A stretch of DNA of 64,000 bases from Actinophytocola algeriensis (GTDB taxonomy: Bacteria; Actinomycetota; Actinomycetes; Mycobacteriales; Pseudonocardiaceae): positions 310,001 to 374,000 of the forward strand of contig NZ_JACHJQ010000001.1 of NCBI RefSeq assembly GCF_014203735.1, in the 5' to 3' direction. Positions 1 to 64,000 of the stretch are shown here, piece after piece (position 1 is the first letter of the stretch; each line of letters starts with the position of its first letter). A program made the translations under genes and the position numbers. The notes below the pieces were generated by a model. The model had not been told where the DNA came from. It worked only from the letters and a program-made list of their open reading frames with translations, and did not search any database.

Positions 1-59
1 GGCCCGAAGACCGAGCACAGGACGATCCGCGTGACCAGGGTCGCGGGGACGCTGCTCAT
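1..59 (-). CDS. Unidentified gene, N-terminal 19 residues only
   Basis: An ATG at 59 overlaps the stop codon of the upstream fadE32-like gene (ATGA), and the frame stays open to the window edge. It reads MSSVPATLVTRIVLCSVFG, which is too little to assign a family. The 4-nt overlap suggests a third member of the echA-fadE31-fadE32 operon. In Mycobacterium tuberculosis fadE33 follows fadE32, but this N-terminus does not look like an acyl-CoA dehydrogenase, so no function is offered. Confidence 0.5.
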   Translation of the reverse strand, partial: MSSVPATLVTRIVLCSVFG

Positions 60-937
60 CGACTCCGCAGCGAAGTGAGCACCCGGCGCCGGTGCCAGGT
101 CTGCGTGCCCCACGCCGAGCGCAGCGCCTTGACCTTCAGCAGCGCCCACGACATGGCGTGCTCGCGGGTGTAGCCGATCGCGCCGTGGACCTGCAGCGCC
201 GCCCGCGCGGCGAGCCAGGCGGCGTCGGCCGCGGCGACCCTGGCCGCCGAGATGTCCCTGGTGTCGCCGGTGACCGCGGCCGCGTGCACGAGTGGGCGCG
301 CGAACTCGAGCGCCACCAGCACGTTCGCGAGGTGGTGCTTGACCGCCTGGAACTCGCCGACCGGCCGGCCGAACTGCCGCCGCTGCGTGACGTACTCGCT
401 CGCCCGGTCCAGCAGCCCGCGGCCGAGGCCGATCAGCTGGGCCGACTGGCACAGCATGCCGACGTCGAGCGCCTCGTCGCTCGCCGTGCCCACCCATTCG
501 CCGGGCCGGACCTCGAACAGCCGCCGCGCCGGGTCGACCGAGGTGAGCGGGGCGCCGACCTCGGCGCGGCACACCGCGTCGCCGTCGACCACGTACGGGG
601 CGGCGACATCCGCGTCCAGTGCGTACGGGACGTGCGGCGGCAGCGCGACGGTCGCGAGGTCGCCGGTGATGCCGAGGGCCGGGGCGACCGCGTAGGACTC
701 GATCAGCGGGCCGGGCACCGCGTGCCTGCCCAGCTCCTCGAACACGACGACCAGCTCGACGGGGAACTCCGCCAGCTCGGTCACGCCGATCTTGGCGAGC
801 CTGCCGAGCAGGTCGAGGCCGGGTTCGTGGTCCCCGGCCGCCCACCGCGCGGCGACCGCCTGCAGGTCCGCCGAGGACAGCAGCGCGTGCACGCTCGCGG
901 CCAGCTCCTTCTGTTCGGTGCTCAGCGCGAACCTCAT
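56..937 (-). CDS. fadE32: Acyl-CoA dehydrogenase, FadE32-like
   Basis: This is a 293-residue flavin acyl-CoA dehydrogenase, short for the family (usually 370-400), as expected for the small subunit of the heteromeric dehydrogenases used in steroid degradation. The C-terminal half keeps the helical-domain signature RRQFGRPVGEFQAVKHHLA (about 187-205) and HGAIGYTREH near 253. It overlaps fadE31 by 4 nt (934-937), so the two subunits are probably made together. M. tuberculosis FadE31-FadE32 have the same order and relative sizes and belong to the KstR2 (C/D-ring, HIP) regulon. The exact substrate is inferred from that synteny. Confidence 0.8.
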   Translation of the reverse strand: MRFALSTEQKELAASVHALLSSADLQAVAARWAAGDHEPGLDLLGRLAKIGVTELAEFPVELVVVFEELGRHAVPGPLIESYAVAPALGITGDLATVALPPHVPYALDADVAAPYVVDGDAVCRAEVGAPLTSVDPARRLFEVRPGEWVGTASDEALDVGMLCQSAQLIGLGRGLLDRASEYVTQRRQFGRPVGEFQAVKHHLANVLVALEFARPLVHAAAVTGDTRDISAARVAAADAAWLAARAALQVHGAIGYTREHAMSWALLKVKALRSAWGTQTWHRRRVLTSLRSR

Positions 938-2076
938 CGGTCACCTCTCGGCAGGCCGAGCACCCGCTCGGCGACGACGTTGCGCTGGATCTCGTTGGTG
1001 CCCGCGTAGATCGGGCCGGACAGGGCGAACAGGTGCCCGGACTGCCAGCCCGGCGGCCGGGGCCCGGCCAGTTCGCCGTCCGCGCCGAGCAGGTCGAGCG
1101 CGGTGTCGTGCAGCGCGACGTCCAGCTCGGACCAGAACAGCTTGTTCACGCTCGACTCGGCGCCGAGCGTGCCACCCTCGGCGAGGCGGCTGATCGTGCC
1201 GAGCGTGTACAGGCGGTAGGCCTGCGCGCCGATCCACGCGTCGGTCACCCGGTCGGCGACGCGCGGGTCGGGGTTCGCGTGCCACAGGTCGACGAGCCGC
1301 TCGGCGCCCGCCATGAACCGGCCGGGGCTGCGCAGTGTCAGGCCGCGTTCGTTGCCCGCCGTGGTCATCGCGACCCGCCAGCCCTCGCCAGGTGCGCCGA
1401 GCACGTCGTCGTCGGGGACGAACACGTCGTCGAGGAAGATCTCCGCGAAGCCGGGGACACCGTCGAGTTGCTGGATCGGACGGACCGTGACGCCGTCGGC
1501 GCGCAGGTCGAACATGAAGTACGTGAGTCCGCGGTGCCGTTGCGCCCCGGGGTCGCTGCGGAACAGGCCGAACGCGCGGTCGGCGTGGCTCGCGCGGCTG
1601 CTCCACGTCTTCTGGCCACTGAGCAGCCAGCCGCCGTCGGTCTTCGTGGCTCTGCTGCGCACCGCCGCCAGGTCACTGCCCGCCTCCGGCTCCGACCACG
1701 CCTGCGCCCAGATGTCGTCCGCGCGGGCCATGCGCGGCAGGACCCGGTCGCGTTGCTCGTCGGTGCCGAACGCGAACAACGTCGACGCGAGCAGCGCGAT
1801 GCCGTTGGCGCTGACCCGCGACGGTGCGCCTGCCGCGTAGTACTCGTCCTCGAACACCAGCCACTCGAGCAGCGACGCGTCACGGCCGCCGTACTCGTAC
1901 GGCCAGGTCACCGCGGACAGGCGGGCTTCCGCGAGCCCGCGTTCCCACTCCCGGTGCAGGGGGAAGCCCTCGTCGGAGTCCATGGGCGGCAGCGGGTCGC
2001 GGGGCACGTGCTCGGCGAGCCAGTCCCGCACCTCGTCGCGGAACTCGAGGGTCTTCGCGTCCAGGTCAAGATCCAC
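934..2076 (-). CDS. fadE31: Acyl-CoA dehydrogenase, FadE31-like
   Basis: A 380-residue acyl-CoA dehydrogenase of normal length. Visible features are the N-terminal helical domain, the FAD-binding segment WAQAWSEPEAGSDLA (about 122-136), a GQKTWSSRA motif near 154, and the C-terminal YAGTNEIQRNVVAERVLGLP that closes the family. Its N-terminus and middle resemble M. tuberculosis FadE31 closely, including the GLFRSDPxAQRHxGLTYFMFDL stretch. The GTG start at 2076 lies inside the end of the upstream hydratase gene, an 11-nt overlap. It probably pairs with the adjacent FadE32 in late C/D-ring degradation. Confidence 0.85.
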   Translation of the reverse strand: MDLDLDAKTLEFRDEVRDWLAEHVPRDPLPPMDSDEGFPLHREWERGLAEARLSAVTWPYEYGGRDASLLEWLVFEDEYYAAGAPSRVSANGIALLASTLFAFGTDEQRDRVLPRMARADDIWAQAWSEPEAGSDLAAVRSRATKTDGGWLLSGQKTWSSRASHADRAFGLFRSDPGAQRHRGLTYFMFDLRADGVTVRPIQQLDGVPGFAEIFLDDVFVPDDDVLGAPGEGWRVAMTTAGNERGLTLRSPGRFMAGAERLVDLWHANPDPRVADRVTDAWIGAQAYRLYTLGTISRLAEGGTLGAESSVNKLFWSELDVALHDTALDLLGADGELAGPRPPGWQSGHLFALSGPIYAGTNEIQRNVVAERVLGLPRGDR

Positions 2077-2908
2077 TGGCGTTCCTCATCGACCGGGCGT
2101 CCAGGCCACCGAGCGAGTCCGTCGAGGTCTCCGCGTTGTGCGCGTGCGCGAAGTGGTGCAGGCCGAACACGGAGTCCATGCCCGCGCGCAGGCCCATCTG
2201 GTCCTCGGCCTGGTTCACCGCGCGCTTCGCCAGCGCGAGCCCGAACCGTGGCATGGCGGCGATCCGCCCTGCCACCTCTTCTGTCTCTTTGCGCAACTCG
2301 TCGCGCGGGACGACCTTGTTGACCATGCCGAGCTCGTACGCGCGGGCCGCGCCGAACCGGTCGCCGGTGAACAGGAACTCCTTGGCCGCGCGCGGGCCGA
2401 GCACCCACGGGTGCGCGAAGTACTCCACGCCCGGGATGCCCATGCGCACCACCGGGTCGGAGAAGAACGCGTCGTCGGACGCCACGATCAGGTCGCACAC
2501 CCACGCGAGCATCAGCCCGCCCGCGATGCACGCGCCCTGCACCATCGCGATCGTCGGCTTGGGGATCTCCCGCCAGCGGCGGCACATCCCGAGGTAGACC
2601 TCCATCTCGCGGGCGTAGCGCCCGTCGCCGCCCGGCTTGCCGACGTGGTCCCACCACATCACGGCCTTGCGGTCGAACGTGGTGTCGACGTCGCGGCCCG
2701 GTGTGCCGATGTCGTGCCCGGCTGAGAAGTGCTTGCCCTCGCCCGCCAGCACGATGACCTTGACCTCGTCGTCGTCGACCGCGCGCGTGAACGCGGCGTC
2801 GAGCGCGTAGGTCATCGCCGAGTTCTGTGCGTTGCGGTACTCGGGACGGTTCATGGTCACGGTCGCCACGGGCCCGGCGACCTCGTAACGGACAACCCTG
2901 TCGGCCAC
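2066..2908 (-). CDS. Enoyl-CoA hydratase/isomerase family protein (crotonase fold)
   Basis: 280 residues starting at a GTG preceded by GGAGG. The protein begins MADRVVRYEVAGPVATVTMN and carries the crotonase motif NRPEYRNAQNSAM, the oxyanion-hole segment KHFSAGHDIG near 61-70, and GACIAGGLMLAWVCDL near 127-142. It is the first gene of the minus-strand operon with fadE31 and fadE32 and is divergent from fadE30. The palindrome at 2916-2940 lies between them, so both directions are probably regulated together. It does not match EchA19 or EchA20, which are elsewhere in this window. A role in C/D-ring or side-chain hydration is inferred from context only. Confidence 0.85.
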   Translation of the reverse strand: MADRVVRYEVAGPVATVTMNRPEYRNAQNSAMTYALDAAFTRAVDDDEVKVIVLAGEGKHFSAGHDIGTPGRDVDTTFDRKAVMWWDHVGKPGGDGRYAREMEVYLGMCRRWREIPKPTIAMVQGACIAGGLMLAWVCDLIVASDDAFFSDPVVRMGIPGVEYFAHPWVLGPRAAKEFLFTGDRFGAARAYELGMVNKVVPRDELRKETEEVAGRIAAMPRFGLALAKRAVNQAEDQMGLRAGMDSVFGLHHFAHAHNAETSTDSLGGLDARSMRNASGS

Positions 2909-2915
2909 GCTGCCT

Positions 2916-2940
2916 CCTACCAAAGCAATTGCTTGGTAGG
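2916..2940. promoter_or_regulatory. Palindromic operator between echA/fadE31 and fadE30, KstR2-like
   Basis: The site reads CCTACCAA-A-GCAATTGC-TTGGTAGG, an almost perfect palindrome with one unpaired base. It fills the spacer between the divergent starts (2908 and 2950). Its core AAGC-N4-GCTT recurs at 17025-17036 beside fadA5. KstR2, the TetR repressor of C/D-ring genes, binds a CAAG/CTTG palindrome, but with a shorter centre in the published consensus. KstR2 or a related TetR protein is therefore an inference. Confidence 0.65.
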
Positions 2941-2949
2941 CTAACACCC

Positions 2950-4080
2950 GTGACGCCGCTGGAGGAGTTCCGCGCGACGGTGCGCGAATGGCTGGCCGAC
3001 AACCTGTCCGGCGACTTCGCCGCGCTCCGCGGACTGGGCGGGCCGGGCCGCGAACACGAGGCGTTCGACGAGCGCATCGAGTGGGACCGCCACCTGGCCG
3101 AGTCGGGCTGGACCTGCCTTGGCTGGCCGCCCGAGCACGGCGGCCGCGGCGCGTCGATCGAGGAGCGGGTCGTCTTCCACGAGGAGTACGCGCGGGCGGC
3201 CGCACCCGCGCGGGTGAGCCACTTCGGCGAGGAGTTGCTGGGGCCGACGCTGATCGCGCTGGGCACACCTGAGCAGCGGCAACGGTTCCTGCCGCCGATC
3301 AGGCAGGTGATCGAACTGTGGTGCCAGGGCTACTCGGAGCCGGGCGCGGGCTCGGACCTGGCGTCGGTGTCGACGTCCGCGGTGCGCGACGGGGACGAGT
3401 GGGTGATCACCGGGCAGAAGGTCTGGACGTCGCTCGCGCACCTGGCCCAGTGGTGCTTCGCGCTGGTCCGGACCGAACCGGGTTCGAAGCGGCACGCGGG
3501 TCTGTCGTACCTGCTGGTGCCGATGGACCAGCCCGGTGTCGAGGTACGTCCCATTGAGCAACTGACCGGCGGCTCGGAGTTCAACGAGGTGTTCTTCTCG
3601 TCGGCCCGCACGACACACCTGGTCGGCGAGGAAGGCGACGGCTGGCGGGTGGCGATGACGACGCTCGGCTTCGAACGCGGCGCCGCCATGCTCGGGCAGC
3701 AGGTCGGCTTCCGCCGCGAACTGGATGCCCTGATCACCCTGGCCCGGGACACCGGCGTGCTGGACGACCCGGTCATGCGGGAGAAGCTGACACGAGCCCG
3801 CATCGGCCTGGACGTCATGCGCTGGCACGCACTGCGCACCATCGACGGCGAGGGCGCCTCGGTCACGAAGCTGGTGTGGGCGAACTGGCACCGGGGCCTG
3901 GGCGAGCTGGCGATGGAGGTGCTGGGCGCGGCGGGCATGGCGACCGGCGACGACCTCTCCGAGTGGCAGCGGCTGTTCCTGTTCACCCGCGCGGACACCA
4001 TCTACGGCGGTTCCAACGAGATCCAGCGCAACATCATCGCCGAGCGCGTGCTCGGCCTGCCGAGGGAGGCACGCGCGTGA
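2950..4080 (+). CDS. fadE30: Acyl-CoA dehydrogenase FadE30
   Basis: A 376-residue acyl-CoA dehydrogenase starting at a GTG about 9 nt after the operator palindrome, with no obvious Shine-Dalgarno, so possibly leaderless. It matches M. tuberculosis FadE30 throughout: FGEELLGPTLIALGTPEQ, ELWCQGYSEPGAGSDLASV, GQKVWTSLAHLAQWCF and the terminal GGSNEIQRNIIAERVLGLPR. FadE30 is required for growth on the HIP fragment left after A/B-ring cleavage and is thought to dehydrogenate its propionyl side chain as a CoA thioester. It overlaps the downstream ipdF by 4 nt (GTGA). Confidence 0.9.
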   Translation: MTPLEEFRATVREWLADNLSGDFAALRGLGGPGREHEAFDERIEWDRHLAESGWTCLGWPPEHGGRGASIEERVVFHEEYARAAAPARVSHFGEELLGPTLIALGTPEQRQRFLPPIRQVIELWCQGYSEPGAGSDLASVSTSAVRDGDEWVITGQKVWTSLAHLAQWCFALVRTEPGSKRHAGLSYLLVPMDQPGVEVRPIEQLTGGSEFNEVFFSSARTTHLVGEEGDGWRVAMTTLGFERGAAMLGQQVGFRRELDALITLARDTGVLDDPVMREKLTRARIGLDVMRWHALRTIDGEGASVTKLVWANWHRGLGELAMEVLGAAGMATGDDLSEWQRLFLFTRADTIYGGSNEIQRNIIAERVLGLPREARA

Positions 4081-4817
4081 CGGGACACGACCTGTTGCGG
4101 GACAAGGTCGTGGTGGTCACGGCCGCCGCGGGCACGGGCATCGGCTCGGCCGTGGCCCGCCGGTGCGTCGAGGAGGGCGCGCGGGTGGTGATCAGCGACT
4201 GGCACGAGCGCAGGCTGGCGAAGACGGCGGCGGAACTGGGCACCCACGCGATCCCGTGCGACGTGACGGACGAGGACCAGGTACAGGCCCTGATCCACGG
4301 CACGGTGGCGGAGTACGGCCGCCTGGACGTGATGATCAACAACGCGGGTCTCGGCGGCACCAGCTCGATACTGGACATGACCGACGACGAATGGTCCCGC
4401 GTGCTGGACGTGACGCTGAACGGCACTTTTCGGTGCACCCGGGCGGCACTCAAACAGATGGTCGCGCAGGGCGGCGGCGCGGTGGTGAACAACGCGTCGG
4501 TGGTGGGCTGGCGAGCACAGGAGGGCCAGTCCCACTACGCGGCGGCGAAGGCGGGCGTGATGGCACTGACCCGCTGCGCGGCGATGGACGTCGCGTCGCA
4601 CGGGATCCGCGTGAACGCGGTGGCACCGAGCCTGGCCGCACACCCGTTCCTGGCAAAGGTGACCAGCGAGGAGCTACTGGCGGAACTGGCGTCGAAGGAG
4701 GCGTTCGGCCGGGCGGCGGAACCGTGGGAGGTCGCGAACGTGATGGTCTTCCTGGCCAGCGACTACGCGTCCTACCTGACGGGCGAGGTGATCTCGGTGA
4801 GCAGCCAGCACCCGTGA
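4077..4817 (+). CDS. ipdF: Short-chain dehydrogenase IpdF-like (C/D-ring degradation)
   Basis: 246 residues, GTG start overlapping the fadE30 stop. The nucleotide-binding motif is unusual, VVVVTAAAGTGIGSAVARR, with TAAAGTGIG in place of TGxxxGIG, and this is shared with M. tuberculosis Rv3559c (IpdF), the gene next to fadE30 there. The NNAG motif lies near 86 and the catalytic Ser (NNASVVGWRA) and Tyr-Lys (SHYAAAKAG) are present. IpdF oxidises the C5 hydroxyl of the HIC-CoA intermediate before D-ring opening. Assignment rests on the motif, the C-terminal YLTGEVISVSSQHP and conserved synteny. Confidence 0.8.
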   Translation: MTGHDLLRDKVVVVTAAAGTGIGSAVARRCVEEGARVVISDWHERRLAKTAAELGTHAIPCDVTDEDQVQALIHGTVAEYGRLDVMINNAGLGGTSSILDMTDDEWSRVLDVTLNGTFRCTRAALKQMVAQGGGAVVNNASVVGWRAQEGQSHYAAAKAGVMALTRCAAMDVASHGIRVNAVAPSLAAHPFLAKVTSEELLAELASKEAFGRAAEPWEVANVMVFLASDYASYLTGEVISVSSQHP

Positions 4818-4850
4818 GCTGTGGACCGAAACCGTCGGTGCCCCATGGGA

Positions 4851-4865
4851 CCCCGGCAGCCGGGG
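4851..4865. terminator. Possible GC hairpin between convergent ipdF and glycosyltransferase genes
   Basis: CCCCGG and CCGGGG pair around a 3-nt loop in the 63-bp spacer between two convergent genes. There is no T run, so this would have to be a GC-only terminator; it may be fortuitous in such GC-rich DNA. Confidence 0.3.
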
Positions 4866-4880
4866 GCCGGAGGCCAAGCC

Positions 4881-5984
4881 TCACGCACCACCCATGATCA
4901 ACCCCACCGCCTCGTCCACCGGCGGCAGCGCGGCGATCTCGTCCCGGAACCGCGCTGCCGCCACCCGGTAGGAGTACCCGTCAAGAACCCTCTCCACGGC
5001 CGCCCGCACCTCGTCCGCCGTCGCGGGCCGGTCCTCACCCGCACCCACCACCAGCCCGGCCCCGGTCGCCGCCACCCGCGCGGCGTTGTCCGGCTGGTCC
5101 GCGAACTGCGGCACCACCACCATCGGCACCCCGGCGGCAAGTCCGCCGAGCACCGTCCCCGTCCCGCCGTGGCACACCATCGCCACCGCCGACGCCAGCA
5201 CGTCGTGCTGCGGCACCCACCGCTCCACCCGCACGTTCGGCGGCACCGGTGACACCTCCCCGCCCGTCGCCAGCACCCGCACCGGCAGGTCCGCCACTGC
5301 CTCCACCACCGTCTGGAACGCGGCGGCCGCGAACGGTACCCGCGCGGCGACCGTTCCGAAGGTGACGTACACGAGCGGACCCCACTCCGACGTCGCCGCC
5401 GGCACCGGCGTACGGAACCGGTGCGCGGACGGCCCGCCCGGCTCCTCGAACGACTCCGGCAACAGGCTCAGCGACGGCACGTCGAACAGCCGCTCCCCGG
5501 GCCCGTCCAGCCCGAGCGACGACCGCAACCCGGCCAGCGCGGGCACGGCGAGCGACGCGGTGAACCCGAGGAACTTCGACAGCCCGATCAGCATCTGCAC
5601 CGTCCGCACCCCGCGCAGCTCGGCCGCGACCGCCGACCCCAGCTCGCCGACCTCCCGCAACACGACATCCGGCCGCCACTCGTCGATCGCCGACAGCATC
5701 CCCGGCAGGATCGACCGGGCACCCATCTCCCCGCCCACGGTCACCGTGACGTCGTTCCGCTCCGCCGGTGGCGCCGCGAGAAACCGTTCCATGAACCTCG
5801 CTCGCTCGTCCGGGTCGACGTCCGGGCACGGCCAGCACGGGAAGCCCGCCCGCTCCACCGACTCCGCGAACGACGCGGGCGCGGCGACCAGCACCTCGTG
5901 CCCGGCGCGGCGGCAGGCGGACGCGAACGGGACCATCGGCCCGAAATGCCCGTCGTTGGCGGTGGTCGCGACGAGAAGGCGCAT
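4881..5984 (-). CDS. GT1-family glycosyltransferase (UGT/macrolide-type)
   Basis: 367 residues in the GT-B fold. The N-terminal domain opens MRLLVATTANDGHFGPMVPF, with the His-Phe-Gly-Pro acceptor-side loop typical of antibiotic and sterol glycosyltransferases. The C-terminal donor site reads WVPQHDVLASAVAMVCHGG (about 274-292), then GTGTVLGGLAAGVPMVVVPQ and FADQPDNAARV, i.e. the HGGxGT...DQ signature. An AAGGGG ribosome site precedes the ATG. It stands alone, divergent from the WS/DGAT gene. The acceptor could be a sterol, lipid or secondary metabolite; the sequence does not decide. Confidence 0.85.
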   Translation of the reverse strand: MRLLVATTANDGHFGPMVPFASACRRAGHEVLVAAPASFAESVERAGFPCWPCPDVDPDERARFMERFLAAPPAERNDVTVTVGGEMGARSILPGMLSAIDEWRPDVVLREVGELGSAVAAELRGVRTVQMLIGLSKFLGFTASLAVPALAGLRSSLGLDGPGERLFDVPSLSLLPESFEEPGGPSAHRFRTPVPAATSEWGPLVYVTFGTVAARVPFAAAAFQTVVEAVADLPVRVLATGGEVSPVPPNVRVERWVPQHDVLASAVAMVCHGGTGTVLGGLAAGVPMVVVPQFADQPDNAARVAATGAGLVVGAGEDRPATADEVRAAVERVLDGYSYRVAAARFRDEIAALPPVDEAVGLIMGGA

Positions 5985-6027
5985 CTCGTTCCCCTTCAGG
6001 GACTAGGGTTCGGACAGGAGGTTCCCG

Positions 6028-7401
6028 ATGGCCATCATGCCGGTGACGGATTCGATGTTCCTGCTCGCCGAGTCCCGCGAGCACCCGATGCACGTCGGCG
6101 GGCTGCAGCTGTTCGAGTTGCCGGACGGCGCGGGCCCCGACTACGTCAGCGAGTTCCACCGGCAACTGCTGTCGCTTGTGGACGTCAGCCCGCTGTTCCG
6201 CCGCCGCCCGCGCGGCCCGGTCGGCAGCGTCGGCCAGTTCGCGTGGACCGGCGACGACCACCTCGACCTCGAGTACCACGTCCGGCTGTCGGGCCTGCCG
6301 CGGCCCGGCCGGGTGCGTGAGCTGCTGGAGCTGACGTCGCGGCTGCACGGCTACCTGCTCGACCGGCACCGTCCCATGTGGGAGTTCACGGTGATGGACG
6401 GCTTGCAGGGCAACCGTTTCGCCACCTACACGAAGGCGCACCACGCGCTGCTCGACGGGGTGTCGGCGCTGCGGCTGCTGCAGAGCTCCCTGTCGGAGGA
6501 CCCGTCGGACATGGCCGTCCGGCCGCCGTGGTCCCCGCGCGTGCGCACCGACGTGTTCGGCTCCGCGCCGCGCGACCGCGACCACGACTCGGCGTTCGAC
6601 CCGGTCCGCGCCGTCACCGAGCTGGCCAAGGAGGTGCGCGGTTTCGGCGCCGCCACGGTCAAGCTGGTCAACGAGGCGTTCCGCGAACAGTCGGCGACGC
6701 TGTCGTTCCAGGCCCCGAGGTCGATGTTCAACGTGCCGATCACCGGCGCCCGCCGGTTCGCCGCGCAGGGCTGGCCGCTCGACCGCATCAAGGCGGTGCT
6801 CAAGGCCACGGGCACGACCATGAACGACGTCATGCTGGCCATGTGCTCCGGCGCGCTGCGGAAGTACATGCTCGACCTGGGCACGTTGCCGGAGAAACCG
6901 CTGGTGGCGGCCATCCCGATGTCTCTGCGCACCGACAGGTCCGTTGGCGGCAACGCGATCGGCCTCATCCTGTGCGACCTGGCGACGGACCGGGCCGAGC
7001 CGCTCGACCGCCTGACGACCATCCACGAGTCGATGCTCAGGGGCAAGGCGGTGTACCACGGGATGAGCCGCCTGCAGATCACCGCGCTGTCGGCACTGCC
7101 GCTGATCCCGCTCGCCGTGGGCACGATCCCGGGGATGATCCGGATCACCCCGCCCGCGTTCAACGTGCTGATCTCGAACGTCCCCGGCCCGCGCAAGCCG
7201 CTGTACTGGAACGGCGCCCGCATGCAGGGCGTGTACCCGCTGTCGATCCCGTACGAGGGCCAGGCGCTGAACATCACGGTGACGAGCTACGCGGGCAGCC
7301 TGGAGTTCGGCCTGACCGGCTGCCGCCGCACGGTGCCGCACCTGCAACGCCTGCTGGGACTGCTGGACGAGTCGCTCGAGGAACTGGAGAAGGCCGTCTG
7401 A
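6028..7401 (+). CDS. Wax ester synthase / diacylglycerol acyltransferase (WS/DGAT)
   Basis: 457 residues, usual size for the bifunctional acyl-CoA:alcohol/diacylglycerol acyltransferases of actinobacteria. The catalytic HHxxxDG motif is present as HHALLDG at about 138-144. The C-terminal half has the family's NDVMLAMCSGALR segment, and FNVLISNVPGP near 380. A strong AGGAGG lies just upstream of the ATG. Such enzymes store excess acyl-CoA as triacylglycerol or wax ester, which fits a genome degrading lipids, but no sterol regulator box is seen here. Divergent from the glycosyltransferase. Confidence 0.9.
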   Translation: MAIMPVTDSMFLLAESREHPMHVGGLQLFELPDGAGPDYVSEFHRQLLSLVDVSPLFRRRPRGPVGSVGQFAWTGDDHLDLEYHVRLSGLPRPGRVRELLELTSRLHGYLLDRHRPMWEFTVMDGLQGNRFATYTKAHHALLDGVSALRLLQSSLSEDPSDMAVRPPWSPRVRTDVFGSAPRDRDHDSAFDPVRAVTELAKEVRGFGAATVKLVNEAFREQSATLSFQAPRSMFNVPITGARRFAAQGWPLDRIKAVLKATGTTMNDVMLAMCSGALRKYMLDLGTLPEKPLVAAIPMSLRTDRSVGGNAIGLILCDLATDRAEPLDRLTTIHESMLRGKAVYHGMSRLQITALSALPLIPLAVGTIPGMIRITPPAFNVLISNVPGPRKPLYWNGARMQGVYPLSIPYEGQALNITVTSYAGSLEFGLTGCRRTVPHLQRLLGLLDESLEELEKAV

Positions 7402-7460
7402 GGCGCTGACCGGCGGCGCGGTGCTGGACCCGTCCGGTGACGCTTCCCGCGCGGCGCGGC

Positions 7461-8120
7461 CTACCTGCCGGACTGGTACCGCGACAACCTTCCGGAGCGG
7501 TAGGCCTTCCCCGCGCGGAAGAGCGCCAGTTCGACGGCGTCGGGTGCGGCGCCGGACTCGTGTGCCCACGCGTGGGCGTGGCGCAGGTACTCGCCGTACC
7601 GCGCGCCGGTCCACCCGGTTCTCGGCCAGCCGGCCGCCAGCCCCCTGGCGACGAACCGGTCGAGGATCAGCGGCCGCGGCTCGGATCCCGTGTCGTACCC
7701 GGCGAAGTAGAGGAACTTCGTGAAGAACGCCGGGCCGAGGTAGGCGATCCGGAAGCGGGTGCGGAGCGCGTCGTACGCGGCGACCGGGCCGCTCTCCCTG
7801 AGCAGTTCGAGTGCGGCCGCCAGCCGGAAGCCGAGTGCGTTCAGCTCGTTGTGGGTGAACACCTTGGCGCGCCGGTGCACCGACTGCGCGCCCGTGCCGG
7901 CACCCCACACGCACGCGGCGACCAGCCCGCGCGTCACGTCCCCGTTGCCGCAGACCGCGAACACGGTCTCGCGGGTGACGACGTTCGCGCCGTCGAGCTC
8001 GGCCGGCCACAGCGCGCTGTCCGGGAGCAGACGCCGCCACCTCGCGGGGTCGAACCGGATGCCCTGTGCCAGCACGTCGTCTCTGCTCGGGGGAGACAAG
8101 CCGGGTGGTCTGGTGAGCAT
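7461..8120 (-). CDS. Conserved actinobacterial protein, 8-oxoguanine DNA glycosylase (OGG) fold-like
   Basis: 219 residues. It lacks a textbook signature but has IAYLGPAFFTKFLYFAGYD near 148-166, reminiscent of the helix-hairpin-helix turn of HhH-GPD glycosylases, and the conserved stretch VWGAGTGAQSVHRRAKVFTH. Actinobacterial proteins of this type are annotated as OGG-fold; I recall that label but cannot verify it here. The gene follows the RNA-repair operon in the same direction after 37 nt, so it may be its third gene. Activity on DNA or RNA is inference. Confidence 0.55.
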   Translation of the reverse strand: MLTRPPGLSPPSRDDVLAQGIRFDPARWRRLLPDSALWPAELDGANVVTRETVFAVCGNGDVTRGLVAACVWGAGTGAQSVHRRAKVFTHNELNALGFRLAAALELLRESGPVAAYDALRTRFRIAYLGPAFFTKFLYFAGYDTGSEPRPLILDRFVARGLAAGWPRTGWTGARYGEYLRHAHAWAHESGAAPDAVELALFRAGKAYRSGRLSRYQSGR

Positions 8121-8157
8121 GTCCGGGAAGTCGCCGGTGCGCGCCGGTGTGTTTCCG

Positions 8158-10797
8158 TCACGGCAGTGTCGGCACGCTGTCGGTCCGTTCCACGGTCACG
8201 CCGGGCAGTCGCCACGGTTCGGTGATCTCGGCCAGGTCGTCGGCGGTGGGCGGAGTCCGCCCCAGCCCGACAGCGAACCGGACCGGCTCCTCGGAGAACG
8301 GCCGCGGCCACGCGTGGACGTCCTCGACCCCTGCCGCTTCCAGCGACGTCAGCAAGGCCCGCACCCGGCCGCGCACCCGGCCGACGTCCTTGCCCGGCAC
8401 GGTGATCACCGCCCACGCCGCGTGCCTGCGGTGTGGTGCCACGGCGGGCAGCGGATCGCCGCCCGCCAGCACCGTCTCCCACGACGCGTACAGCTCCGTC
8501 GTCACCAGGTCCCGCATACCCGGCCCGACCTGCTCCGTGCACGACCGGACCGGTTCCGTGGGCGTCATGATCGTCATGGCGCCGGTACCTGACGCCGGTC
8601 CGGTTCGCAGCAGCACCGGTTCCCGCCAGTCCCATGCCGCCCAGCCGCCGAAGAACTCCGCGAGCAGGTCGTCGCCACCGGCTCGCACGGTCCGTGCCGC
8701 GAGGATGGCCCACGCGATCCCCGGCAACCCGCCGAACGGCGCCGAGTCCAGTCCGCGCGCCGCCGCCCACGCCTTCACGTGCCGCGCCAGCCAGGTGAAC
8801 TCCGCCCGCCGGTCGCCGACCGCGGCCAGCACCGCGTCCGCGTCGGTCACCGCACTGAGCGCCACCGCGGCACCCAGCGACGTGTCGTCGGACCTGACGA
8901 GCGTCAAGTCCACGCGTACGCCGTCCTGCCGGAACCGCAGCCCCGGCACCCGCGCTCCCACGACCGGCGTGGCGTCCGGCACCGTGACCGCCGACGGATC
9001 CGGTACCACCGCGACGAGGTCCAGGTCGGCGCCGGCCCGCGCGCAACCCATGCGCCGGGACCCCACCACGTGCACGACACCCGGTACCGACGGCATGTCA
9101 ACTTCCGCGGCGGGTGCCACCGAAGGTGCGGGTTCGGGCAGCCCCCGCACGGCGCCGGTGCCCAGTTCGACGGTTGCTCGTGGCCGCATCGGCTCGTCAC
9201 CGCGCCGGGACAGCAACACGAGCGCGCCGACGGACGCCGACATCGGCACGAGCCCGGCCGCCGCGGGTGCGGACCTGCCGACTGTCAGGTGCGGCGTGAA
9301 CCGGTCCGACTTCTGGGGGAACCGCGCCACCAACGCCCGCCACAACGCCTCCCACGGTGTCGGGTCGGCGGGGCTCAACCACGCGGTGCCCTGCGGGAAG
9401 GTCCGCACCTCGTCGAACAGCACGCCGAACGGCGCGACAGTGCGAGCGGCGTCCGACAGCAGCGGCACCGCCTCGTCGAACAACACCTCCGGCACGAACC
9501 CGAACAACAGGTTGACGTGCGGCGGCCACCGCTCACGCACCCCGCGAACCGCGTCGATCCGCGGCCACGACGACTCCGGCGGCAGCCACGCCACCGCCGT
9601 CCGCGCGGTCGACGGCATCGCGGGCACATCAGCCCGCGCCCCACGAACCCCGACCCCGTCACCACCGAACCCAGACACGAGTTGCCCCGCGGAGCCCGAC
9701 GGTTCCGCCGAGCGCGCGTTCGGGTGCGGCTCGATCGCGCCGCCGCGGTGGTCGGACGCGAGCCGCTGCGCCACCTCCGGCGGCCCCGCGTCGGGATGCA
9801 GTTCCACCGCCACGCCGTAGTGATCGGACACGAACGGTTCCTCCGTGCCCAGCAACTCCGCAGCCACCGGCCGCAGTCCGCGCACCAGCACCCGGTCCAG
9901 CCGTGCCGCCCGTCCGGTCAGCGACGAGACCGCCGCGAGCGGGTTGGCCACCGGGTCGAACGTGGGCTTCTCGTTGCCGCGCACAACCTGCCACGTGTCA
10001 ACCAGCCCGAGCCGGTCGATCGCCCCGCCGTTGAAGTCGCCCAGCAGCACCACCGGGCAGTCCAGGTTCGCCAGCCCTTCCGCGAGCCGGGCCAGCTCGG
10101 CGGCTCGGCGGCGTGGCCCCTGCGGGTGGTGATCGCTCGTCAGGTGCGTGTTCAGCACCGCGACCGGGCCGTCCCCGGTCCGCACCACCGCCGCCACGAC
10201 ACCCTTGTGCCTGCTGAGCACGTGGTGCCCGCTCTCGACGACCGGCAACCGCGTGAGCAGCAACAGCCCGCAGGCCTCGACGTCGTCACCGCCGACGACC
10301 GTGTAACCGGTCTCCGCCAGCACCATCGCGAGCAGCGGCGGCTCGACCTCCTGCAACGCGACGACGTCCGCGGCGGCCCGTGCCAGCGCCGCGAGCAGCA
10401 ACGGACGTCGGCGCGCGGTGTGGATGCGGTGGCTGTCGTACTTGTCCCACAACGTGTTCCACGTCAGCACCCGCAGCGATACCCCGGGTGCCACGGAATC
10501 CCGGACGACCGGCGTGCGCGCCGAGAAGAACGGCGCGCGCAACCGGCGCGGCTCGCGAACCCGGCCTGCCGTGGACGTGTCGATCCGGTCCACACCCGCG
10601 GCCCGGTCCCACACGACCTCGCCGTCCGCCTCGACGAACAGCACGCGGTGCCACGGGATGTCGCCGCCCGGCACGAACGTCGCCAGCGCCACCCGCTTCG
10701 GCGGCGCGCCTCGCACGAGGATCCCGAGCGTGAAGCGCGCCGGGTCGAACCGCTGGTCCCAGCGGACGCGGTGGTAGATCTGCTCACTGGTACGCAT
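8158..10797 (-). CDS. Four-domain RNA-repair protein: MJ1316/DUF504 + EEP + 2H phosphoesterase + poly(A) polymerase-like
   Basis: 879 residues with at least four nucleic-acid enzyme modules. 1-75 is an MJ1316/DUF504 domain (VRWDQRFDPARF, GGDIPWHRVLF, GEVVWDR), predicted to recognise 2',3'-cyclic RNA ends. 107-335 is an endonuclease/exonuclease/phosphatase domain: N114 (LTWNTLWD), E150 (LQE), GDFN at 253-256, SDH at 324-326. 336-398 is a low-complexity linker. 400-550 is a 2H (LigT-like) phosphoesterase with PHVNLLF (H427) and PHLTVG (H503). 575-640 is a nucleotidyltransferase (GS 579-580, DLDLVAVV with D591/D593, third Asp in VRVDLTLV). The rest resembles the helical and RRM-like parts of poly(A) polymerases. 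The ATG at 10797 overlaps the RNA ligase stop (ATGA). Joint action on broken RNA ends is inferred. Confidence 0.85.
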   Translation of the reverse strand: MRTSEQIYHRVRWDQRFDPARFTLGILVRGAPPKRVALATFVPGGDIPWHRVLFVEADGEVVWDRAAGVDRIDTSTAGRVREPRRLRAPFFSARTPVVRDSVAPGVSLRVLTWNTLWDKYDSHRIHTARRRPLLLAALARAAADVVALQEVEPPLLAMVLAETGYTVVGGDDVEACGLLLLTRLPVVESGHHVLSRHKGVVAAVVRTGDGPVAVLNTHLTSDHHPQGPRRRAAELARLAEGLANLDCPVVLLGDFNGGAIDRLGLVDTWQVVRGNEKPTFDPVANPLAAVSSLTGRAARLDRVLVRGLRPVAAELLGTEEPFVSDHYGVAVELHPDAGPPEVAQRLASDHRGGAIEPHPNARSAEPSGSAGQLVSGFGGDGVGVRGARADVPAMPSTARTAVAWLPPESSWPRIDAVRGVRERWPPHVNLLFGFVPEVLFDEAVPLLSDAARTVAPFGVLFDEVRTFPQGTAWLSPADPTPWEALWRALVARFPQKSDRFTPHLTVGRSAPAAAGLVPMSASVGALVLLSRRGDEPMRPRATVELGTGAVRGLPEPAPSVAPAAEVDMPSVPGVVHVVGSRRMGCARAGADLDLVAVVPDPSAVTVPDATPVVGARVPGLRFRQDGVRVDLTLVRSDDTSLGAAVALSAVTDADAVLAAVGDRRAEFTWLARHVKAWAAARGLDSAPFGGLPGIAWAILAARTVRAGGDDLLAEFFGGWAAWDWREPVLLRTGPASGTGAMTIMTPTEPVRSCTEQVGPGMRDLVTTELYASWETVLAGGDPLPAVAPHRRHAAWAVITVPGKDVGRVRGRVRALLTSLEAAGVEDVHAWPRPFSEEPVRFAVGLGRTPPTADDLAEITEPWRLPGVTVERTDSVPTLP

Positions 10798-12401
10798 CAG
10801 CCCACCGCCACGTCGTCGATCGTGCCGCCCGCACCGACGTACCAGGTGCGGTGCGCCTCCCCGGGGTAGGGCGGCGCGAACCGCCGGAACTGCGCGGCAA
10901 CCACGTCCGCGGGCACCGGGTGGCGCCGCGCCGCGTTGCGTCGGGCGGCCAGGTCCTCGCCGACGACCAGCACGGCGTGTGTGACGAGCGCGTCCCGGCC
11001 CGCCGCGACGGTCGCCACCACCGACCGCTGGTGCCGGTTGATCGCGGTGGCGTCCCACACGACGGTGCCGCCCCGGGCCAGTGCCTTGTCCAGCCGCTCA
11101 AGCCCTTCCCGCAGCACGTTCGCGTGCTCGCCGGTGCGCAACCCGTCGAGCGACACGACGTCGTCCGCGTCCACAGTGGACGTGAAGGTGCTCTTGCCGC
11201 TGCCTGCGGGGCCGACCATGACGACCAGTCGCGGGAACTCGCCGGACCGCCACCGCCAGGTCGCGGCCTCCGCTTCGGCCGGGGTGTGCAGGCGTCCCGT
11301 CGCGAAGGCCTCGCGGGCTTCGGACCAGCACCGGTCCCGCACGTCGACGTCCTGGTAGGGCAACGCGGCACGCAGAGGCAGCAGCGGGTCCTCGCCCATG
11401 AGCCCGGCTTCCTCGGCGACGAGCGCGGACCACTCCACCGCGGCCGACTCGCCCGCGACCGCGTGCAGCACGCCGAGGTCGGCGGCGACGGCGAGCCGGA
11501 TGAGCCCCGCGCGACGTTCGTCGTCGGGGAAGTCCTCGCGCAGCAGGGGAGCCAACCCGACGAGGTCCGCGACGCGGCGGGCGAGCCGCATCCCGAGCGG
11601 CGCCACGAGGCGCGGCATGAGCCACGTCCGGGGCTTGTCCCGCAACAGGGTGGCGAGCACCCCGGTGAGCCGGGCGTCACCGGTGCGGTCGAACTCCGCG
11701 AGATCCGTGACCGCGCTGGTCATCCCGACCGCGTGCAGCACGGCGGGCACGTCGACGGGAAAGCCCGCCCGCACGTCCCACAGCGCGGCGTCCGGCCCGC
11801 GGCCGTTCACGACGACCGGCGCCTGCATCCAGTGCGTGCTGGTCTGGACGTGCCCTCGGCGCACCCACTTCGCGACGTGGCCGGGGAAGTCGGCACGGGA
11901 GAACCCCGCCACCGTGCGCACGACGAAGCCTTCCTGCCGCGTGAGGTCGAGCCGCAGCGCCCGCAGCGCGCGTTCGTCGAACACGCCGCGCCACAGGACC
12001 GGCGGCACCGGGACACCGAGCCGCCGCGCGAAGGCGACGGTGTCGTCCCAGCCGAGGCAGCGGTCCCCGTCCCACACGGAGAACGCGTAGAACCAGCTCG
12101 ACAGGTCGTCATAGGGCAGCGAGTGCCGGGCGAACACGTTCTCGCCGCACACCCGCACACCCGGCGGGATCGCCAAGCGGCTCTGCAACGACTTCACCCA
12201 GGCGCGCGACGGGTGGTGGCCGGAGTCGAGTGACCGGGCGTGCAGCCCGTCGCGGTAGAGGGTGGTGTTCTCCCCGTCGAGCTTCTCGGTGACCACGACC
12301 TCGCGCCCGAGGAAGCCGGACAGGTCGGCGACCCGCACGTCGTCGGCCGAAACACCGGGAGACCACGGCAGGTGCGGCGTGCGGGGATAGTGCACCCGCA
12401 T
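10797..12401 (-). CDS. RNA ligase fused to polynucleotide-kinase-like P-loop domain
   Basis: 534 residues; ATG at 12401 with a strong GGGGAGG 6 nt upstream. The N-terminal half is an ATP-dependent RNA ligase: motif I EKLDGEN with adenylated Lys40, a motif III-like FYAFSVWDG near 104, motif IV EGFVVR at 157-162 and a motif V Lys near 178 (AKWVRRGHV). After a helical middle region, 391-534 is a kinase: Walker A GPAGSGKST (397-405), SLDGLR, and WDATAINRHQR near 449-459 as in polynucleotide kinases. One chain could thus phosphorylate a 5'-OH and seal the nick. It is the first gene of the operon with the four-domain protein. A frame continues further 5' but is not needed. Confidence 0.88.
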   Translation of the reverse strand: MRVHYPRTPHLPWSPGVSADDVRVADLSGFLGREVVVTEKLDGENTTLYRDGLHARSLDSGHHPSRAWVKSLQSRLAIPPGVRVCGENVFARHSLPYDDLSSWFYAFSVWDGDRCLGWDDTVAFARRLGVPVPPVLWRGVFDERALRALRLDLTRQEGFVVRTVAGFSRADFPGHVAKWVRRGHVQTSTHWMQAPVVVNGRGPDAALWDVRAGFPVDVPAVLHAVGMTSAVTDLAEFDRTGDARLTGVLATLLRDKPRTWLMPRLVAPLGMRLARRVADLVGLAPLLREDFPDDERRAGLIRLAVAADLGVLHAVAGESAAVEWSALVAEEAGLMGEDPLLPLRAALPYQDVDVRDRCWSEAREAFATGRLHTPAEAEAATWRWRSGEFPRLVVMVGPAGSGKSTFTSTVDADDVVSLDGLRTGEHANVLREGLERLDKALARGGTVVWDATAINRHQRSVVATVAAGRDALVTHAVLVVGEDLAARRNAARRHPVPADVVAAQFRRFAPPYPGEAHRTWYVGAGGTIDDVAVG

Positions 12402-12410
12402 GACTGACCT

Positions 12411-12545
12411 CCCCCGGTAGTTGTCCACAGCCCACCCAGTTGTCCACAGTTGGATCAACGCGCCTTGTTTTCTCGCCCACAACTGGTAGACTGGCAAGGC
12501 GGGACGCCGCCGGCGTTCGGGTGGGGGTTGGGTACCGGCGGATTT
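12411..12545 (-). repeat. Dispersed ~120-bp intergenic repeat, copy A, with two DnaA-box-like 9-mers
   Basis: On the minus strand this matches 33551-33680 over about 120 bp. The most conserved block is 23 nt (12482-12504, one mismatch or none against 33590-33612). Two TTGTCCACA 9-mers (12421-12429 and 12440-12448) are spaced 19 bp, as in copy B. TTGTCCACA is the actinobacterial DnaA-box consensus. The element occupies the 193-bp gap between ipdC and the RNA ligase gene and could hold that operon's promoter; nothing else is seen in the gap. Confidence 0.75.
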
Positions 12546-12594
12546 GCGGATCTTGGTGTCAACGTAGAGGCGTTCGTGCGCGCTGGGCCAGCCA

Positions 12595-13638
12595 TTAACG
12601 CGGCAGGCGGGCGATCACGTCCTCGGCCTCGGTGACGATGCGGGTGATCAGCTCCGCGCACGTCGGCAGGTCGGTCAGCGCGCCGACCACCTGACCGGAC
12701 GCCAGCACCCCGGCGTCCGTGTTGCCCTTCACCAGGCCTTCGCGCAGCAGCATCGGTGTGTTCGCGGCCATGACCAGTTGTGACCACGTCAGCTTGCGGG
12801 TGCGCCGCATCGTGAGACCCTCGCGCACCACCGAACGCCACGAGAGCCCGGTCATCCTGCGGAAGCGGTTCGCGTTGCGAACCGCGCGTGCGAGGCCGGT
12901 CGCGCGGTTCGCCTTTTCCAGACCTGACACGAGTTCGGTACGCAGGACGCGGTGGGGCACACCGTCGACCGCTGTCGTCACCACCGTGTCCGACAGACCG
13001 CGTGTCAGGTACGCCTCCTTGACCGCGCGCGGCACCGTGCTCTCCTCGGTCAGCAGGAACCGGGTGCCCATCGCGACCCCGGCCGCGCCGTACGCGAGCG
13101 CGGCCGCCAGCCCGCGACCGTCGTAGAAGCCACCGGCCGCGATCACCGGGATGTCCACGGCGTCCACGACGGACGGCAGGAGGATCGTCGTCGCGACCTG
13201 ACCGGTGTGACCGCCGCCCTCGCCGCCCTGCACCACCACGGCGTCCGCGCCCCGCGCGGCCACCTTCTCCGCGTGCCGCACCGCGCCCACCGACGGGATC
13301 ACCACCACGCCGGCGTCCTTGAGCGTCTCGATCAACGCCTGCGACGGGGCCAGCGCGAACGACGCCACCTTGACCCGCGTCTCGATCAGCAGCCGCACCC
13401 GGTCGGCCGCGTCCACCGCGTCCGCCCGCAGGTTCACGCCGAACGGCTGGTCGGTCCGTTCCCGGACCTCGTCGATGGCGGCCCGCAGCTCGTCGAAAGT
13501 CATGGTCGCGGACGCGAGGATGCCCAGCCCGCCCGCGTTCGCCACCGCCGACACCAGCCGCGGCCCGGCGACCCAGCCCATCCCGGTCTGCACCACCGGG
13601 TGCCTGACACCCGTCAGCTTCGTGAGCGCGGTGTCCAT
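12595..13638 (-). CDS. ipdC: IpdC, flavin NPD-type oxidoreductase of C/D-ring degradation
   Basis: 347 residues of the 2-nitropropane dioxygenase/nitronate monooxygenase fold (FMN TIM barrel): PVVQTGMGWVAGPRLVSAVA at the N-terminus, VQGGEGGGHTGQV near 140, and the phosphate-binding VIAAGGFYDGRGLAAAL near 175. ATG at 13638 overlaps the ipdB stop (ATGA). Fifth gene of fadA5-echA20-ipdA-ipdB-ipdC; M. tuberculosis has the same ipdA-ipdB-ipdC order (Rv3551-Rv3553). IpdC introduces a double bond into the hydroxy-indanone CoA intermediate before ring D is hydrolysed. Called by synteny plus fold; the fold alone would not distinguish it from other NPD proteins. Confidence 0.85.
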   Translation of the reverse strand: MDTALTKLTGVRHPVVQTGMGWVAGPRLVSAVANAGGLGILASATMTFDELRAAIDEVRERTDQPFGVNLRADAVDAADRVRLLIETRVKVASFALAPSQALIETLKDAGVVVIPSVGAVRHAEKVAARGADAVVVQGGEGGGHTGQVATTILLPSVVDAVDIPVIAAGGFYDGRGLAAALAYGAAGVAMGTRFLLTEESTVPRAVKEAYLTRGLSDTVVTTAVDGVPHRVLRTELVSGLEKANRATGLARAVRNANRFRRMTGLSWRSVVREGLTMRRTRKLTWSQLVMAANTPMLLREGLVKGNTDAGVLASGQVVGALTDLPTCAELITRIVTEAEDVIARLPR

Positions 13639-14315
13639 CACCGGGCCGGGTCCAGCTCGCGGAGGACCGCCAGCTCCTCGGCGGTCGGCTCGCGGGTCAC
13701 CGGCGGGTCGTCGATGGCCAGCGGGAACCCGGTCTGCTCGACGACCTCGTCGACGGTCACGCCCTGGTGCACGGACACCACGCGCATCGCGTGGCCGGGA
13801 CCGCCGAAGTCGAGCACGCACAGGTTCGTGACGACCCGGTACACGTCGTGGAACGGCCCGCCGTCCCGGTCGTAGCCCACACCTGACACCACGTCGACCG
13901 CGGGCACGAACACGCGCGGCGAGTGCTTCGGCACCCAGTAGCTCGTGCGGTGGTTGACGGTGTTGCCCGGCGCCCCACGTACGCCCAGCAGCTGACGCTT
14001 GGGAGCCTGGTGCGGGCCGATGCAGGAGATGTTCTGGTTGCCGTACCGGTCGATCTGGTTCGCGCCCATCACCACGTGCCTGCGCCCGTGTGCGACCACG
14101 TCGAACACCGCGCGGTACGGCAGCCAGCCCTCCGGTTGCCCGTCCGCGGTGAGCAACGTCGCCTCGCCGTCCGACAGCACGAGGTCCGGCTCGAACGTCC
14201 GCCGCGCGAGCCGCGCGCCCAGCGACGGGACCGGCCCCATCGGACTCGCCAGGATCTCGCCGTCGCCGCGGAACAGCTCGGCGCAGGCCACCACGCACAC
14301 GTCCATGCGACTCAT
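13638..14315 (-). CDS. ipdB: IpdB, beta subunit of the C-ring-opening CoA-transferase-like hydrolase
   Basis: 225 residues, CoA-transferase family I fold. Very similar to M. tuberculosis IpdB: VCVVACAELFRGDGEI, GRRHVVMGANQIDRYGNQNI, GVRGAPGNTVNHRTSYWV, VVSGVGYDRDGG and FDFGGPGHAMR. ATG at 14315 overlaps the ipdA stop; a longer frame upstream lies inside ipdA and was not used. IpdA and IpdB form the heterodimer (IpdAB) that hydrolytically opens ring C of COCHEA-CoA rather than transferring CoA. It lacks about 25 residues of the mycobacterial C-terminus. Confidence 0.92.
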   Translation of the reverse strand: MSRMDVCVVACAELFRGDGEILASPMGPVPSLGARLARRTFEPDLVLSDGEATLLTADGQPEGWLPYRAVFDVVAHGRRHVVMGANQIDRYGNQNISCIGPHQAPKRQLLGVRGAPGNTVNHRTSYWVPKHSPRVFVPAVDVVSGVGYDRDGGPFHDVYRVVTNLCVLDFGGPGHAMRVVSVHQGVTVDEVVEQTGFPLAIDDPPVTREPTAEELAVLRELDPAR

Positions 14316-15130
14316 GCGACCGCCTTCTGGTAAGCGGCTTCGTCGCCGGACAGGTACCGGTCGGCGAAGGACTCCCACTCGCCCTCGGCGTAGGTCTCCT
14401 GGAACTTCTCGTCCCGGCCGTAGTCCGGCACGCAGCTCGTGAAGTGCGCGCCGTGCGGGGTCGCCACCACGCCGTCGACCATCATCCGGTTCAGCAGCAA
14501 CGTCTGCGGCGGCCCGCCGTCGGCGATGTCGTCCACAATGGACTCGCACGAAACATAACGCTTGTCAGCCGCGAGGCAGAACAGGTCGTCGAAGTACGGG
14601 TCCGGCCCGAGGTAGCGCGCGTTGCCCCGCCGGTCGGCGCGGTTGAGGTGCACGAGCGCGACGTCCAGGTGCAGTGCGGGCATCGCGACCAGCTCCTCGC
14701 CGTCCTCGTACGGCGACCGCACGGTCCGCAGCGACGGGTCGTTCGTGAGCACGTCCGAGCCGAGCCCGGCGCGGATCGGCAGGAACGGCAACCGGTGCGC
14801 CGCCGCGCGGAGCCCGGTCTGGAGCATGCCCTCGTCGAACTCCCGCACCTCGATGGCGCCGGACTCGCGGGCCCTGCGGAAGTACGGGTCGTACGGGATC
14901 GAGTCCAGCGACACGAACCCGTACACCGCCTTGCGCACCTTCCCCGCCGCGCACAGCAAACCCAGGTCCGGCCCGCCGTAGCTGACGACCGTCAGGTCCT
15001 TCAGGCCGGACCGCAGGATCGCGCGCACCAGCGCCATCGGCTTGCGCCGCGACCCCCACCCGCCGATCCCGATGGTCATCCCGTCGGACAGCGTGGACAC
15101 CACCTCGTCGGCAGTCATCCGCTTGTCCAT
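14312..15130 (-). CDS. ipdA: IpdA, alpha subunit of the C-ring-opening CoA-transferase-like hydrolase
   Basis: 272 residues, family I CoA-transferase alpha fold with the N-terminal glycine loop DGMTIGIGGWGSRRKPMALV. The conserved YGGPDLGLLCAAGKVRKAVY and the acidic FDEGMLQTGLRAAAHRLPFLP lie mid-protein, and a possible catalytic-region Glu is in RYVSCESIVDD. The start codon abuts the echA20 stop with no gap, and the 3' end overlaps ipdB by 4 nt, as expected for subunits made in a fixed ratio. Partner of IpdB in ring C hydrolysis. Confidence 0.92.
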   Translation of the reverse strand: MDKRMTADEVVSTLSDGMTIGIGGWGSRRKPMALVRAILRSGLKDLTVVSYGGPDLGLLCAAGKVRKAVYGFVSLDSIPYDPYFRRARESGAIEVREFDEGMLQTGLRAAAHRLPFLPIRAGLGSDVLTNDPSLRTVRSPYEDGEELVAMPALHLDVALVHLNRADRRGNARYLGPDPYFDDLFCLAADKRYVSCESIVDDIADGGPPQTLLLNRMMVDGVVATPHGAHFTSCVPDYGRDEKFQETYAEGEWESFADRYLSGDEAAYQKAVA

Positions 15131-15871
15131 CTACTTCCCTTCCCCGAACGTGTTCCTGACCTCGTCCGCCACGCCGGTCAGGTTCAGCTCGAACGTGAAA
15201 CCCTGCTCGTACCGGTAGCTGCGGTGCACGTCCTGCGGGTCGATCCCGTTGAGCGCCTTCTTCGCCGCCCGGATCACGCGCGGGTCCTTCGCCGCGATCT
15301 GCTTCGCGACCTCCAGGGCCGCGCCCGCCAGGTCGTCCGGCGGCACCACCCGGTACACCGACCCGAAGTGGTGCAGCTGCGCCGCGGTCACCGTCGACGC
15401 CGTGTAGTACATCGCGCGCATCAGGTGTTGCGGCACCAGCCGGGCCAGATGGGTGGCCGCGCCGAGCGCTCCTCTGTCCACTTCGGGCAGTCCGAACGTC
15501 GCGTCGTCCGCGGCCACGACCACGTCCGCGTTGCCGACCAGCCCGACGCCGCCGCCGAGGCAGAAGCCCTGCACGGCCGCGATCACCGGTACCTGACAGT
15601 CGTAAACCGCGCCGAACGCCGCGTGACAGCCGTGGTTCGCGCCGACCAGCGCCTCGTGCCCGTCGCGCTGGATCTCCTTGATGTCCACGCCGGCGCAGAA
15701 CCCGCGCCCGGCGGCACGCAGCACCACGACGTGCGTGTCCGGGTCGCGGCCCGCCGCGGTGACCGCGTCCGCGAGCGCGAACCAGCCTGCGACCGGCAGC
15801 GCGTTGACCGGCGGGTGATCGATCGTCACCACGACCACGCCCGGCTCGGCGGTCCCGGTCGAGACGCTCAT
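15131..15871 (-). CDS. echA20: EchA20, D-ring-opening crotonase
   Basis: 246 residues. The start chosen is the ATG at 15871, one base after the fadA5 stop; further upstream codons lie inside fadA5. It aligns along its length with M. tuberculosis EchA20: TIDHPPVNALPVAGWFALAD, GRGFCAGVDIKEIQ (oxyanion hole), CHAAFGAVYDCQVPVIAAVQ, DATFGLPEVDRGALGAATHL, and the C-terminal YEQGFTFELNLTGVAD. EchA20 is a crotonase-fold enzyme that hydrolyses ring D of the HIEC-CoA intermediate, feeding IpdAB, whose genes follow directly. Confidence 0.93.
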   Translation of the reverse strand: MSVSTGTAEPGVVVVTIDHPPVNALPVAGWFALADAVTAAGRDPDTHVVVLRAAGRGFCAGVDIKEIQRDGHEALVGANHGCHAAFGAVYDCQVPVIAAVQGFCLGGGVGLVGNADVVVAADDATFGLPEVDRGALGAATHLARLVPQHLMRAMYYTASTVTAAQLHHFGSVYRVVPPDDLAGAALEVAKQIAAKDPRVIRAAKKALNGIDPQDVHRSYRYEQGFTFELNLTGVADEVRNTFGEGK

Positions 15872-15872
15872 G

Positions 15873-17000
<1,128 letters not shown>

Positions 17001-17001
17001 C

Positions 17002-17015
17002 TAGAACGCGTTCCG
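17002..17015. promoter_or_regulatory. KstR-like box upstream of fadA5
   Basis: TAGAACGCGTTCCG fits the KstR motif TnnAACnnGTTnnA except for the last base. It sits 10 nt before the fadA5 start, on the fadA5 side of the fadA5/cyp125 spacer. Confidence 0.7.
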
Positions 17016-17023
17016 CGCCCAGG

Positions 17024-17037
17024 CAAGCAGGCGCTTG
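17024..17037. promoter_or_regulatory. AAGC-N4-GCTT palindrome between the two KstR boxes
   Basis: CAAGC-AGGC-GCTTG is a perfect 5-bp inverted repeat. It shares its AAGC-N4-GCTT core with the operator between the hydratase and fadE30 at 2916-2940, so the same (possibly KstR2-like) regulator may act on the fadA5-ipdC operon. The link is inferred from two sites only. Confidence 0.5.
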
Positions 17038-17068
17038 GTTTGTTGGTCGGCGGTGTGCTTCAATCGAC

Positions 17069-17082
17069 TAGAACGTGTTCCA
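17069..17082. promoter_or_regulatory. KstR-like box upstream of cyp125
   Basis: TAGAACGTGTTCCA matches TnnAACnnGTTnnA at every fixed position. It lies 16 nt before the cyp125 ATG. Confidence 0.8.
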
Positions 17083-17097
17083 TATCTGCGGGAGGCA

Positions 17098-18315
17098 ATG
17101 GTGATCCCGGACGGCTTCGACTTCACCGACCCCGACCTCTACCAGCAGCGGATCCCGGTACAGGAGTTCGCGGAGCTGCGCCGCACCGCGCCCGTGTGGT
17201 GGAACGCGCAGCCGCACAACCTCGCGGGCTTCGGTGACGACGGGTACTGGGTGGTGACCCGGCACGCGGAGGTCAAGGAGGTGTCGCGGAACAGCGAGGT
17301 CTTCTCGTCCTCGGAGAACACGGCGATCATCCGCTTCAACCCGGACATGACCCGCGAGAAGATCGAGGCCCAGCGCCTGATCATGCTGAACATCGACCCG
17401 CCGCAGCACTCGAAGGTGCGGGGCATCGTCTCCCGGGGTTTCACCCCCAAGGCGGTGAACCGCCTGCGCGAAGCACTCGCGGGCAGGGCGGAACGCATCG
17501 TGACGGACGCCAGGGAGAAGGGCGGCGGCGACTTCGTGACGCAGGTGGCGTGCGAACTCCCGCTGCAGGCCATCGCCGAACTGCTGGGCATCCCGCAGGC
17601 CGACCGGCACAAGGTCTTCGACTGGTCGAACCAGATGGTCGCGTACGACGACCCGGAGTACTCGGTCAACCCGGAGGCCGCGTCGGCCGAGTTGCTGGGT
17701 TATGCGTGGGCGATGTCGGAAGAGCGCAAGAAGTGCCCGATGAACGACATCGCGACGACGCTGGTCAACGCCGACATCGACGGTGAGGCACTGGGCTCGG
17801 ACGAGTTCGGCTTCTTCGTGCTGCTGCTGGCGGTGGCGGGCAACGAGACGACGCGGAACGCGATCTCCCACGGCATGCACGCCTTCCTGAGCAACCCGGA
17901 ACAGTGGGAGCTGTACAAGAAGGGCCGCCCGGTCACGACGGCCGACGAGATCGTCCGCTACTCGACCCCGGTGATGTCCTTCCAGCGAACCGCCTTGTCC
18001 GACACGGAGCTGGGTGGCGTCCACATCAAGAAGGGCGACCGGGTGGGCATGTTCTACAGCTCGGCGAACTTCGACACGGAGGTTTTCGAGTCCCCGGAAC
18101 GCTTCGACATCCTCCGCGACCCCAACCCGCACCTGGGCTTCGGCGGCACGGGCGCGCACTACTGCGTGGGCGCGAACCTGGCCAAACTGGAAATAGACCT
18201 GATCTTCAACGCGATCGCCGACTACATGCCGGACATCAAGCAGGCACACGCCCCGAGGCGGCTGCGGTCCGGGTGGTTGAACGGGATCAAGGAGTTGCAG
18301 GTCACGTACGCGTGA
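17098..18315 (+). CDS. cyp125: CYP125 steroid C26/C27-monooxygenase
   Basis: 405-residue cytochrome P450; ATG at 17098 preceded by GGGAGG. The I-helix acid/alcohol pair is AVAGNETTRNAI, the K-helix ExxR is in ADEIVRYSTPV, and the haem loop is HLGFGGTGAHYCVGANLA with the ligand Cys. It aligns with M. tuberculosis CYP125A1 from FDFTDPDLY to LRSGWLNGIKELQV, lacking only the loose N-terminal tail of that protein. CYP125 oxidises the terminal methyl of cholesterol or cholestenone to the acid, starting side-chain degradation. Divergent from fadA5 with a KstR box at each end of the spacer. Confidence 0.94.
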   Translation: MVIPDGFDFTDPDLYQQRIPVQEFAELRRTAPVWWNAQPHNLAGFGDDGYWVVTRHAEVKEVSRNSEVFSSSENTAIIRFNPDMTREKIEAQRLIMLNIDPPQHSKVRGIVSRGFTPKAVNRLREALAGRAERIVTDAREKGGGDFVTQVACELPLQAIAELLGIPQADRHKVFDWSNQMVAYDDPEYSVNPEAASAELLGYAWAMSEERKKCPMNDIATTLVNADIDGEALGSDEFGFFVLLLAVAGNETTRNAISHGMHAFLSNPEQWELYKKGRPVTTADEIVRYSTPVMSFQRTALSDTELGGVHIKKGDRVGMFYSSANFDTEVFESPERFDILRDPNPHLGFGGTGAHYCVGANLAKLEIDLIFNAIADYMPDIKQAHAPRRLRSGWLNGIKELQVTYA

Positions 18316-18385
18316 GGGTGGCCGCCGGCCCCCGATATCCAGCGTAGCCGCGAGCACCGACATTCAGCGGGGTTCGCGGCCGCGG

Positions 18386-18415
18386 CCTGTGGACAAGTGT
18401 CGAGCTGTCCACAGG
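18386..18415. terminator. Inverted repeat after cyp125 containing DnaA-box-like halves
   Basis: CCTGTGGACA and TGTCCACAGG are perfect 10-bp arms around a 10-nt spacer, about 70 bp beyond the cyp125 stop. It may act as a GC-type terminator without a T run. The arms contain TGTGGACAA and TGTCCACA, the same 9-mer family as in the dispersed repeats at 12421 and 33647. Confidence 0.45.
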
Positions 18416-18458
18416 CGGTGGTGAGACGCGTCGTTTGTGTCGGTGTGGGCCTCTAATT

Positions 18459-18754
18459 AGTGCTGCGTCCACCAACGTTTGCCGGGTCCTGCGGCGGGTC
18501 CAGCCAAGCCACGGTGATCGCCCGCGCCGGGACGGGGCTGGTATGCCGTGAAAGGCGCGTTCAGGACATCGCCGGCGCCGTGAAAGGCGCGTTGAGGGCG
18601 CCCAGTGACCTGAAAGCGCCTTTCACAGCATGGCCTGTGCCGGCGAGGAGCCGCCGGAGGCAAAACCCGCCCGGCGACGACACCCGGCCGGCGAGAACGT
18701 CCGGCGAGGACGAACCACGAACCCACCCCGGCCAACGCAAGTGGACACAGCACT
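18459..18754. repeat. Non-coding repeat island with imperfect terminal inverted repeats
   Basis: The 540-bp gap between cyp125 and the MarR gene holds no convincing gene. The ends 18459-18486 and 18727-18754 are inverted copies matching at 23 of 28 positions and begin AGTGCTGCGTCCAC. Inside, GCCGTGAAAGGCGCGTT occurs at 18545 and 18577, and an inverted relative (CTGAAAGCGCCTTTCAC, 18610-18626) can pair with them. A 20-nt block at 18645-18664 recurs inverted at 58343-58362. This looks like a MITE- or REP-type element; no transposase is present. Confidence 0.55.
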
Positions 18755-18855
18755 ACGCTGGATACCGGGGGCCGGCGGCCGGCCCGCAGGCCGCGACAGC
18801 TGCTCGCCGCTGGTCGGTGCTGCCCGCTACGAGGCGTGGTCCGGCGATGGCCCCA

Positions 18856-19338
18856 TCACGGGGACTCGTCCAGGTCGCGGGTCGCTGCGTGCCCTGCGGT
18901 GGCGGTCCGGTCCAGGAAGTCGGCGATCACCAGCAGGTCGGAGTCCGTGAAGGCGGCGCAGATCTCGTCCAGCGCCGCGTTCATGCCGCTGTACAGCGCG
19001 AACACCTCGCCCACCCGCTCCGGCCGTACCTTCAGCACCACGCTGCGCCGGTCGTTCGGGTCGCGTTCGCGGGTCAGCCAGCCGCCCTTTTCCAGGCGGT
19101 CCAGTACGCCGGTCATCGTCGCCGGGTGGACGCCTGCCGCTCTGGCCAGGGCCGACGGACCGACCGGGCCCAGCCTCGCCACCAGTTCCAGGCAGTCCAG
19201 GTCGCCGTCGCGTAGCTCAAGGCGGGCGCTGATCCTGCGGTTGAGCAGCGCCAGCTCGCTGCGCATGCCCCTCACCGAGTCCTTGACGGAGTTCGTGAGC
19301 TTGCGGCGTGCGCGCGCGTCCTGTGGTACCTTCGTCAT
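18856..19338 (-). CDS. MarR-family transcriptional regulator
   Basis: 160 residues starting at the ATG at 19338. The winged helix lies at about 55-115: LARAAGVHPATMTGVLDRLE is the helix-turn-helix and KGGWLTRERDPNDRRSVVLK is the wing with the MarR signature DPxDRR. It is divergent from a NAD(P)H-binding oxidoreductase gene with an inverted repeat between them, the usual arrangement for a MarR repressor controlling its neighbour and itself. The spacer is strikingly AT-rich for this genome. The ligand is unknown. Confidence 0.88.
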   Translation of the reverse strand: MTKVPQDARARRKLTNSVKDSVRGMRSELALLNRRISARLELRDGDLDCLELVARLGPVGPSALARAAGVHPATMTGVLDRLEKGGWLTRERDPNDRRSVVLKVRPERVGEVFALYSGMNAALDEICAAFTDSDLLVIADFLDRTATAGHAATRDLDESP

Positions 19339-19357
19339 ATAATATGATTTCCGTATC

Positions 19358-19372
19358 GTACGTTGTGCGTAC
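19358..19372. promoter_or_regulatory. Candidate MarR operator
   Basis: GTACG-N5-CGTAC forms an inverted repeat in the 55-bp AT-rich spacer between the divergent MarR and oxidoreductase genes. Position and symmetry suggest the MarR binding site. Confidence 0.5.
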
Positions 19373-19393
19373 TTGAATATAGCGGAGGTGGCC

Positions 19394-20026
19394 GTGAAGC
19401 TCGCGGTCTTCGGTGCGACCGGTGGCATCGGGCGTCAGCTCGTCCGGCAAGCGCTCGAGCAGGGGCATGCCGTGACCGCTGTCGCGCGGCGGAACGCCGA
19501 GGACGCCGCGGCCGACGGGGCCCGGGTCGCGATCGTGCCCGACTTCTCCGAGGTCGACCGGCTTCGTGACGCCGTCGCCGGTTGTGACGCCGCGCTGTCC
19601 GGTGTCGGGCCGCGTACCCGGGCTGACGGCGCCGTCGCTTCCGGCGTCACCCGGCACATCCTCGCCGCTCTGACCGCCGCCGGCGTGCCTCGGTTCGAGG
19701 CGGTGTCCGCGGCGCCGGTCGGGCCTCGGCCGGCGGGGGACGGGTTCCTCGACCGGCGGGTGTTGCATCCGATCGTCAGTCGGGTGTTCGCCGCCAACTA
19801 CGCCGATCTCGAGGTGATGGAGCGGGACATCGCCGCCAGCGGTCTCACGTGGACGGTTGTGCGGCCGCCTCGGCTCACCGATCAGCCGCGAGGGGAGTAC
19901 CGGATCGCGATCGGCGGGAACCTGACGCGTGCTCGGTTCGTCTCGCGGGCCGACGTCGCCCACCTGATGCTCGCCCTTCTCGACGACGACCGGGCCCGGG
20001 ACACCGTCGTCGGCGTCGCCCGCTGA
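19394..20026 (+). CDS. NAD(P)H-binding (atypical SDR) oxidoreductase
   Basis: 210 residues; GTG at 19394 with GGAGG 5 nt upstream (an alternative GTG is at 19388). The protein begins MKLAVFGATGGIGRQLVRQA, the GxxGxxG Rossmann loop of the NmrA-like/atypical SDR family, and is short like flavin-reductase or DUF2867-type members. TWTVVRPPRLTD near 160 and the C-terminal ISRADVAHLML-like segment (FVSRADVAHLMLALL) are typical. It probably reduces a small molecule or senses redox state. Likely target of the divergent MarR. Confidence 0.85.
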   Translation: MKLAVFGATGGIGRQLVRQALEQGHAVTAVARRNAEDAAADGARVAIVPDFSEVDRLRDAVAGCDAALSGVGPRTRADGAVASGVTRHILAALTAAGVPRFEAVSAAPVGPRPAGDGFLDRRVLHPIVSRVFAANYADLEVMERDIAASGLTWTVVRPPRLTDQPRGEYRIAIGGNLTRARFVSRADVAHLMLALLDDDRARDTVVGVAR

Positions 20027-20111
20027 GCCGCCCCATCGGGCGGCCGCCCCGGCCCGTTCTGCCGTCCGCCCGAGGCAGAGGGCCATGCCCCCGCCCGGGC
20101 ACGCTGAGCAC

Positions 20112-20492
20112 GTGTCCCGCCGCCTCGCTGCCATCGCCGTCCTGCTGGGCGGTGTGCTCGCGGCGTGTTCGGGCAACAACCCCGCCGTGCACTTCTGTGA
20201 CGACTACGGCGACGCCGTCGGCAAGCTCTACTCCGCCGCCGGTGACTACGCCGTCGCGCCGGACCAGTTCCACGCCGTCGCGGCGTCCACAATGGACGAG
20301 CTGTCGCGGGTGCGGGCCGGTGCGCCCAACGACGAACTGCGCCGCGCGTTCGACTCCGCCTACTTCGCCATGACCGTCTTCAGTGAGGACGAAGGGCTGG
20401 CGGACTTCCTCGTGCGCACCGACTTCGCGCAGGACGACGTGGTGAAGGCCTGCGCCGAGTCCGGGGTCGAGCTCAAACCTGACGCAGGGTAG
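20112..20492 (+). CDS. Small secreted lipoprotein, unknown function
   Basis: 126 residues from the GTG at 20112. VSRRLAAIAVLLGGVLAACS is a classic lipoprotein signal with lipobox LAAC (modified Cys19). The mature part is acidic, with three further Cys, including HFCDDYGDAVGKLY, and has no family I recognise. Its 3' end overlaps the 3' end of the convergent NTF2-like gene by 20 nt. An upstream in-frame ATG (20085) would add nine residues ahead of the signal and is less likely. Confidence 0.75.
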   Translation: MSRRLAAIAVLLGGVLAACSGNNPAVHFCDDYGDAVGKLYSAAGDYAVAPDQFHAVAASTMDELSRVRAGAPNDELRRAFDSAYFAMTVFSEDEGLADFLVRTDFAQDDVVKACAESGVELKPDAG

Positions 20493-20910
20493 CCATCGCG
20501 CGTTCGGTTTCCCAGAACGCGCGCATCGACACGATGAGCCCCGCATCGTCGACCCGGTACACGAACACGCCCTCGGTGTCCACTCTGGACCCACCGGGCA
20601 GGATCGTGGTGATCGTGCCGACGTTCGCGACCTCGTTGCCCGCCGCGAACGAGTCGCGGATGTCGAAGTGGAAGCGCTCCACGTTCGCGATCGTCATGTC
20701 CCAGAACTTCGAGATGCCCTCGTGCCCGTGGTGGCCATCGCCCGTCGGGTCGAACATCGAGACGCCCACCGGGTCCTCGACCACGCCGTCCTCGGCGAAC
20801 AGTGCCAGCCACTCCTCCTTGGCACCGCGCGACACCGCGTCCATCGACCGGCGCGACGCGGTGCGTGCGGGGTGGGTCGTATCCGGGCCACTCCAGGTAA
20901 CGGCTGTCAT
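20473..20910 (-). CDS. NTF2-like / SnoaL-type protein
   Basis: 145 residues, alpha+beta cone fold of the ketosteroid isomerase/NTF2 superfamily: SRGAKEEWLALFAEDGVVED, then DGHHGHEGISKFWDM, then the sheet around GGSRVDTEGVFVYRVDDAG. ATG at 20910 overlaps the LLM gene stop (ATGA), so it ends the ltp4-ltp3-LLM operon. A role as a steroid-binding isomerase or hydratase is plausible from the context, but catalytic residues cannot be fixed from sequence alone. Confidence 0.8.
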   Translation of the reverse strand: MTAVTWSGPDTTHPARTASRRSMDAVSRGAKEEWLALFAEDGVVEDPVGVSMFDPTGDGHHGHEGISKFWDMTIANVERFHFDIRDSFAAGNEVANVGTITTILPGGSRVDTEGVFVYRVDDAGLIVSMRAFWETERAMATLRQV

Positions 20911-21773
20911 AGCTGCCCCATGATCTCGTCGGCGAACCGCTTCATCCCGTCCTTCTTCGCCTGCAGCGGCCCGTCGAGGCCGACGCCGTAGAACACCCAC
21001 GGCACGACGATCGCGTCGGTGACGCCCAGCTCGGCCTGCTGCCGGTAGCCGTCCAGCCCGAACCGGTCCACGCACACGGCCTGGATCTCGAACGGGCCGC
21101 TCCGGTCGTACTCCGCGCGCAGCTTGCCCAGCCGGCCGAGCACGTCCCGCAGGTCGTCGAACTTGATCATCGCCGACGTCCAGCCGTCCCCGACGCGGGC
21201 CGCGCGGCGCAGCGCGGCCTCGGTGTGCCCGCCGACGTACACCGGGACCGGCTCGGTCGGCGCAGGTGACATCCGCAGCTTCCCGAACTCGTAGTACGTG
21301 CCCTCGTAGGACACCATCCCGCCGCCGAGGATCAGCTTGATCACGTCGATGGCCTCGTCGGCGCGGGCGCCGCGGTGGTCGAAATGCCCGCCGCACCACC
21401 GGGACTCCTCCGGCGACCAGCCCAGCCCGACGCCGAGCCCGAACCGGTTGCCGGTCAGCACCGCGACCGAGCCGATCTGCCGGGCCAGCAGCACGGGATT
21501 ACGCGGGTTGAGCTTCAGCACCTGTGTGTAGAAACGGATCCGGGACGTCACCGCGCCCATCGCGGCCGCCGCGACGAACGGGTCCACCCACGGCGTCTCC
21601 TCGTTCCAGAACCGGCTGCCGTCCGGGGTGTACGGGTAGGACGCCGACACCTCCTCGGAGAAGAACAGCGAGTCCGGCAACGCGATCGACGCGTAGCCGC
21701 ACTCCTCCGCCGTCTTCGCCAGCTCGGGCAGCTGGTCGAGCGGACTGAGCGCGACGCCGACTGTGAACTTCAT
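20907..21773 (-). CDS. LLM-class (luciferase-like, probably F420-dependent) oxidoreductase
   Basis: 288 residues, TIM-barrel luciferase-like family: N-terminal MKFTVGVALSPLDQLPELAK, GNRFGLGVGLGWSPEE near 108-123 (the F420/FMN phosphate region), and GGHTEAALRRAARVGDGWT near 180. It lies downstream of ltp3, separated by 73 nt that contain the stop-codon-linked GCGGAG element. Sterol gene clusters of actinobacteria carry several LLM proteins of unknown step. A second, different LLM protein is at 25599. Confidence 0.85.
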   Translation of the reverse strand: MKFTVGVALSPLDQLPELAKTAEECGYASIALPDSLFFSEEVSASYPYTPDGSRFWNEETPWVDPFVAAAAMGAVTSRIRFYTQVLKLNPRNPVLLARQIGSVAVLTGNRFGLGVGLGWSPEESRWCGGHFDHRGARADEAIDVIKLILGGGMVSYEGTYYEFGKLRMSPAPTEPVPVYVGGHTEAALRRAARVGDGWTSAMIKFDDLRDVLGRLGKLRAEYDRSGPFEIQAVCVDRFGLDGYRQQAELGVTDAIVVPWVFYGVGLDGPLQAKKDGMKRFADEIMGQL

Positions 21774-21830
21774 GGCCGCTCCTCGCAGGCTCCGGGCGGC
21801 CGCGGTCGCCGATGCTCTACTCGATGGTTG

Positions 21831-21849
21831 GCTCCGCAAGCTCCGCTCA
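21831..21849 (-). repeat. Intercistronic GCGGAG-CTT-GCGGAG element, single copy after ltp3
   Basis: TGAGCGGAGCTTGCGGAGC on the minus strand. Its first three bases are exactly the stop codon of ltp3. The same 19-mer begins on the stop codons of yrbE4B and mce4B. Confidence 0.7.
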
Positions 21850-23001
21850 TGGTTTCTCCGCTCCCACGACCCACATCGAGAAGTACTGCGAGCCGCCGCC
21901 GTACGCGTGGCCCAGTGCGATCCGCGCGCCGTCGACCTGGTGCTCGCCCGCGCGGCCCATGACCTGCATGGCCGCCTCGCCGAACCGCAACATCCCGGAC
22001 GCGCCGATGGGATTCGAGGACAGCACGCCACCTGACGGGTTGACAGGTAGCCGCCCGCCCAGCTCGGTCTCGCCCGCCTCGGTGAGCTTCCAGCCCTGGC
22101 CTTCCTCGGTGAACCCGAGGTTCTCGAGCCACATCGGCTCGAACCACGAGAACGGCACGTAGATCTCCGCGGCGTCCACTTGCGACAGCGGGTCGTCGAT
22201 GCCCGCCTCCCGCCACAGCGCCGCGGCCGCGTCCCGGCCTGCTCTGGGGTTGACCTGGTCGCGGCCGGCGAACGTGGTCGGCTCGGTCCGCATCGCGGTG
22301 GCGTGGATCCACGCGGCGTCGCGGCCCTGCGCCGCGGACTCGTCACCGAGCACGATCGCGCACGCGCCGTCGGACGACGGGCACGTCTCGTCGTAGCGGA
22401 TCGGGTCCCACAGCATCGCCGACGCCTGCACGGACTCCAGTGTGATGTCGGACTGGCGCAGGTGCGCGAACTGGTTCTTCGCGCCGTTGCGCCGGTCCTT
22501 GACCGCGACGAGCGCGCCGATGTGCGACGGCGCCCCGGAACGCCGGATGTAGGAGCGGACGTGCGGCGCGAAGTAGCCGCCGGCGCCCGCACCGACCGGC
22601 ATGTGGAACGGCACCGAGATCGACAGCGCCCACATGGCGTTGGACTCCGACTGCTTCTCGAACGCCACCGCCAGCACCCGCGAGTGCTCGCCGCCGTGCA
22701 CGAGGCTCGCCGCGACGTTCGCCGTCGAACCGCCGACCGACCCGGCGGTGTGCACGCGCAACAACGGTTTGCCGGTCGCGCCGAGCGCGTCGGCGAGCAT
22801 CAGCTCGGGCATCATGACGCCCTCGAACAGGTCCGGCGCCTTGCCGAGCACGACCGCGTCGATGTCGGCGAACGTCAGGCCGGCGTCGGCGAGCGCGCGG
22901 TCGATGGCCTCCCGGCACAGCCCGGCCATGGTCACGTCGAGGCGCTTGCTGCGGTGGTGGGTCTGGCCGACGCCCAGGACGGCGGCGCGCTGCTTGCCCA
23001 T
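21847..23001 (-). CDS. ltp3: Ltp3, thiolase-like lipid-transfer protein (aldolase family)
   Basis: 384 residues, SCP-x thiolase domain without a sterol-carrier tail. Very close to M. tuberculosis Ltp3 (Rv3523): DIDAVVLGKAPDLFEGVMMP, RVHTAGSVGGSTANVAASL, FEKQSESNAMWALSISVPF, DPIRYDETCPSSDGA, NPSGGVLSSNPIGASGM and HAYGGGSQYFSMWVVGA. It overlaps ltp4 by one base (TGATG). The related Ltp2 works with a DUF35 partner as a retro-aldolase on the sterol side chain. Ltp3 and Ltp4 with the DUF35 protein upstream may form a similar complex; their substrate is not established. Confidence 0.9.
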   Translation of the reverse strand: MGKQRAAVLGVGQTHHRSKRLDVTMAGLCREAIDRALADAGLTFADIDAVVLGKAPDLFEGVMMPELMLADALGATGKPLLRVHTAGSVGGSTANVAASLVHGGEHSRVLAVAFEKQSESNAMWALSISVPFHMPVGAGAGGYFAPHVRSYIRRSGAPSHIGALVAVKDRRNGAKNQFAHLRQSDITLESVQASAMLWDPIRYDETCPSSDGACAIVLGDESAAQGRDAAWIHATAMRTEPTTFAGRDQVNPRAGRDAAAALWREAGIDDPLSQVDAAEIYVPFSWFEPMWLENLGFTEEGQGWKLTEAGETELGGRLPVNPSGGVLSSNPIGASGMLRFGEAAMQVMGRAGEHQVDGARIALGHAYGGGSQYFSMWVVGAEKP

Positions 23002-24011
23002 CAGTCGGCCTCCAGTACGCAGACGAGGTTCTGCTGGAGCGCGGGCCCGCTGGTCGCGTGCGCTAGCGCACGCTCGCCCGGACGGATTCGAGTGGCCGCT
23101 TCACCGATGCGGGCGAGGCCCGCGGCGAACATCGGGTTACCTGACAGCGGTCCGCCGGACGGGTTCACGCGCACCTCGTCACCCAGTCCGAGCGCCTGCC
23201 GGAGCAGGATCTCCTGGTGGCTGAACGGGGTGTGCAGCTCGGCGAGCGTGACACCGTCCGCGCCCGCGGCCTTCGCGGCGGCCACTGTGGACGGTGAGGT
23301 GGTGAGGTCGCGGGCGCCGAGGTGCGGGGTCTCGACGCGGTGGTGGATGCTCGTGATCCGCGCCGGCCGCTCGGTGAGGTCGCGGGCCCGGTCGTCCCGG
23401 GCGAGGATGACGACCGCCGCGCCGTCCGTGATCGGCGCGCAGTCGTGCTTGCGGAGCGGGTCGGCGAAGTACGGCCGCCGCAGCAGTTCGTCCGGGTCGC
23501 CGCCGCGGCCGCGGGCGGCGACCTCGGCCATGTCGCGCTCGGTCCACAGACCCGCGTCGAGCCCGAACCTGGCCTGCAGGCCCGCGATGCTGACCGCGTC
23601 CGGCCACAGGGGACCGACGGTGTACGGGTCGAGCTGCATGGCGAGGACGCGCCGCAGCTGCCCGGCGGAGGACTTGCCGAAGCCGTACACGAGTGCGGTG
23701 TCGACCTCGCCGGTGCGGATCTTCACCCACGCCTCGTAGAGCGCCCAGGCCGCGTCGGCCTCGACGTGCGACTCGTGGATCGGGGGGAACGCGCCGATCG
23801 CGTCGACCGCGGCGATGAACGAGAACGCGCGGCCCGCCAGGTAGTCCGACGAGCCCGAGCACCAGAAGCCGATGTCCTCTTTGGACAGGCCGACGTTGTC
23901 GAGTGCTTCCTTGAAGATGGGCACGAGCATCTCGACGCCGTTGGTGGTGCCGTGGGTCTCGCGGACGTGCGGTGCCTGCGCGAAGGAAACGACGCTGACG
24001 TTGTCGGTCAT
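23001..24011 (-). CDS. ltp4: Ltp4, thiolase-like lipid-transfer protein
   Basis: 336 residues, a shortened thiolase fold. Key segments are DIGFWCSGSSDYLAGRAFSF, HESHVEADAAWALYEAWVKI, FGKSSAGQLRRVLAMQLDPY, KHDCAPITDGAAVVILA and NPSGGPLSGNPMFAAGLARI, with a C-terminal HATSGPALQQNLVCVLE. M. tuberculosis Rv3522 (Ltp4) sits in the same place between the DUF35 protein and Ltp3. The ATG at 24011 overlaps the upstream stop (ATGA). Confidence 0.88.
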   Translation of the reverse strand: MTDNVSVVSFAQAPHVRETHGTTNGVEMLVPIFKEALDNVGLSKEDIGFWCSGSSDYLAGRAFSFIAAVDAIGAFPPIHESHVEADAAWALYEAWVKIRTGEVDTALVYGFGKSSAGQLRRVLAMQLDPYTVGPLWPDAVSIAGLQARFGLDAGLWTERDMAEVAARGRGGDPDELLRRPYFADPLRKHDCAPITDGAAVVILARDDRARDLTERPARITSIHHRVETPHLGARDLTTSPSTVAAAKAAGADGVTLAELHTPFSHQEILLRQALGLGDEVRVNPSGGPLSGNPMFAAGLARIGEAATRIRPGERALAHATSGPALQQNLVCVLEAD

Positions 24012-24949
24012 AGGTGTCCCGCATAGGAGTCGTACGGCGCGTCGGGTTCGCCGGTGGGCCGGAAGTGGTCGATGTTCTCGAGCGTCGTGCCCCATTCGTC
24101 GCGGGGTTTCCAGGCCGCCTCGACCCGCATGCCCATGCGCACCTCGTCGGCGGCGCAGCCGAGGACGAGGTGGAGGAACGGGATGTCGGCGCCGTCCAGC
24201 AGGATGTACGCGGCCACGTACGGGGGCTTGATGCGCTGGCCGAGGAACGGGACGTTGACGATGCAGAACGTGGTGACGATGCCGCGGTCGGGGAGCTCGA
24301 TCTCCTCCTCGGTCGGCACCCCGTCGGTCGGGCACGCCCCGCGCGGCGGGATGTAGACCTTGCCGCACGCGGGGCAGCGCTGACCGAGCAGCTTGCCGTC
24401 GGCCAGTCCGCGCAGGTACCGGCTTTCCTCCGGTGACGCGGAATGCCGGTAGCTCAGGTGGATCGGGGTCGTGAGCATGGTGAGGTCGTCGGCGGCGCGC
24501 GGTTCGACGGCAGGCTCGCTGTCCTCGGGGCCGAAGCAGACGATGTCCCGCACGCCGTTGCCGCCGGTGTCCGCCCAGCGCGCGCGGACCCGCATGCCGG
24601 TGTGCACGTCGTCGGCGTCGACGGCGTGCAGCATCGGCGTGTCCGCGCCGTCGAGCCTGATGAACGCCCACGTGAACGGACGCTGGAGCGGTTGCCCCGC
24701 AAGGGGTTCCGGTTGTCTGCACCAGGACGTGACGGTCCCGGTGTGCGCCACCTCGACCAGGTCGGTGAGTGGTTCGCCGGACACGGGGTCGTACTCGGGG
24801 GGTGGCACGTGGACGCGGCCGTCGGTGCCACGCGCGCCGTGAATCCGCCGCTGGGCGAGTCCGGTGACGAACCGGCTCAGCGTCGGACCGAGTGACCGGG
24901 TGTAGTCGAACCCGATGTCGAGCGGTGCGGACAGCGGCGCCTGGGTCAC
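24008..24949 (-). CDS. DUF35 OB-fold protein, tandem (Rv3521-like), partner of Ltp3/Ltp4
   Basis: 313 residues from a GTG at 24949. It has two OB-fold halves: the first around FTWAFIRLDGADTPMLHAVD (about 90-110), the second after a zinc ribbon RCPACGKVYIPPRGACPTDG (about 206-225) with PPYVAAYILLDGADIPFLHL. The N-terminal IGFDYTRSLGPTLSRFV matches M. tuberculosis Rv3521. DUF35 proteins bind acyl-CoA and partner thiolase-like enzymes (ChsH2 with Ltp2). It is the first gene of the operon, with a KstR box 9 nt upstream of the start. Confidence 0.87.
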   Translation of the reverse strand: MTQAPLSAPLDIGFDYTRSLGPTLSRFVTGLAQRRIHGARGTDGRVHVPPPEYDPVSGEPLTDLVEVAHTGTVTSWCRQPEPLAGQPLQRPFTWAFIRLDGADTPMLHAVDADDVHTGMRVRARWADTGGNGVRDIVCFGPEDSEPAVEPRAADDLTMLTTPIHLSYRHSASPEESRYLRGLADGKLLGQRCPACGKVYIPPRGACPTDGVPTEEEIELPDRGIVTTFCIVNVPFLGQRIKPPYVAAYILLDGADIPFLHLVLGCAADEVRMGMRVEAAWKPRDEWGTTLENIDHFRPTGEPDAPYDSYAGHL

Positions 24950-24957
24950 ACCCAGAG

Positions 24958-24971
24958 TGAAACACGTTCTA
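24958..24971. promoter_or_regulatory. KstR-like box upstream of the DUF35-ltp4-ltp3 operon
   Basis: TGAAACACGTTCTA matches TnnAACnnGTTnnA at all fixed positions. The identical 14-mer recurs at 26637. Confidence 0.82.
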
Positions 24972-25009
24972 CTTTCCCCGGCAAGGTCCGCTCGTGAAAG
25001 CGGCTTGAA

Positions 25010-25567
25010 AGCGCGCTCGGACTCGAGTCCTCCCGCTCGACGAGGAGGGGGACACCGGACGGGTTCGGCACCGAGGAGACCTGCGGGCGCACGGCACGCT
25101 CGGCCTCGAGCACGGCGGCTGCGCGTTCCTGAACTGGTACGAGGACGGCGGATCGGGCAAGGTCGGGGACGTGTCCTGCCCCGGCACGATCTGGGTGCCC
25201 GGTGACCCCGAGACGACGGTCTACCGCGAGGGCGTCGACCAAACCGACGCTGTTCAGCCACGCCGTCATCGCGAACGGGCTCGGCACGCTCGTCAACGAG
25301 CGCGCCACGATCATCCACACCTATCGCGTGAACACGCTCGACCTGATCAGCGCCGCGAGCGCCGCGCTCAAGGAGACGTCCACCGAGACCACCGACCTCG
25401 TGCCAGGGTGGCGGGTCGTGCGGGGCATCGGCATGGCGCTCTCGATCCACCCGGAAGAGGCGTACGCGGCCGACGTCGCCGGCTTCCGCGCCGCGCTGAA
25501 CGCGGTGCCGAGCACGTTCCCCGAGTTGTACGACCTCACCGGGAACAGTCCAACCGGGACACACTGA
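25010..25567 (+). pseudogene. 5'-truncated, frameshifted remnant of an unidentified gene
   Basis: Protein-like sequence runs in one frame from about 25081 (LGLEHGGCAFLNWYEDGG, then DVSCPGTIWVPGDPETTVY) and then continues in the next frame from about 25241 (TLFSHAVIANGLGTLVNERA) to a stop at 25567 (FPELYDLTGNSPTGTH). The switch lies near 25240-25245. No start codon is available at the left end: a stop occurs at 25006 and the N-terminal part is missing. I do not recognise the family. It lies between two KstR boxes beside the LLM gene, so the parent gene probably belonged to the sterol regulon. Confidence 0.6.
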
Positions 25568-25574
25568 TGCCGCT

Positions 25575-25588
25575 GAGAACCCGTTCTA
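25575..25588. promoter_or_regulatory. KstR-like box upstream of the LLM gene at 25599
   Basis: GAGAACCCGTTCTA fits the KstR motif except for G in place of the first T. It ends 10 nt before the ATG. Confidence 0.65.
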
Positions 25589-25598
25589 CTATCGGGTC

Positions 25599-26639
25599 AT
25601 GAAACTTGGACTGCAGCTCGGGTACTGGGGCGCCGGCATGCCGCCCAACGCGGCGGAGATGGTCGTCGCCGCGGATGAGGCCGGGTATGACGCGGTGTTC
25701 ACCGCCGAGTCGTGGGGGTCGGACGTGTTCACGCCGCTCGCCTGGTGGGGGTCGGCGACCCGGCACGTGCGGCTCGGGACGGCGGTCGCGCAGCTGTCGG
25801 CCCGCACGCCGACGGCGGCCGCCATGGCCGCGCTCACGCTCGACCACCTGTCCGGCGGGCGGGCGATCCTCGGGCTCGGGGTGTCGGGGCCGCAGGTCGT
25901 GGAGGGGTGGTACGGCGCGCCGTTCGGCAAGCCGCTCGCCCGCACCCGCGAATACGTGGACATCGTGCGCAAGGTGCTGGCCAGGGAGGCGCCCGTGACC
26001 AGTGCGGGGCCGCACTACCCGCTGCCTTACACCGGTCAGGGTGCGGACGGTTTGGGCAAGCCGCTGCGGCCGATCACCCATCCCCTCCGCGCGGAACTGC
26101 CCATCTGGCTCGGCGCGGAAGGGCCGAAGAACGTCGCGCTCGCCGCCGAGATCGCCGACGGCTGGCTCGCGGTGTACTACTCGGAGAAGCTCGCCGAGCA
26201 GTACAACTCCTGGCTGGACGAGGGGTTCAGGCGGCCCGGCGCGCGGCGGTCGCGGGCCGACTTCGAGGTCGCGGCGAACGTGTCGATCACGGTCACCGAC
26301 GACGCGGCCGCCGCGTACGACCGGCACCGGCCGGTGATCGCGCTGTACGCGGGCGGCATGGGGGCCGAGCAGAAGAACTTCCACGCCGACCTGTTCCGCC
26401 GCATGGGGTACGGCGAGGTCGTGGACGAGGTCACCGCGCTGTTCCGGGCGGGCCGCAAGGCGGAGGCGGCGGCCGCGGTGCCGGATGAGCTGGTGGCCGA
26501 GACCGCGATGATCGGGACCGCCGAGCAGGTGCGTGCGCAGGTCAAGCAGTGGGGCGACCGCGGCGTGACGATGCTGATGGTGGGCGGTCAGGACGCCGCG
26601 CAGGTGCGCTCGGTCGCCTCGGTTCTTGCCGAGAACTGA
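25599..26639 (+). CDS. LLM-class F420-dependent oxidoreductase, Rv3520c-like
   Basis: 346 residues, luciferase-like TIM barrel: MKLGLQLGYWGAGMPPNAAE, DAVFTAESWGSDVFTPLAWW, the flavin/F420 region GGRAILGLGVSGPQVVEGWY (about 86-105) and ELPIWLGAEGPKNVALAAE near 168. M. tuberculosis Rv3520c, in the same cluster and next to the DUF35-Ltp4-Ltp3 genes, has this architecture. The substrate is unknown; it may reduce a ketone or double bond of a sterol intermediate. KstR boxes lie on both sides, one of them over its stop codon. Confidence 0.87.
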   Translation: MKLGLQLGYWGAGMPPNAAEMVVAADEAGYDAVFTAESWGSDVFTPLAWWGSATRHVRLGTAVAQLSARTPTAAAMAALTLDHLSGGRAILGLGVSGPQVVEGWYGAPFGKPLARTREYVDIVRKVLAREAPVTSAGPHYPLPYTGQGADGLGKPLRPITHPLRAELPIWLGAEGPKNVALAAEIADGWLAVYYSEKLAEQYNSWLDEGFRRPGARRSRADFEVAANVSITVTDDAAAAYDRHRPVIALYAGGMGAEQKNFHADLFRRMGYGEVVDEVTALFRAGRKAEAAAAVPDELVAETAMIGTAEQVRAQVKQWGDRGVTMLMVGGQDAAQVRSVASVLAEN

Positions 26640-26650
26640 AACACGTTCTA
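26637..26650. promoter_or_regulatory. KstR-like box overlapping the LLM stop codon
   Basis: TGAAACACGTTCTA, a full match to TnnAACnnGTTnnA. Its first three bases are the TGA of the upstream gene, and it ends 10 nt before the GTG of the acyl-CoA ligase gene, so the ligase probably has its own KstR-controlled promoter. Confidence 0.8.
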
Positions 26651-26660
26651 GATTGACGGG

Positions 26661-28199
26661 GTGGCCTCGACCGGACTGTGGAACATCGCCAGAGAGCAGC
26701 CTGACCTGACCGCCGTGGTCGATCCGGACGGCAGGGAGGTGACCTACGCCGAGCTGGCCGCCGCGGCCGACCGCTACGGCCGCGGCTTCCAGGCCATGGG
26801 CCTGTCGCCCGGTGACAGCGTGGTGCTGTTGCTGCCCAACGGCATCGACCTGGTGTCCGTCTACTTCGGAGCGTTCCAGACCGGGCTGTACGTGGTCATG
26901 GCGAACTGGCACCTGGTCGGCGCCGAGGTCGCGTACCTGGTCGAGGACAGCGGCGCGAAGGCGTTCATCGCGCACGAGCGCTTCGCCGACACGGCCGCCG
27001 ACGCGTTGTCCCGCACCGGGGTCGCGGGGTTCGCGGTCGGCGACGTGCCGGGATTCTCGCCCTTGTCCTCGCTGGGGGCCGACGAGACCGGACGGCCGGA
27101 CGTGCGGACGGCGGGGTCGCCGATGCTGTACACGTCCGGGACCACCGGCAGGCCGAAGGGCGTGCGGCGGCCGCTGACCGGCGCGGACCCGGACGTCGTA
27201 CCGCCCGCCGCGTCGTGGTTCTTCGGGATCTTCGGGATCGGGCCGTTCGACGGGCACGTGCACATCTGCGGTTCGCCGCTGTACCACACGGCGGTGCTGA
27301 ACTTCGTGGCCAACTCCGTCCAACTGGGACACACGGCGGTGCTGATGGACCGCTGGCGGCCCGAGGAGATGCTGCGGCTCATCGAGAAGTACCGCGTGAC
27401 GCACAGCCACATGGTCCCGACCCAGTTCCACCGGTTGCTGGAACTTCCCGAGGACGTCCGGTCACGCTACGACGTCTCGTCGCTGCGGTGCATGATCCAC
27501 GGCGCCGCACCGTGCCCGCAGGAGGTCAAGCGCCGGATGCTGGACTGGTGGGGTCCGGTGGTGACCGAGTACTACGCGGCGACCGAGGGCGGCGGGACGG
27601 CCATTTCCGCGCAGGAGTGGCTGGCGAAGCCGGGATCGGTCGGCCGCGCGTGGCCGGGGTCGGTGGTGGCGGTGCTGGACGAGTCCGGCGAGCCGGTGCC
27701 GGCGGGCACGCCCGGGCTGGTGTACATGCGGATGGGCGAGTCCACGTTCGAGTACCACAAGGACGCGGACAAGACGCGGGCCGCGCGGGTGGGGAACCTG
27801 TTCACGTTGGGGGACATCGGGTATCTGGACGAGGACGGGTACCTGTACCTGTGCGACCGGAAGGCCGATCTCATCATCTCCGGCGGCGTGAACATCTACC
27901 CGGCGGAGATCGAGAACGAGCTGGCGGTACACCCGAAGGTGGCGGACGTGGCGGTGTTCGGCGTGCCGAACGACGACTGGGGCGAGGAGATCAAGGCTGT
28001 CGTGCGGCCCGCTGCCGGGGTGTCGCCGGGACCGGAGCTGACGGCGGAGCTGCTGGCGTTCGCGGCGGGCAGGCTGGCGAAGTTCAAGCTGCCGCGGAGT
28101 GTCGACTACGCGGAGGAGCTGCCGCGCGACCCGAACGGCAAGCTGTACAAGCGAAAGCTGCGCGATCCCTACTGGGTGGGGCGGGAGCGCGCCATCTGA
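26661..28199 (+). CDS. Acyl-CoA synthetase (ANL family, FadD)
   Basis: 512 residues from a GTG. AMP-binding motifs: MLYTSGTTGRPKGVRRPL (P-loop, about 154-171), CMIHGAAPCPQEV, TEYYAATEGGGTA near 305, GDIGYLDEDGYLYLCDRKAD and the C-terminal hinge and catalytic Lys region DPNGKLYKRKLRDPYW. It is not FadD19 or FadD17, which are present elsewhere. With a perfect KstR box directly upstream, it is probably a CoA ligase for a sterol-derived acid, but the side-chain length is unknown. It ends one base before the convergent lipoprotein gene. Confidence 0.88.
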   Translation: MASTGLWNIAREQPDLTAVVDPDGREVTYAELAAAADRYGRGFQAMGLSPGDSVVLLLPNGIDLVSVYFGAFQTGLYVVMANWHLVGAEVAYLVEDSGAKAFIAHERFADTAADALSRTGVAGFAVGDVPGFSPLSSLGADETGRPDVRTAGSPMLYTSGTTGRPKGVRRPLTGADPDVVPPAASWFFGIFGIGPFDGHVHICGSPLYHTAVLNFVANSVQLGHTAVLMDRWRPEEMLRLIEKYRVTHSHMVPTQFHRLLELPEDVRSRYDVSSLRCMIHGAAPCPQEVKRRMLDWWGPVVTEYYAATEGGGTAISAQEWLAKPGSVGRAWPGSVVAVLDESGEPVPAGTPGLVYMRMGESTFEYHKDADKTRAARVGNLFTLGDIGYLDEDGYLYLCDRKADLIISGGVNIYPAEIENELAVHPKVADVAVFGVPNDDWGEEIKAVVRPAAGVSPGPELTAELLAFAAGRLAKFKLPRSVDYAEELPRDPNGKLYKRKLRDPYWVGRERAI

Positions 28200-28658
28200 T
28201 CACGTGGTCGGGACGCTCGGTTGCCTGGCCGCGAGCGCGACCACCGCGGGCTCGGCCTGCCCGCCGAGCGCCGGCGCGATGGTCTCGCAGATCTCGGACG
28301 AGACGCACACGATGTGCCACCGGTCGCCGATCACGACGGTCTGATCGTGCACCTGGACGCGCAGGTTGTTCACGAGCTGCTTGGACTCGCCCCAGGTCAT
28401 GAGGATGACCTCGGTGTCCTCCACCCAGCAGCGGACGTTGTCGATGGCGTTCATGTCGCTGTAGACGTGGTCGTCGCACCGGGTCCACGTCAGCCCCGGC
28501 GTGGTCCGCGCCTGCTTCAGCAGGGCCATCGGATCGGCGTACGGTCTGCCGTCGTCGACGGTGGTCGTGGTCATCGGCGCGCTCGCCGTGTCGTCGCCGC
28601 TGGTACAGCCGACGCAGCACAGGGCAAGGACCGACAACACTCCTGCCAGTGATCGCAC
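28200..28658 (-). CDS. Putative lipoprotein, unknown function
   Basis: 152 residues from a GTG. The signal MRSLAGVLSVLALCCVGCTS ends in a lipobox (CVGC, modified Cys18), followed by a Thr-rich stalk and a compact domain with Cys61, Cys77, Cys117 and Cys123, probably disulfide-bonded outside the cell. No family recognised. It lies between two sterol genes but has no KstR box of its own. Confidence 0.75.
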   Translation of the reverse strand: MRSLAGVLSVLALCCVGCTSGDDTASAPMTTTTVDDGRPYADPMALLKQARTTPGLTWTRCDDHVYSDMNAIDNVRCWVEDTEVILMTWGESKQLVNNLRVQVHDQTVVIGDRWHIVCVSSEICETIAPALGGQAEPAVVALAARQPSVPTT

Positions 28659-28677
28659 GCGAGGCAGCGTAGCGCGA

Positions 28678-29448
28678 TCACCGGTCCTGGAATCGTGGCG
28701 GGCGCTTCTCGGCGAACGCCTTCGGGCCCTCCTTGGCGTCCTCGCTCGCGAAGACCTTCAGGCCGATCTCCGCGTCGAGGGTGAACGCCTCGTTCTCGTG
28801 CATGCCTTCGGTCTCGCGGATGGTGCGGAGGATCGCCCGCACCGCCACCGGGCCGTTCGCGGCGATCGCCTCCGCGAGTTCCATGGCCTTCGGCAGGGCC
28901 TCGCCGTCCGGCACCACGTGACCGATCAAGCCGATCCGCAGCGCCTCGGCCGCCCGGATGTGGCGGCCGGTCAGCAGCAGGTCCGCGGCCACCGTGTACG
29001 GGATCTGCCTCGGCAGCCGCACCGCCGAGCCGCCGAGCGGGTACAGGCCCCAGCGCGGTTCCGACACCCCGAAGCGGGCGCTTTCGCCTGCCACCCGGAT
29101 GTCGGTCGCCTGCAGGATCTCCGTGCCGCCCGCGATGGCCGGGCCCTCCACCGCCGCGATCAGGGGCTTGGTCAGGCGGCGGCCCTTCAGCAGCGGCTCG
29201 ATCACCGACGCGTCGAACGAGTTCTCGCTCGGGTGGTTCGTGGTCATGGCCTTCAGGTCGGCGCCCGCGCAGAAGACGCCGCCCGCGCCGGTCAGCACAC
29301 ACGCGCGCACCGCGGGGTCCTCGTCGACGCGGTCCCACGCCTCGCGCATGATCTTCAGCATCTCGGCCGAGAGCGCGTTGCGGGCCGCCGGGCGGTTCAT
29401 CGTCACGACCAGTACCTGGCCGTTCAGTTCGACGAGGCAGTCCGCCAT
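28678..29448 (-). CDS. echA19: EchA19, enoyl-CoA hydratase of sterol side-chain oxidation
   Basis: 256 residues, crotonase. It aligns end to end with M. tuberculosis EchA19: [37 protein letters not shown] (oxyanion hole), [52 protein letters not shown] and the C-terminal [20 protein letters not shown]. The catalytic-region Glu is in [12 protein letters not shown]. EchA19 hydrates enoyl-CoA steroid intermediates of the side chain. Divergent from fadD19 with a KstR box between, the same arrangement as Rv3515c/Rv3516. Confidence 0.94.
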
Positions 29449-29481
29449 GAATTCACCTCCTGCTCAGGCATTGCCAGAAAC

Positions 29482-29495
29482 GATAACACGTTCTA
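29482..29495. promoter_or_regulatory. KstR-like box between echA19 and fadD19
   Basis: GATAACACGTTCTA matches the KstR motif except for G in place of the first T. It is in the 57-bp spacer of the divergent pair, 10 nt from the fadD19 GTG. Confidence 0.72.
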
Positions 29496-29505
29496 ATTTA
29501 GTTCC

Positions 29506-31122
29506 GTGGCCCTCAACATCGCGGACCTCTTCGAGCATGCAGTCGACGCCTTTCCCGACCGGACCGCGATCGCATGCGGCGACCGCGCGGCGACCTTCGC
29601 CGAACTGGAAGGGCGTGCCAACCAACTGGCCCATCACCTGGCGGAACAGGGCATCGGGCGCGGCGACCACATCGGTCTCTACAGCCGCAACTCCATCGAG
29701 GCGATCGAAACCCTGCTCGCGGCGTACAAGCTGCGTGCGGTGACGGTCAACGTGAACTACCGCTACGTCGAGAACGAGTTGCGATACCTCTTCGACAACG
29801 CGGACCTCGTCGCCGTCGTCCACGAGCGGCGCTTCTCCGACCGGATGGCGGCGGTCCTGCCGGACACGCCCGGCGTGCGGCACACGCTCGTCATCGACGA
29901 CGGCACCGACCTGCCCAGCGACAGCACCGGGTACGAGGACGCGCTCGCAGACCAGTCGACCGAGCGGGACTTCGGTGAACGCAGCCCCGACGACCTCTAC
30001 ATCCTCTTCACCGGCGGCACCACCGGTTACCCGAAGGGCGTGATGTGGCGGCACGAGGACGTGTGGCGCACCCTCGGCGGCGGCATCGACTTCTACACCG
30101 GCGAGGCGCTGCCCGACGAGTGGGCGCAGTCGCAGCGCGGCCGCGAGTCCGGCGGCATGACGCGGCTGCCGTGCGCGCCGCTCATCCACGGCGCCGCGCA
30201 GTGGGCCACGCTCCCTGCCCTGTTCGCCGGTGACACCGTGGTGCTGCTGCCGCAGTTCGACCCGCACGAGGTGTGGCAGGCGATTGACCGGCACCAGGTC
30301 CGCGTGGTCACGATCGTCGGTGACGCGATGGCGCGACCACTGCTCGCCGCCTACCAGGAGGGCGACTACGACGCCTCGTCGGTGATCGCGTTCTCCAGCC
30401 ACGCCGCGCTGTTCTCGCCGTCGGTGAAGGAACAGATCCTCGAGGCGCTGCCGAACGCCGTCATCACCGACGCCATCGGGTCGTCGGAGAGCGGTTTCCA
30501 GGGCATGGGCGTGATCCTCAAGGGCTCGAAGCCGGGTGCGGGCGGGCCGAGGGTGAACGGCGGCCCGAAGACCATCGTGATCGATGATGACAACCGTCAG
30601 GTAGCGCCCGGGGAGACCGGCAGGCTCGCCCGCGGCGGGCACGTGCCGATCGGCTACTACAAGGACCCGGAGAAGACCGCGTCGATCTTCGTCGAGGTCG
30701 ATGGCGAGCGGTACGTGGTCGCGGGCGACTACGCGCGGCTCGAGGAGGACGGCACGATCACGTTGCTCGGCCGCGGCAACGTCTCGATCAACACCGGCGG
30801 GGAGAAGGTGTTCCCGGAAGAGGTCGAGGCCGCGCTGAAATCCCACGCGGACGTCTTCGACGCGCTCGTCGTCGGCGTACCTGACGAACGTCTGGGACAG
30901 CGGGTCGCCGCGCTCGTGCAGCCGTGGGAGGGCCGCGATGTCGACTTCGTGGCGCTCGACACGCACGTGCGCGAACAACTCGCCGGGTACAAGACGCCGC
31001 GCAGCATCTGGACCGTCGAGCAGGTCGGCCGCGCGCCGAGCGGCAAACCCGACTACCGCTGGGCGAAGACCTACACCGAGGAGCACGATCCCACCTGGAA
31101 GGCGGCCAATGTCGGGGTCTGA
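29506..31122 (+). CDS. fadD19: FadD19, steroid C8 side-chain CoA ligase
   Basis: 538 residues from a GTG. It follows M. tuberculosis FadD19 closely: MALNIADLFEHAVDAFPDR, NYRYVENELRYLFDNADLVA, LFTGGTTGYPKGVMWRHED (P-loop), PLIHGAAQWATLPALFAGDT, GDAMARPLLAAYQEGDYD, ITDAIGSSESGFQGMG and GRGNVSINTGGEKVFPEEVE, ending with the catalytic Lys region SGKPDYRWAK. FadD19 activates long side-chain steroid acids (for example 3-oxo-cholestenoate), the step after CYP125. The 3' end overlaps the NPD gene by 14 nt. Confidence 0.94.
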   Translation: MALNIADLFEHAVDAFPDRTAIACGDRAATFAELEGRANQLAHHLAEQGIGRGDHIGLYSRNSIEAIETLLAAYKLRAVTVNVNYRYVENELRYLFDNADLVAVVHERRFSDRMAAVLPDTPGVRHTLVIDDGTDLPSDSTGYEDALADQSTERDFGERSPDDLYILFTGGTTGYPKGVMWRHEDVWRTLGGGIDFYTGEALPDEWAQSQRGRESGGMTRLPCAPLIHGAAQWATLPALFAGDTVVLLPQFDPHEVWQAIDRHQVRVVTIVGDAMARPLLAAYQEGDYDASSVIAFSSHAALFSPSVKEQILEALPNAVITDAIGSSESGFQGMGVILKGSKPGAGGPRVNGGPKTIVIDDDNRQVAPGETGRLARGGHVPIGYYKDPEKTASIFVEVDGERYVVAGDYARLEEDGTITLLGRGNVSINTGGEKVFPEEVEAALKSHADVFDALVVGVPDERLGQRVAALVQPWEGRDVDFVALDTHVREQLAGYKTPRSIWTVEQVGRAPSGKPDYRWAKTYTEEHDPTWKAANVGV

Positions 31123-32206
31123 GGCGCTGTGCGAACGGCTGGGCATCCAGCACCCGATCTTCGGCTTCACGCCGTCCGAGCACGTCGCGGCGGCGATCAG
31201 CCGCGCGGGCGGGCTCGGGGTGCTGGGCTGCGTGCGGTACAACGACCCGGCCGACCTCGACGCCGCACTGTCCTTCATGGACGAGAACACCGGTGGCCGT
31301 CCGTACGGTGTGGACATCGTGATGCCGGCCAAGATCCCGACCGAGGGCACGCCGAAGGACCTGTCCGCGCTGGTTCCCCAGGGGCACAAGGAGTTCGTCG
31401 AACGGACGCTGCTCAAGCTCGGCGTGCCGCCGCTCTCCGGTGGGTCTGCGGGCGACGCGGGTGTGCTCGGCTGGCTGCACTCGGTCGCCCGGTCGCATGT
31501 GGACGTCGCGCTGGGCCACCGGATCTCCCTGATCGCCAACGCGTTGGGTTCACCGCCGACGGACGTCATCGAGCGCGCGCACGAGGCCGGGGTGCCGGTC
31601 GCGGCGCTCGCCGGTACCGCGGAGCACGCCAGGCGACATGTCGACAACGGTGTGGACATCGTCGTGGCGCAGGGCTACGAGGCGGGCGGGCACACCGGCG
31701 AGATCGCGTCGATGGTGCTGGTCCCCGAGGTCGTCGACGCGGTCGGCGAGCGCGTTCCCGTGCTCGCCGCCGGCGGGATCGGCAGCGGCAGGCAGGTGCT
31801 GGCGGCGCACGCGCTCGGCGCGTCCGGCGTGTGGATGGGCTCGTACTGGCTCACCACCGCCGAGTACCAGCTGGGCGAGAGCGCGGTCCAGACCGCGCTC
31901 GTGCGGGCGACGTCGAGTGACACCGTCCGGTCGCGGATCTACACCGGCAAACCCGCGCGGCTGCTGAAGAACAAGTGGACGCAGGCGTGGACCGAGGCGG
32001 ACGCCCCGGAGCCGCTGCCCATGCCGCTGCAGAACATGCTCGTCGGCGAGGCGCACCTCCGGATGTCGAAGGGCGGTGACCCGGACGTGGTCGCGATGCC
32101 CGTCGGCCAGATCGTGGGGCGGATGAACGAGGTCCGCCCGGTCGCGGAGGTCATGGCGAGCCTGCTCACCGAGGTCGAGGAGGCGCGGGCCAGACTGAAA
32201 GCGTGA
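31109..32206 (+). CDS. NPD/nitronate monooxygenase-family flavoprotein
   Basis: 365 residues; the ATG at 31109 lies inside the last codons of fadD19. FMN TIM barrel: IQHPIFGFTPSEHVAAAISR at the N-terminus, then a long insertion with GVDIVMPAKIPTEGTP, QGYEAGGHTGEIASMVLVPE near 190, and VLAAGGIGSGRQVLAAHALG (phosphate loop) near 218. It is longer than IpdC and not its equivalent. The overlap places it in the fadD19 operon, suggesting a flavin-dependent step in sterol breakdown, function unknown. Confidence 0.83.
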   Translation: MSGSEALCERLGIQHPIFGFTPSEHVAAAISRAGGLGVLGCVRYNDPADLDAALSFMDENTGGRPYGVDIVMPAKIPTEGTPKDLSALVPQGHKEFVERTLLKLGVPPLSGGSAGDAGVLGWLHSVARSHVDVALGHRISLIANALGSPPTDVIERAHEAGVPVAALAGTAEHARRHVDNGVDIVVAQGYEAGGHTGEIASMVLVPEVVDAVGERVPVLAAGGIGSGRQVLAAHALGASGVWMGSYWLTTAEYQLGESAVQTALVRATSSDTVRSRIYTGKPARLLKNKWTQAWTEADAPEPLPMPLQNMLVGEAHLRMSKGGDPDVVAMPVGQIVGRMNEVRPVAEVMASLLTEVEEARARLKA

Positions 32207-32733
32207 GCATCAGGACGCTTTCTTCGCGGATCGTGTACGAGAACCCGTGGCTGACGCTGCGCGAGGACGAGATCGAGCTCGCCGACGGGACGCGCGGCAT
32301 CTACTCGGTGATCGACAAACCGGACTTCGCGCTGGTCATCCCGTTCGAGAACGACGGCTTCCACCTGGTGGAGGAGTACCGGTACCCGCTCGGCGAGCGG
32401 CGCTGGTGCTTCCCGCAGGGCGCGTTCCCGCAGGGCGTCACGGGCACGCCGGAGGAGCTGGCGGCCGCCGAGCTGGGCGAGGAGACCGGCTTCACGGCGG
32501 GCCGCTTCGAGCGGCTCGGGTACCTCAACGGTGCGCACGGCATCACCGGCCAGAGCTACCACGTGTTCCTCGCGACGGACCTGACACCCGGTAGGCCGGA
32601 GCGGGAGGTCACCGAGCAGGACATGCGGCAGGAGTGGTTCCCGCGCGGCGAGGTGGAACGGATGCTGCGCGACGGCGTGATCACCGACGACTCGTCACTC
32701 GCCGCGTACCTGCTCTACACGATGCGTACGTGA
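32203..32733 (+). CDS. Nudix hydrolase, ADP-ribose pyrophosphatase type (copy 1)
   Basis: 176 residues, GTG start overlapping the previous stop (GTGA). The fold opens SSRIVYENPWLTLREDEIEL as in NUDT5-like ADP-sugar pyrophosphatases. The Nudix helix reads TPEELAAAELGEETGF: the metal-binding ExxEE core is intact, but the usual Arg before it is Ala, as in copy 2. Near-identical C-terminus to the gene at 32801 (QDMRQEWFPRGEVERMLRDG), so the two are a tandem duplication. Possible role in clearing ADP-ribose or CoA-type nucleotides; the substrate is not set by the sequence. Confidence 0.87.
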   Translation: MSIRTLSSRIVYENPWLTLREDEIELADGTRGIYSVIDKPDFALVIPFENDGFHLVEEYRYPLGERRWCFPQGAFPQGVTGTPEELAAAELGEETGFTAGRFERLGYLNGAHGITGQSYHVFLATDLTPGRPEREVTEQDMRQEWFPRGEVERMLRDGVITDDSSLAAYLLYTMRT

Positions 32734-32804
32734 AGGCGCTCGCTCTCGGCGTGGCCGGGTTCGCGCTGGCCGGAGGGGCTGTGGGGAGCAGGGTGCGGTC
32801 GTGA
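32730..32804 (+). CDS. Possible 24-residue hydrophobic peptide between the Nudix genes
   Basis: GTG at 32730 overlaps the stop of Nudix copy 1 (GTGA), and the TGA at 32802-32804 overlaps the GTG of Nudix copy 2 (GTGA). It reads MKALALGVAGFALAGGAVGS plus four residues, a short membrane-helix-like segment. Both overlaps are of the type used for translational coupling in this genome. It may instead be a ribosome-relay leader whose product does not matter. No homologue is known to me. Confidence 0.4.
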   Translation: MKALALGVAGFALAGGAVGSRVRS

Positions 32805-33325
32805 GGCAGCTGTCGTCGCGGTTGGTGTACGAGAACCAGTGGCTGTCGCTGCGGGAGGACCAGGTCGCGCGAGCGGACGGCTCGCAGGGCATCTACTCGG
32901 TGGTGGACGCCGCCGACTTCGCGCTGGTGATGCCGTTCGAGAACGACGGGTTCCACCTGGTCGAGCAGTACCGGTACCCGGTGGGGGCGCGGTCGTGGGA
33001 GTTCCCGTCGGGGTCGTTCCCGCAGGGTGTCACCGGCACGCCGGAGGAGCTGGCGGCCGCCGAGCTGCGGGAGGAGACCGGGCTCACGGCCGGGAACCTC
33101 GAGCGGATCGGGTATCTCAACCCGGCGAACGCGATGTCGGGACTCGGGTGCCACGTCTTCCTCGCGACGGACCTGGCACCCGGTAGGCCGGAGCGGGAGG
33201 CCACCGAACAGGACATGCGGCAGGAGTGGTTCCCACGCGGCGAGGTGGAGCGAATGCTGCGCGACGGCGTGATCACCGACGGTCCGTCGATCGCGGCGTA
33301 CCTGCTGCTGAGACTGCGGAGCTGA
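32801..33325 (+). CDS. Nudix hydrolase, ADP-ribose pyrophosphatase type (copy 2)
   Basis: 174 residues, GTG start with GGGGAG about 15 nt upstream. It is paralogous to the gene at 32203 along the whole length, with the Nudix helix TPEELAAAELREETGLTAGN. It differs mainly in the loop FPSGSFPQGVTGTP (copy 1: FPQGAFPQGVTGTP) and in the stretch after the helix (LNPANAMSGLGCHVFLATDL). The duplication was probably local and not very recent, since synonymous and replacement changes are spread throughout. Confidence 0.87.
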   Translation: MRQLSSRLVYENQWLSLREDQVARADGSQGIYSVVDAADFALVMPFENDGFHLVEQYRYPVGARSWEFPSGSFPQGVTGTPEELAAAELREETGLTAGNLERIGYLNPANAMSGLGCHVFLATDLAPGRPEREATEQDMRQEWFPRGEVERMLRDGVITDGPSIAAYLLLRLRS

Positions 33326-33337
33326 CGCACCGCGGCA

Positions 33338-33363
33338 GGTTGCCCGCGAAGCGGGCCGCAACA
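33338..33363 (+). terminator. Hairpin terminator after the Nudix pair
   Basis: GTTGCCCGC and GCGGGC-c-GCAAC pair with one bulge around a GAA loop, 12 nt beyond the stop of Nudix copy 2, followed by an A-rich rather than T-rich stretch. It probably ends the fadD19-NPD-Nudix operon. Confidence 0.5.
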
Positions 33364-33550
33364 AAGGGAGCCGCAAGGGGGCGCGAGCCCACACCACTCC
33401 CGAGGCTGCCATCCCGGAGACCTGCCACTCTGGCGAGGAGGCCCGTCCGGCGAGGACAAACCACCCACAGCAGCCGGAGCAGGGCGGACCGGGGCAGCGG
33501 GGTCAACCCCAAGCACGCCGCACAGCCGAACCAGCCAGATCAGCGGGCCA

Positions 33551-33680
33551 AACCGCCCGGAACGCAACCCCCACCCTGTCCCGGGGGCATCCCGCCTTGC
33601 CAGTCTACCAGTGGGTACCGACAAAACCAGGCGAACCGAGCCAGCCTGTGGATAACTACCCCTGCTGTGGACAACTCAGG
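33551..33680 (+). repeat. Dispersed ~120-bp intergenic repeat, copy B, with two DnaA-box-like 9-mers
   Basis: Aligns with the reverse complement of 12411-12545. The conserved core at 33590-33612 begins TCCCGCCTTGCCAGTCTACC. The 9-mers TGTGGATAA (33647-33655) and TGTGGACAA (33666-33674) keep the 19-bp spacing of copy A. The rest of the 33364-33689 gap shows no gene; it is a GC-rich spacer between the convergent Nudix and DUF5302 units. Confidence 0.75.
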
Positions 33681-33689
33681 GCACGAAAA

Positions 33690-33713
33690 GGGGCCGGCAC
33701 GAAGGCCGGCCCC
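33690..33713 (-). terminator. Rho-independent terminator of the fadE26-fadE27-fadD17-DUF5302 unit
   Basis: On the minus strand GGGGCCGGC pairs with GCCGGCCCC around a 6-nt loop, and TTTT follows directly. It starts 16 nt after the DUF5302 stop. This is the clearest intrinsic terminator in the window. Confidence 0.8.
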
Positions 33714-33728
33714 CATGTGATCGACAGT

Positions 33729-33938
33729 TCAGCCGCTCTTGCGGCGGAACGTGCGTTTCGCGGCCGCGGGGCCGTGGGCGTTGTCCACCTTGGAGCGGGC
33801 GTCCGCGTGTTCCTGGCCCTTGCGGTTCTGCGCCTGCTTGCGCTCCAGTGCCGCGCGGAAAGCGGCCTTCACATCCTCCTGCTCGGGCTCCGCCTCGGCG
33901 GACTCGGGAACGGACGTGGATTCCGGTTTGTCAGGCAT
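33729..33938 (-). CDS. DUF5302 small basic-tailed protein
   Basis: 69 residues from the ATG at 33938. An acidic N-terminal third (ESAEAEPEQEDVKAAF) leads into ALERKQAQNRKGQEHADARS and the conserved tail AHGPAAAKRTFRRKSG, the DUF5302 hallmark found across actinobacteria. Function is unknown; the highly charged composition suggests nucleic-acid or ribosome association. It follows fadD17 by 4 nt and is closed by a strong terminator. Confidence 0.85.
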   Translation of the reverse strand: MPDKPESTSVPESAEAEPEQEDVKAAFRAALERKQAQNRKGQEHADARSKVDNAHGPAAAKRTFRRKSG

Positions 33939-33942
33939 GACC

Positions 33943-35538
33943 TCAGGGTCGCACGGACCGGGCACCCCAGTCGAGCCGGATTGGGTCGCTCGACGGGGTC
34001 AGCGGTTCGAACTCCAGTTCACGTCCCGGGCGCCACCACACGGTGTCCGGGGTGCGCCAGCGCTGGGCCGACAACGTGCGCTTGAGCACCTTGTAGGTGG
34101 CCGTTCTCGGCAGGCGGGCCGTGATGCGGAGGAACCTCGGGACCTGCTTGGGGCCCAGGTCGGTCTGCGCCGCCAGGAACTCCGCGAACTCATCCGGGTC
34201 GAACTCGCCGCGTACCACCAGCGCGGCCATCACCTGGTCGCCGGCGTGCGGGTCCGGGACCGCGTACACCGCCGCCTCGGCCACCGACGGGTGGCGCAGC
34301 AGGACCCGTTCGATCGGGCCCGCGCCCAGGTTCTCACCATCGACCCGCAGCCACTCCGAGGTGCGGCCCACGAAGAACAGGTAGCCGTCCTCGTCCTGGT
34401 AGACCAGGTCGCCGCTCCAGAACCTGCCGTCGCGGACGCGGTCGGCGTCGGCGGACGAGTCCTTGTAGTAGCCCGCGAACTGGCCCGCGCCCGACGTGTT
34501 CACCAGCTCGCCCACCTCGCCAGGTGGGCACGGCGCTCCCGACGGGTCCAGCACCGCCAGCGGGGGATCCAGGTGACCCAGTGAGCCCTGCGGCGTGCCC
34601 GGCGGGCGCGGCACGACGATGCCGCCCTCGGTCGAGCCGTACGCGTCCACCACCTGGCAGCCGAACCTCGTCGCGAACGCCTCGACGTCGCGTGCGTTGG
34701 CCTCGTTGCCGAACATCACCTTCAGCGGGTTGTCCGCGTCGTCCGGCTTCTCCGGGGTGGAAAGCACATAGGAGAGCGGTTTCCCCACGTAGTTCGCGTA
34801 CGTCACGCCGTAGTCCCGGACGTCTTCCAGGAAGCCCGACGCCGAGAACCGCCGCCGCAGCGCGATGCGCGCGCCCGCCGCCAGGCCCACCGCCCAGCCC
34901 GCGATGATCGCGTTCGAGTGGAACATCGGCATCGACACGTACGTGGTGTCACCCTGGCCAAGGCCGTACCGGGCCGCCAGCATCCTGCCAGGACCCGCGA
35001 TCTTGCCGTGCGTGCAGCGGACCGCCTTCGGCTCGCCGCTGGTGCCGGACGTGAAGATCAGCATCAGCAGGTCGTCCGGGGTGGCGGGTACCGCTTCGAG
35101 CGGCGCGTACTGGTGGCGGTACGCGCTGACGTGCCAGGCCGCCGAGTCGACGTCCAGCACGCGGGCGCCGATCTCCAAGCCCTGCAACAGTTCCACGTAC
35201 CGGCTGTCGGTCAGCACAACCTGACAGTCGGCGAGTTTGATGTCCCTGACCAGCGCTTCGCCGCGCCTGCTGGTGTTCAGGCCGACGACCACCGCGCCCG
35301 CGAGCGCGGCGCCGCCGAGCAGGAACGAGAACTCGGGGGTGTTGTCCATCAGCACGCCGACGTGGAACGGACCGGGCCTGCGCAGCGACCGGAGCAACGC
35401 CGCGCGGTCGGCGCACTCCCGCAGGTGCTCGGCCCAGGTCCACTGCCGGCCCTCGAACACGAGTCCGGGGTCCGCATCTTCCGCGCGGGCGAGCAGCAGC
35501 TCGGTGACGGTGGGGACCTGATCCCCCTGCGCGGTCAT
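33943..35538 (-). CDS. fadD17: FadD17, steroid C5 side-chain CoA ligase
   Basis: 531 residues, ANL family. ATG at 35538 with GAGGAG upstream. Motifs: MLIFTSGTSGEPKAVRCTHG (P-loop), VSMPMFHSNAIIAGWAVGLA, DAYGSTEGGIVVPRPPGTPQ, FWSGDLVYQDEDGYLFFVGR and TATYKVLKRTLSAQRW (C-terminal Lys). It lies 12 nt after fadE27, the same fadE26-fadE27-fadD17 order as Rv3504-Rv3506. FadD17 activates steroid acids with a five-carbon side chain. Assignment rests on synteny with full-length similarity. Confidence 0.9.
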   Translation of the reverse strand: MTAQGDQVPTVTELLLARAEDADPGLVFEGRQWTWAEHLRECADRAALLRSLRRPGPFHVGVLMDNTPEFSFLLGGAALAGAVVVGLNTSRRGEALVRDIKLADCQVVLTDSRYVELLQGLEIGARVLDVDSAAWHVSAYRHQYAPLEAVPATPDDLLMLIFTSGTSGEPKAVRCTHGKIAGPGRMLAARYGLGQGDTTYVSMPMFHSNAIIAGWAVGLAAGARIALRRRFSASGFLEDVRDYGVTYANYVGKPLSYVLSTPEKPDDADNPLKVMFGNEANARDVEAFATRFGCQVVDAYGSTEGGIVVPRPPGTPQGSLGHLDPPLAVLDPSGAPCPPGEVGELVNTSGAGQFAGYYKDSSADADRVRDGRFWSGDLVYQDEDGYLFFVGRTSEWLRVDGENLGAGPIERVLLRHPSVAEAAVYAVPDPHAGDQVMAALVVRGEFDPDEFAEFLAAQTDLGPKQVPRFLRITARLPRTATYKVLKRTLSAQRWRTPDTVWWRPGRELEFEPLTPSSDPIRLDWGARSVRP

Positions 35539-35550
35539 GCGAAAACCTCC

Positions 35551-36678
35551 TCAGGCCGGCTCCGCGGCCAGTGCTGTACCGATGCGGCGCAGGTGCGTGG
35601 TGGCGCCGCCAAGAGTGAACTCGATGCGTTTCGTGGCCACAAAATATCGATGCAACGGGTAGTCCACGTCAATACCCACTCCGCCGTGAATGTGTACCGC
35701 GGCATGGGCTATGCGGTGACCACCATCGGCGGCCCAGAACTTCGCGGTCGCGATCTCATTGTGGGCAGCCAGATTTTTGGACAGTCGCCAAGCGGCCTGC
35801 CACAGGGTGAGCCGAATCGCCTCGACGTCGATGTAACAGTCGGCGAGGCGTTGTCCCACTGCCTGAAATGTCGCAATCGGTCGGTCAAATTGCACTCTGC
35901 CAGTTGCATACTTCGCCGTCATCTGCAGACTCTCGGCCGAAACTCCTGCTTGGAGCGCGCAGAGGCCGACCGTGCCACGGCTGGTGAGCCAGTCGACGAC
36001 CGCCGAGCCGCCGCCGGGCTCGCCCAGCACGCGGTCGTCGCCGAGAACGACGTCGTCGAGTTCCAGCAATCCTTCGACATCGCCGTCGACGATCTCCTGG
36101 CGCCGTACGGTCACACCCGAATCCGTTGGAGTGATAAGGAACACAGTCAGTCCGAGCGCGGTTTCCGCGGGCACCAGAAACAGATTCGCCACAGGTCCGG
36201 CTTGCATCGCGACTTTTGAACCGTGCACATGCCATTGTGCAGATGCACTTGCACGCTCGGCGGTTGTCGCGGGCCGCGCCGGATCGACATCGACCTCTTC
36301 GGACAGTGCCGCCGTGAGCACCAGCGCCCCGGCCGCGGCCGGGGCGGCCCACGCCGCCCGCTGCGCGTCGGTGCCGAACTCCGCGATCGCCGACGCGGCC
36401 TGCACGATCGAGCACAGGTACGGCACCGGCGCGACCGCGCGGCCCAGTTCCACGAGCACCGCGCACTGCTCGAGGAGTCCCAGCCCGCTGCCGCCGACGG
36501 ACTCCGGCAGCGCCGCGGACAGCACGCCCGCCTTCGCCAGGTCCGTCCACAGTGCACGGTCGAACCGGTCGCCCGTCGCCTCGACCTCGGCGAGCCTGAC
36601 GGGTGTCAGGTGGTCGGCCACGATCGTCCTGGCCAGTTCCGCCAGGTCGGTGCACTCGTCACTGAAGGAGAAATCCAC
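35551..36678 (-). CDS. fadE27: Acyl-CoA dehydrogenase FadE27 (ChsE5), beta-type subunit
   Basis: 375 residues, GTG start 3 nt after the fadE26 stop. It is the divergent, smaller-motif partner of FadE26: TGRVQFDRPIATFQAVGQRL near 265-284 and HIHGGVGIDVDYPLHRYFVA near 334-353, with the FAD-binding loop poorly conserved, as in the second subunit of the ChsE heterotetramers. FadE26-FadE27 (ChsE4-ChsE5) dehydrogenates the C8 side-chain CoA ester. The DNA of the 3' two thirds (35630-35940 and 36100-36260) is only about 52-60 percent GC against more than 70 percent around it. Confidence 0.9.
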   Translation of the reverse strand: MDFSFSDECTDLAELARTIVADHLTPVRLAEVEATGDRFDRALWTDLAKAGVLSAALPESVGGSGLGLLEQCAVLVELGRAVAPVPYLCSIVQAASAIAEFGTDAQRAAWAAPAAAGALVLTAALSEEVDVDPARPATTAERASASAQWHVHGSKVAMQAGPVANLFLVPAETALGLTVFLITPTDSGVTVRRQEIVDGDVEGLLELDDVVLGDDRVLGEPGGGSAVVDWLTSRGTVGLCALQAGVSAESLQMTAKYATGRVQFDRPIATFQAVGQRLADCYIDVEAIRLTLWQAAWRLSKNLAAHNEIATAKFWAADGGHRIAHAAVHIHGGVGIDVDYPLHRYFVATKRIEFTLGGATTHLRRIGTALAAEPA

Positions 36679-36681
36679 AGC

Positions 36682-37884
36682 TCACCTCTTCGCCACGGGC
36701 AGGCCGAGACCGACCGCTGCCACGATGTCCCGTTGCACCTCGTTGGTCCCGCCGCCGAACGTCAGGATCAGCGACGCCCGCTGCATGCGTTCGATCCGGC
36801 CGCGCAGCAGTGCGCCCGGGGAGCCCGCCCGCACGTTCGCCTGCGGCCCGAGCACCTCCATGAGCAGCCGGTACGCCTCGGTCGCGAACTCGGTGCCGAA
36901 CACCTTGGTCGCGGACGCGTCGGCGGGGTTGAGCCCCTTGCCCGTGTCGTCGTCCGCGCCCCACGCGATCTTCCAGTTCACCAGCTTCAGGAACTCGGCC
37001 TTCGCGTGCACCCGGGCCAGGTGGAGCTGCACCCACTCCTGGTCGATCACCCGCCGCCCGTCGGGGAGTTTCGTCGCCTGCGCCCACTCGCGCACCTCAC
37101 GCAGGGCCTCGCGGACCGGCGCCGACGACGTCAGCGCGACGCGTTCGTGGTTGAGCTGGTTGGTGATCAGCGGCCAGCCGCGGTTCACCTGACCGACCAG
37201 CGCGTCGGCGGGCACCCGCACGTCCTGGTAGTACGTCGCGCTCGTGGTCGGCCCGGACATCGTGCGGACCGGCGTCCACGAGAAACCGTCGGCGTCCGTC
37301 GGCACGATCAGGATCGACAGGCCCTTGTGCTTCGGCGCGTCCGGGTCGGTGCGGCACGCGAGCCACACGTAGTCGGCGTAGGAGATCAGCGAGGTCCACA
37401 TCTTCTGCCCGTTGACCACCCAGTCCGCGTCGTCACCGGAGCCGTCGCGGACAGCCCTGGTCCGCAGCGACGCGAGGTCCGTCCCGGCCTCCGGTTCGGA
37501 GTAGCCGATCGCGAAGTGCAGCTCGCCGGAGGCGATTCGCGGCAGGTAGAACCGCTTCTGTTCTTCGGTCCCGAACCGCATGATCGTCGGGCCGACCGTG
37601 TTGATCGTCAGGAACGGCACGGGTGCCCCGGCGACGGCCGCCTCGTCGGTGAAGACGAGCTGGTCGATCATGGGCCGGGCCTGTCCGCCGTACTCCTCCG
37701 GCCAGCCCAGCGCGAGCCAGCCGTCGGCCCCCATCTGCCGCACGATCTCCTTGTACACCTCACCGTCGCCGTAGTCGCCGCCCGCGGCGAGCGCCTCCCG
37801 CCGCTCGGGCGTCATCAGCGTGGCGAAGTACGCCCGCAGTTCGCGCCGCAGTGCTTCCTGCGCCGGCGTGTACGCGATGTGCAT
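36682..37884 (-). CDS. fadE26: Acyl-CoA dehydrogenase FadE26 (ChsE4), alpha-type subunit
   Basis: 400 residues, exactly the length of M. tuberculosis FadE26, with the same MHIAYTPAQEALRRELRAYF start, FTDEAAVAGAPVPFLTINTV, HFAIGYSEPEAGTDLASLRT (FAD site), NGQKMWTSLISYADYVWLA, TNQLNHERVALTSSAPVREA, KVFGTEFATEAYRLLMEVLG and ILTFGGGTNEVQRDIVAAVG. It acts with FadE27. First gene of the minus-strand operon; a perfect KstR box lies 18 nt upstream of the ATG and also serves the divergent plus-strand unit. Confidence 0.94.
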   Translation of the reverse strand: MHIAYTPAQEALRRELRAYFATLMTPERREALAAGGDYGDGEVYKEIVRQMGADGWLALGWPEEYGGQARPMIDQLVFTDEAAVAGAPVPFLTINTVGPTIMRFGTEEQKRFYLPRIASGELHFAIGYSEPEAGTDLASLRTRAVRDGSGDDADWVVNGQKMWTSLISYADYVWLACRTDPDAPKHKGLSILIVPTDADGFSWTPVRTMSGPTTSATYYQDVRVPADALVGQVNRGWPLITNQLNHERVALTSSAPVREALREVREWAQATKLPDGRRVIDQEWVQLHLARVHAKAEFLKLVNWKIAWGADDDTGKGLNPADASATKVFGTEFATEAYRLLMEVLGPQANVRAGSPGALLRGRIERMQRASLILTFGGGTNEVQRDIVAAVGLGLPVAKR

Positions 37885-37901
37885 CCGCCCTCCCTGAACA
37901 C

Positions 37902-37915
37902 TAGAACACGTTCTA
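37902..37915. promoter_or_regulatory. KstR box between fadE26 and the mce4-linked operon
   Basis: TAGAACACGTTCTA is a perfect match and a perfect palindrome, the best site in the window. It is the only KstR-like box seen upstream of the SDR-ALDH-SDR-yrbE4-mce4 series, so that long plus-strand unit may depend on it. Confidence 0.88.
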
Positions 37916-37955
37916 AGAATGTACTAGAGTCCTGGCCAAACGAGGAGGTCCGGCG

Positions 37956-38297
37956 ATGAAGGCGGCGGTACTCAACCAGATCGGGGACGCCGAACTCGAG
38001 CTGCGCGACGACGTGACGACCACCGCCGTCGGCCCCGAGGAGGTCCGGATCCGGGTGCGTGCCACCGGCGTGTGCCACAGCGACATCTCCGCCATGGACG
38101 GCACGCTGCCGGCACTCGCGCCGGGCGTCCTCGGGCACGAGGGCGCTGGCGAGGTCGTCGAGACCGGCGGCAACCCGGCCTTCGGCTACGGGAAGCTCGA
38201 CCTCGACGGCATGATCACCACGCGGATCACGCTCGACGAGGTCAACGACGCCCTGCGGGACGGCGCGAACGTCATCCGACAGATGGTCGTCTGCTGA
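37956..38297 (+). pseudogene. Zinc alcohol dehydrogenase with an in-frame internal deletion
   Basis: 113 residues. 1-68 is the N-terminal GroES-like domain of a zinc MDR alcohol dehydrogenase (VRIRVRATGVCHSDISAMDG with the catalytic-zinc Cys, then LGHEGAGEVVETGG). It then jumps to the extreme C-terminus (YGKLDLDGMITTRITLDEVN). The structural-zinc loop and the entire NAD-binding domain, about 250 residues, are absent, so it cannot be a working dehydrogenase. The frame is kept, with an AGGAGG-like site and a TGATG overlap with the next gene, so it may persist as a leader for the operon. Confidence 0.8.
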
Positions 38298-39181
38298 TGC
38301 TCGCCGGGAAGGTCGCGATCGTCACCGGCGCTGGTGCCGGGCTGGGGCGGGCCGAAGCGCTCGCGCTCGCCCGCGCGGGCGCCGACCTCGTGGTCAACGA
38401 CGTCGACGAGGTCTCCGGCGCGGACCTGGTCGACGAGATCGAGTCGTTGGGTGCCAAGGCGGTGCTCGTGCGCGGCGACGTGTCCGACTCGGACACCGCG
38501 AAGGCGCTGACCACGACCGCCATCGACCGGTTCGGCGGGCTGCACGTCGTCGTGAACAACGCGGGTGTGCTGCGCGACCGGATGCTGTTCAACATGACCG
38601 ACGACGAGTGGGACCTCGTCGTCCGCGTGCACCTGCGCGGCCACTTCCTCCTGTCCCGCAACGCGGCCGCCTACTGGCGGGGGCACGCCAAGGCCAACGG
38701 CGGCACCACGTACGGGCGCGTGGTGAACACCGCGTCGGAGGCGTTCCTGTTCGGCTCGGAAGGTCAGCCGAACTACGCCGCGGCCAAGGCGGGGATCACC
38801 TCGCTCACCCTCGCCACCGCGCGCGGGCTCGCCAGGTACGGCGTGCGGGCCAACGCGATCTGCCCGCGCGCCAGGACCGCCATGACCGCGGCGGCCTTCG
38901 GGGCCGCTCCGGCCGGTGTGGATCCCCTGTCCCCGGACCACGTCGCGCCGCTCGTCGCCTACCTCGCCTCGCCCGCCGCCGACAAGATCAGCGGACAGGT
39001 GTTCGTCGTGTACGGCGGCATGGTGGCGCTGCTCGCGCCGCCGACCGTCGAAGCGCGGTTCGACCATCCACAGTGGACTCCGGAGGCGCTGGACACCGCG
39101 GTGGGGGCGTACTTCGCCGACCGCGACCCCGGGAAGACGTTCGCCGCGATGGACCTGATGTCGCTCGAGGAGGGGCAATGA
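38297..39181 (+). CDS. Short-chain dehydrogenase, Hsd4A-like
   Basis: 294 residues, ATG in a TGATG overlap. Rossmann loop VAIVTGAGAGLGRAEALALA, NNAG near 85, catalytic YAAAKAG after NTASEAFLFGSEGQPN. The C-terminal extension of about 45 residues past the usual SDR end (APPTVEARFDHPQWTPEALD) is typical of the Hsd4A/multifunctional-enzyme type. M. tuberculosis has an Hsd4A-type SDR (Rv3502c) just upstream of yrbE4A. Likely a 3-hydroxyacyl-CoA or 17-beta-hydroxysteroid dehydrogenase; which one is inferred. Confidence 0.82.
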   Translation: MLAGKVAIVTGAGAGLGRAEALALARAGADLVVNDVDEVSGADLVDEIESLGAKAVLVRGDVSDSDTAKALTTTAIDRFGGLHVVVNNAGVLRDRMLFNMTDDEWDLVVRVHLRGHFLLSRNAAAYWRGHAKANGGTTYGRVVNTASEAFLFGSEGQPNYAAAKAGITSLTLATARGLARYGVRANAICPRARTAMTAAAFGAAPAGVDPLSPDHVAPLVAYLASPAADKISGQVFVVYGGMVALLAPPTVEARFDHPQWTPEALDTAVGAYFADRDPGKTFAAMDLMSLEEGQ

Positions 39182-40689
39182 CGCTCAGTCTGCTCGCCCG
39201 CCGGGACGAAGTGGGGCTCACGGACGGCATGCTGCTGATCGACGGGAAGTGGCGCGGTGCCACGTCCGGCGAGACGTGGACGCACCTCCACCCCGCGACC
39301 GGCGAGGCCATCGGCGACATCGCGGTCGCCGGACCGTCCGATGTGGATGAGGCGGTCCAGGCCGCGCGCCGCGCGTTCGACGACGGCCGCTGGTCGAACA
39401 CCCGCGCCGGGGTACGCGTCAAGGCACTGCACCGGTACGGGGACCTCCTGCGCGACCACGCCGACGAGCTGCGTGGCCTGCAGGCACTCGACAACGGCGT
39501 GCCGCTGTCGTTCGGGCCGGTGTACGCGACCTCGGTCGGTGCCGCCGCGGACGCGTTCGACCACCACGCGGGCTGGATCGACAAGCTCGGCGGCCAGACG
39601 CTCACCCCGTACCAGGGCGGCGACCACCTCGCGATGACCTTCCGCGAGCCGATCGGTGTGGTCGCGGCGATCCTGCCGTGGAACGGGCCGTTCCTGCTGT
39701 ACGCGCAGAAGCTCGCGCCCGCGCTCGCCGCCGGGTGCACGGTGGTGCTGAAGCCGTCCGAGTACGCCACGTTCTGCGTGCTGCGCATGGTCGAGCTTCT
39801 CGCCGAGGCGGGTATCCCGGACGGTGTGGTCAACGTCGTGACCGGACCGGGTGACCCGACCGGCGAGGCGCTGATGACCCACCCGCTCGTCGACAAGGTC
39901 AGCTTCACCGGCAGCCGCGGCGTCGGCAAACGGATCGTCGCCGCGTCGGCCGACACGCTCAAGCGGGTCTCGCTCGAACTGGGCGGCAAGAGCCCGACGC
40001 TGGTGTTCCCGGACGCACCGGACATCGGCCTCGCCGCGATGACCACCATGGGCACCGTCACCATGGGACTGTCCGGGCAGGCCTGCGTCGCGCACACCCG
40101 CGCCTTGGTGCACCGGGACGTCTACGACCAGTTCCTCGGCGCCGCCGAGATGATGGCGGGCGCGATCACCTACGGCGACCCGTTCGAGGCGTCCACACTG
40201 GCGAGCCCGCTCATCAACACCAAGCAGCTCGACCACGTCATGGGCCTCATCGCCCGAGGCAAGGAACAGGGCGCGCGGGTCGTGTGCGGCGGCGAGCGCG
40301 TCGAGGGCGACCTCGCGGCGGGCAACTTCGTGCGGCCGACGATCTTCGCCGACGTGGACAACACCATGGACATCGCCCGCCAGGAGGTCTTCGGGCCGGT
40401 CCTCGCGGTGATCCCGTTCGAGCACGAGGACGAGGCCGTCGCGATCGCCAACGACACCGAGTACGGTCTCGGCGCCGGTCTGTACACGGCGGACGCACGC
40501 CGGGCCTTCCGGCTCGCGCGGCGCCTGCGGGCGGGCACGGTCGGCATCAACGGGTTCCAGGTCGAGCCGCACCTGCCGTTCGGCGGCTTCAAGCAGTCCG
40601 GGCTCGGGCGTGAGGGCGGGCAGAGCGCGTTCGAGGCCTACACGGAACTCAAGACGGTCCTGATGCCACTCACTGAGGAGTTGATGTGA
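39178..40689 (+). CDS. NAD(P)-dependent aldehyde dehydrogenase
   Basis: 503 residues, complete ALDH fold. Oxyanion Asn in ILPWNGPFLLY, cofactor loop FTGSRGVGKRIV, general base Glu in LELGGKSPTLVF, nucleophile Cys in GLSGQACVAHTR, and the C-terminal EVFGPVLAVIPFEHEDEAV and LPFGGFKQSGLGREGG. It overlaps the SDR by 4 nt and is followed one base later by another SDR. The SDR-ALDH-SDR order suggests stepwise oxidation of a sterol alcohol to an acid, or processing of a side-chain aldehyde. ALDH is not part of the mycobacterial mce4 head. Confidence 0.9.
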   Translation: MTLSLLARRDEVGLTDGMLLIDGKWRGATSGETWTHLHPATGEAIGDIAVAGPSDVDEAVQAARRAFDDGRWSNTRAGVRVKALHRYGDLLRDHADELRGLQALDNGVPLSFGPVYATSVGAAADAFDHHAGWIDKLGGQTLTPYQGGDHLAMTFREPIGVVAAILPWNGPFLLYAQKLAPALAAGCTVVLKPSEYATFCVLRMVELLAEAGIPDGVVNVVTGPGDPTGEALMTHPLVDKVSFTGSRGVGKRIVAASADTLKRVSLELGGKSPTLVFPDAPDIGLAAMTTMGTVTMGLSGQACVAHTRALVHRDVYDQFLGAAEMMAGAITYGDPFEASTLASPLINTKQLDHVMGLIARGKEQGARVVCGGERVEGDLAAGNFVRPTIFADVDNTMDIARQEVFGPVLAVIPFEHEDEAVAIANDTEYGLGAGLYTADARRAFRLARRLRAGTVGINGFQVEPHLPFGGFKQSGLGREGGQSAFEAYTELKTVLMPLTEELM

Positions 40690-40690
40690 C

Positions 40691-41452
40691 ATGGGTCGGC
40701 TGACCGGGAAGGTCGCGCTGATCACCGGCGCCGCCGGTGGACAGGGCGCGGCCGCCGCGCGGCGGTTCACGGAAGAGGACGCGCGGGTCGTCGTCACGGA
40801 CGTCAACGACGAGGCGGGCAAGGAGTTCGCCGCCGAGATCGGCGCGCACTACGTGCACCTGGACGTGTCGCGGGAGGACGAGTGGACGGCCGCGGTCGCC
40901 GAGGCGGTCGAGGTGTACGGACCACCGAACGTGCTGGTCAACAACGCGGGCATCCTGCACTTCGCACTGCTCACCGAGACCGCGCTCGACGACTACATGC
41001 GAGTGATCCAGGTGAACCAGGTCGGCACGTTCCTCGGCATGCGCACCGTCGCGCCGCTGATGGTCGACGGCGGTGGCGGCTCCATCGTCAACGTGTCCTC
41101 TGTGGAGGGACTGGCGGCGACACCGGCGCTGACCGCGTACACCGCCAGCAAGTTCGCGGTACGCGGCATGACGAAGGTGGCGGCGCTGGAACTGGCGCGC
41201 AAAGGGGTGCGGGTGAACTCCATCCACCCCGGCGCGATCGAAACGGGCCTGTTGCCCACCGCGCTCGGCGGGCAGCCCGTCGACCTGACCTATGTTGGCA
41301 AACGGGTGCCGCTGAAAAGGGTGGGCCAGCCACCCGAGATCGCGGAGCTGGTGCTGTTCCTGGCCAGCGATGAGAGCTCCTATTGCACGGGCGCCGAGTT
41401 CGTGGCGGACGGGGGTGTGACCGCGGCCCATTCTTTGTCGAGTTTCGGGTAA
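40691..41452 (+). CDS. Short-chain dehydrogenase, 3-alpha(20-beta)-hydroxysteroid dehydrogenase / FabG3-like
   Basis: 253 residues. TGxxxGxG loop as ALITGAAGGQGAAAARRF, HLDVSREDEWTAAVAEAVEV, NNAG, catalytic Ser in VNVSSVEGLAATPAL, Tyr-Lys in YTASKFAVRGMTKVAALELA, then GVRVNSIHPGAIETGL and LASDESSYCTGAEFVADGG. The pattern follows M. tuberculosis FabG3 (Rv2002) and Streptomyces 20-beta-HSD closely. It probably interconverts a steroid hydroxyl and ketone. Last gene before yrbE4A, separated by 42 bp. Confidence 0.87.
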   Translation: MGRLTGKVALITGAAGGQGAAAARRFTEEDARVVVTDVNDEAGKEFAAEIGAHYVHLDVSREDEWTAAVAEAVEVYGPPNVLVNNAGILHFALLTETALDDYMRVIQVNQVGTFLGMRTVAPLMVDGGGGSIVNVSSVEGLAATPALTAYTASKFAVRGMTKVAALELARKGVRVNSIHPGAIETGLLPTALGGQPVDLTYVGKRVPLKRVGQPPEIAELVLFLASDESSYCTGAEFVADGGVTAAHSLSSFG

Positions 41453-41494
41453 CCGCAACGGATCGCGGTCGTTGTACCTCACGGGTGATGGCAC

Positions 41495-42286
41495 ATGAGC
41501 AATGAAGCTGGCGTGCGTCCCCCGCCTGTGCGTGCGCTCGCCCAGGTGGGGCGCATGTCGACGCTCGCCTGGGAGGTCGTCAGGTACACGCCCCGGCGGC
41601 CGTTCCAGTGGCGTGAGCTGATCCAGCAGTGCTGGTTCTTCGCGAGCGTCACGATCCTGCCGACGGCACTCGTGTCGATCCCGTTCGGTGCGGTCATCGC
41701 GTTGCAGCTCGGGTCGCTGACACAGCAGATCGGCGCGCAGTCGTTCACCGGCGCGGCCAGCGCGCTCGCGATCGTGCAACAGGCGTCGCCGTTGATCACC
41801 GCGCTGCTGGTGGCGGGTGCGGGTGGGTCGGCCATGTGCGCGGACATCGGGTCGCGGACGATCCGTGAGGAGATCGACGCGCTCGAAGTCCTTGGCGTGT
41901 CACCGGTGCAGCGGCTCATCGTGCCGCGCGTGCTCAGCATGACGATCGTCGCGGTGCTGCTCAACGGGCTCGTCAGCGTGGTCGGGGTCGCGGGTGGCTA
42001 CTTCTTCAACGTGGTCATGCAGGGTGGTACACCGGGCGCGTACCTGGCGTCGTTCAACGCGCTCGCGCAGCTGCCGGACCTGTGGATCAGCGAGATCAAG
42101 GCCGTGCTGTACGGGTTCGTCGCCGGCATCGTGGCGGCCTACCGCGGGCTCAACCCGGGGCGCGGGCCGAAGGGTGTCGGCGACGCGGTGAACCAGACGG
42201 TCGTGATCACCTTCCTGCTCCTGTTCCTCATCAACGTGGTCCTGACGGGCATCTACCTGCAGATCGTTCCGCCGAAGGGCATGTAA
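41495..42286 (+). CDS. yrbE4A: YrbE4A, MlaE-family permease of the Mce4 sterol importer
   Basis: 263 residues, about five membrane segments. The MlaE-family core is clear: FFASVTILPTALVSIPFGAV, GAGGSAMCADIGSRTIREEI (the conserved amphipathic coupling helix, followed by DALEVLGVSPVQRLIVPRVL), and terminal helices ending IYLQIVPPKGM. Paired with yrbE4B (TAATG overlap) it forms the permease of the Mce4 ABC system; the MceG ATPase is not encoded in this window. The start at 41495 was chosen because it gives a normal 30-residue N-terminal arm. Confidence 0.92.
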   Translation: MSNEAGVRPPPVRALAQVGRMSTLAWEVVRYTPRRPFQWRELIQQCWFFASVTILPTALVSIPFGAVIALQLGSLTQQIGAQSFTGAASALAIVQQASPLITALLVAGAGGSAMCADIGSRTIREEIDALEVLGVSPVQRLIVPRVLSMTIVAVLLNGLVSVVGVAGGYFFNVVMQGGTPGAYLASFNALAQLPDLWISEIKAVLYGFVAGIVAAYRGLNPGRGPKGVGDAVNQTVVITFLLLFLINVVLTGIYLQIVPPKGM

Positions 42287-43143
42287 TGGCCACAGTGGAC
42301 ATTCCGCCGAAGGTGCCGCGACGGCTGGTCGTCGTCGCCACCCAGCCCGCGGACGGGCTCGCCACACTGGGCCGGCAGCTCGCGTTCTACGTGCGTGTCC
42401 TCGCGTGGGTGCCGCGCACGCTCGCCCACTACCCGCGCGAGATCCTGCGTCTGCTGTCGGACGTGTTCTTCGGCTCCGGCGCGCTCGCGGTCATCGGCGG
42501 CACGCTCGGCGTGATGATCGGCATGACCGTGTTCACCGGGCTCATCGTGGGCCTGCAGGGGTACTCGGCGCTCAACCAGCTCGGCACGTCCGCGCTCACC
42601 GGGTTCATCGCCGCGTACTTCGACACCCGCGAGGTCGCGCCGCTGGCGGCCGGGCTCGCGCTGTCGGCCACCGTGGGCTGCGGGTTCACCGCGCAGCTCG
42701 GCGCGATGCGGATCTCCGAGGAGATCGACGCGCTCGAGGTCATGGCGGTGCCGTCGCTGCCCTACCTCGTGACCACGCGGGTGATCGCCGCGGTCACGGC
42801 CGTGATTCCCCTGTACCTGGTGGGTCTGCTGTCGTCGTACGTGGCGTCGCGGCAGGTGACGGTGTGGTTCTACGGGCAGTCCGCGGGCACGTACGACCAC
42901 TACTTCTACCTCTTCCTACCGCCGGAGGACGTGCTGTGGTCGTTCCTCAAGGTGATCGTGTTCAGCATCGTCGTGATCCTCGTGCACTGCTACTACGGCT
43001 ACACCGCGTCCGGCGGCCCGGCCGGAGTCGGAGTGGCAGTGGGTAGGGCGGTGCGCGCGGCGATCGTGGTGCAGATGCTCCTCGACTTCTTCCTGTCGCT
43101 CGCCATCTGGGGCGCTACCACGACAGTGCGGTTGGCAGGGTGA
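42286..43143 (+). CDS. yrbE4B: YrbE4B, second MlaE-family permease of Mce4
   Basis: 285 residues; ATG at 42286 shares its A with the yrbE4A stop. Conserved FFGSGALAVIGGTLGVMIGM, VGCGFTAQLGAMRISEEIDA, LEVMAVPSLPYLVTTRVIAA and the C-terminal YYGYTASGGPAGVGVAVGRA typical of YrbE B subunits. The stop codon TGA (43141-43143) is the first triplet of a fourfold 32-bp tandem repeat leading to mce4A. Confidence 0.92.
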   Translation: MATVDIPPKVPRRLVVVATQPADGLATLGRQLAFYVRVLAWVPRTLAHYPREILRLLSDVFFGSGALAVIGGTLGVMIGMTVFTGLIVGLQGYSALNQLGTSALTGFIAAYFDTREVAPLAAGLALSATVGCGFTAQLGAMRISEEIDALEVMAVPSLPYLVTTRVIAAVTAVIPLYLVGLLSSYVASRQVTVWFYGQSAGTYDHYFYLFLPPEDVLWSFLKVIVFSIVVILVHCYYGYTASGGPAGVGVAVGRAVRAAIVVQMLLDFFLSLAIWGATTTVRLAG

Positions 43144-43271
43144 GCGGAGCTTGCGGAGCGAAAAGACGATGATGAGCGGAGCTTGCGGAGCGAAAAGACG
43201 ATGGTGAGCGGAGCTTGCGGAGCGAAAAGACGATGGTGAGCGGAGCTTGCGGAGCGAAGAGACGATGATGA
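43141..43271 (+). repeat. Four tandem 32-bp copies of the intercistronic GCGGAG element
   Basis: Units begin at 43141, 43173, 43205 and 43237, each starting TGAGCGGAGCTTGCGGAGCG and continuing with AAAAGACGATGR; a fifth truncated start is at 43269 inside mce4A. Copies differ by one or two bases. Each unit contains two GGAG Shine-Dalgarno-like strings and ends with an ATG, GTG or similar. There are no spacers, so this is not a CRISPR array. Confidence 0.9.
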
Positions 43272-44581
43272 GCGAACGACGCCGATACCAGATCTACGGG
43301 CTGATCTTCCTGGTGATCGCCGGGATGTTCGTCGTGCTGTCCGTCGCCTTCTACCGCAAGACGTTCACGCCGGTCGTGCCGGTGACCCTGGAGACCGACC
43401 ACGTCGGCAACCAGCTCCGCACCGGCGCGGACGTCAAACTGCGCGGGGTGATCGTCGGCGAGGTGCGGACCATCCGGGCCCACGGCGACCACGCGGTCCT
43501 CGACCTCGCGCTGGACCCGGACCACGTCGGTGACATCCCGGGCAACGTGTCCGCACGGCTGCTGCCGAAGACGTTGTTCGGTGAACGGTACGTCGCGCTG
43601 CAGACGCCAGGGGCGCCGAACGGGACGCTGCGGGAGGGTGCGGTCATCGGGCAGGACCGCACCAGCTCGGCCATCGAGATCGAGCAGGTGCTCGACAACC
43701 TCATGCCGGTACTGCGGGCCTTGCAACCCGAGAAGCTCGCGTCCACCCTGAACGCGATGTCGACCGCGCTCGACGGGCGCGGCAAGCAGTTCGGGGACAC
43801 GCTCGTCCAGCTCGGGCAGTACCTGGGGGAGATCACGCCGTCGCTGCCGGACCTGCGGGCGAACATCCAGCGGCTCGCGACGGTCGCGGACACGTACGCG
43901 CAGGCCGGGCCGGAGCTGCTGACCGCGTTGCGGGACCTGACCGTCACCACGCAGACGGTCGTCGAACAACGCGGCCAGCTGGCGAACCTGTACAGCACGC
44001 TGACGAACGCGTCGATCGACCTCACCGGTTTCCTGGCCGCCAACAAGGACAACATCATCAACCTGGCGAGCGAGTCGGAGTCCACCCTGGCGGTGCTGGC
44101 GAAGTACGCACCCGAGTACCCGTGCCTGCTCAAGCAGCTGGTCGACGCGATCCCGTCGGCCGACAAGGCGTTCGGCAAGGGCACCGACACCCCGAACGTC
44201 ACCCGCGTGACCATCGAGATCACGTCCAGCCGCGGCAAGTACGAGCCGGGGGTGGACACCCCGCGGTACGACGACAAGCGTGGTCCCGCGTGTTATCCGG
44301 TCGCGAAGCCACCGGCCAGGTTCCCGCAGTACCCGGAGGGCGGGCCGCTCGACGACGGGTCGTCGAAACCGCCGCCACCGAACTCGGACCGGCCGGAGGA
44401 CTTCCCGAACACGCTGCCGCAGAACGCCTCGGACGCCCAGGTCGCGAACACGCCCCCTGAGCGGGAACTCATCGCGGCACTCATCGCGCCGGGGCTCGGG
44501 GTGTCTCCGGCGGACGTGCCGGAGTGGTCGTCACTGCTGCTCGGTCCGCTGTTCCGAGGGGCGGAGGTGACGGTCGAATGA
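43265..44581 (+). CDS. mce4A: Mce4A substrate-binding protein
   Basis: 438 residues (M. tuberculosis Mce4A is about 400). One N-terminal membrane helix (YGLIFLVIAGMFVVLSVAFY), the MlaD/Mce domain at about 35-130 (VTLETDHVGNQLRTGADVKL, RGVIVGEVRT), then the long helical MCE stalk, and a Pro-rich tail around 370-400. Two adjacent ATGs (43265, 43268) are possible starts; both lie at the end of the fourth tandem repeat, whose GGAG would serve as ribosome site. The six Mce proteins form the hexameric shuttle carrying sterol through the envelope. It overlaps mce4B by 4 nt. Confidence 0.92.
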   Translation: MMSERRRYQIYGLIFLVIAGMFVVLSVAFYRKTFTPVVPVTLETDHVGNQLRTGADVKLRGVIVGEVRTIRAHGDHAVLDLALDPDHVGDIPGNVSARLLPKTLFGERYVALQTPGAPNGTLREGAVIGQDRTSSAIEIEQVLDNLMPVLRALQPEKLASTLNAMSTALDGRGKQFGDTLVQLGQYLGEITPSLPDLRANIQRLATVADTYAQAGPELLTALRDLTVTTQTVVEQRGQLANLYSTLTNASIDLTGFLAANKDNIINLASESESTLAVLAKYAPEYPCLLKQLVDAIPSADKAFGKGTDTPNVTRVTIEITSSRGKYEPGVDTPRYDDKRGPACYPVAKPPARFPQYPEGGPLDDGSSKPPPPNSDRPEDFPNTLPQNASDAQVANTPPERELIAALIAPGLGVSPADVPEWSSLLLGPLFRGAEVTVE

Positions 44582-45615
44582 GGCACTTCGCCGGTCCCCT
44601 GATCAAGATGACCGTGTTCGCGGTCGTCACCGTGACCCTGACCGCGTTGCTGGGGTTGACGATCGCCAACACCACGCTCGGCGACACCTCGGGTTACGTC
44701 GCCAGGTTCACCGACGCCACCGGGCTCAACGAGGGCGACGACATCCGCATGTCCGGTGTCCGGATAGGACAGATCACCGACATCTCGGTGGTCGACGACA
44801 GGTGGGCGGACGTCCGGTTCGACGTGGAGGCGTCGCGGCGGCTGCCGAAGTCGGTGACCGCGACCATCAAGTACCGCAACCTGATCGGCCAGCGGTACAT
44901 CGCACTCGCGATCGGCTCCGGCGACACCAACGCGGTGCTGCGGCCCGGCGACCTGATCCCGCTCGACCGCACCCAGCCCGCGCTGAACCTGACGCAGCTG
45001 TTCAACGGCTTCCAGCCACTGTTCCAGGCGCTGCAACCCGACCAGGTCAACAAGCTCGCCGGTGAGCTGATCCAGGTGCTGCAGGGCGAAGGCGGCACGA
45101 TCGACAGCGTGCTGGCGCACACCGCGTCGCTCGCGAGCACGGTCGCGAGCAAGGACAAGGTGATCGGACAGGTCATCGACAACCTCAACACCGTGCTGAC
45201 CACGGTCAACGAACGCACGACCGAGGTGTCCGGCCTCATCGACCAGCTGCAGCAGCTCGCCTCCGGGCTCGCCGCGCAACGGCAGCCGATCGGTGACGCG
45301 ATCAGCGCGCTCGGCGACCTGACCCAGTCGACGGCCGGGCTGCTGTCGTCGGCACGGCCGCCGATCAAGGAGGACATCGCCGCGCTCGGCAGGCTCGCGG
45401 GGAACCTCGCCGACCACGGCGACACGGTCGACAAGTTCCTCGCCGGCCTGCCGCACAAGGTCCAGACGATCAGCCGGGTGTCGAGCTACGGCGGTTGGTA
45501 CAACTACTACCTCTGCAGCATGTCGGGCCGGGTCGGGGTGTCGGACCTCGGCATCTCCGTCGACCTGCCGCTGCTGCCCGTGCCAGGAACGCCTCCCGCT
45601 GAGAGGTGCCAATGA
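44578..45615 (+). CDS. mce4B: Mce4B substrate-binding protein
   Basis: 345 residues, ATGA overlap with mce4A. Membrane anchor MTVFAVVTVTLTALLGLTIA, Mce domain YVARFTDATGLNEGDDIRMS with GVRIGQITDISV, then PLFQALQPDQVNKLAGELIQ, and an almost continuous helical region to about 310, ending with the family's YNYYLCSMSGR Cys-containing segment. The stop codon coincides with the first triplet of a single GCGGAG element. Confidence 0.92.
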   Translation: MRHFAGPLIKMTVFAVVTVTLTALLGLTIANTTLGDTSGYVARFTDATGLNEGDDIRMSGVRIGQITDISVVDDRWADVRFDVEASRRLPKSVTATIKYRNLIGQRYIALAIGSGDTNAVLRPGDLIPLDRTQPALNLTQLFNGFQPLFQALQPDQVNKLAGELIQVLQGEGGTIDSVLAHTASLASTVASKDKVIGQVIDNLNTVLTTVNERTTEVSGLIDQLQQLASGLAAQRQPIGDAISALGDLTQSTAGLLSSARPPIKEDIAALGRLAGNLADHGDTVDKFLAGLPHKVQTISRVSSYGGWYNYYLCSMSGRVGVSDLGISVDLPLLPVPGTPPAERCQ

Positions 45616-45631
45616 GCGGAGCTTGCGGAGC
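45613..45631 (+). repeat. Intercistronic GCGGAG element between mce4B and mce4C
   Basis: TGAGCGGAGCTTGCGGAGC starts exactly on the mce4B stop codon; GAGGA follows and probably forms the mce4C ribosome site. It is the same 19-mer as at 21831-21849 and in the 43141 tandem array. Confidence 0.8.
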
Positions 45632-45643
45632 GAGGAAGAACCC

Positions 45644-46669
45644 GTGAAGTCACTGAAAGAGCGGGACCAGGCGGCCGTCGGCACGGTGACGATCGTGCTG
45701 CTGGTGCTCGGCCTGCTCGTCGCGTTCAACTCCGACGACCTGCCGATCATCGGCGGCGGTACCACCTACACCGCCGAGTTCCGCGAGTCCGCCGGGCTGC
45801 GGCCGGGCAACGAGGTGCGGCTCGCCGGGGTCAAGGTGGGCGAGGTGCGGTCGGTCGAGCTGGCCCGCAACAAGGTGGTCGTGGACTTCCGCGTCGACGA
45901 CGTGAGCCTCGGTGACCGCAGCACGGTGTCCATCCAGATCAAGACGTTGCTGGGGGACAAGTTCCTGGGCATCACCTCGTCCGGAAAGACCCCGCAGAGC
46001 GCCAACGACCCGATCCCGGTCAGTCGCACGCAGACGCCGTTCGACATCGTGCCCGCGGTCGGGAAGCTGTCGCAGACCGTCGACCAGATCGACACGAAAC
46101 AGCTCGCGCAGAGCTTCCAGACCATCTCCGACACGTTCGCGAACAGCCCTCGGCACATGAAGGACACGCTGACCGGCCTGTCCCAGCTGTCGGCCACACT
46201 GTCCACACGGGACGAGCAGCTGAAGACGCTCCTCGCGAACACCGCCGGGTTCTCCAAGACCGTCGCCGACCGCGACGAACAGCTTCAGCAGCTGTTCACC
46301 GACGCGTCACTGCTGCTCGGCGAGCTGCAGCTGCGCCGAGACGCCGTGCACCTGCTCCTGACCGGCACCACCACCCTGTCCGGTGAGCTGCGCGGGCTGG
46401 TCGCCGACAACCAGGCGCAGCTCAAACCCGCGCTCGACGAGCTGGACCGCGTCACCACGATCCTCGCGAAGAACCAGGCGAACCTGTCGGAGAGCCTGCG
46501 TTCGCTCGCGCCGTACGTGCGGACCTTCAACAACGTCGTCGGCAACGGCCGCTGGTTCGAGGGGTACATCTGCGGGTTGCTGCCGCCCCCGACCGACCTC
46601 GGCGTCCTCACCATCAACCCCGAGGGCTGCACGCCGCCGCTCGCCTACACCGAGGGGGGTGGGCGGTGA
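45644..46669 (+). CDS. mce4C: Mce4C substrate-binding protein
   Basis: 341 residues from a GTG at 45644. Anchor GTVTIVLLVLGLLVAFNSDD, Mce domain FRESAGLRPGNEVRLAGVKV, GDRSTVSIQIKTLLGDKFLG, helical stalk with repeated LLAN/LQQL heptads (DEQLKTLLANTAGFSKTVAD, DEQLQQLFTDASLLLGELQL), and a C-terminal GRWFEGYICGLLPPP. The GTGA overlap with mce4D suggests coupled translation. Confidence 0.92.
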   Translation: MKSLKERDQAAVGTVTIVLLVLGLLVAFNSDDLPIIGGGTTYTAEFRESAGLRPGNEVRLAGVKVGEVRSVELARNKVVVDFRVDDVSLGDRSTVSIQIKTLLGDKFLGITSSGKTPQSANDPIPVSRTQTPFDIVPAVGKLSQTVDQIDTKQLAQSFQTISDTFANSPRHMKDTLTGLSQLSATLSTRDEQLKTLLANTAGFSKTVADRDEQLQQLFTDASLLLGELQLRRDAVHLLLTGTTTLSGELRGLVADNQAQLKPALDELDRVTTILAKNQANLSESLRSLAPYVRTFNNVVGNGRWFEGYICGLLPPPTDLGVLTINPEGCTPPLAYTEGGGR

Positions 46670-47877
46670 ACGCGCGGGCGATGCTGGGCGAGAGCCGCGC
46701 GAGCCGCCGCGCCGCGCTCGTCGTGATCTACGCGCTGGCGTTGATGCTGCTGATCAGCGCGGCGCTGTGGTGGATCACGATGGAACGGCCCGGCACCAGG
46801 ATCACGGCGTACTTCTCGAAGGCCGTCGGGGTCTACCCGGACTCCGAGGTGAAGGTGCTCGGGATCGGCGTCGGGCGCATCACGTCGGTGACCCCGCAGG
46901 GCGACCGGGTGCGGGTCGAGATGTCCGTGGCCGACGGCATCGAGATCCCCGCGACCGCGCAGGCGGTCGTGGTCGCGCCCTCACTGGTCAGCGACCGGTA
47001 CGTGCAGCTGACCCCGGCGTACGAGTCGGGCCCGCTGATGGCCGACGGCACGGTCATCCCGCTGGAACGCACCGCGACACCGGTCGAGCTGGACGACCTG
47101 ACCGCGAGCGTCAACGACCTCACGACCGCGCTGGGACCCAATGGTGCCAACTCCGACGGTGCGCTGTCGGACGTGCTCGACACCGCCGCCGCGAACCTGT
47201 CGGGCAACGGCGAGCTGTTCAACCAGACCATCCAGCAGCTCTCCGCCGCCTCGGCCGCGCTGGCGGACTCGAGCGGCGACCTGTTCACCACCGTCGACAA
47301 CCTCGCCACGTTCACCGAGGCGCTCGCCGAGAGCGATGCGCAGGTCAGGTCGTTCAACGACAAGCTCGCCGACGTGAGCGGCTACCTCGCCGAGGACCGC
47401 GACGAGCTGGGCACCGCCCTCACCTCGCTCGGCACCGCGCTCACCGACGTGCACGGGTTCATCGCCGACAACAAGGACGCCATCAGCTCCAATGTGGGCA
47501 AGCTGACCGGCGTGACGCAGGCCTTGGTCGACCAGCGGGCCGCGGTCGCGGAGATCCTGGACGTGGCGCCGCTCGCCATGTCGAACTTCCTCAACACCTA
47601 CGACGCGGCGTCCGCGTCGTTCGCGATCCGCGGCAACCTGAACGAGCTGACCTACCCGCCGGTGCTGATGCTGTGCCGCACGCTGCGAGCCGGCACCCCG
47701 GCGGAGCTGCCGAAGACGATCAGCGACATCTGCACGCAGCTCGCCCCGTACATCGACGGCACGCTCGGCCTGCCCTCCCTGGCGGAGGTGCTCGGCGCGT
47801 TGTCGGCGGGCGAGCTGCCGCCGTTGCCGATCCCGATCCTCGACCTGTCCACCGCGGCCACGGGCGGTGGCCGATGA
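46666..47877 (+). CDS. mce4D: Mce4D substrate-binding protein
   Basis: 403 residues, GTG in a GTGA overlap. Anchor ALVVIYALALMLLISAALWW, Mce domain TAYFSKAVGVYPDSEVKVLG with IGVGRITSV, VVAPSLVSDRYVQLTPAYES, and a long helical stalk with several aspartate/asparagine-capped repeats. The C-terminus ends in a hydrophobic, proline-containing segment (ELPPLPIPILDLSTAATGGG). Same order as the mycobacterial mce4 operon. Confidence 0.92.
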   Translation: MNARAMLGESRASRRAALVVIYALALMLLISAALWWITMERPGTRITAYFSKAVGVYPDSEVKVLGIGVGRITSVTPQGDRVRVEMSVADGIEIPATAQAVVVAPSLVSDRYVQLTPAYESGPLMADGTVIPLERTATPVELDDLTASVNDLTTALGPNGANSDGALSDVLDTAAANLSGNGELFNQTIQQLSAASAALADSSGDLFTTVDNLATFTEALAESDAQVRSFNDKLADVSGYLAEDRDELGTALTSLGTALTDVHGFIADNKDAISSNVGKLTGVTQALVDQRAAVAEILDVAPLAMSNFLNTYDAASASFAIRGNLNELTYPPVLMLCRTLRAGTPAELPKTISDICTQLAPYIDGTLGLPSLAEVLGALSAGELPPLPIPILDLSTAATGGGR

Positions 47878-49031
47878 GAAAATTGTCGCTGTGCCTGGTT
47901 TTCCTGCTCGCGGGCTGTGCCACGGGCGGGTTCTCCGGCATGTACCAGCTGCCGCTGCCCGGCGGTGCGGACCTCGGTGAGCACCCGTACCGGGTCGTCG
48001 CGCAGTTCGGTGACGTGCTCGACCTCGTGCCGCAGGCCGGGGTGAAGGTGCACGACGTCGCGGTCGGCCGGGTCGACAGGATCGAGCTGGCCGAGGACAA
48101 CAGGACCGCCGTGGTGACGATGCTCGTCAACGGTGACGTGCACCTGCCTGCCAACGCGGCCGCCGAGCTGCGGCAGTCGTCGCTGCTGGGCGAGAAGTTC
48201 GTGGAGCTGCGCGCCCCGGACAGTCCGGAAGGGACACTCCGCGACGGCGCGGTGATCCCGATCGACCACACCAACCGGAACCCGGAGATCGAAGAGGTCC
48301 TCGGCGCGTTGTCGTTGCTGCTCAACGGCGGCGGCATCAGCCAGCTCTCGACGATCGTGGACGAGGTGAACCAGGCGCTCGACGGCAACGAGCCGGAGCT
48401 GCGCGCCACGCTCGCCAACATCGACAGCGTCGTGACGGTCCTGGACAGCGAGAAGAACAACATCACGAAGGCCATCGACGCGCTCGGCCGCCTGTCGGGC
48501 AGGCTCGCCGCGCAGACCGACGACATCAAGGTCGCGCTCGACCGGCTCGGCCCGGGGCTCGCGGTCGTCAACGAGCAGCGGGACGCGCTCGTCACGATGC
48601 TGGGCGCGCTGGAGAACCTGTCGACCGTCGCCGTCGACACCGTCGAGCGCAGCCGCGACGACCTCGTCGACGACCTGAAGCTCCTCGCCCCCACGCTGAA
48701 CAAGCTCGCGGAGGCAGGCTCGGACCTGCCGAACTCGTTGCAGTTCCTCGTGACCTACCCGTTCACCGATTACTTCCTCAACGCCGTCAAGGGCGACTAC
48801 GTCAACGTGGACGTCAAGTTCGACCTGGACCTGTCGGTGCTGCTGGAGAACCTGGAGAACGCGAGCACGCCGATCATCCCGATCCCCGGCCTGTCGCCGG
48901 CTCCCGGGCCGGCGCCGTCGCAGTCCCAGGAGCCGCTGCTGCCGGTGCCGACGCTGCCGCAGGTCCCGCAGGGCGACGTACCCGGCGGGCTGACCGGGCT
49001 GCTCGGCTCGCTGCTGGGGGTGGGGCGCTGA
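47874..49031 (+). CDS. mce4E: Mce4E lipoprotein (LprN-type)
   Basis: 385 residues. MRKLSLCLVFLLAGCATGGF is a lipoprotein signal with lipobox LAGC (modified Cys15), the hallmark of the E member of Mce operons. Mce domain VVAQFGDVLDLVPQAGVKVH with DVAVGRVDRIEL, AELRQSSLLGEKFVELRAPD, then a stalk and a Pro-rich tail (PGLSPAPGPAPSQSQEPLLP). Overlaps mce4D (ATGA) and mce4F (TGATG). Confidence 0.93.
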   Translation: MRKLSLCLVFLLAGCATGGFSGMYQLPLPGGADLGEHPYRVVAQFGDVLDLVPQAGVKVHDVAVGRVDRIELAEDNRTAVVTMLVNGDVHLPANAAAELRQSSLLGEKFVELRAPDSPEGTLRDGAVIPIDHTNRNPEIEEVLGALSLLLNGGGISQLSTIVDEVNQALDGNEPELRATLANIDSVVTVLDSEKNNITKAIDALGRLSGRLAAQTDDIKVALDRLGPGLAVVNEQRDALVTMLGALENLSTVAVDTVERSRDDLVDDLKLLAPTLNKLAEAGSDLPNSLQFLVTYPFTDYFLNAVKGDYVNVDVKFDLDLSVLLENLENASTPIIPIPGLSPAPGPAPSQSQEPLLPVPTLPQVPQGDVPGGLTGLLGSLLGVGR

Positions 49032-50260
49032 TGTTGTTGCGTGGCACCAAGGTCCGGCTGTTCCTGTTCGCGATGATCGCGGTCGTCGGCATCGTGTACG
49101 TCGGCGGCACCTACGCGGGCCTGGACCGGTTGTTCGGTACGCGCGGCTACCGGGTCGTCGTGCAGCTCGCGGACTCGGGCGGGATCTTCGCCAACGCCGA
49201 GGTGACCTACCGCGGTGTGACCGTCGGCCGGGTCGAGCGGCTGCGGCTGTCCGACGACGGGGTGGACGTGCTCCTCGACATCGAGGACGACGCGCCGCCC
49301 ATCCCGGCTGACACGCGTGCGGTGGTGGCGAACCGGTCCGCGGTCGGCGAGCAGTACGTCGACCTGCGACCCGAACACGACCGCGGCCCGTACCTCGCGG
49401 AGGGCTCGGTCGTGCCCCGCGACCGCACGTCGACCCCGTCGAGCCCGGAGACCCTGCTGTCCAACCTGGACACGTTCGTCGACAGCGTGCCGCAGGACTC
49501 GTTGCGCACCACGGTCGACGAGCTGTACCTCGCCTTCCAGAACGCGGGCCCGGCGCTGCAGGTGCTGCTCGACAGCGCGGGCACGCTGACCGACGCCGCG
49601 ACCGAGCACCTGCCGCAGACCACGTCGCTGTTGTCCAACGGCCGCGTCGTGCTGGAGACGCAGGCGGAGCAGACGCGGCAGATCCTGGACTACAGCGGCA
49701 ACCTGCGGCTCATCGCCGAACAGCTGAAGACGTCGAACCCGGACCTGCGCAAGCTGATCGCGGCGGCGCCGGTGGTCGCGGTGCAGGTCAACGACCTCCT
49801 CCGCGACTCCGGCCAGGACCTCGGCGTGATCATCGCGAACCTGCTGACCACCATGCAGGTCACGAGCACCCGCACCGACGGGCTGGAGCAGTTGCTGGTG
49901 GCGTTCCCGATGATCACGGCGACCGCGCCGGGTGCGAACCCGGACGGCACCGGGCACCTCGGTCTCGTGCTGACGTTCAACGACCCGATGTCGTGCACCC
50001 GCGGCTACGAGGGCACGAAACAGCGGCCGGGCAACGACGTCACCCCCGCGCCACCGAACGACCAGGCGTACTGCGCGGAGCCGCCGGGCAGCCCGATCGG
50101 GGTGCGTGGCTCGCAGAACGCCCCGTTCGGCGGGAAACCCGTCGAGGTCCCGGCCCCGGCGGTGGCGCCGCGGACCTCGGTGCCGGGTCTGCCTGGCGCG
50201 TTGTCGTTCCCGGGCGGCGACCCGACGACGCTGGGTGGGTTGCTGGCGCTGCCGCGCTGA
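49031..50260 (+). CDS. mce4F: Mce4F substrate-binding protein
   Basis: 409 residues. Anchor KVRLFLFAMIAVVGIVYVGG, Mce domain VVVQLADSGGIFANAEVTYR with GVTVGRVERL, NRSAVGEQYVDLRPEHDRGP, stalk to about 300, then a disordered Pro-rich tail containing three Cys (MSCTRGYEG, AYCAEPPGS). Last mce gene. The mas (Mce-associated) genes that follow mce4F in mycobacteria are absent; a convergent unknown gene begins at the next base. Confidence 0.92.
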   Translation: MLLRGTKVRLFLFAMIAVVGIVYVGGTYAGLDRLFGTRGYRVVVQLADSGGIFANAEVTYRGVTVGRVERLRLSDDGVDVLLDIEDDAPPIPADTRAVVANRSAVGEQYVDLRPEHDRGPYLAEGSVVPRDRTSTPSSPETLLSNLDTFVDSVPQDSLRTTVDELYLAFQNAGPALQVLLDSAGTLTDAATEHLPQTTSLLSNGRVVLETQAEQTRQILDYSGNLRLIAEQLKTSNPDLRKLIAAAPVVAVQVNDLLRDSGQDLGVIIANLLTTMQVTSTRTDGLEQLLVAFPMITATAPGANPDGTGHLGLVLTFNDPMSCTRGYEGTKQRPGNDVTPAPPNDQAYCAEPPGSPIGVRGSQNAPFGGKPVEVPAPAVAPRTSVPGLPGALSFPGGDPTTLGGLLALPR

Positions 50261-51076
50261 TCAGGCCTCGACGGAGTGGTCCACCGGCGTGCGGTCGGCG
50301 GTGAACTGGACCGCCAGCCAGTAGCCGTCCATGACCAGGACATCGCTCGTGCCCTCGTAGTGGATCTCGAAGTCACCCGGCGAGAGGATCACCAGGCTGG
50401 TCGGCGCCATCACCTCGAGGAACGCCGCCTTGTCACCCTCGGGATCCGTCGTCCAGAGGAACTCGGCGCCCACACGGCCGATGTCCGCCAGGTCCGCCAG
50501 CAGCTCGCGGGCGTGGGAGAGCTGCCGCGTGACCTTCCCCGGCCCCGCGCACTCGAAGTCGAGCCACACCTCGCCGTCCCCGATCGCCACCATCGCCTCG
50601 CCCGCCGCGACGACGTCGGCCGGCTCGCGCAGCGCCGCGTCGCACGTGGGCGACTCCCGCGGCGGGGCGAACCGTTGTGGCGGGCGGAGGTGCGTCTCCA
50701 GGAAGAGCTGGTCGAGCTGCTCGGCGTACCGCGGGTTGACGTCCTCGTCGAGGAGTCTCGGTTCGACGGCGAACTGGTCCGGCGTGCCGTGCACCGTCCG
50801 CCCGTCCGCCGACGTGAGCACGAACTCCGCACCGTCCCGGCGGATCCCGGTCACGGGGAACGAGCGGGGCACGTGGATCGTGCTGATCGCGTTGCCGACC
50901 CCGTCGCTGCCGACGATGGCGACCGTGCCCGTCTGCTTCCCGTCGGCGGTGGGCCGCACCACGAGCACGCTCGACAGGTCCGGGGCGACGTCGATCATCG
51001 CGTCCGGTCCCGCCACGGTCCGCAACTCGGAGTCATCGCCTTCGATGGCCGCCATGAACGGCCCCAGCCTGCGCAC
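50261..51076 (-). CDS. Hypothetical protein, unknown function
   Basis: 271 residues from a GTG at 51076; the ATG at 51055 is an alternative and neither has a clear ribosome site. The N-terminal half reads like a beta-propeller or quinoprotein fragment (DAMIDVAPDLSSVLVVRPTA, TGTVAIVGSDGVGNAISTIH). The C-terminal half has EFLWTTDPEGDKAAFLEVMA and FEIHYEGTSDVLVMDGYWLA, which looks like a conserved domain I cannot name. It abuts the mce4F stop convergently and follows the TetR gene, 9 nt apart, probably in one operon. Confidence 0.65.
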   Translation of the reverse strand: MRRLGPFMAAIEGDDSELRTVAGPDAMIDVAPDLSSVLVVRPTADGKQTGTVAIVGSDGVGNAISTIHVPRSFPVTGIRRDGAEFVLTSADGRTVHGTPDQFAVEPRLLDEDVNPRYAEQLDQLFLETHLRPPQRFAPPRESPTCDAALREPADVVAAGEAMVAIGDGEVWLDFECAGPGKVTRQLSHARELLADLADIGRVGAEFLWTTDPEGDKAAFLEVMAPTSLVILSPGDFEIHYEGTSDVLVMDGYWLAVQFTADRTPVDHSVEA

Positions 51077-51085
51077 CGGAGGAGG

Positions 51086-51727
51086 TTACCGCCCCAGCAT
51101 CGCGTCGAGCTCCGACTGGAAGAACTGCCCGGTGTCGAAGCCCATGTTGGTGAAGTGGTTCGCGATCTCCAGGCTGATCACGCCGTGCAGGTTCGCCCAC
51201 AGACCGAGCGCGGTGCGGAGCGTGCCCGCCCGGAGGTCGCTCTCCGCCCAGTCGCGGTGGGCATCGAGGTGCTCGTCGAACGCGGTCGCCGGACCGGGAT
51301 CGCGGTCCGCCAGCGCGTCGAGCAGCATGCCCATCAGCTCCCCGGCGATCTCCGTGGTGGTGTCCGGCGCGTGGTAGCCGGGGATCGGGGTGCCGTAGAT
51401 CAGGAAGTACCGCTGCGGGTACGCCAGCGCCCAGTCGCGCATGGCGTGCGCGATCACCGCCGGGTCCGAGCCCTTCGCCTCGACGGCCGCGTGGAACGCG
51501 TCGGCCAGCTGCCGGTACGCGTCGGTCACCAGCTCGGTGATCAGCTCGTCCCGGTTGGCGAAGTACCGGTACAGCGCCGGGCCGCTCAGGCCCATGGCCT
51601 TGGCGATCGCGTTGAGCGAGATCGCGGACGCGCCTGCTTCCGCGATCTGCGCCCAGGCGTGTTCCTTGACCTCGGCACGCACCTGCGCCCGGTACCGCTC
51701 ACGAGGAGTAGTGCTCACCCCAGTCAC
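51086..51727 (-). CDS. TetR-family regulator with WHG-type C-terminal domain
   Basis: 213 residues (GTG at 51727; a GTG three codons later is also possible). The helix-turn-helix is ISLNAIAKAMGLSGPALYRY FANRDEL (split here), at about 36-62. The C-terminal region contains WALAYPQRYFLIYGTPIPGY and LWANLHGVISLEIANHF, the TetR_C_33/WHG pattern. Two copies of CTGTAACAG lie at and just upstream of the start and are probably its own operator. Whether it controls mce4 is not indicated by the sites seen. Confidence 0.88.
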   Translation of the reverse strand: MTGVSTTPRERYRAQVRAEVKEHAWAQIAEAGASAISLNAIAKAMGLSGPALYRYFANRDELITELVTDAYRQLADAFHAAVEAKGSDPAVIAHAMRDWALAYPQRYFLIYGTPIPGYHAPDTTTEIAGELMGMLLDALADRDPGPATAFDEHLDAHRDWAESDLRAGTLRTALGLWANLHGVISLEIANHFTNMGFDTGQFFQSELDAMLGR

Positions 51728-51764
51728 TGTAACAGGCAGGTACGCCAGTTAGAACCTGTAACAG
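51727..51764. promoter_or_regulatory. Paired CTGTAACAG sites upstream of the TetR gene
   Basis: CTGTAACAGG at 51727-51736 and CCTGTAACAG at 51755-51764, 27 bp apart, each a near-palindrome (CTGTTACAG on the other strand). They flank the TetR start and lie beside the 3' end of the HAAS gene. Probable autoregulatory operator. Confidence 0.6.
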
Positions 51765-51765
51765 A

Positions 51766-52542
51766 TCATGGCCAGGCGTGTTCGCCCGTGGACAGCAGCG
51801 GCAGCAGCTCCATGGCCCGGACGGCGACGCCCAGCGCCCACCCGGTGAGCGGGATGCCGAGCCACAGCCACCGCCGGTCACGTTGCGCGCGGTTGCCGAC
51901 CAGCACCGTGAGCACCGCGGCGACCACGGCGACCGTCGCCGCGCCCGCGCCGAGCCACCCGAACCAGCCGAGCAGCCACACCGTGCCGAGCCACACGAGC
52001 GCGGCCTTGACGAGGCGCAACCCCGGCCGAACAGACGTCAGGTACGCGACGACCGGCAGCCGTCGCTCCGCCACGGCCAGCCGCTCCCGCACCAGTCGCA
52101 GCTCGGGCAACGCGGCGATCTCGTTCATCGTCGACCGGTCCCTGCCGACCGCGAGCCAGGACGCGAACAACCCGAAGAGCAGGAACACCAAGGGGGACCG
52201 GGGGTCGTTCCCCATGACCTGGCTCATGACGTAGCCGGCCACGCACGCCGTGACGGTGGTGGCCAGGAGCACCACCAGGCCGGTGCGCGCCAGCCACGGC
52301 GGCGGGTGCCACGGCGTGGGCTCGTCCGGCATGCCGAGGGCGCTGCGGAGTTCCTCCGCGTAGTCGGCCGGGTCGCCGAGCCGGTCGGCGAGCGTGTCCG
52401 TGCCGAGGTCGGCCGCCATCGCCGTCACCTGTGGTTCGACGTCCTGGAGGATCTCCTCGATCTCGGCGGCGGGCAGCCCGGCCAGTTCGCCTCGCAAGCG
52501 GTCCAGATAGGCCTGGACCTCGGTGTCCGTGCTGGTGTTCAC
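51766..52542 (-). CDS. HAAS-type (DUF1700-like) membrane protein
   Basis: 258 residues; GTG overlaps the PadR stop (GTGA). The N-terminal 75 residues are the HAAS helical signalling region (VQAYLDRLRGELAGLPAAEI, EILQDVEPQVTAMAADLGTD, DPADYAEELRSALGM), followed by about five membrane segments at roughly 85-110, 118-135, 165-185, 190-210 and 220-240. HAAS proteins are regularly encoded after a PadR regulator and are thought to sense or relay membrane state. Function otherwise unknown. Confidence 0.8.
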   Translation of the reverse strand: MNTSTDTEVQAYLDRLRGELAGLPAAEIEEILQDVEPQVTAMAADLGTDTLADRLGDPADYAEELRSALGMPDEPTPWHPPPWLARTGLVVLLATTVTACVAGYVMSQVMGNDPRSPLVFLLFGLFASWLAVGRDRSTMNEIAALPELRLVRERLAVAERRLPVVAYLTSVRPGLRLVKAALVWLGTVWLLGWFGWLGAGAATVAVVAAVLTVLVGNRAQRDRRWLWLGIPLTGWALGVAVRAMELLPLLSTGEHAWP

Positions 52543-52865
52543 GCCGTCGCCCCTTCCAGTAGATCCGTCATCGTGGTCGCGAACCCGCGCCAGGTCTTGC
52601 TCGCGTCCGCGAGCCGCTGCCTGCCGACGTCGTTGAGCGCGTAGTACTTGCGGTGCGGGCCTTCCTCGCTGGGCCGCACGTACGAGGTGAGCGCGCCGGA
52701 GTTGTACAGGCGGCGCAGCGTCCCGTACACCGACGCGTCGCCGACCTCGTCCAGCCCGGCCTGGCGCAGCCTGCGGACCACGTCGTACCCGTAGCCGTCC
52801 TCGTCGCTCAGCACGGCGAGCACGGCGAGGTCGAGCACGCCCTTGAGTAGCTGGCTGATCTCCAT
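52539..52865 (-). CDS. PadR-family transcriptional regulator
   Basis: 108 residues from the ATG at 52865. The winged helix is LKGVLDLAVLAVLSDEDGYG then YDVVRRLRQAGLDEVGDASV and YGTLRRLYNSGALTSYVRPS, with the PadR wing GPHRKYYALNDVGRQRL. It is the size of the small PadR subfamily 2. Operon with the HAAS membrane protein. It is divergent from the secreted repeat protein gene 250 bp away. Confidence 0.9.
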   Translation of the reverse strand: MEISQLLKGVLDLAVLAVLSDEDGYGYDVVRRLRQAGLDEVGDASVYGTLRRLYNSGALTSYVRPSEEGPHRKYYALNDVGRQRLADASKTWRGFATTMTDLLEGATA

Positions 52866-52888
52866 CGATGTCCAGTCGCGTCGTGTTA

Positions 52889-52909
52889 GTAGTACGTCGT
52901 GGACACTAC
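52889..52909. promoter_or_regulatory. Candidate PadR operator
   Basis: GTAGT-N11-ACTAC forms an inverted repeat 24 nt upstream of the PadR start. Spacing and position fit a PadR autoregulatory site, but the arms are short. Confidence 0.35.
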
Positions 52910-52975
52910 CACGCAATGCGGAGTAGTCGGCAAGATCGCGAACACGCAGTTTCGGCACAGTTCTGGGCAATGTCA

Positions 52976-53004
52976 TTGGTTGCCCTCTGTCACTCAGATA
53001 GGCT
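52976..53004 (+). promoter_or_regulatory. Candidate SigA-type promoter for the secreted repeat protein
   Basis: TTGGTT and TAGGCT with 17 bp between them fit the -35 and -10 boxes of a housekeeping actinobacterial promoter. They lie in the 252-bp PadR/secreted-protein spacer, about 113 nt before the ATG at 53118. No other feature is evident in the spacer apart from the PadR site. Confidence 0.4.
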
Positions 53005-53117
53005 CGAATCGCCCATTCGGGGGCGGGGCGGTTCGCTGGGGGACACGGTGAGTATGCGCGCGCCTGCCCTCTGGTCCGCGGCTCCGCAACCTGTGTCAGA
53101 CCATGAGGGGTTTCTTG

Positions 53118-54371
53118 ATGCGTAGTCGAAGAATTGCGGCTGTGGTGGCCACTGCGGCCGTCGCGCTGCTGGCCGGGACGGTCACCGCGAACGCGGAGCC
53201 CGCGGGCGCGGGCCGGGACGGTGTGCTGGCCGAGCCGCTGCAGAGCGCCGCGGCGCGCGGGGACGCGCGCGCGGCCGACGACCCGCTGGGGTCCTACTTC
53301 GTCCCGGTGTCACCGGTTCGGGTGCTGGACACGCGGTCCGGTGCCAAGGTGGGACAGCGTGGCCAGGTCACCGTGGACCTGTCGGCGCGCACGCCGGCCT
53401 CGGCCACCGCGGTCGTGCTGAACGTGACCGGCACGGAGACGACGGCCTCCACGTTCATCACCGCCTACCCGACGGGTGAGGCGCGGCCCGAGGCGTCGAA
53501 CCTCAACCTGGGTGCCGGCAAGACGCGGGCGAACGCGGTCGTCGTGGCGACGAGCTACGAGCGCCAGGTGACGCTGTACAACAACTCGGGCAGCACGCAC
53601 CTGGTCGCCGACCTGGCCGGGTACTACATGCTCGACACCGCGTCCCGCTTCACCCCGACGGCCCCGCGGCGTGTCCTGGACACGCGGAACAGCGCGCCCG
53701 TCGGCCAGGGCGGCGTGGTGAACGTCAACCTGTCGTACCTGCCCGCCAGCGCCACCGCGGTGACGTTCAACCTGACCGGTGTCGGCGCCACGGCGTCCAC
53801 CTACGTCACGGCGTACCCGTACGGCCAGGCGCGGCCGACGGCGTCGAACATGAACCTGTCGCCGAACGAGGTGGTCCCGAACCAGGTCACGGTGCAGCTC
53901 GGGACGAACCGGTGGATCAGCCTGTACAACAACACGGGCCGCACCCACCTGATCGTCGACGTCGCGGGCTACTACGCGTCCGACCGGGGCTACCAGTTCG
54001 TGCCCACCATCCCGTTCCGGCAGATGGACACCCGGCCCGACTTCCCGCTGGACCCGTCGTTCTTCCTCGCCCTGCCGGGCTGGGACAGCGAATCCGCGTC
54101 CATGACGATCGTCGGTGTCGCCGCCAACCTGACCGGTGTCGGCGCGACCTCGTCCACGTACGTCAAGGTGTGGCCGGGTGGCCAGGACGAGCCGCCCACG
54201 TCGAACCTGAACGTGGTGCCGGGGCAGGTCGTGGCGAACGCGGTGACCGTCGGGATCGGGTACGAGGACCACCCGCAGATCCAGGACCGCACGGTGAACT
54301 TCGCCAACAACTCGGGTTACGTCGACGTGATCTTCGACGTCGCGGGCCTGTTCGTGCAGTACAACGCCTGA
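53118..54371 (+). CDS. Secreted protein with three ~100-residue repeats
   Basis: 417 residues from the ATG at 53118, preceded by GAGGGG; an earlier ATG at 53103 lacks a ribosome site. Signal peptide MRSRRIAAVVATAAVALLAG with cleavage near ANA-EPA. Three related beta-rich units follow: VRVLDTRSGAKVGQRGQVTV (from about 68), RRVLDTRNSAPVGQGGVVNV (about 186) and FRQMDTRPDFPLDPSFFLAL (about 297). Each contains ATA/VVxxNLTGVGATxSTYxxxx and ends HLxxDxAGYY or a variant. This repeat is widespread in actinobacterial secreted and cell-wall proteins; its role is unknown. The third unit is the most diverged. No catalytic domain is attached. Confidence 0.82.
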   Translation: MRSRRIAAVVATAAVALLAGTVTANAEPAGAGRDGVLAEPLQSAAARGDARAADDPLGSYFVPVSPVRVLDTRSGAKVGQRGQVTVDLSARTPASATAVVLNVTGTETTASTFITAYPTGEARPEASNLNLGAGKTRANAVVVATSYERQVTLYNNSGSTHLVADLAGYYMLDTASRFTPTAPRRVLDTRNSAPVGQGGVVNVNLSYLPASATAVTFNLTGVGATASTYVTAYPYGQARPTASNMNLSPNEVVPNQVTVQLGTNRWISLYNNTGRTHLIVDVAGYYASDRGYQFVPTIPFRQMDTRPDFPLDPSFFLALPGWDSESASMTIVGVAANLTGVGATSSTYVKVWPGGQDEPPTSNLNVVPGQVVANAVTVGIGYEDHPQIQDRTVNFANNSGYVDVIFDVAGLFVQYNA

Positions 54372-54393
54372 CCGTTCGCGTCGCCCGGGTGCG

Positions 54394-55431
54394 TCACCGC
54401 CCGGGCGGCGCGAGCTGCGGGCGGTTGACCTCGCGGACCGCGTCCGCGAGCTCCGGTCGTTCGACGACCGCCACCCCCGCGGCCGTGAGCTGCTCCGCGC
54501 CCTCGCCGACCACGAACGTCGACGGCTCCCGGTAGGCGAAGACGACGCGCGGGATGCCGGCGTCGAGGATCAGCCTGGTGCACGACCGCGGCCGGGACTT
54601 GCGGGTGCTGCAGGGTTCCATCGAGCTGTAGATGGTGGCGTCCGCCAGGCGCGGGTCGTCGTCGGCGAGCTTCGCGAGTGCAGACTCCTCGGCGTGCACG
54701 GTGTCGTCGGTCTCCCGCGAGTACCCCCACGCGATCTCCTCACCCGCCGCGTCGACGATCACCGCGCCGACGCTGAACGCGGTGGTGGACGGCGGGCACA
54801 GCCGCGACAGCTCGACCGTGCGGGACAGCCAGTGACCGTCCACAGCGGACTCGCTGAGCAGGTACCGGTGCAGCACGACGTTCCCGATCCGCGTCACGTC
54901 CGCGAGCGTCGCGCGGTGCTCCCTGGTCCACGGGAACCGTCCATCATGGACATAGCGGGGCGCGGCGGCGTCCCCGACGAAGAACGGCGCGATCACCAGC
55001 TGCAGCTCGTCGACCCGGCCGGAGGCGAGGAACTCGGTCAGGACGCGGCCACCGCCCTCGACCATGAGCCGCTCGACGCCTTTCGCCGCGAGCCGCGCCA
55101 GGACCGCGTCGACGTCCCCGTGGGTGACGAGCGACTCGCCGTCGGCGCGAAAGGCCGCGTCGGCAGGCAGGTCCCCGCTCGACAGCACGACTTTCAACGG
55201 TGTCACGGGTTTACCCGCTGCCTCCCGCGCGGCCCGGCGGGCCGGCGAGCGGACGGAGAGCCGCGGGTTGTCGTTGCGGACCGTGCCCGCGCCGACGAGG
55301 ATCGCGTCGGCCTTCGCGCGCTCGGCGTCCACGCGGTCGAAGTCGGTGGCGTTGGAGAGCACGAGCCGCTCGGCCGACGTGTCGTCGAGGTAGCCGTCGA
55401 GCGAGATCGCGCAGCTGATCAGCACATACAT
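54394..55431 (-). CDS. RibD-type bifunctional protein with reductase first and deaminase last
   Basis: 345 residues. 1-200 is the RibD C-terminal-type reductase (LISCAISLDGYLDDTSAERL, ADAILVGAGTVRNDNPRLSV, GVERLMVEGGGRVLTEFLAS). 205-320 is a cytidine/deoxycytidylate-type deaminase with the zinc motif HAEESALAKL and EPCSTRKSRPRSCTRLILDA. Canonical RibD has deaminase then reductase, so this order is reversed. The enzyme may make a pyrimidine intermediate of riboflavin, F420 or another flavin-like product, or act on a modified base. An ATG at 55431 is chosen; five extra codons upstream are possible. Confidence 0.85.
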   Translation of the reverse strand: MYVLISCAISLDGYLDDTSAERLVLSNATDFDRVDAERAKADAILVGAGTVRNDNPRLSVRSPARRAAREAAGKPVTPLKVVLSSGDLPADAAFRADGESLVTHGDVDAVLARLAAKGVERLMVEGGGRVLTEFLASGRVDELQLVIAPFFVGDAAAPRYVHDGRFPWTREHRATLADVTRIGNVVLHRYLLSESAVDGHWLSRTVELSRLCPPSTTAFSVGAVIVDAAGEEIAWGYSRETDDTVHAEESALAKLADDDPRLADATIYSSMEPCSTRKSRPRSCTRLILDAGIPRVVFAYREPSTFVVGEGAEQLTAAGVAVVERPELADAVREVNRPQLAPPGR

Positions 55432-55453
55432 GGTGTCGCCTATCATCCCAGAC

Positions 55454-55918
55454 ATGTCATTCTCCGGTGAGGTCAGCGCCACGTACCGGAAGGCGGACAC
55501 CCCGCCGGAACTGGCCGGTGCCAGGACAACCGGCCGGTTCCTCGCCACGGGCGCGCTGACCGGCGGCCACTTCGGACTCTTCCAGTGGGACATGGCGCCA
55601 CAGGCCGGTGGTCCGGGTGCCCACTTCCACAAGACGTTCTCGGAGAGCTTCTACGTGCTGGACGGCACGGTCCGCCTGTACGACGGCGAACGCTGGGTGA
55701 ACGCCGAGAAGGGCGACTACCTGTACGTGCCGGAGAACGGCGTCCACGCCTTCCGCAACGACACCGACGAGCCCGCGTCGATGCTCATCCTGTTCGCGCC
55801 GGGGCCGCCGCGTGAGGAGTACTTCCTCGAGGCCGCCGAGATCGCGCGCAGCGGGCGGCAGCTCAGCCAGGAGGAGCGCACGGAGTTCCTCGCCCGCCAC
55901 GACCAGTACATGGTGTAG
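55454..55918 (+). CDS. Cupin-domain protein
   Basis: 154 residues from the ATG at 55454. Single cupin barrel with motif 1 GAHFHKTFSESFYVLDGTVR (metal ligands His-His-Glu, about 64-83) and motif 2 LYVPENGVHAFRNDTDEPAS (His near 105). The C-terminal 40 residues form a helical tail (EEYFLEAAEIARSGRQLSQE). Divergent from the RibD-type gene with 22 bp between starts. Substrate unknown; such proteins are often sugar-, polyketide- or quercetin-type dioxygenases or binding proteins. Confidence 0.85.
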   Translation: MSFSGEVSATYRKADTPPELAGARTTGRFLATGALTGGHFGLFQWDMAPQAGGPGAHFHKTFSESFYVLDGTVRLYDGERWVNAEKGDYLYVPENGVHAFRNDTDEPASMLILFAPGPPREEYFLEAAEIARSGRQLSQEERTEFLARHDQYMV

Positions 55919-55995
55919 CCCGGAACACGCCGGGCACCGCGCTCGTGGTGGCCGGAAACGGCCGGGAACCTGTTGGCACGGCATAGGATCGGCGC

Positions 55996-56772
55996 ATGAA
56001 CCTCCATGAGGCCGCCGCGGGCGGGACCGTCGAACAGGTCGCCGAACTCGCCGCACAGGCGACGGACGTCGACGAACTGGAGGAGGGCCGCACGGCGCTC
56101 TGGTGGGCCGTCTTCGAGCACCAGCGTGCCAACGCGCTGGCACTCGTCGCGGCGGGAGCGGATCCGTGGCGGCCGATGATGTCGGGCTGGTCGCCTGCGC
56201 GGCTTGCCGCCGCCGGCCCGGCACCGGACCTGTTCGGGACCGGCGCGGAGTTCCGTGCCGCCGAGACCGCGGCCGTCGAGGAGGCCATCCGCCTCCCCGG
56301 GGTGCTGTGGGACGTGGAGCGCGAGGGTCTCGGCCTGACCTGTGTGGCGGGCATCGACGTGGCGGAAGCGGTGCGGCGGCTGGCCGCCGTTCCGTGTGAC
56401 CGCGAGGAGTCCCTCGACGTCGTCGGCGCGACCGACGTGCCGGGCGGCGTCGTGCTCGCGCAGCCGTGGGGATTCCGCCCGGCCGAACGGAGTGTGCTCG
56501 AACGACTGTCCGCCGGCACGGTCTGCTACGGCCTGTACGTGAACCCGAAGAGCGGCGACCAGGGCACCTCCGCTCGCGACGGGGTCATCACCGGATGGGA
56601 CCTGTTCCCCGGCGGGGACGTCGCCGAGGACGCTCCCGCCGAGGAAGTCCTGCTCACGTACCTGTACCGGTTCGAGCCGGTCGCCTTCACCTGCGCCTAC
56701 GCCGGACTGCGGCTCACCGACAGCCGCGCGATCGCCGGTGAGCCGGACGTGTGGCTGCGGGTGCTCGCCTAG
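55996..56772 (+). CDS. Ankyrin-repeat protein with unknown C-terminal domain
   Basis: 258 residues. 1-75 has about two ankyrin repeats (MNLHEAAAGGTVEQVAELAA, EGRTALWWAVFEHQRANALA, LVAAGADPWRPMMSGWSPAR). The remainder has VCYGLYVNPKSGDQGTSARD and FTCAYAGLRLTDSRAIAGEP, and a GIDVAEAVRRLA segment reminiscent of DUF6461-type proteins, an uncertain match. Its stop codon overlaps that of the convergent SIS gene (CTAG). Probably a cytoplasmic protein-protein interaction partner; function unknown. Confidence 0.75.
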   Translation: MNLHEAAAGGTVEQVAELAAQATDVDELEEGRTALWWAVFEHQRANALALVAAGADPWRPMMSGWSPARLAAAGPAPDLFGTGAEFRAAETAAVEEAIRLPGVLWDVEREGLGLTCVAGIDVAEAVRRLAAVPCDREESLDVVGATDVPGGVVLAQPWGFRPAERSVLERLSAGTVCYGLYVNPKSGDQGTSARDGVITGWDLFPGGDVAEDAPAEEVLLTYLYRFEPVAFTCAYAGLRLTDSRAIAGEPDVWLRVLA

Positions 56773-57515
56773 CTCGCCGTGCGGCGGAGGCGGCCCTCGT
56801 ACAGCGCTTCGAGCTTGATGTTGCGTTCGTAGCCGCCCGGGACGTTGTTCGACACGTACACCGGCGGCTCGATGCCCCACTCGATGAGCAGCCGGACCGT
56901 GTCCGCCACCAGCATCTGTGCCAGCAGGCCCGCGGTCAGGGACGACACGCCGCCGACGGAAGTGCCGTCCGGCAACGGAAGCAGGGTGTCGCCGAAGGGG
57001 GCGCCGTTGTCCAGCGTCACGTCCGCGAAGTCCGAAAGGCGCTTGCCCGACTCGTGCCGTGCCGGGACCTGGCTGCTGTGCTGCAGGGACGTGATCACCA
57101 CGAGCTTGTGGCCCTTGGACGTCACGATGTGCGCCATCTCCACGACCGACGAGTTCACCCCGGAGCTGGACGCGATCACGAACACGTCCTGCGGCTGCGG
57201 CGCCGCCATCTCGTACAGGCGCGACACGACGTCACCGCGGCGCTCGAGCATCGGGTCGGCCAGGACCGCGGGGTCCTCGCCGCCGAACTGCACCAGGTCG
57301 GACAGCGCGATGCGGTTGGTCGGGATGAGCCCGCCCGCGCGACCCGCGATCTCCAGCGCGGTGCCCTGCGAGTGGCCGGTGCCGAACGCCTGGATGACGC
57401 CGTTGTTCCGCACCGAGGAGGCGAGCAGCTCGGCGGCGGGGGTGACGTCGGTCTTCGCCACCTCGTTGAGGCGCTCCAGCAGCGCGGCCGCGGAAGCGGT
57501 GGCGGAGACGCTCAT
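56769..57515 (-). CDS. SIS-domain sugar-phosphate-binding protein (UPF0309-like)
   Basis: 248 residues. SIS fold with VIQAFGTGHSQGTALEIAGR near 40-59 (phosphosugar loop), DVFVIASSSGVNSSVVEMAH near 110-129 and KLVVITSLQHSSQVPARHES. The C-terminal YVSNNVPGGYERNIKLEALY is typical of the UPF0309 group, which is related to N-acetylglucosamine-6-phosphate metabolism. Translation coupled to the upstream TetR gene (ATGA), so the TetR protein probably responds to the same sugar. Confidence 0.85.
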   Translation of the reverse strand: MSVSATASAAALLERLNEVAKTDVTPAAELLASSVRNNGVIQAFGTGHSQGTALEIAGRAGGLIPTNRIALSDLVQFGGEDPAVLADPMLERRGDVVSRLYEMAAPQPQDVFVIASSSGVNSSVVEMAHIVTSKGHKLVVITSLQHSSQVPARHESGKRLSDFADVTLDNGAPFGDTLLPLPDGTSVGGVSSLTAGLLAQMLVADTVRLLIEWGIEPPVYVSNNVPGGYERNIKLEALYEGRLRRTAS

Positions 57516-58150
57516 TCGGCGGTCACCGCCGCGACCGCGAACCGCACTACTTCCGTGATGACCTCGTCCAAGGTGATCCTTCCGCGATTGACCGAGTAGT
57601 GGTGCACCAGTTCGTTGACCGAGGCGATCACCGCGAGCGCGGGCATCGTGAAGTCGCGCGGTTCCGCCTCGCCGCGCAGCACCGCGCGGTCGGCCTCGGC
57701 GACCATGAAGTCCCACCACCGCTTGCGCCACGCCAGCCGGTGCTTCTCGACCTTGTCGCTGACGCCGTACATCTCCACGTACGCGAGCCGCGCCCAGCGC
57801 GGGTCACTGGCCATGTTGCTGATGAACGTGCGCACGGCCAGCTCGAACCGTTCACCGAGCGCCGCGTCGGTCGCGTCGGCGAACGCGGCGTTGACCGCGT
57901 GGTAGGACTGCTCGTTCGCCCGCGAGTGCAGCGCGATCAGCAGGTCCTCGCGCGCGTGGAACTCCTCGTAGAAGTTGCGCGTGGACACCCCAGCGTGGGT
58001 GCACAGCTTCTCGATGGACGAGTTCGCGTACCCGTCGGTGCCGAACAGCTGCAGTCCGGCCTCCATCAGCCGTTCGCGCCGCTCGGCCCGCCGGTCGGCG
58101 GCCGTCCGGCCGCCGTACGTGCGGCGTGTCACCGCATCGGTACCCGGCAT
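57512..58150 (-). CDS. TetR-family regulator
   Basis: 212 residues. Helix-turn-helix SSIEKLCTHAGVSTRNFYEE with FHAREDLLIALHSRANEQSY (about 44-83). The C-terminal ligand domain has VRTFISNMASDPRWARLAYV and WWDFMVAEADRAVLRGEAEP. First gene of the TetR-SIS operon. A perfect 15-bp inverted repeat 22 nt upstream of the start is the obvious operator. No resemblance to KstR or KstR2 beyond the family fold. Confidence 0.88.
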   Translation of the reverse strand: MPGTDAVTRRTYGGRTAADRRAERRERLMEAGLQLFGTDGYANSSIEKLCTHAGVSTRNFYEEFHAREDLLIALHSRANEQSYHAVNAAFADATDAALGERFELAVRTFISNMASDPRWARLAYVEMYGVSDKVEKHRLAWRKRWWDFMVAEADRAVLRGEAEPRDFTMPALAVIASVNELVHHYSVNRGRITLDEVITEVVRFAVAAVTAE

Positions 58151-58171
58151 CCGCTTCCCCTCGCCCTCAAA

Positions 58172-58214
58172 CCTCGTGCACTGCCACCGGTCAGGCTACT
58201 GGCAGTGCACGAGG
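58172..58214. promoter_or_regulatory. Perfect 15-bp inverted repeat upstream of the TetR-SIS operon
   Basis: CCTCGTGCACTGCCA (58172-58186) and TGGCAGTGCACGAGG (58200-58214) with a 13-nt centre. Each arm contains the smaller palindrome GTGCAC. It starts 22 nt before the TetR start. A TetR operator, or a pair of operators, is the simplest reading. The remaining spacer to 58398 holds the 20-nt inverted repeat block at 58343 but no gene. Confidence 0.65.
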
Positions 58215-58398
58215 CGAGACAACGAGGCAGCGCAAGCGGTCACGATGCCAACAAAACGTGCAATCAGGTCTGTATCGCGCTTCCCGGTTGCTGGTGCTGT
58301 GTACGCCTACGTTGGCGGGGGTGGTGTCCCAGCCGGACGAGCTTTGCCTCCGGCGGCTCCTCCCGCGTGCCTGGTGGCAGGAGCGGCCCGGCGCGGCG

Positions 58399-58833
58399 CT
58401 AGGTCTTCTTGGTTCGCAGCCCTTCCGCCAGTGCCTCCAGCGCGGGCAGGGCGTCGTGCAGGGCGTCCGTGACGTCGGGGGACAGCCCGTCGAGGATCCT
58501 GGCCACGGTCTCCGTGCGGGATTTGATGATCCGCAGGTGCACCTCGTGGCCCGCGTCGGTGGCCTCGAGCTGCACCGCCCGCTGGTCGGCGGGGTTGGGC
58601 AGCCGCGTGGCCAGCCCGTCGTCGACGAGCTTGGCCACCACGCGGGACAGCATCGTCGGGTTGAGGCCCTCGATGTCGGCCAGCTCGGTCATGCCGATGG
58701 GCCCTCGGTACGCGACGAGGCCGAGCACGGAGGCCTGCGTGGGCGTCAGGTTCTCGCTGACCGGGGCGGCGTTCAGCAGCCGCGCCAGCCGGCCGATGAC
58801 CCGGCGCAGGCGGGTCACGTTCTCGGCATCCAC
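58399..58833 (-). CDS. MarR-family transcriptional regulator
   Basis: 144 residues from a GTG at 58833. Winged helix TPTQASVLGLVAYRGPIGMT, ELADIEGLNPTMLSRVVAKL (recognition helix) and DDGLATRLPNPADQRAVQLE (wing, with PxDxR). Divergent from an MFS exporter gene with a perfect palindrome between the two starts, the standard layout for a ligand-released repressor of a drug exporter. Confidence 0.9.
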   Translation of the reverse strand: MDAENVTRLRRVIGRLARLLNAAPVSENLTPTQASVLGLVAYRGPIGMTELADIEGLNPTMLSRVVAKLVDDGLATRLPNPADQRAVQLEATDAGHEVHLRIIKSRTETVARILDGLSPDVTDALHDALPALEALAEGLRTKKT

Positions 58834-58874
58834 TTACCGACTCCCCGTAGGTCTGGTTGGTCACACGCACTTGG

Positions 58875-58892
58875 TTGCTTGCCAGCAAGCAA
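58875..58892. promoter_or_regulatory. MarR operator between the MarR and MFS genes
   Basis: TTGCTTGC-CA-GCAAGCAA is a perfect 18-bp palindrome in the 74-bp spacer; an AT-rich -10-like TATTATC follows. MarR proteins typically bind 16-20 bp palindromes of this kind. Confidence 0.75.
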
Positions 58893-58907
58893 GTATTATC
58901 CGCGGAT

Positions 58908-60314
58908 ATGGGGATGCGAAGCATAGGAGCAACGGCACCGGCCGACATCCCCGCAGGTGAGGTTCCCGGTCCGCTGCCACGTCGCCACGTGGTGTTCGCC
59001 GTGGTCGCGCTCGCCCTGTTCATGGCGTCGATGGACCAGACGATCGTCGCGACCGGCCTGAACGCCATCCAGTCCGACCTCGGCGCGGAGCTGACCTGGA
59101 GCGGGTGGACGATCACCATCTACTCGCTCGGCCAGATCATCGCCATGCCGATGGCGGGCAAACTCGGCGACCACTTCGGTCGCAAGAAGGTCTTCCTCAT
59201 CGCCGTCGTGGTCTTCACGGCGGCATCGCTGGCCTGCGGGTTCGCGAACAACATCTACGTGCTGGTGGCCCTGCGGGCCGTCCAGGCGCTGGGCGGCGGC
59301 GCGTTCATGCCTGCCGCCACGGGCATCATCGCCGACCACTACGGCCCGGCCCGCGACCGCGCGGTGGGCATGTTCACGTCGATCTTCCCCATCGGCGGCA
59401 TCCTGGGCCCGATCCTGGGCGGCGTCTTCGTGACCTACTCCTCGTGGCGGACCATCTTCTTCGTCAACGTGCCGATCGGCGTGGTGCTGTTCGTGCTCGC
59501 CTGGCGGCTGATCGGCGAGACACCGCGCAAACGGGCCGACCGGATCGACGTGCGCGGCCTGGTGCTGCTGGCGTCGCTCATGCTGACCACGATGTACGGC
59601 CTGACGAACCTCGACCACGGCCTGACCAGCCCGTGGTTCCTGGTGCCGGTGGTGGGCGGGGCGCTGTTCTCGTACCTGTTCGCGCGGCACACGGCCCGGT
59701 CCTCGGCACCCTTCATCCCGATGAGGTTCCTGCGTGGCAAGGGTTTCGGCGCGATGAACGTGCTGAACCTGCTCTTCGGCGGCGCCGCCATCGGCTTCGG
59801 CGCGCTGGTCCCGCTGTACGCGGAGGAACGCTTCCACCTGGACCCGCTCGCCGCGGGGACGGTCCTGACCGCCCGCGGCGCCGGGGTGATCGCGGTGGCG
59901 GCACTGGCCGTGCTCACGCTGCGCCGCCTCGGCTGCCGCATCCCGATGGTGGTCGGCTTCGTGCTGATCACGACCGGGTTCGCGCTGATGGCGTTCCCGC
60001 CCCCGAACACCAACGGCTACCTGTGGCTGATGATGGCCGCGGGCATCACGGGCGTCGGGATGGGCGTGTCGGTGCCCGCGTCGAACAACGTCGGGTTGCA
60101 GCTGGCCCCGGACCAGATCTCGTCGATCGCGGGCCTGCGGGGGATGTTCCGGCAGAGCGGTTCGATCATCGCGGTGTCGGTGATGACCGCGGTGGCCGCC
60201 AACAGCGCCAACCCGGCGCTGGCACAGGCACACGGTTTCGTGGTCCTGTCGGTGCTGCTGCTGGCGGCCGTCCCACTGATCTTCACGATCCCGGACCACC
60301 GGGGTAGCTGGTAG
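58908..60314 (+). CDS. MFS exporter, DHA2 family (EmrB/QacA-like)
   Basis: 468 residues, about 14 membrane segments. The loop 2-3 and motif C signatures are present: ALFMASMDQTIVATGLNAIQ (motif D1), GKLGDHFGRKKVFLIAVVVF (motif A) and GIIADHYGPARDRAVGMFTS then IFPIGGILGPILGGVFVTYS (motif C). ATG at 58908 is chosen; a second is two codons on. Probably a proton-coupled multidrug exporter under the divergent MarR. It ends at the stop of the convergent glycosyltransferase gene. Confidence 0.9.
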   Translation: MGMRSIGATAPADIPAGEVPGPLPRRHVVFAVVALALFMASMDQTIVATGLNAIQSDLGAELTWSGWTITIYSLGQIIAMPMAGKLGDHFGRKKVFLIAVVVFTAASLACGFANNIYVLVALRAVQALGGGAFMPAATGIIADHYGPARDRAVGMFTSIFPIGGILGPILGGVFVTYSSWRTIFFVNVPIGVVLFVLAWRLIGETPRKRADRIDVRGLVLLASLMLTTMYGLTNLDHGLTSPWFLVPVVGGALFSYLFARHTARSSAPFIPMRFLRGKGFGAMNVLNLLFGGAAIGFGALVPLYAEERFHLDPLAAGTVLTARGAGVIAVAALAVLTLRRLGCRIPMVVGFVLITTGFALMAFPPPNTNGYLWLMMAAGITGVGMGVSVPASNNVGLQLAPDQISSIAGLRGMFRQSGSIIAVSVMTAVAANSANPALAQAHGFVVLSVLLLAAVPLIFTIPDHRGSW

Positions 60315-62096
60315 TCAGCCACGCAGGTCGTACACGGTCTGCCCGTCCACCTCCTGGGACTCGAAGGTGTCCGACACCCACTCGTCGATGTCGGAACCGC
60401 CCCGCGGCCCCATGCCGCTGATGTAGTAGCTGATCTCCCCGTCCTCGACGTACCGCTGGAACTCCGCCAGCGTCGGCGCCGGATCGCCGCCGTTCCAGCC
60501 GCCGATCGCGATCACCGACTTCCCCGAGGCCAGCGCCAGGTCCGCCGCCGCCGTGCCGCCGGTGGTCGCGGCCGCCCACGTCGTGCCGGTCGCGGCCAGC
60601 AGGCCGGCCACCGACGACGACACCGGCGGCCCGTCCATGTCGAACTGCTGCCCGTCGGCCACCGGCCCCGACAACGGAATCGATCCGGAGTGCGCCTCGG
60701 CCGCGGTCGCCACCGTGAAGGCGCCACTGCCCAGCAGCGCCGTCACCACCGCCGCCACCCCCAGCACCCGGGCCCGCACGCCCACCGCGAGCACCGCGGC
60801 GACCACGACCGACGCCACCACGATCACCCAGCGCAACCACGGCAGCCACTCCGGTGACCGGTCCAGCAGGATGAACGTCCACACCCCGGTCACCGCGACC
60901 ATCCCCGCCAGCACGAACCGGGCAGGCGGATGCGCACGTCCCCGCCACAGCTCCCGCCCCGCGATCGCCGCCACCGCCGCCACCCCCGGCGCCAGCGCCA
61001 CCGCGTAGTACGGGTGGATGATCCCGCTCATCAGGCTGAACACGACCGCGGTCACGACCGTCCAGCCGCCCCACAACAGGAGCGCGGCCCGCGTCCGGTC
61101 GGTCCGCGGCGCACGGCGGGTGAACCACAGCCCCGCCACCAGCCCGATCAGCGCCGCGGGCAGGAGCCACGACACCTCCACCCCGAACGCCGAGCCGAAC
61201 ATCCGCCCGGGCCCGCTCGCACCGCCGAAGCCGATGTTCCCGCCGCCCATGCCGCCGCCAGGGTTGCCGTCACCGCCGAAGATCCGGCCCAGCCCGTTGT
61301 ACCCGAGCGCCAGCTCAAGCACGCTGTCGTCCGTCGAGCCCGCGATGTACGGCCGCGTCCCGGCGGGCCACAGCGCCACCAGCGCGATGTACCACCCCAT
61401 CGACACGACCACCGAGACCAGGCCCAGCGCCAGGTGCCACAGCCGCCGCCCCAGCGACGTCGGCGCCGCCAGCAGGTACACCAGCGCCAGCGCGGGCAAC
61501 GTCAGGAACCCCTGCAGCATCTTGGTCAGGAACGCGAACCCGACCGTCGCCCCCGCCAGCACCAGCCACGCGGGGCTCGCCTTCTCCACCGCCCGCACCG
61601 TGCAGTACGCGCCCGCCACCAGCAGCAACGTCAGCAGCGCGTCCGGCTGGTCGTACCGGAACATCAGCGCCGCCACCGGGGTCAGCGCCAGGCCGGCACC
61701 CGCCAGCAGACCCGCCGTGGTGCCGGACGTCCCGCGGACCGCCGCGTACAGCAGCCACACCGCGCCCACACCCATCAGCGCCTGCGGCACCAGCACCGTC
61801 CAGCTCGAGAACCCGAAGACCCGCGCGAACAACCCGGGAACCCACATCGCCGCTGGTGGCTTGTCGACCGTGATCACGCCGCCCGCGTCGGTCGCGCCGA
61901 ACAGCCACGCCTCCCAGCTCTGCGACCCGGCCTGGACCGCGCCCGCGTAGTAGCTGTTCCCCCAGCCGGTCGCGGTCAGGTTCCACAGGTAGAGGACGGC
62001 GGTGCCCACCAGGAGCAGCGCCAGTCCCCACGGCCGTTGCCGCCGCACGGCAGCCGTCGGCGCGACGGCGGTGACGGGTGAGGCGGTGGCGATCAC
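60315..62096 (-). CDS. GT39/ArnT-like membrane glycosyltransferase (YkcB type)
   Basis: 593 residues from a GTG overlapping the upstream stop (GTGA). Multi-span GT-C transferase: an N-terminal helix, then the catalytic-loop region GNSYYAGAVQAGSQSWEAWL and VITVDKPPAAMWVPGLFARV (loop with Asp-Lys-Pro-Pro), MFRYDQPDALLTLLLVAGAY, and more than ten helices. A very Gly-rich insert at about 275-295 (GGDGNPGGGMGGGNIGFGG). The C-terminal 130 residues form an extracellular domain (VIAIGGWNGGDPAPTLAEFQ, SQEVDGQTVYDL) shared with the partial gene at 63388. Expected to use a polyprenyl-phosphate sugar made by the GT2 gene upstream. Confidence 0.88.
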   Translation of the reverse strand: MIATASPVTAVAPTAAVRRQRPWGLALLLVGTAVLYLWNLTATGWGNSYYAGAVQAGSQSWEAWLFGATDAGGVITVDKPPAAMWVPGLFARVFGFSSWTVLVPQALMGVGAVWLLYAAVRGTSGTTAGLLAGAGLALTPVAALMFRYDQPDALLTLLLVAGAYCTVRAVEKASPAWLVLAGATVGFAFLTKMLQGFLTLPALALVYLLAAPTSLGRRLWHLALGLVSVVVSMGWYIALVALWPAGTRPYIAGSTDDSVLELALGYNGLGRIFGGDGNPGGGMGGGNIGFGGASGPGRMFGSAFGVEVSWLLPAALIGLVAGLWFTRRAPRTDRTRAALLLWGGWTVVTAVVFSLMSGIIHPYYAVALAPGVAAVAAIAGRELWRGRAHPPARFVLAGMVAVTGVWTFILLDRSPEWLPWLRWVIVVASVVVAAVLAVGVRARVLGVAAVVTALLGSGAFTVATAAEAHSGSIPLSGPVADGQQFDMDGPPVSSSVAGLLAATGTTWAAATTGGTAAADLALASGKSVIAIGGWNGGDPAPTLAEFQRYVEDGEISYYISGMGPRGGSDIDEWVSDTFESQEVDGQTVYDLRG

Positions 62097-63391
62097 GACG
62101 CACTCTTCTCGGTCAGGCGGCGCGGGTGGAACACCCAGCCGCGGAGCAGCAGGAACCGCAGCACGGTGGCCGCGAGGTTGGCGGCGACGAGCACGGCCAG
62201 CTCCAGCCCTCGGCCGGGCGACGTCAACCCGTGCAGCACGGCGAGCGACCCGGACGTCAGCGCCAGGCCGAGGCAGAACACGATCAGGCCCTCGAACTGG
62301 TGGCGTGCCACCCCGGCCCGCCCACGCACCCCGAACGTGTACCGCCGGTTCGCGGCCGTGTTGCCGACCGCGGTGACACCCAGCGCGGCGAAGTTCGCGC
62401 CCTGCGCGCCCAAACCGTTGCGCAGCAAAGAGAACAACACCAGGTAGGCCAGGGTGGACACCACGCCGACCGCGGCGAACCGGACCAGCTGCCGCAACAA
62501 CCCGGCCGGTGGCGCGTCCCGGCCGAGTTGTTCGCGCAGGTGGGCCACCGGGATCCGGCCCGTCGCGAAACCCCGTGCCAGGCGGGCGATCCCCTTCAGG
62601 TCGGCGATCGCCGTCGCGACGAGGTCGACGCGGCTGTCCGGGTCGTCCACCCAGTCCACCGGCACCTCGTGGATGCGCAGCCCCGTCCGCTCCGCCAGCA
62701 CCAGCAGTTCGGTGTCGAAGAACCAGCCGGTGTCCGCCACGTGCGGCAGCAGCTTCTCGGCCACATCCCGGCGGATCGCCTTGAACCCGCACTGCGCGTC
62801 GGAGAACCGGGTCGCGAGCGCACCACGCAGCAACAGGTTGTAGCCGCGGGAGATCAGCTCCCGCTTCGGCCCGCGGACCACCCGCGCACCCCGTGCGAGG
62901 CGGGACCCGATCGCCAGGTCCGAATGGCCGGACAGCAGCGGCGCGATGAGCGGGGGCAACGCGTTGAGGTCTGTCGACAGGTCGACATCCAGGTAGGCGA
63001 GGACCGCGGCGTCGCTCGCCGACCACACCGCCCGCAACGCGCGTCCGCGGCCCTTCTCCGCCAGGTGCACGGCGGTCACCTCGGCGAACTCCGCCACCAG
63101 TGCGTCGGCGACCGCCGCGGTGCCGTCGGTGCTCGCGTTGTTCGCGATCGTGATCCGGAAGCGGTAGGGGAACCCGGTCGACAGGTGCTGGTGCAGTCCG
63201 CGGACACAGGGGGCGAGGTCCCGTTCCTCGTTGAACACGGGCACGACGACGTCGAGCACCAGGGTGTCCCCATCGGTGTCGATGGCACCCCGGTCGGTGG
63301 GGTTGGGCACGGTCAGCGTCATGGTGAACACGCTTCGCTGCCAGGCTGGGCCGGCCGTGTGCCTCGCCTGTGCGTGAGCTGTGGGTGTCAT
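62093..63391 (-). CDS. GT2 dolichyl-phosphate-type glycosyltransferase fused to GtrA flippase domain
   Basis: 432 residues if translation starts at the ATG at 63391, which overlaps the upstream stop (ATGA). A start at 63322 would give 409 residues beginning MTLTVPNPTDR and is also possible. The GT2 domain has VLDVVVPVFNEERDLAPCVR, IANNASTDGTAAVADALVAE, AYLDVDLSTDLNALPPLIAP (DxD-like) and SDAQCGFKAIRRDVAEKLLP. From about 295 a GtrA domain with four membrane helices follows (LLRQLVRFAAVGVVSTLAYL, LGVTAVGNTAANRRYTF). It would make and flip a polyprenyl-phosphate sugar for the flanking GT39 enzymes. Confidence 0.9.
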   Translation of the reverse strand: MTPTAHAQARHTAGPAWQRSVFTMTLTVPNPTDRGAIDTDGDTLVLDVVVPVFNEERDLAPCVRGLHQHLSTGFPYRFRITIANNASTDGTAAVADALVAEFAEVTAVHLAEKGRGRALRAVWSASDAAVLAYLDVDLSTDLNALPPLIAPLLSGHSDLAIGSRLARGARVVRGPKRELISRGYNLLLRGALATRFSDAQCGFKAIRRDVAEKLLPHVADTGWFFDTELLVLAERTGLRIHEVPVDWVDDPDSRVDLVATAIADLKGIARLARGFATGRIPVAHLREQLGRDAPPAGLLRQLVRFAAVGVVSTLAYLVLFSLLRNGLGAQGANFAALGVTAVGNTAANRRYTFGVRGRAGVARHQFEGLIVFCLGLALTSGSLAVLHGLTSPGRGLELAVLVAANLAATVLRFLLLRGWVFHPRRLTEKSAS

Positions 63392-64000
63392 GACAGGTCG
63401 TAGACCGCGACGCCGGACACCTGCTGTGCCTCGAAGTTCTCCGCCACCCACTCGGCGATCCGCGCGCCCGCGTCACTGCCGCCGGTCGCGGTCGACGACA
63501 TCGCGCCGTCACCGATGAACCAGTGGATCTGTCCACGCCGGACGTACTCCTGGAACTGTGCGAGCGTCGGCGACGGGTCCGTGCCGTTGAACCCGCCCAC
63601 CGCCAGCACCGGTTTTCCGGACCCCAGCTGGTATCCGGCCGCGTTGTTCGATCCCACGGTCGCCGCGGCCCACGTGTGGTCGCCTTGCCGCAACAGCGCC
63701 ACGAGGTCCGCGCCGGGCGTCGGCGCGTCGAGCAGGCCACCCATGCCGCCGAAGTTCATGTTCCCCACAGGCGGACCCACTGACGGGCCCGCCGACGGCA
63801 GCGCACCCGAGTGCGTCGCCGCCGCCGTCTGCAACGAGTACGCCGCGGGCCCAGCCAGCGCGATCACCACCGCGAGCGCCGCCACCGCCAGACTCCGCTC
63901 CACCAGCAGCAACAACGCCGCCGCCGCGAGCCCCAAGACCAGCAGCACCAGCGACTCGAGCAGGAGATACGTCTCCATCGCAGTCAGCGCCACCGCCCCC
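63388..64000 (-). CDS. GT39/ArnT-like membrane glycosyltransferase, C-terminal part (runs off window)
   Basis: About 204 residues of the C-terminus; the frame is open to the window edge and the gene continues beyond it. Two or three membrane helices (LESLVLLVLGLAAAALLLLV, AVAALAVVIALAGPAAYSLQ) precede an extracellular domain with VLAVGGFNGTDPSPTLAQFQ and AQQVSGVAVYDLS, closely parallel to the end of the gene at 60315. It is therefore a paralogue, and the cluster is GT39 - GT2/GtrA - GT39. An apparent GTG at 63993 is not taken as its start. Confidence 0.85.
   Translation of the reverse strand, partial: GAVALTAMETYLLLESLVLLVLGLAAAALLLLVERSLAVAALAVVIALAGPAAYSLQTAAATHSGALPSAGPSVGPPVGNMNFGGMGGLLDAPTPGADLVALLRQGDHTWAAATVGSNNAAGYQLGSGKPVLAVGGFNGTDPSPTLAQFQEYVRRGQIHWFIGDGAMSSTATGGSDAGARIAEWVAENFEAQQVSGVAVYDLS

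What the first reader, a model, noticed from the sequence alone, without database searches (positions are those of the whole stretch)
8158..12401. Two-gene RNA-repair operon: ligase-kinase fusion coupled to a four-domain end-processing protein
Seen: an RNA ligase-P-loop kinase gene (10797-12401) overlaps by ATGA with an 879-residue gene combining MJ1316/DUF504, EEP nuclease, 2H phosphoesterase and poly(A)-polymerase-like domains. Together they have the parts to recognise a cyclic-phosphate end, trim or open it, phosphorylate the other end, add nucleotides and seal. Known: RNA ligases, PNK, 2H and MJ1316 domains have been linked to RNA repair by comparative genomics. Inference: this is a self-contained RNA-damage-repair system, perhaps answering ribotoxins or tRNA-cleaving effectors. 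I know of no direct experimental study of this exact architecture.
Basis: partly seen in the sequence, partly recalled or inferred. Interest (0 to 1): 0.88.

Follow-up and report, generated by a model that had tools for sequence, protein, structure and literature searches.

The report
Two-gene bacterial RNA repair operon
An actinobacterium carries two adjoining genes that together have the parts to tidy the ends of broken RNA, add letters back and seal the break; the same pair recurs in many related bacteria, so it looks like a real but still untested RNA-repair kit.

Summary
Observation confirmed, with small corrections. Window 10797-12401(-) encodes ligase-[middle domain]-kinase (534 aa); 8158-10797(-) encodes MJ1316-EEP-2H-PAP (879 aa). 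They share one base (TGATG, not ATGA). The named domains pass Pfam cut-offs and catalytic residues are conserved in aligned long relatives (46 and 49 rows).

The pair is a near-strict unit. In 394 Actinomycetes-class genomes the ligase occurs in 17, all 17 with the partner (one broken copy). In 71 of 73 loci the genes lie -14 to +19 bases apart. Three related Streptomyces keep the partner without the ligase, and there the nucleotidyltransferase DxD has become DxN.

New here: the ligase-kinase resembles a fusion of the Deinococcus DRB0100/DRB0098 type whose predicted HD phosphatase has lost its motif, so the partner would supply 3'-end healing. A cyanobacterial plasmid has the four-domain partner without a ligase.

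Best model: 2H/EEP make a 3'-OH, PAP refills, kinase and ligase seal. A Trl1-like route with KptA is a rival; 4 of 27 pair-bearing genomes lack KptA. Burroughs & Aravind 2016, unread here, may already list the architecture.

The parts
10797..12401 (-). RNA ligase - middle domain (HD-phosphatase relic?) - P-loop polynucleotide kinase, 534 aa
   Evidence: K40, E87, E157, K178 (ligase) and G397, G400, G402, K403, S404, D419, R422, D450, R488 (kinase) identical in 46 of 46 aligned relatives
11787..12401 (-). ligase nucleotidyltransferase domain (aa 1-205), of the stand-alone minimal ligase family of D. radiodurans DRB0100 and large phages
   Evidence: 60.6% identity to D. radiodurans over aa 1-200; 34 phage records; 95 of 138 viral stretches encode relatives, 80 kept; Pfam PF09414
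11232..11801 (-). middle domain (aa 201-390); aligns with the HD domain plus linker of DRB0098-like proteins but has no HD motif
   Evidence: hhalign probability 96.4%, 175 columns; 41.2% for aa 201-345 against the full template, 7.2% against the HD core alone; no Pfam hit; best PDB profile hit E 1.4
10812..11240 (-). P-loop kinase domain (aa 388-530)
   Evidence: PF13671; residues; aligns with the DRB0098 kinase domain
8158..10797 (-). MJ1316 - EEP - 2H - poly(A)-polymerase-like nucleotidyltransferase, 879 aa
10603..10797 (-). MJ1316 domain (aa 1-65)
   Evidence: PF04457, 62.0 bits; the 15 positions listed are identical in 49 of 49, but were picked from the invariant list
9778..10485 (-). EEP metal-dependent phosphoesterase domain (aa 105-340)
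   Evidence: PF03372; N114, E150, H218, D254, N256, D325, H326 in 49 of 49; best PDB relative TDP2, E 5.7e-9
9118..9615 (-). 2H phosphoesterase domain (aa 395-560)
   Evidence: PF13563; both histidines in 45 of 45 that have the domain; domain absent from 4 of 49
8170..9090 (-). poly(A)-polymerase-like nucleotidyltransferase, central domain and C-terminal region (aa 570-876)
   Evidence: poly(A) polymerase gamma, E 5.7e-10; C-terminal region also matches poly(A) polymerases, E 3.3e-7; G579, S580, D591 in 49 of 49, D593 in 47, D630 in 48

Best explanation
The two genes encode an RNA end-healing and sealing machine. Shown by sequence: an ATP-dependent ligase of the DRB0100 type fused to a 5'-kinase, overlapping by one base with a gene for an MJ1316 end-binding domain, an EEP phosphoesterase, a 2H cyclic phosphodiesterase and a poly(A)-polymerase-like nucleotidyltransferase, with catalytic residues intact. 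Inferred: a metal-independent RNase leaves a 2',3'-cyclic phosphate and a 5'-OH. MJ1316 grips the cyclic end; 2H and EEP open and remove the phosphate (or EEP trims the blocked nucleotide) to leave a 3'-OH; the nucleotidyltransferase can restore lost 3' nucleotides; the kinase phosphorylates the 5'-OH; the ligase joins the ends. Evolutionary reading: the ligase-kinase descends from a DRB0100-DRB0098-like system whose HD phosphatase decayed inside the fusion, and the EEP/2H protein took over 3'-end healing.
For: Domains over Pfam cut-offs; catalytic residues conserved. Co-occurrence: ligase in 17 of 394 class genomes, all 17 with the partner (G378 a broken copy), and every partner that reaches beyond MJ1316/2H is with a ligase in that sample (Fisher p 4e-30, ignoring phylogeny). 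Spacing -14 to +19 bases in 71 of 73 loci, 36 of them a one-base overlap. Distances correlate (r 0.84, 45 loci, 0 of 999 permutations). Damaged copies have both genes partial (G378, G518, G534). In the three related Streptomyces without the ligase, the nucleotidyltransferase DxD is DxN in all three, and one also lost D630, while the other 47 aligned partners keep these acids: ligase and nucleotidyltransferase seem to be kept together. Deinococcus keeps ligase and HD-kinase as separate neighbouring genes, and the window's middle plus linker aligns to that HD-linker at 96.4% without the HD motif. No other phosphatase domain was detected in either protein. EEP and nucleotidyltransferase domains are present in all 49 aligned partners, 2H in 45. 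An EEP enzyme, ANGEL2, is a 2',3'-cyclic phosphatase (PMC9525292, passages read).
Against: No activity shown. DRB0100 forms ligase-AMP but sealed neither DNA nor RNA in vitro (PMC1997131), and its disruption had no radiation phenotype (PMC1978522), so this ligase family may not be a simple RNA ligase. The HD phosphatase of DRB0098 is itself only predicted: H81A and D82E did not reduce the 3'-phosphatase activity seen, which may be contamination (PMC1997131). The EEP profile is nearer TDP2 (E 5.7e-9) than ANGEL2 (E 0.093). The HD relic rests largely on the linker: against the HD core alone it falls to 7.2% (30 shuffles at most 0.6%). The ligase-less Streptomyces and the Calothrix plasmid show the partner can exist alone or with something else. 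One aligned partner (L043) has neither 2H Ser/Thr. Broken and short copies were left out before the 46- and 49-row counts.
Confidence: 0.6

Rival explanations
1. Trl1-like pathway: 2H opens the cyclic phosphate to a 2'-phosphate that stays on; kinase and ligase seal with a 2'-phosphate at the junction; the genome's KptA/Tpt1 removes it using NAD+. EEP and nucleotidyltransferase would trim and refill.
For: Parts match fungal Trl1 (ligase, kinase, 2H; recalled). No dedicated phosphatase domain detected. KptA (PF01885) is in 20 of 23 pair-bearing genomes against 13 of 98 in a class sample (which overlaps the first set), and in the window's own genome. Within the family it is in 15 of 16 partner-bearing genomes and 89 of 184 others (one-sided Fisher p 2.9e-4).
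Against: By genus the association is not significant (4 of 5 against 22 of 41, p 0.27). Streptomyces with only the short gene (6) or with no ligase (3) all have KptA (9 of 9). Four of 27 pair-bearing genomes examined lack KptA (G241, G354, G422; G594); two of these four, G422 and G594, also lack the partner's 2H domain. KptA lies about 450 kb from the pair in the window's genome. Four of 49 aligned partners lack 2H, although other 2H proteins are encoded elsewhere.
Confidence: 0.17
2. DNA rather than RNA end repair: ligase, PNK and a TDP2-like EEP acting on damaged DNA ends.
For: EEP profile nearest TDP2; ligase profile hits a solved 'DNA ligase', 3qwu, at E 1.9e-4; a putative 8-oxoguanine glycosylase gene lies 37 bases downstream; the DRB0100 operon is induced by irradiation and DRB0098 phosphorylates a DNA 5' end (PMC1997131).
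Against: MJ1316, 2H and PAP-type domains are known as RNA-end families (Pfam names, PMC6514570 passages; partly recalled); the glycosylase is not next to the pair in the close relative Actinophytocola oryzae.
Confidence: 0.1
3. RNA processing or tailing rather than repair, for example circularising or polyadenylating a dedicated host or viral RNA.
For: Eukaryote-type poly(A) polymerase domain; partner exists without ligase.
Against: Ligase and kinase come with the partner in nearly all loci; patchy distribution (17 of 394 genomes) does not suit housekeeping; no Rfam family at gathering score in 7000-13500.
Confidence: 0.13

Closest known systems
Deinococcus radiodurans DRB0100-DRB0099-DRB0098 operon (ligase, PARG-like, HD phosphatase-kinase)
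   Same: Ligase domain 60.6% identical over aa 1-200; kinase and linker related; ligase upstream of kinase
   Different: Three genes, not a fusion; HD domain detected (50.1 bits) and a PARG-like gene between; no four-domain partner in Deinococcus plasmid records (Deinococcus chromosomes not searched)
Calothrix brevissima NIES-22 plasmid protein (AP018209.1)
   Same: Same four domains in the same order, with the EEP, 2H and nucleotidyltransferase catalytic residues kept
   Different: 27.7% identity over 80% of the query; some MJ1316 positions differ (H9, E56, D58); no ligase-kinase relative on the 208 kb plasmid
Fungal/plant tRNA ligase Trl1 (recalled) with Tpt1
   Same: Ligase, P-loop kinase and 2H parts
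   Different: 2H is in the partner protein; extra MJ1316, EEP and PAP; 2'-phosphate requirement unknown; KptA not always present
Bacterial Pnkp-Hen1 / Pnkp1-Rnl-Hen1 RNA repair (PMC4411300, search listing and start of abstract only)
   Same: Kinase plus RNA ligase healing and sealing logic
   Different: Not Pnkp by NCBIfam (32.7 bits against cut-off 750); no metallophosphatase or methyltransferase family in the two proteins
MJ1316-containing RNA-repair proteins surveyed by Burroughs and Aravind 2016 (doi 10.1093/nar/gkw722; not held; seen only as cited in PMC6514570 passages)
   Same: MJ1316 fused to RNA-repair domains
   Different: Whether this exact pair is listed there could not be checked

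Membership tests
ATP-dependent RNA ligase (PF09414) | profile score over cut-off and active-site lysine | tested here: met
   109.8 bits, cut-off 27; K40 in 46 of 46
ATP-dependent RNA ligase (PF09414) | seals RNA | not testable with these tools
   DRB0100, a relative, did not seal DNA or RNA in vitro (PMC1997131, passages)
MJ1316 domain (PF04457) | profile score over cut-off | tested here: met
   62.0 bits, cut-off 26.3
2H phosphoesterase (PF13563) | profile and two H-x-S/T motifs | tested here: inconclusive
   78.9 bits, cut-off 27; second motif HLT, first HVN; both histidines in 45 of 45 that have the domain
EEP superfamily (PF03372) | profile and metal/catalytic residues | tested here: met
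   66.2 bits, cut-off 24.5; N, E, H, D, N, D, H in 49 of 49 (residue roles recalled)
PAP-type nucleotidyltransferase | GS motif, three acidic residues, PAP central domain | tested here: met
   GS and D591 in 49 of 49, D593 47, D630 48 (exceptions are two ligase-less rows); PAP_central 35.1 bits
HD-phosphatase kinase (DRB0098 type) | HD metal-binding motif | tested here: not met
   No HD Pfam hit (DRB0098 scores 50.1 bits); window reads LLRDKP at the aligned place
HD-phosphatase kinase (DRB0098 type) | common descent of the middle domain | tested here: inconclusive
   96.4% with the linker, 41.2% for aa 201-345 against the full template, 7.2% against the HD core alone
Bacterial Pnkp (TIGR04075) | equivalog cut-off 750 bits | tested here: not met
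   32.7 bits, kinase part only
Trl1-like tRNA ligase | ligase-kinase-2H in one protein | tested here: not met
   2H lies in the partner
Trl1-like tRNA ligase | 2'-phosphate required for sealing | not testable with these tools
   needs biochemistry
Known anti-phage defence system (PADLOC) | model match | tested here: not met
   only a weak P-loop hit, E 0.0076

The most novel reading that the evidence does not exclude
The pair is a bacterial Trl1-like sealing system that leaves a 2'-phosphate at the repaired junction, and in actinobacteria it is a natural source of substrate for KptA, whose role in bacteria is called a longstanding conundrum (PMC6333775, passages read). The HD phosphatase of the ancestral Deinococcus-like system was then discarded because the 2'-phosphate is kept, not removed, until after sealing.
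Probability: 0.13. Interest if true: 0.82.

Novelty: new variant of a known kind. Interest (0 to 1): 0.52.

Why it matters
If right, it is a compact RNA-repair kit that can rebuild damaged 3' ends before sealing, and it shows how one system's phosphatase can decay while a second protein takes over. It makes three questions testable: why the induced D. radiodurans ligase DRB0100 shows no sealing activity (a missing healing partner?), what EEP and PAP domains do in bacterial RNA repair, and whether bacterial KptA acts after such a ligase.

Tried and rejected
Obligate 2'-phosphate/KptA route: tested by KptA presence. The raw association (15 of 16 against 89 of 184) was not significant at genus level and 4 of 27 pair-bearing genomes lack KptA. 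The 27 are the 23 plus G591-G594; G593's partner is apparently frameshifted.

HD relic by the HD core alone: weak (7.2%). Of 11 HD-kinase ORFs found, six were dropped from the template (L242, L243, L244, L245, L220 had no match to my P-loop pattern, L215 was too short) and five were used.

8-oxoguanine glycosylase as an operon member: seen beside the pair only in the window (rows). Seven of the 84 sources gave no row because my gene caller missed the partner; their ligase and partner were then found by tblastn.

Phage or plasmid origin: the partner had no match in 50,697 phage records. A viral-contig scan with two short peptide patterns found none. Of 8 plasmid records with a match, 3 cover at least 80% by the tool's count, all replicons of 3 Mb or more; the Calothrix plasmid covers about 80%. 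Structure prediction and fold search: not available.

Literature: MJ1316 appears in 2 papers of the library. Search listings showed no study of this pair; the key survey (gkw722) is not held.

Selection before counts: the 46 and 49 rows were hand-picked from 54 ligases over 500 aa and 63 partners over 700 aa, each made non-redundant at about 85% identity. So broken and short copies (for example L046, L113, L114) were left out, and L102 was not picked. Some genomes occur twice among the loci (for example L036 and L054).
Full report
What is there. Two genes on the minus strand, 12401 to 10797 and 10797 to 8158, share one base at TGATG. The first product (534 aa) carries RNA_ligase (aa 33-180) and AAA_33 kinase (392-511); the second (879 aa) carries MJ1316 (1-65), EEP (111-326), 2H (406-531) and a poly(A)-polymerase-like nucleotidyltransferase (PAP_central 667-732). 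193 bases separate the pair from the upstream gene, which ends at 12595. A putative 8-oxoguanine glycosylase gene starts 37 bases downstream, but in the rows it is seen only in the window.

Conservation of active sites. In 46 aligned ligase-kinases K40, D42, G43, E44, N45, E87, E157 and K178 of the ligase and G397, G400, G402, K403, S404, D419, R422, D450 and R488 of the kinase are identical. In 49 partners the EEP set (N114, E150, H218, D254, N256, D325, H326), G579, S580 and D591 are identical; D593 is kept in 47 and D630 in 48; both 2H histidines are present in the 45 that have the domain. Which residues are catalytic is recalled from the families. The rows were picked from non-redundant lists of long proteins (54 and 63), so broken copies are not in these counts.

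The pair is a near-strict unit. Among 394 genomes of the class, 17 have the ligase at E 1e-15. The partner search finds 23: these 17 (G378 a broken copy), plus six (G173, G252, G317, G356, G385, G392) whose matches cover only MJ1316 and/or 2H, some with stops inside. Two short genes of this kind were typed as MJ1316 plus 2H (L048, L050). In the window's family 16 of 200 have the partner. Of the 15 other than the window's genome, 14 have a ligase match, two of them fragments (G518, G534); G549 has none. Of 63 named loci, 57 carry the ligase upstream (three of these cut by a contig end), one has fragments (L114), two are cut before it (L092, L113), and three (L068, L083, L096; Streptomyces ISL-96, ISL-100, ISL-98) have no ligase-domain match in their draft genomes (one has a kinase-only match at E 1.8e-7). 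Gene spacing is -14 to +19 bases in 71 of 73 loci, with 50 and 112 in the other two; some genomes occur twice. Distances of the two proteins correlate at r 0.84 over 45 loci, which shows shared history, not interaction.

Partner without ligase. In the three ligase-less Streptomyces the nucleotidyltransferase motif DxD reads DxN, and L083 also lost D630; the other 47 aligned partners keep the acids. The three are close relatives, so this may be one event. It suggests that the nucleotidyltransferase is not kept once the ligase is gone, while EEP and 2H histidines remain.

Domain loss. Four of 49 aligned partners (L040, L100, L101, L110) lack 2H but keep the other domains. L102 lacks it too and appears frameshifted; G422 lacks it by its match pattern. 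The genome of L040 (G363) has a separate MJ1316-2H gene. All 12 genomes tested encode further 2H proteins, so 2H function may be supplied in trans.

Origin of the ligase-kinase. The ligase domain is 60.6% identical to D. radiodurans DRB0100 over aa 1-200 (locus). Relatives covering about aa 1-200 occur in 34 phage records and in 95 of 138 viral stretches. In Deinococcus the neighbouring enzyme is an HD domain plus kinase. The window's stretch 201-388 aligns with the HD-plus-linker of five such proteins at 96.4% probability over 175 columns. For aa 201-345 it falls to 41.2% against the full template and 7.2% against the HD core (P 0.005; 30 column shuffles give at most 0.6%, reversed 0.1%). The HD motif is absent in the window (LLRDKP at the aligned place) and no HD family is detected. 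I read this as a decayed phosphatase, with moderate confidence.

The partner beyond actinobacteria. A conjugative plasmid of the cyanobacterium Calothrix brevissima encodes the same four domains over cut-off, with the EEP, 2H and nucleotidyltransferase residues kept, and no ligase-kinase relative on the plasmid. No partner relative was found in phage records or in a viral-contig scan with two short patterns.

Nearest solved structures by sequence: EEP to TDP2 (E 5.7e-9), ANGEL2 only at 0.093; nucleotidyltransferase to poly(A) polymerase gamma (5.7e-10), its C-terminal region also to poly(A) polymerases (3.3e-7); 2H to 2d4g and 1iuh; ligase to 3qwu (1.9e-4) and Naegleria RNA ligase (0.32); no convincing hit for the middle domain (best E 1.4).

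Mechanism. A T4-type ligase needs a 5'-phosphate and a 3'-OH (established knowledge). The kinase gives the first. With HD gone, EEP and 2H are the only candidates in the pair for the second. 2H enzymes open a 2',3'-cyclic phosphate to a 2'-phosphate (PMC9503650, passages read), and an EEP enzyme, ANGEL2, hydrolyses such ends (PMC9525292, passages read). The constant presence of EEP and nucleotidyltransferase suggests trim-and-refill or full dephosphorylation as the core step, with 2H accessory. The rival keeps the 2'-phosphate until after sealing and then uses KptA. KptA is in 23 of 27 pair-bearing genomes examined, but this follows genus and four genomes do without; two of those four (G422, G594) also lack the partner's 2H.

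What is known. DRB0100 is adenylated but sealed nothing in vitro; DRB0098 is a 5' kinase whose HD phosphatase activity remained unproven (PMC1997131, passages). Disruption of DRB0100 had no radiation phenotype (PMC1978522, passages). A 2025 paper discusses that operon's PARG in reversal of RNA ADP-ribosylation (PMC11833690, passages). PMC6514570 (passages) cites Burroughs and Aravind 2016 for MJ1316 as a reader of 2',3'-cyclic ends fused to repair domains. That survey is not held, and from memory I think it may describe a similar actinobacterial architecture, so I do not claim first sight of the domain combination. What I add is the near-strict pairing, the domain-loss pattern, the DxN change without the ligase, the HD-relic hypothesis, the cyanobacterial relative and the KptA test.

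Limits. Eukaryotes and most other phyla could not be searched. Everything about activity is inferred.

Noticed in passing
window 7461-8120 (-): Putative 8-oxoguanine DNA glycosylase-like gene (PF21790, 182 bits) starts 37 bases downstream of the pair, same strand; not next to the pair in A. oryzae (L052).
   Followed up: partly
L048-L051: Short genes (about 270-305 aa) starting like the partner, without ligase beside them; two were typed as MJ1316 plus 2H. L049-L051 lie near the same ribosomal-protein-like genes as some full pairs, suggesting remnants or a split-off module.
   Followed up: partly
L039, L040, L055, L057, L059, L065, L073, L075 and others: In many Streptomyces the pair sits divergently beside what look like S10-operon ribosomal genes (L3, L4, S10 recognised by eye): clusters c3, c4 and c7 each lie within six genes in 18 of the 77 rows.
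   Followed up: no
L068, L083, L096: Three related Streptomyces keep an open full-length partner gene (954-987 aa) without a ligase; their nucleotidyltransferase DxD reads DxN.
   Followed up: partly
window 14312-15913 (-) and neighbours: Upstream CoA-transferase and enoyl-CoA hydratase genes; the five gene clusters upstream of the pair are shared with Actinophytocola oryzae.
   Followed up: no
L156 8630-9487: D. radiodurans has a microbial PARG gene (PF10021) between ligase and HD-kinase; the three other Deinococcus plasmids fetched (L158, L240, L241) lack it there.
   Followed up: no
L043 partner: 2H motifs changed to HVP and a Val in place of the second Ser/Thr, a possibly inactive 2H in an otherwise intact pair.
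   Followed up: no
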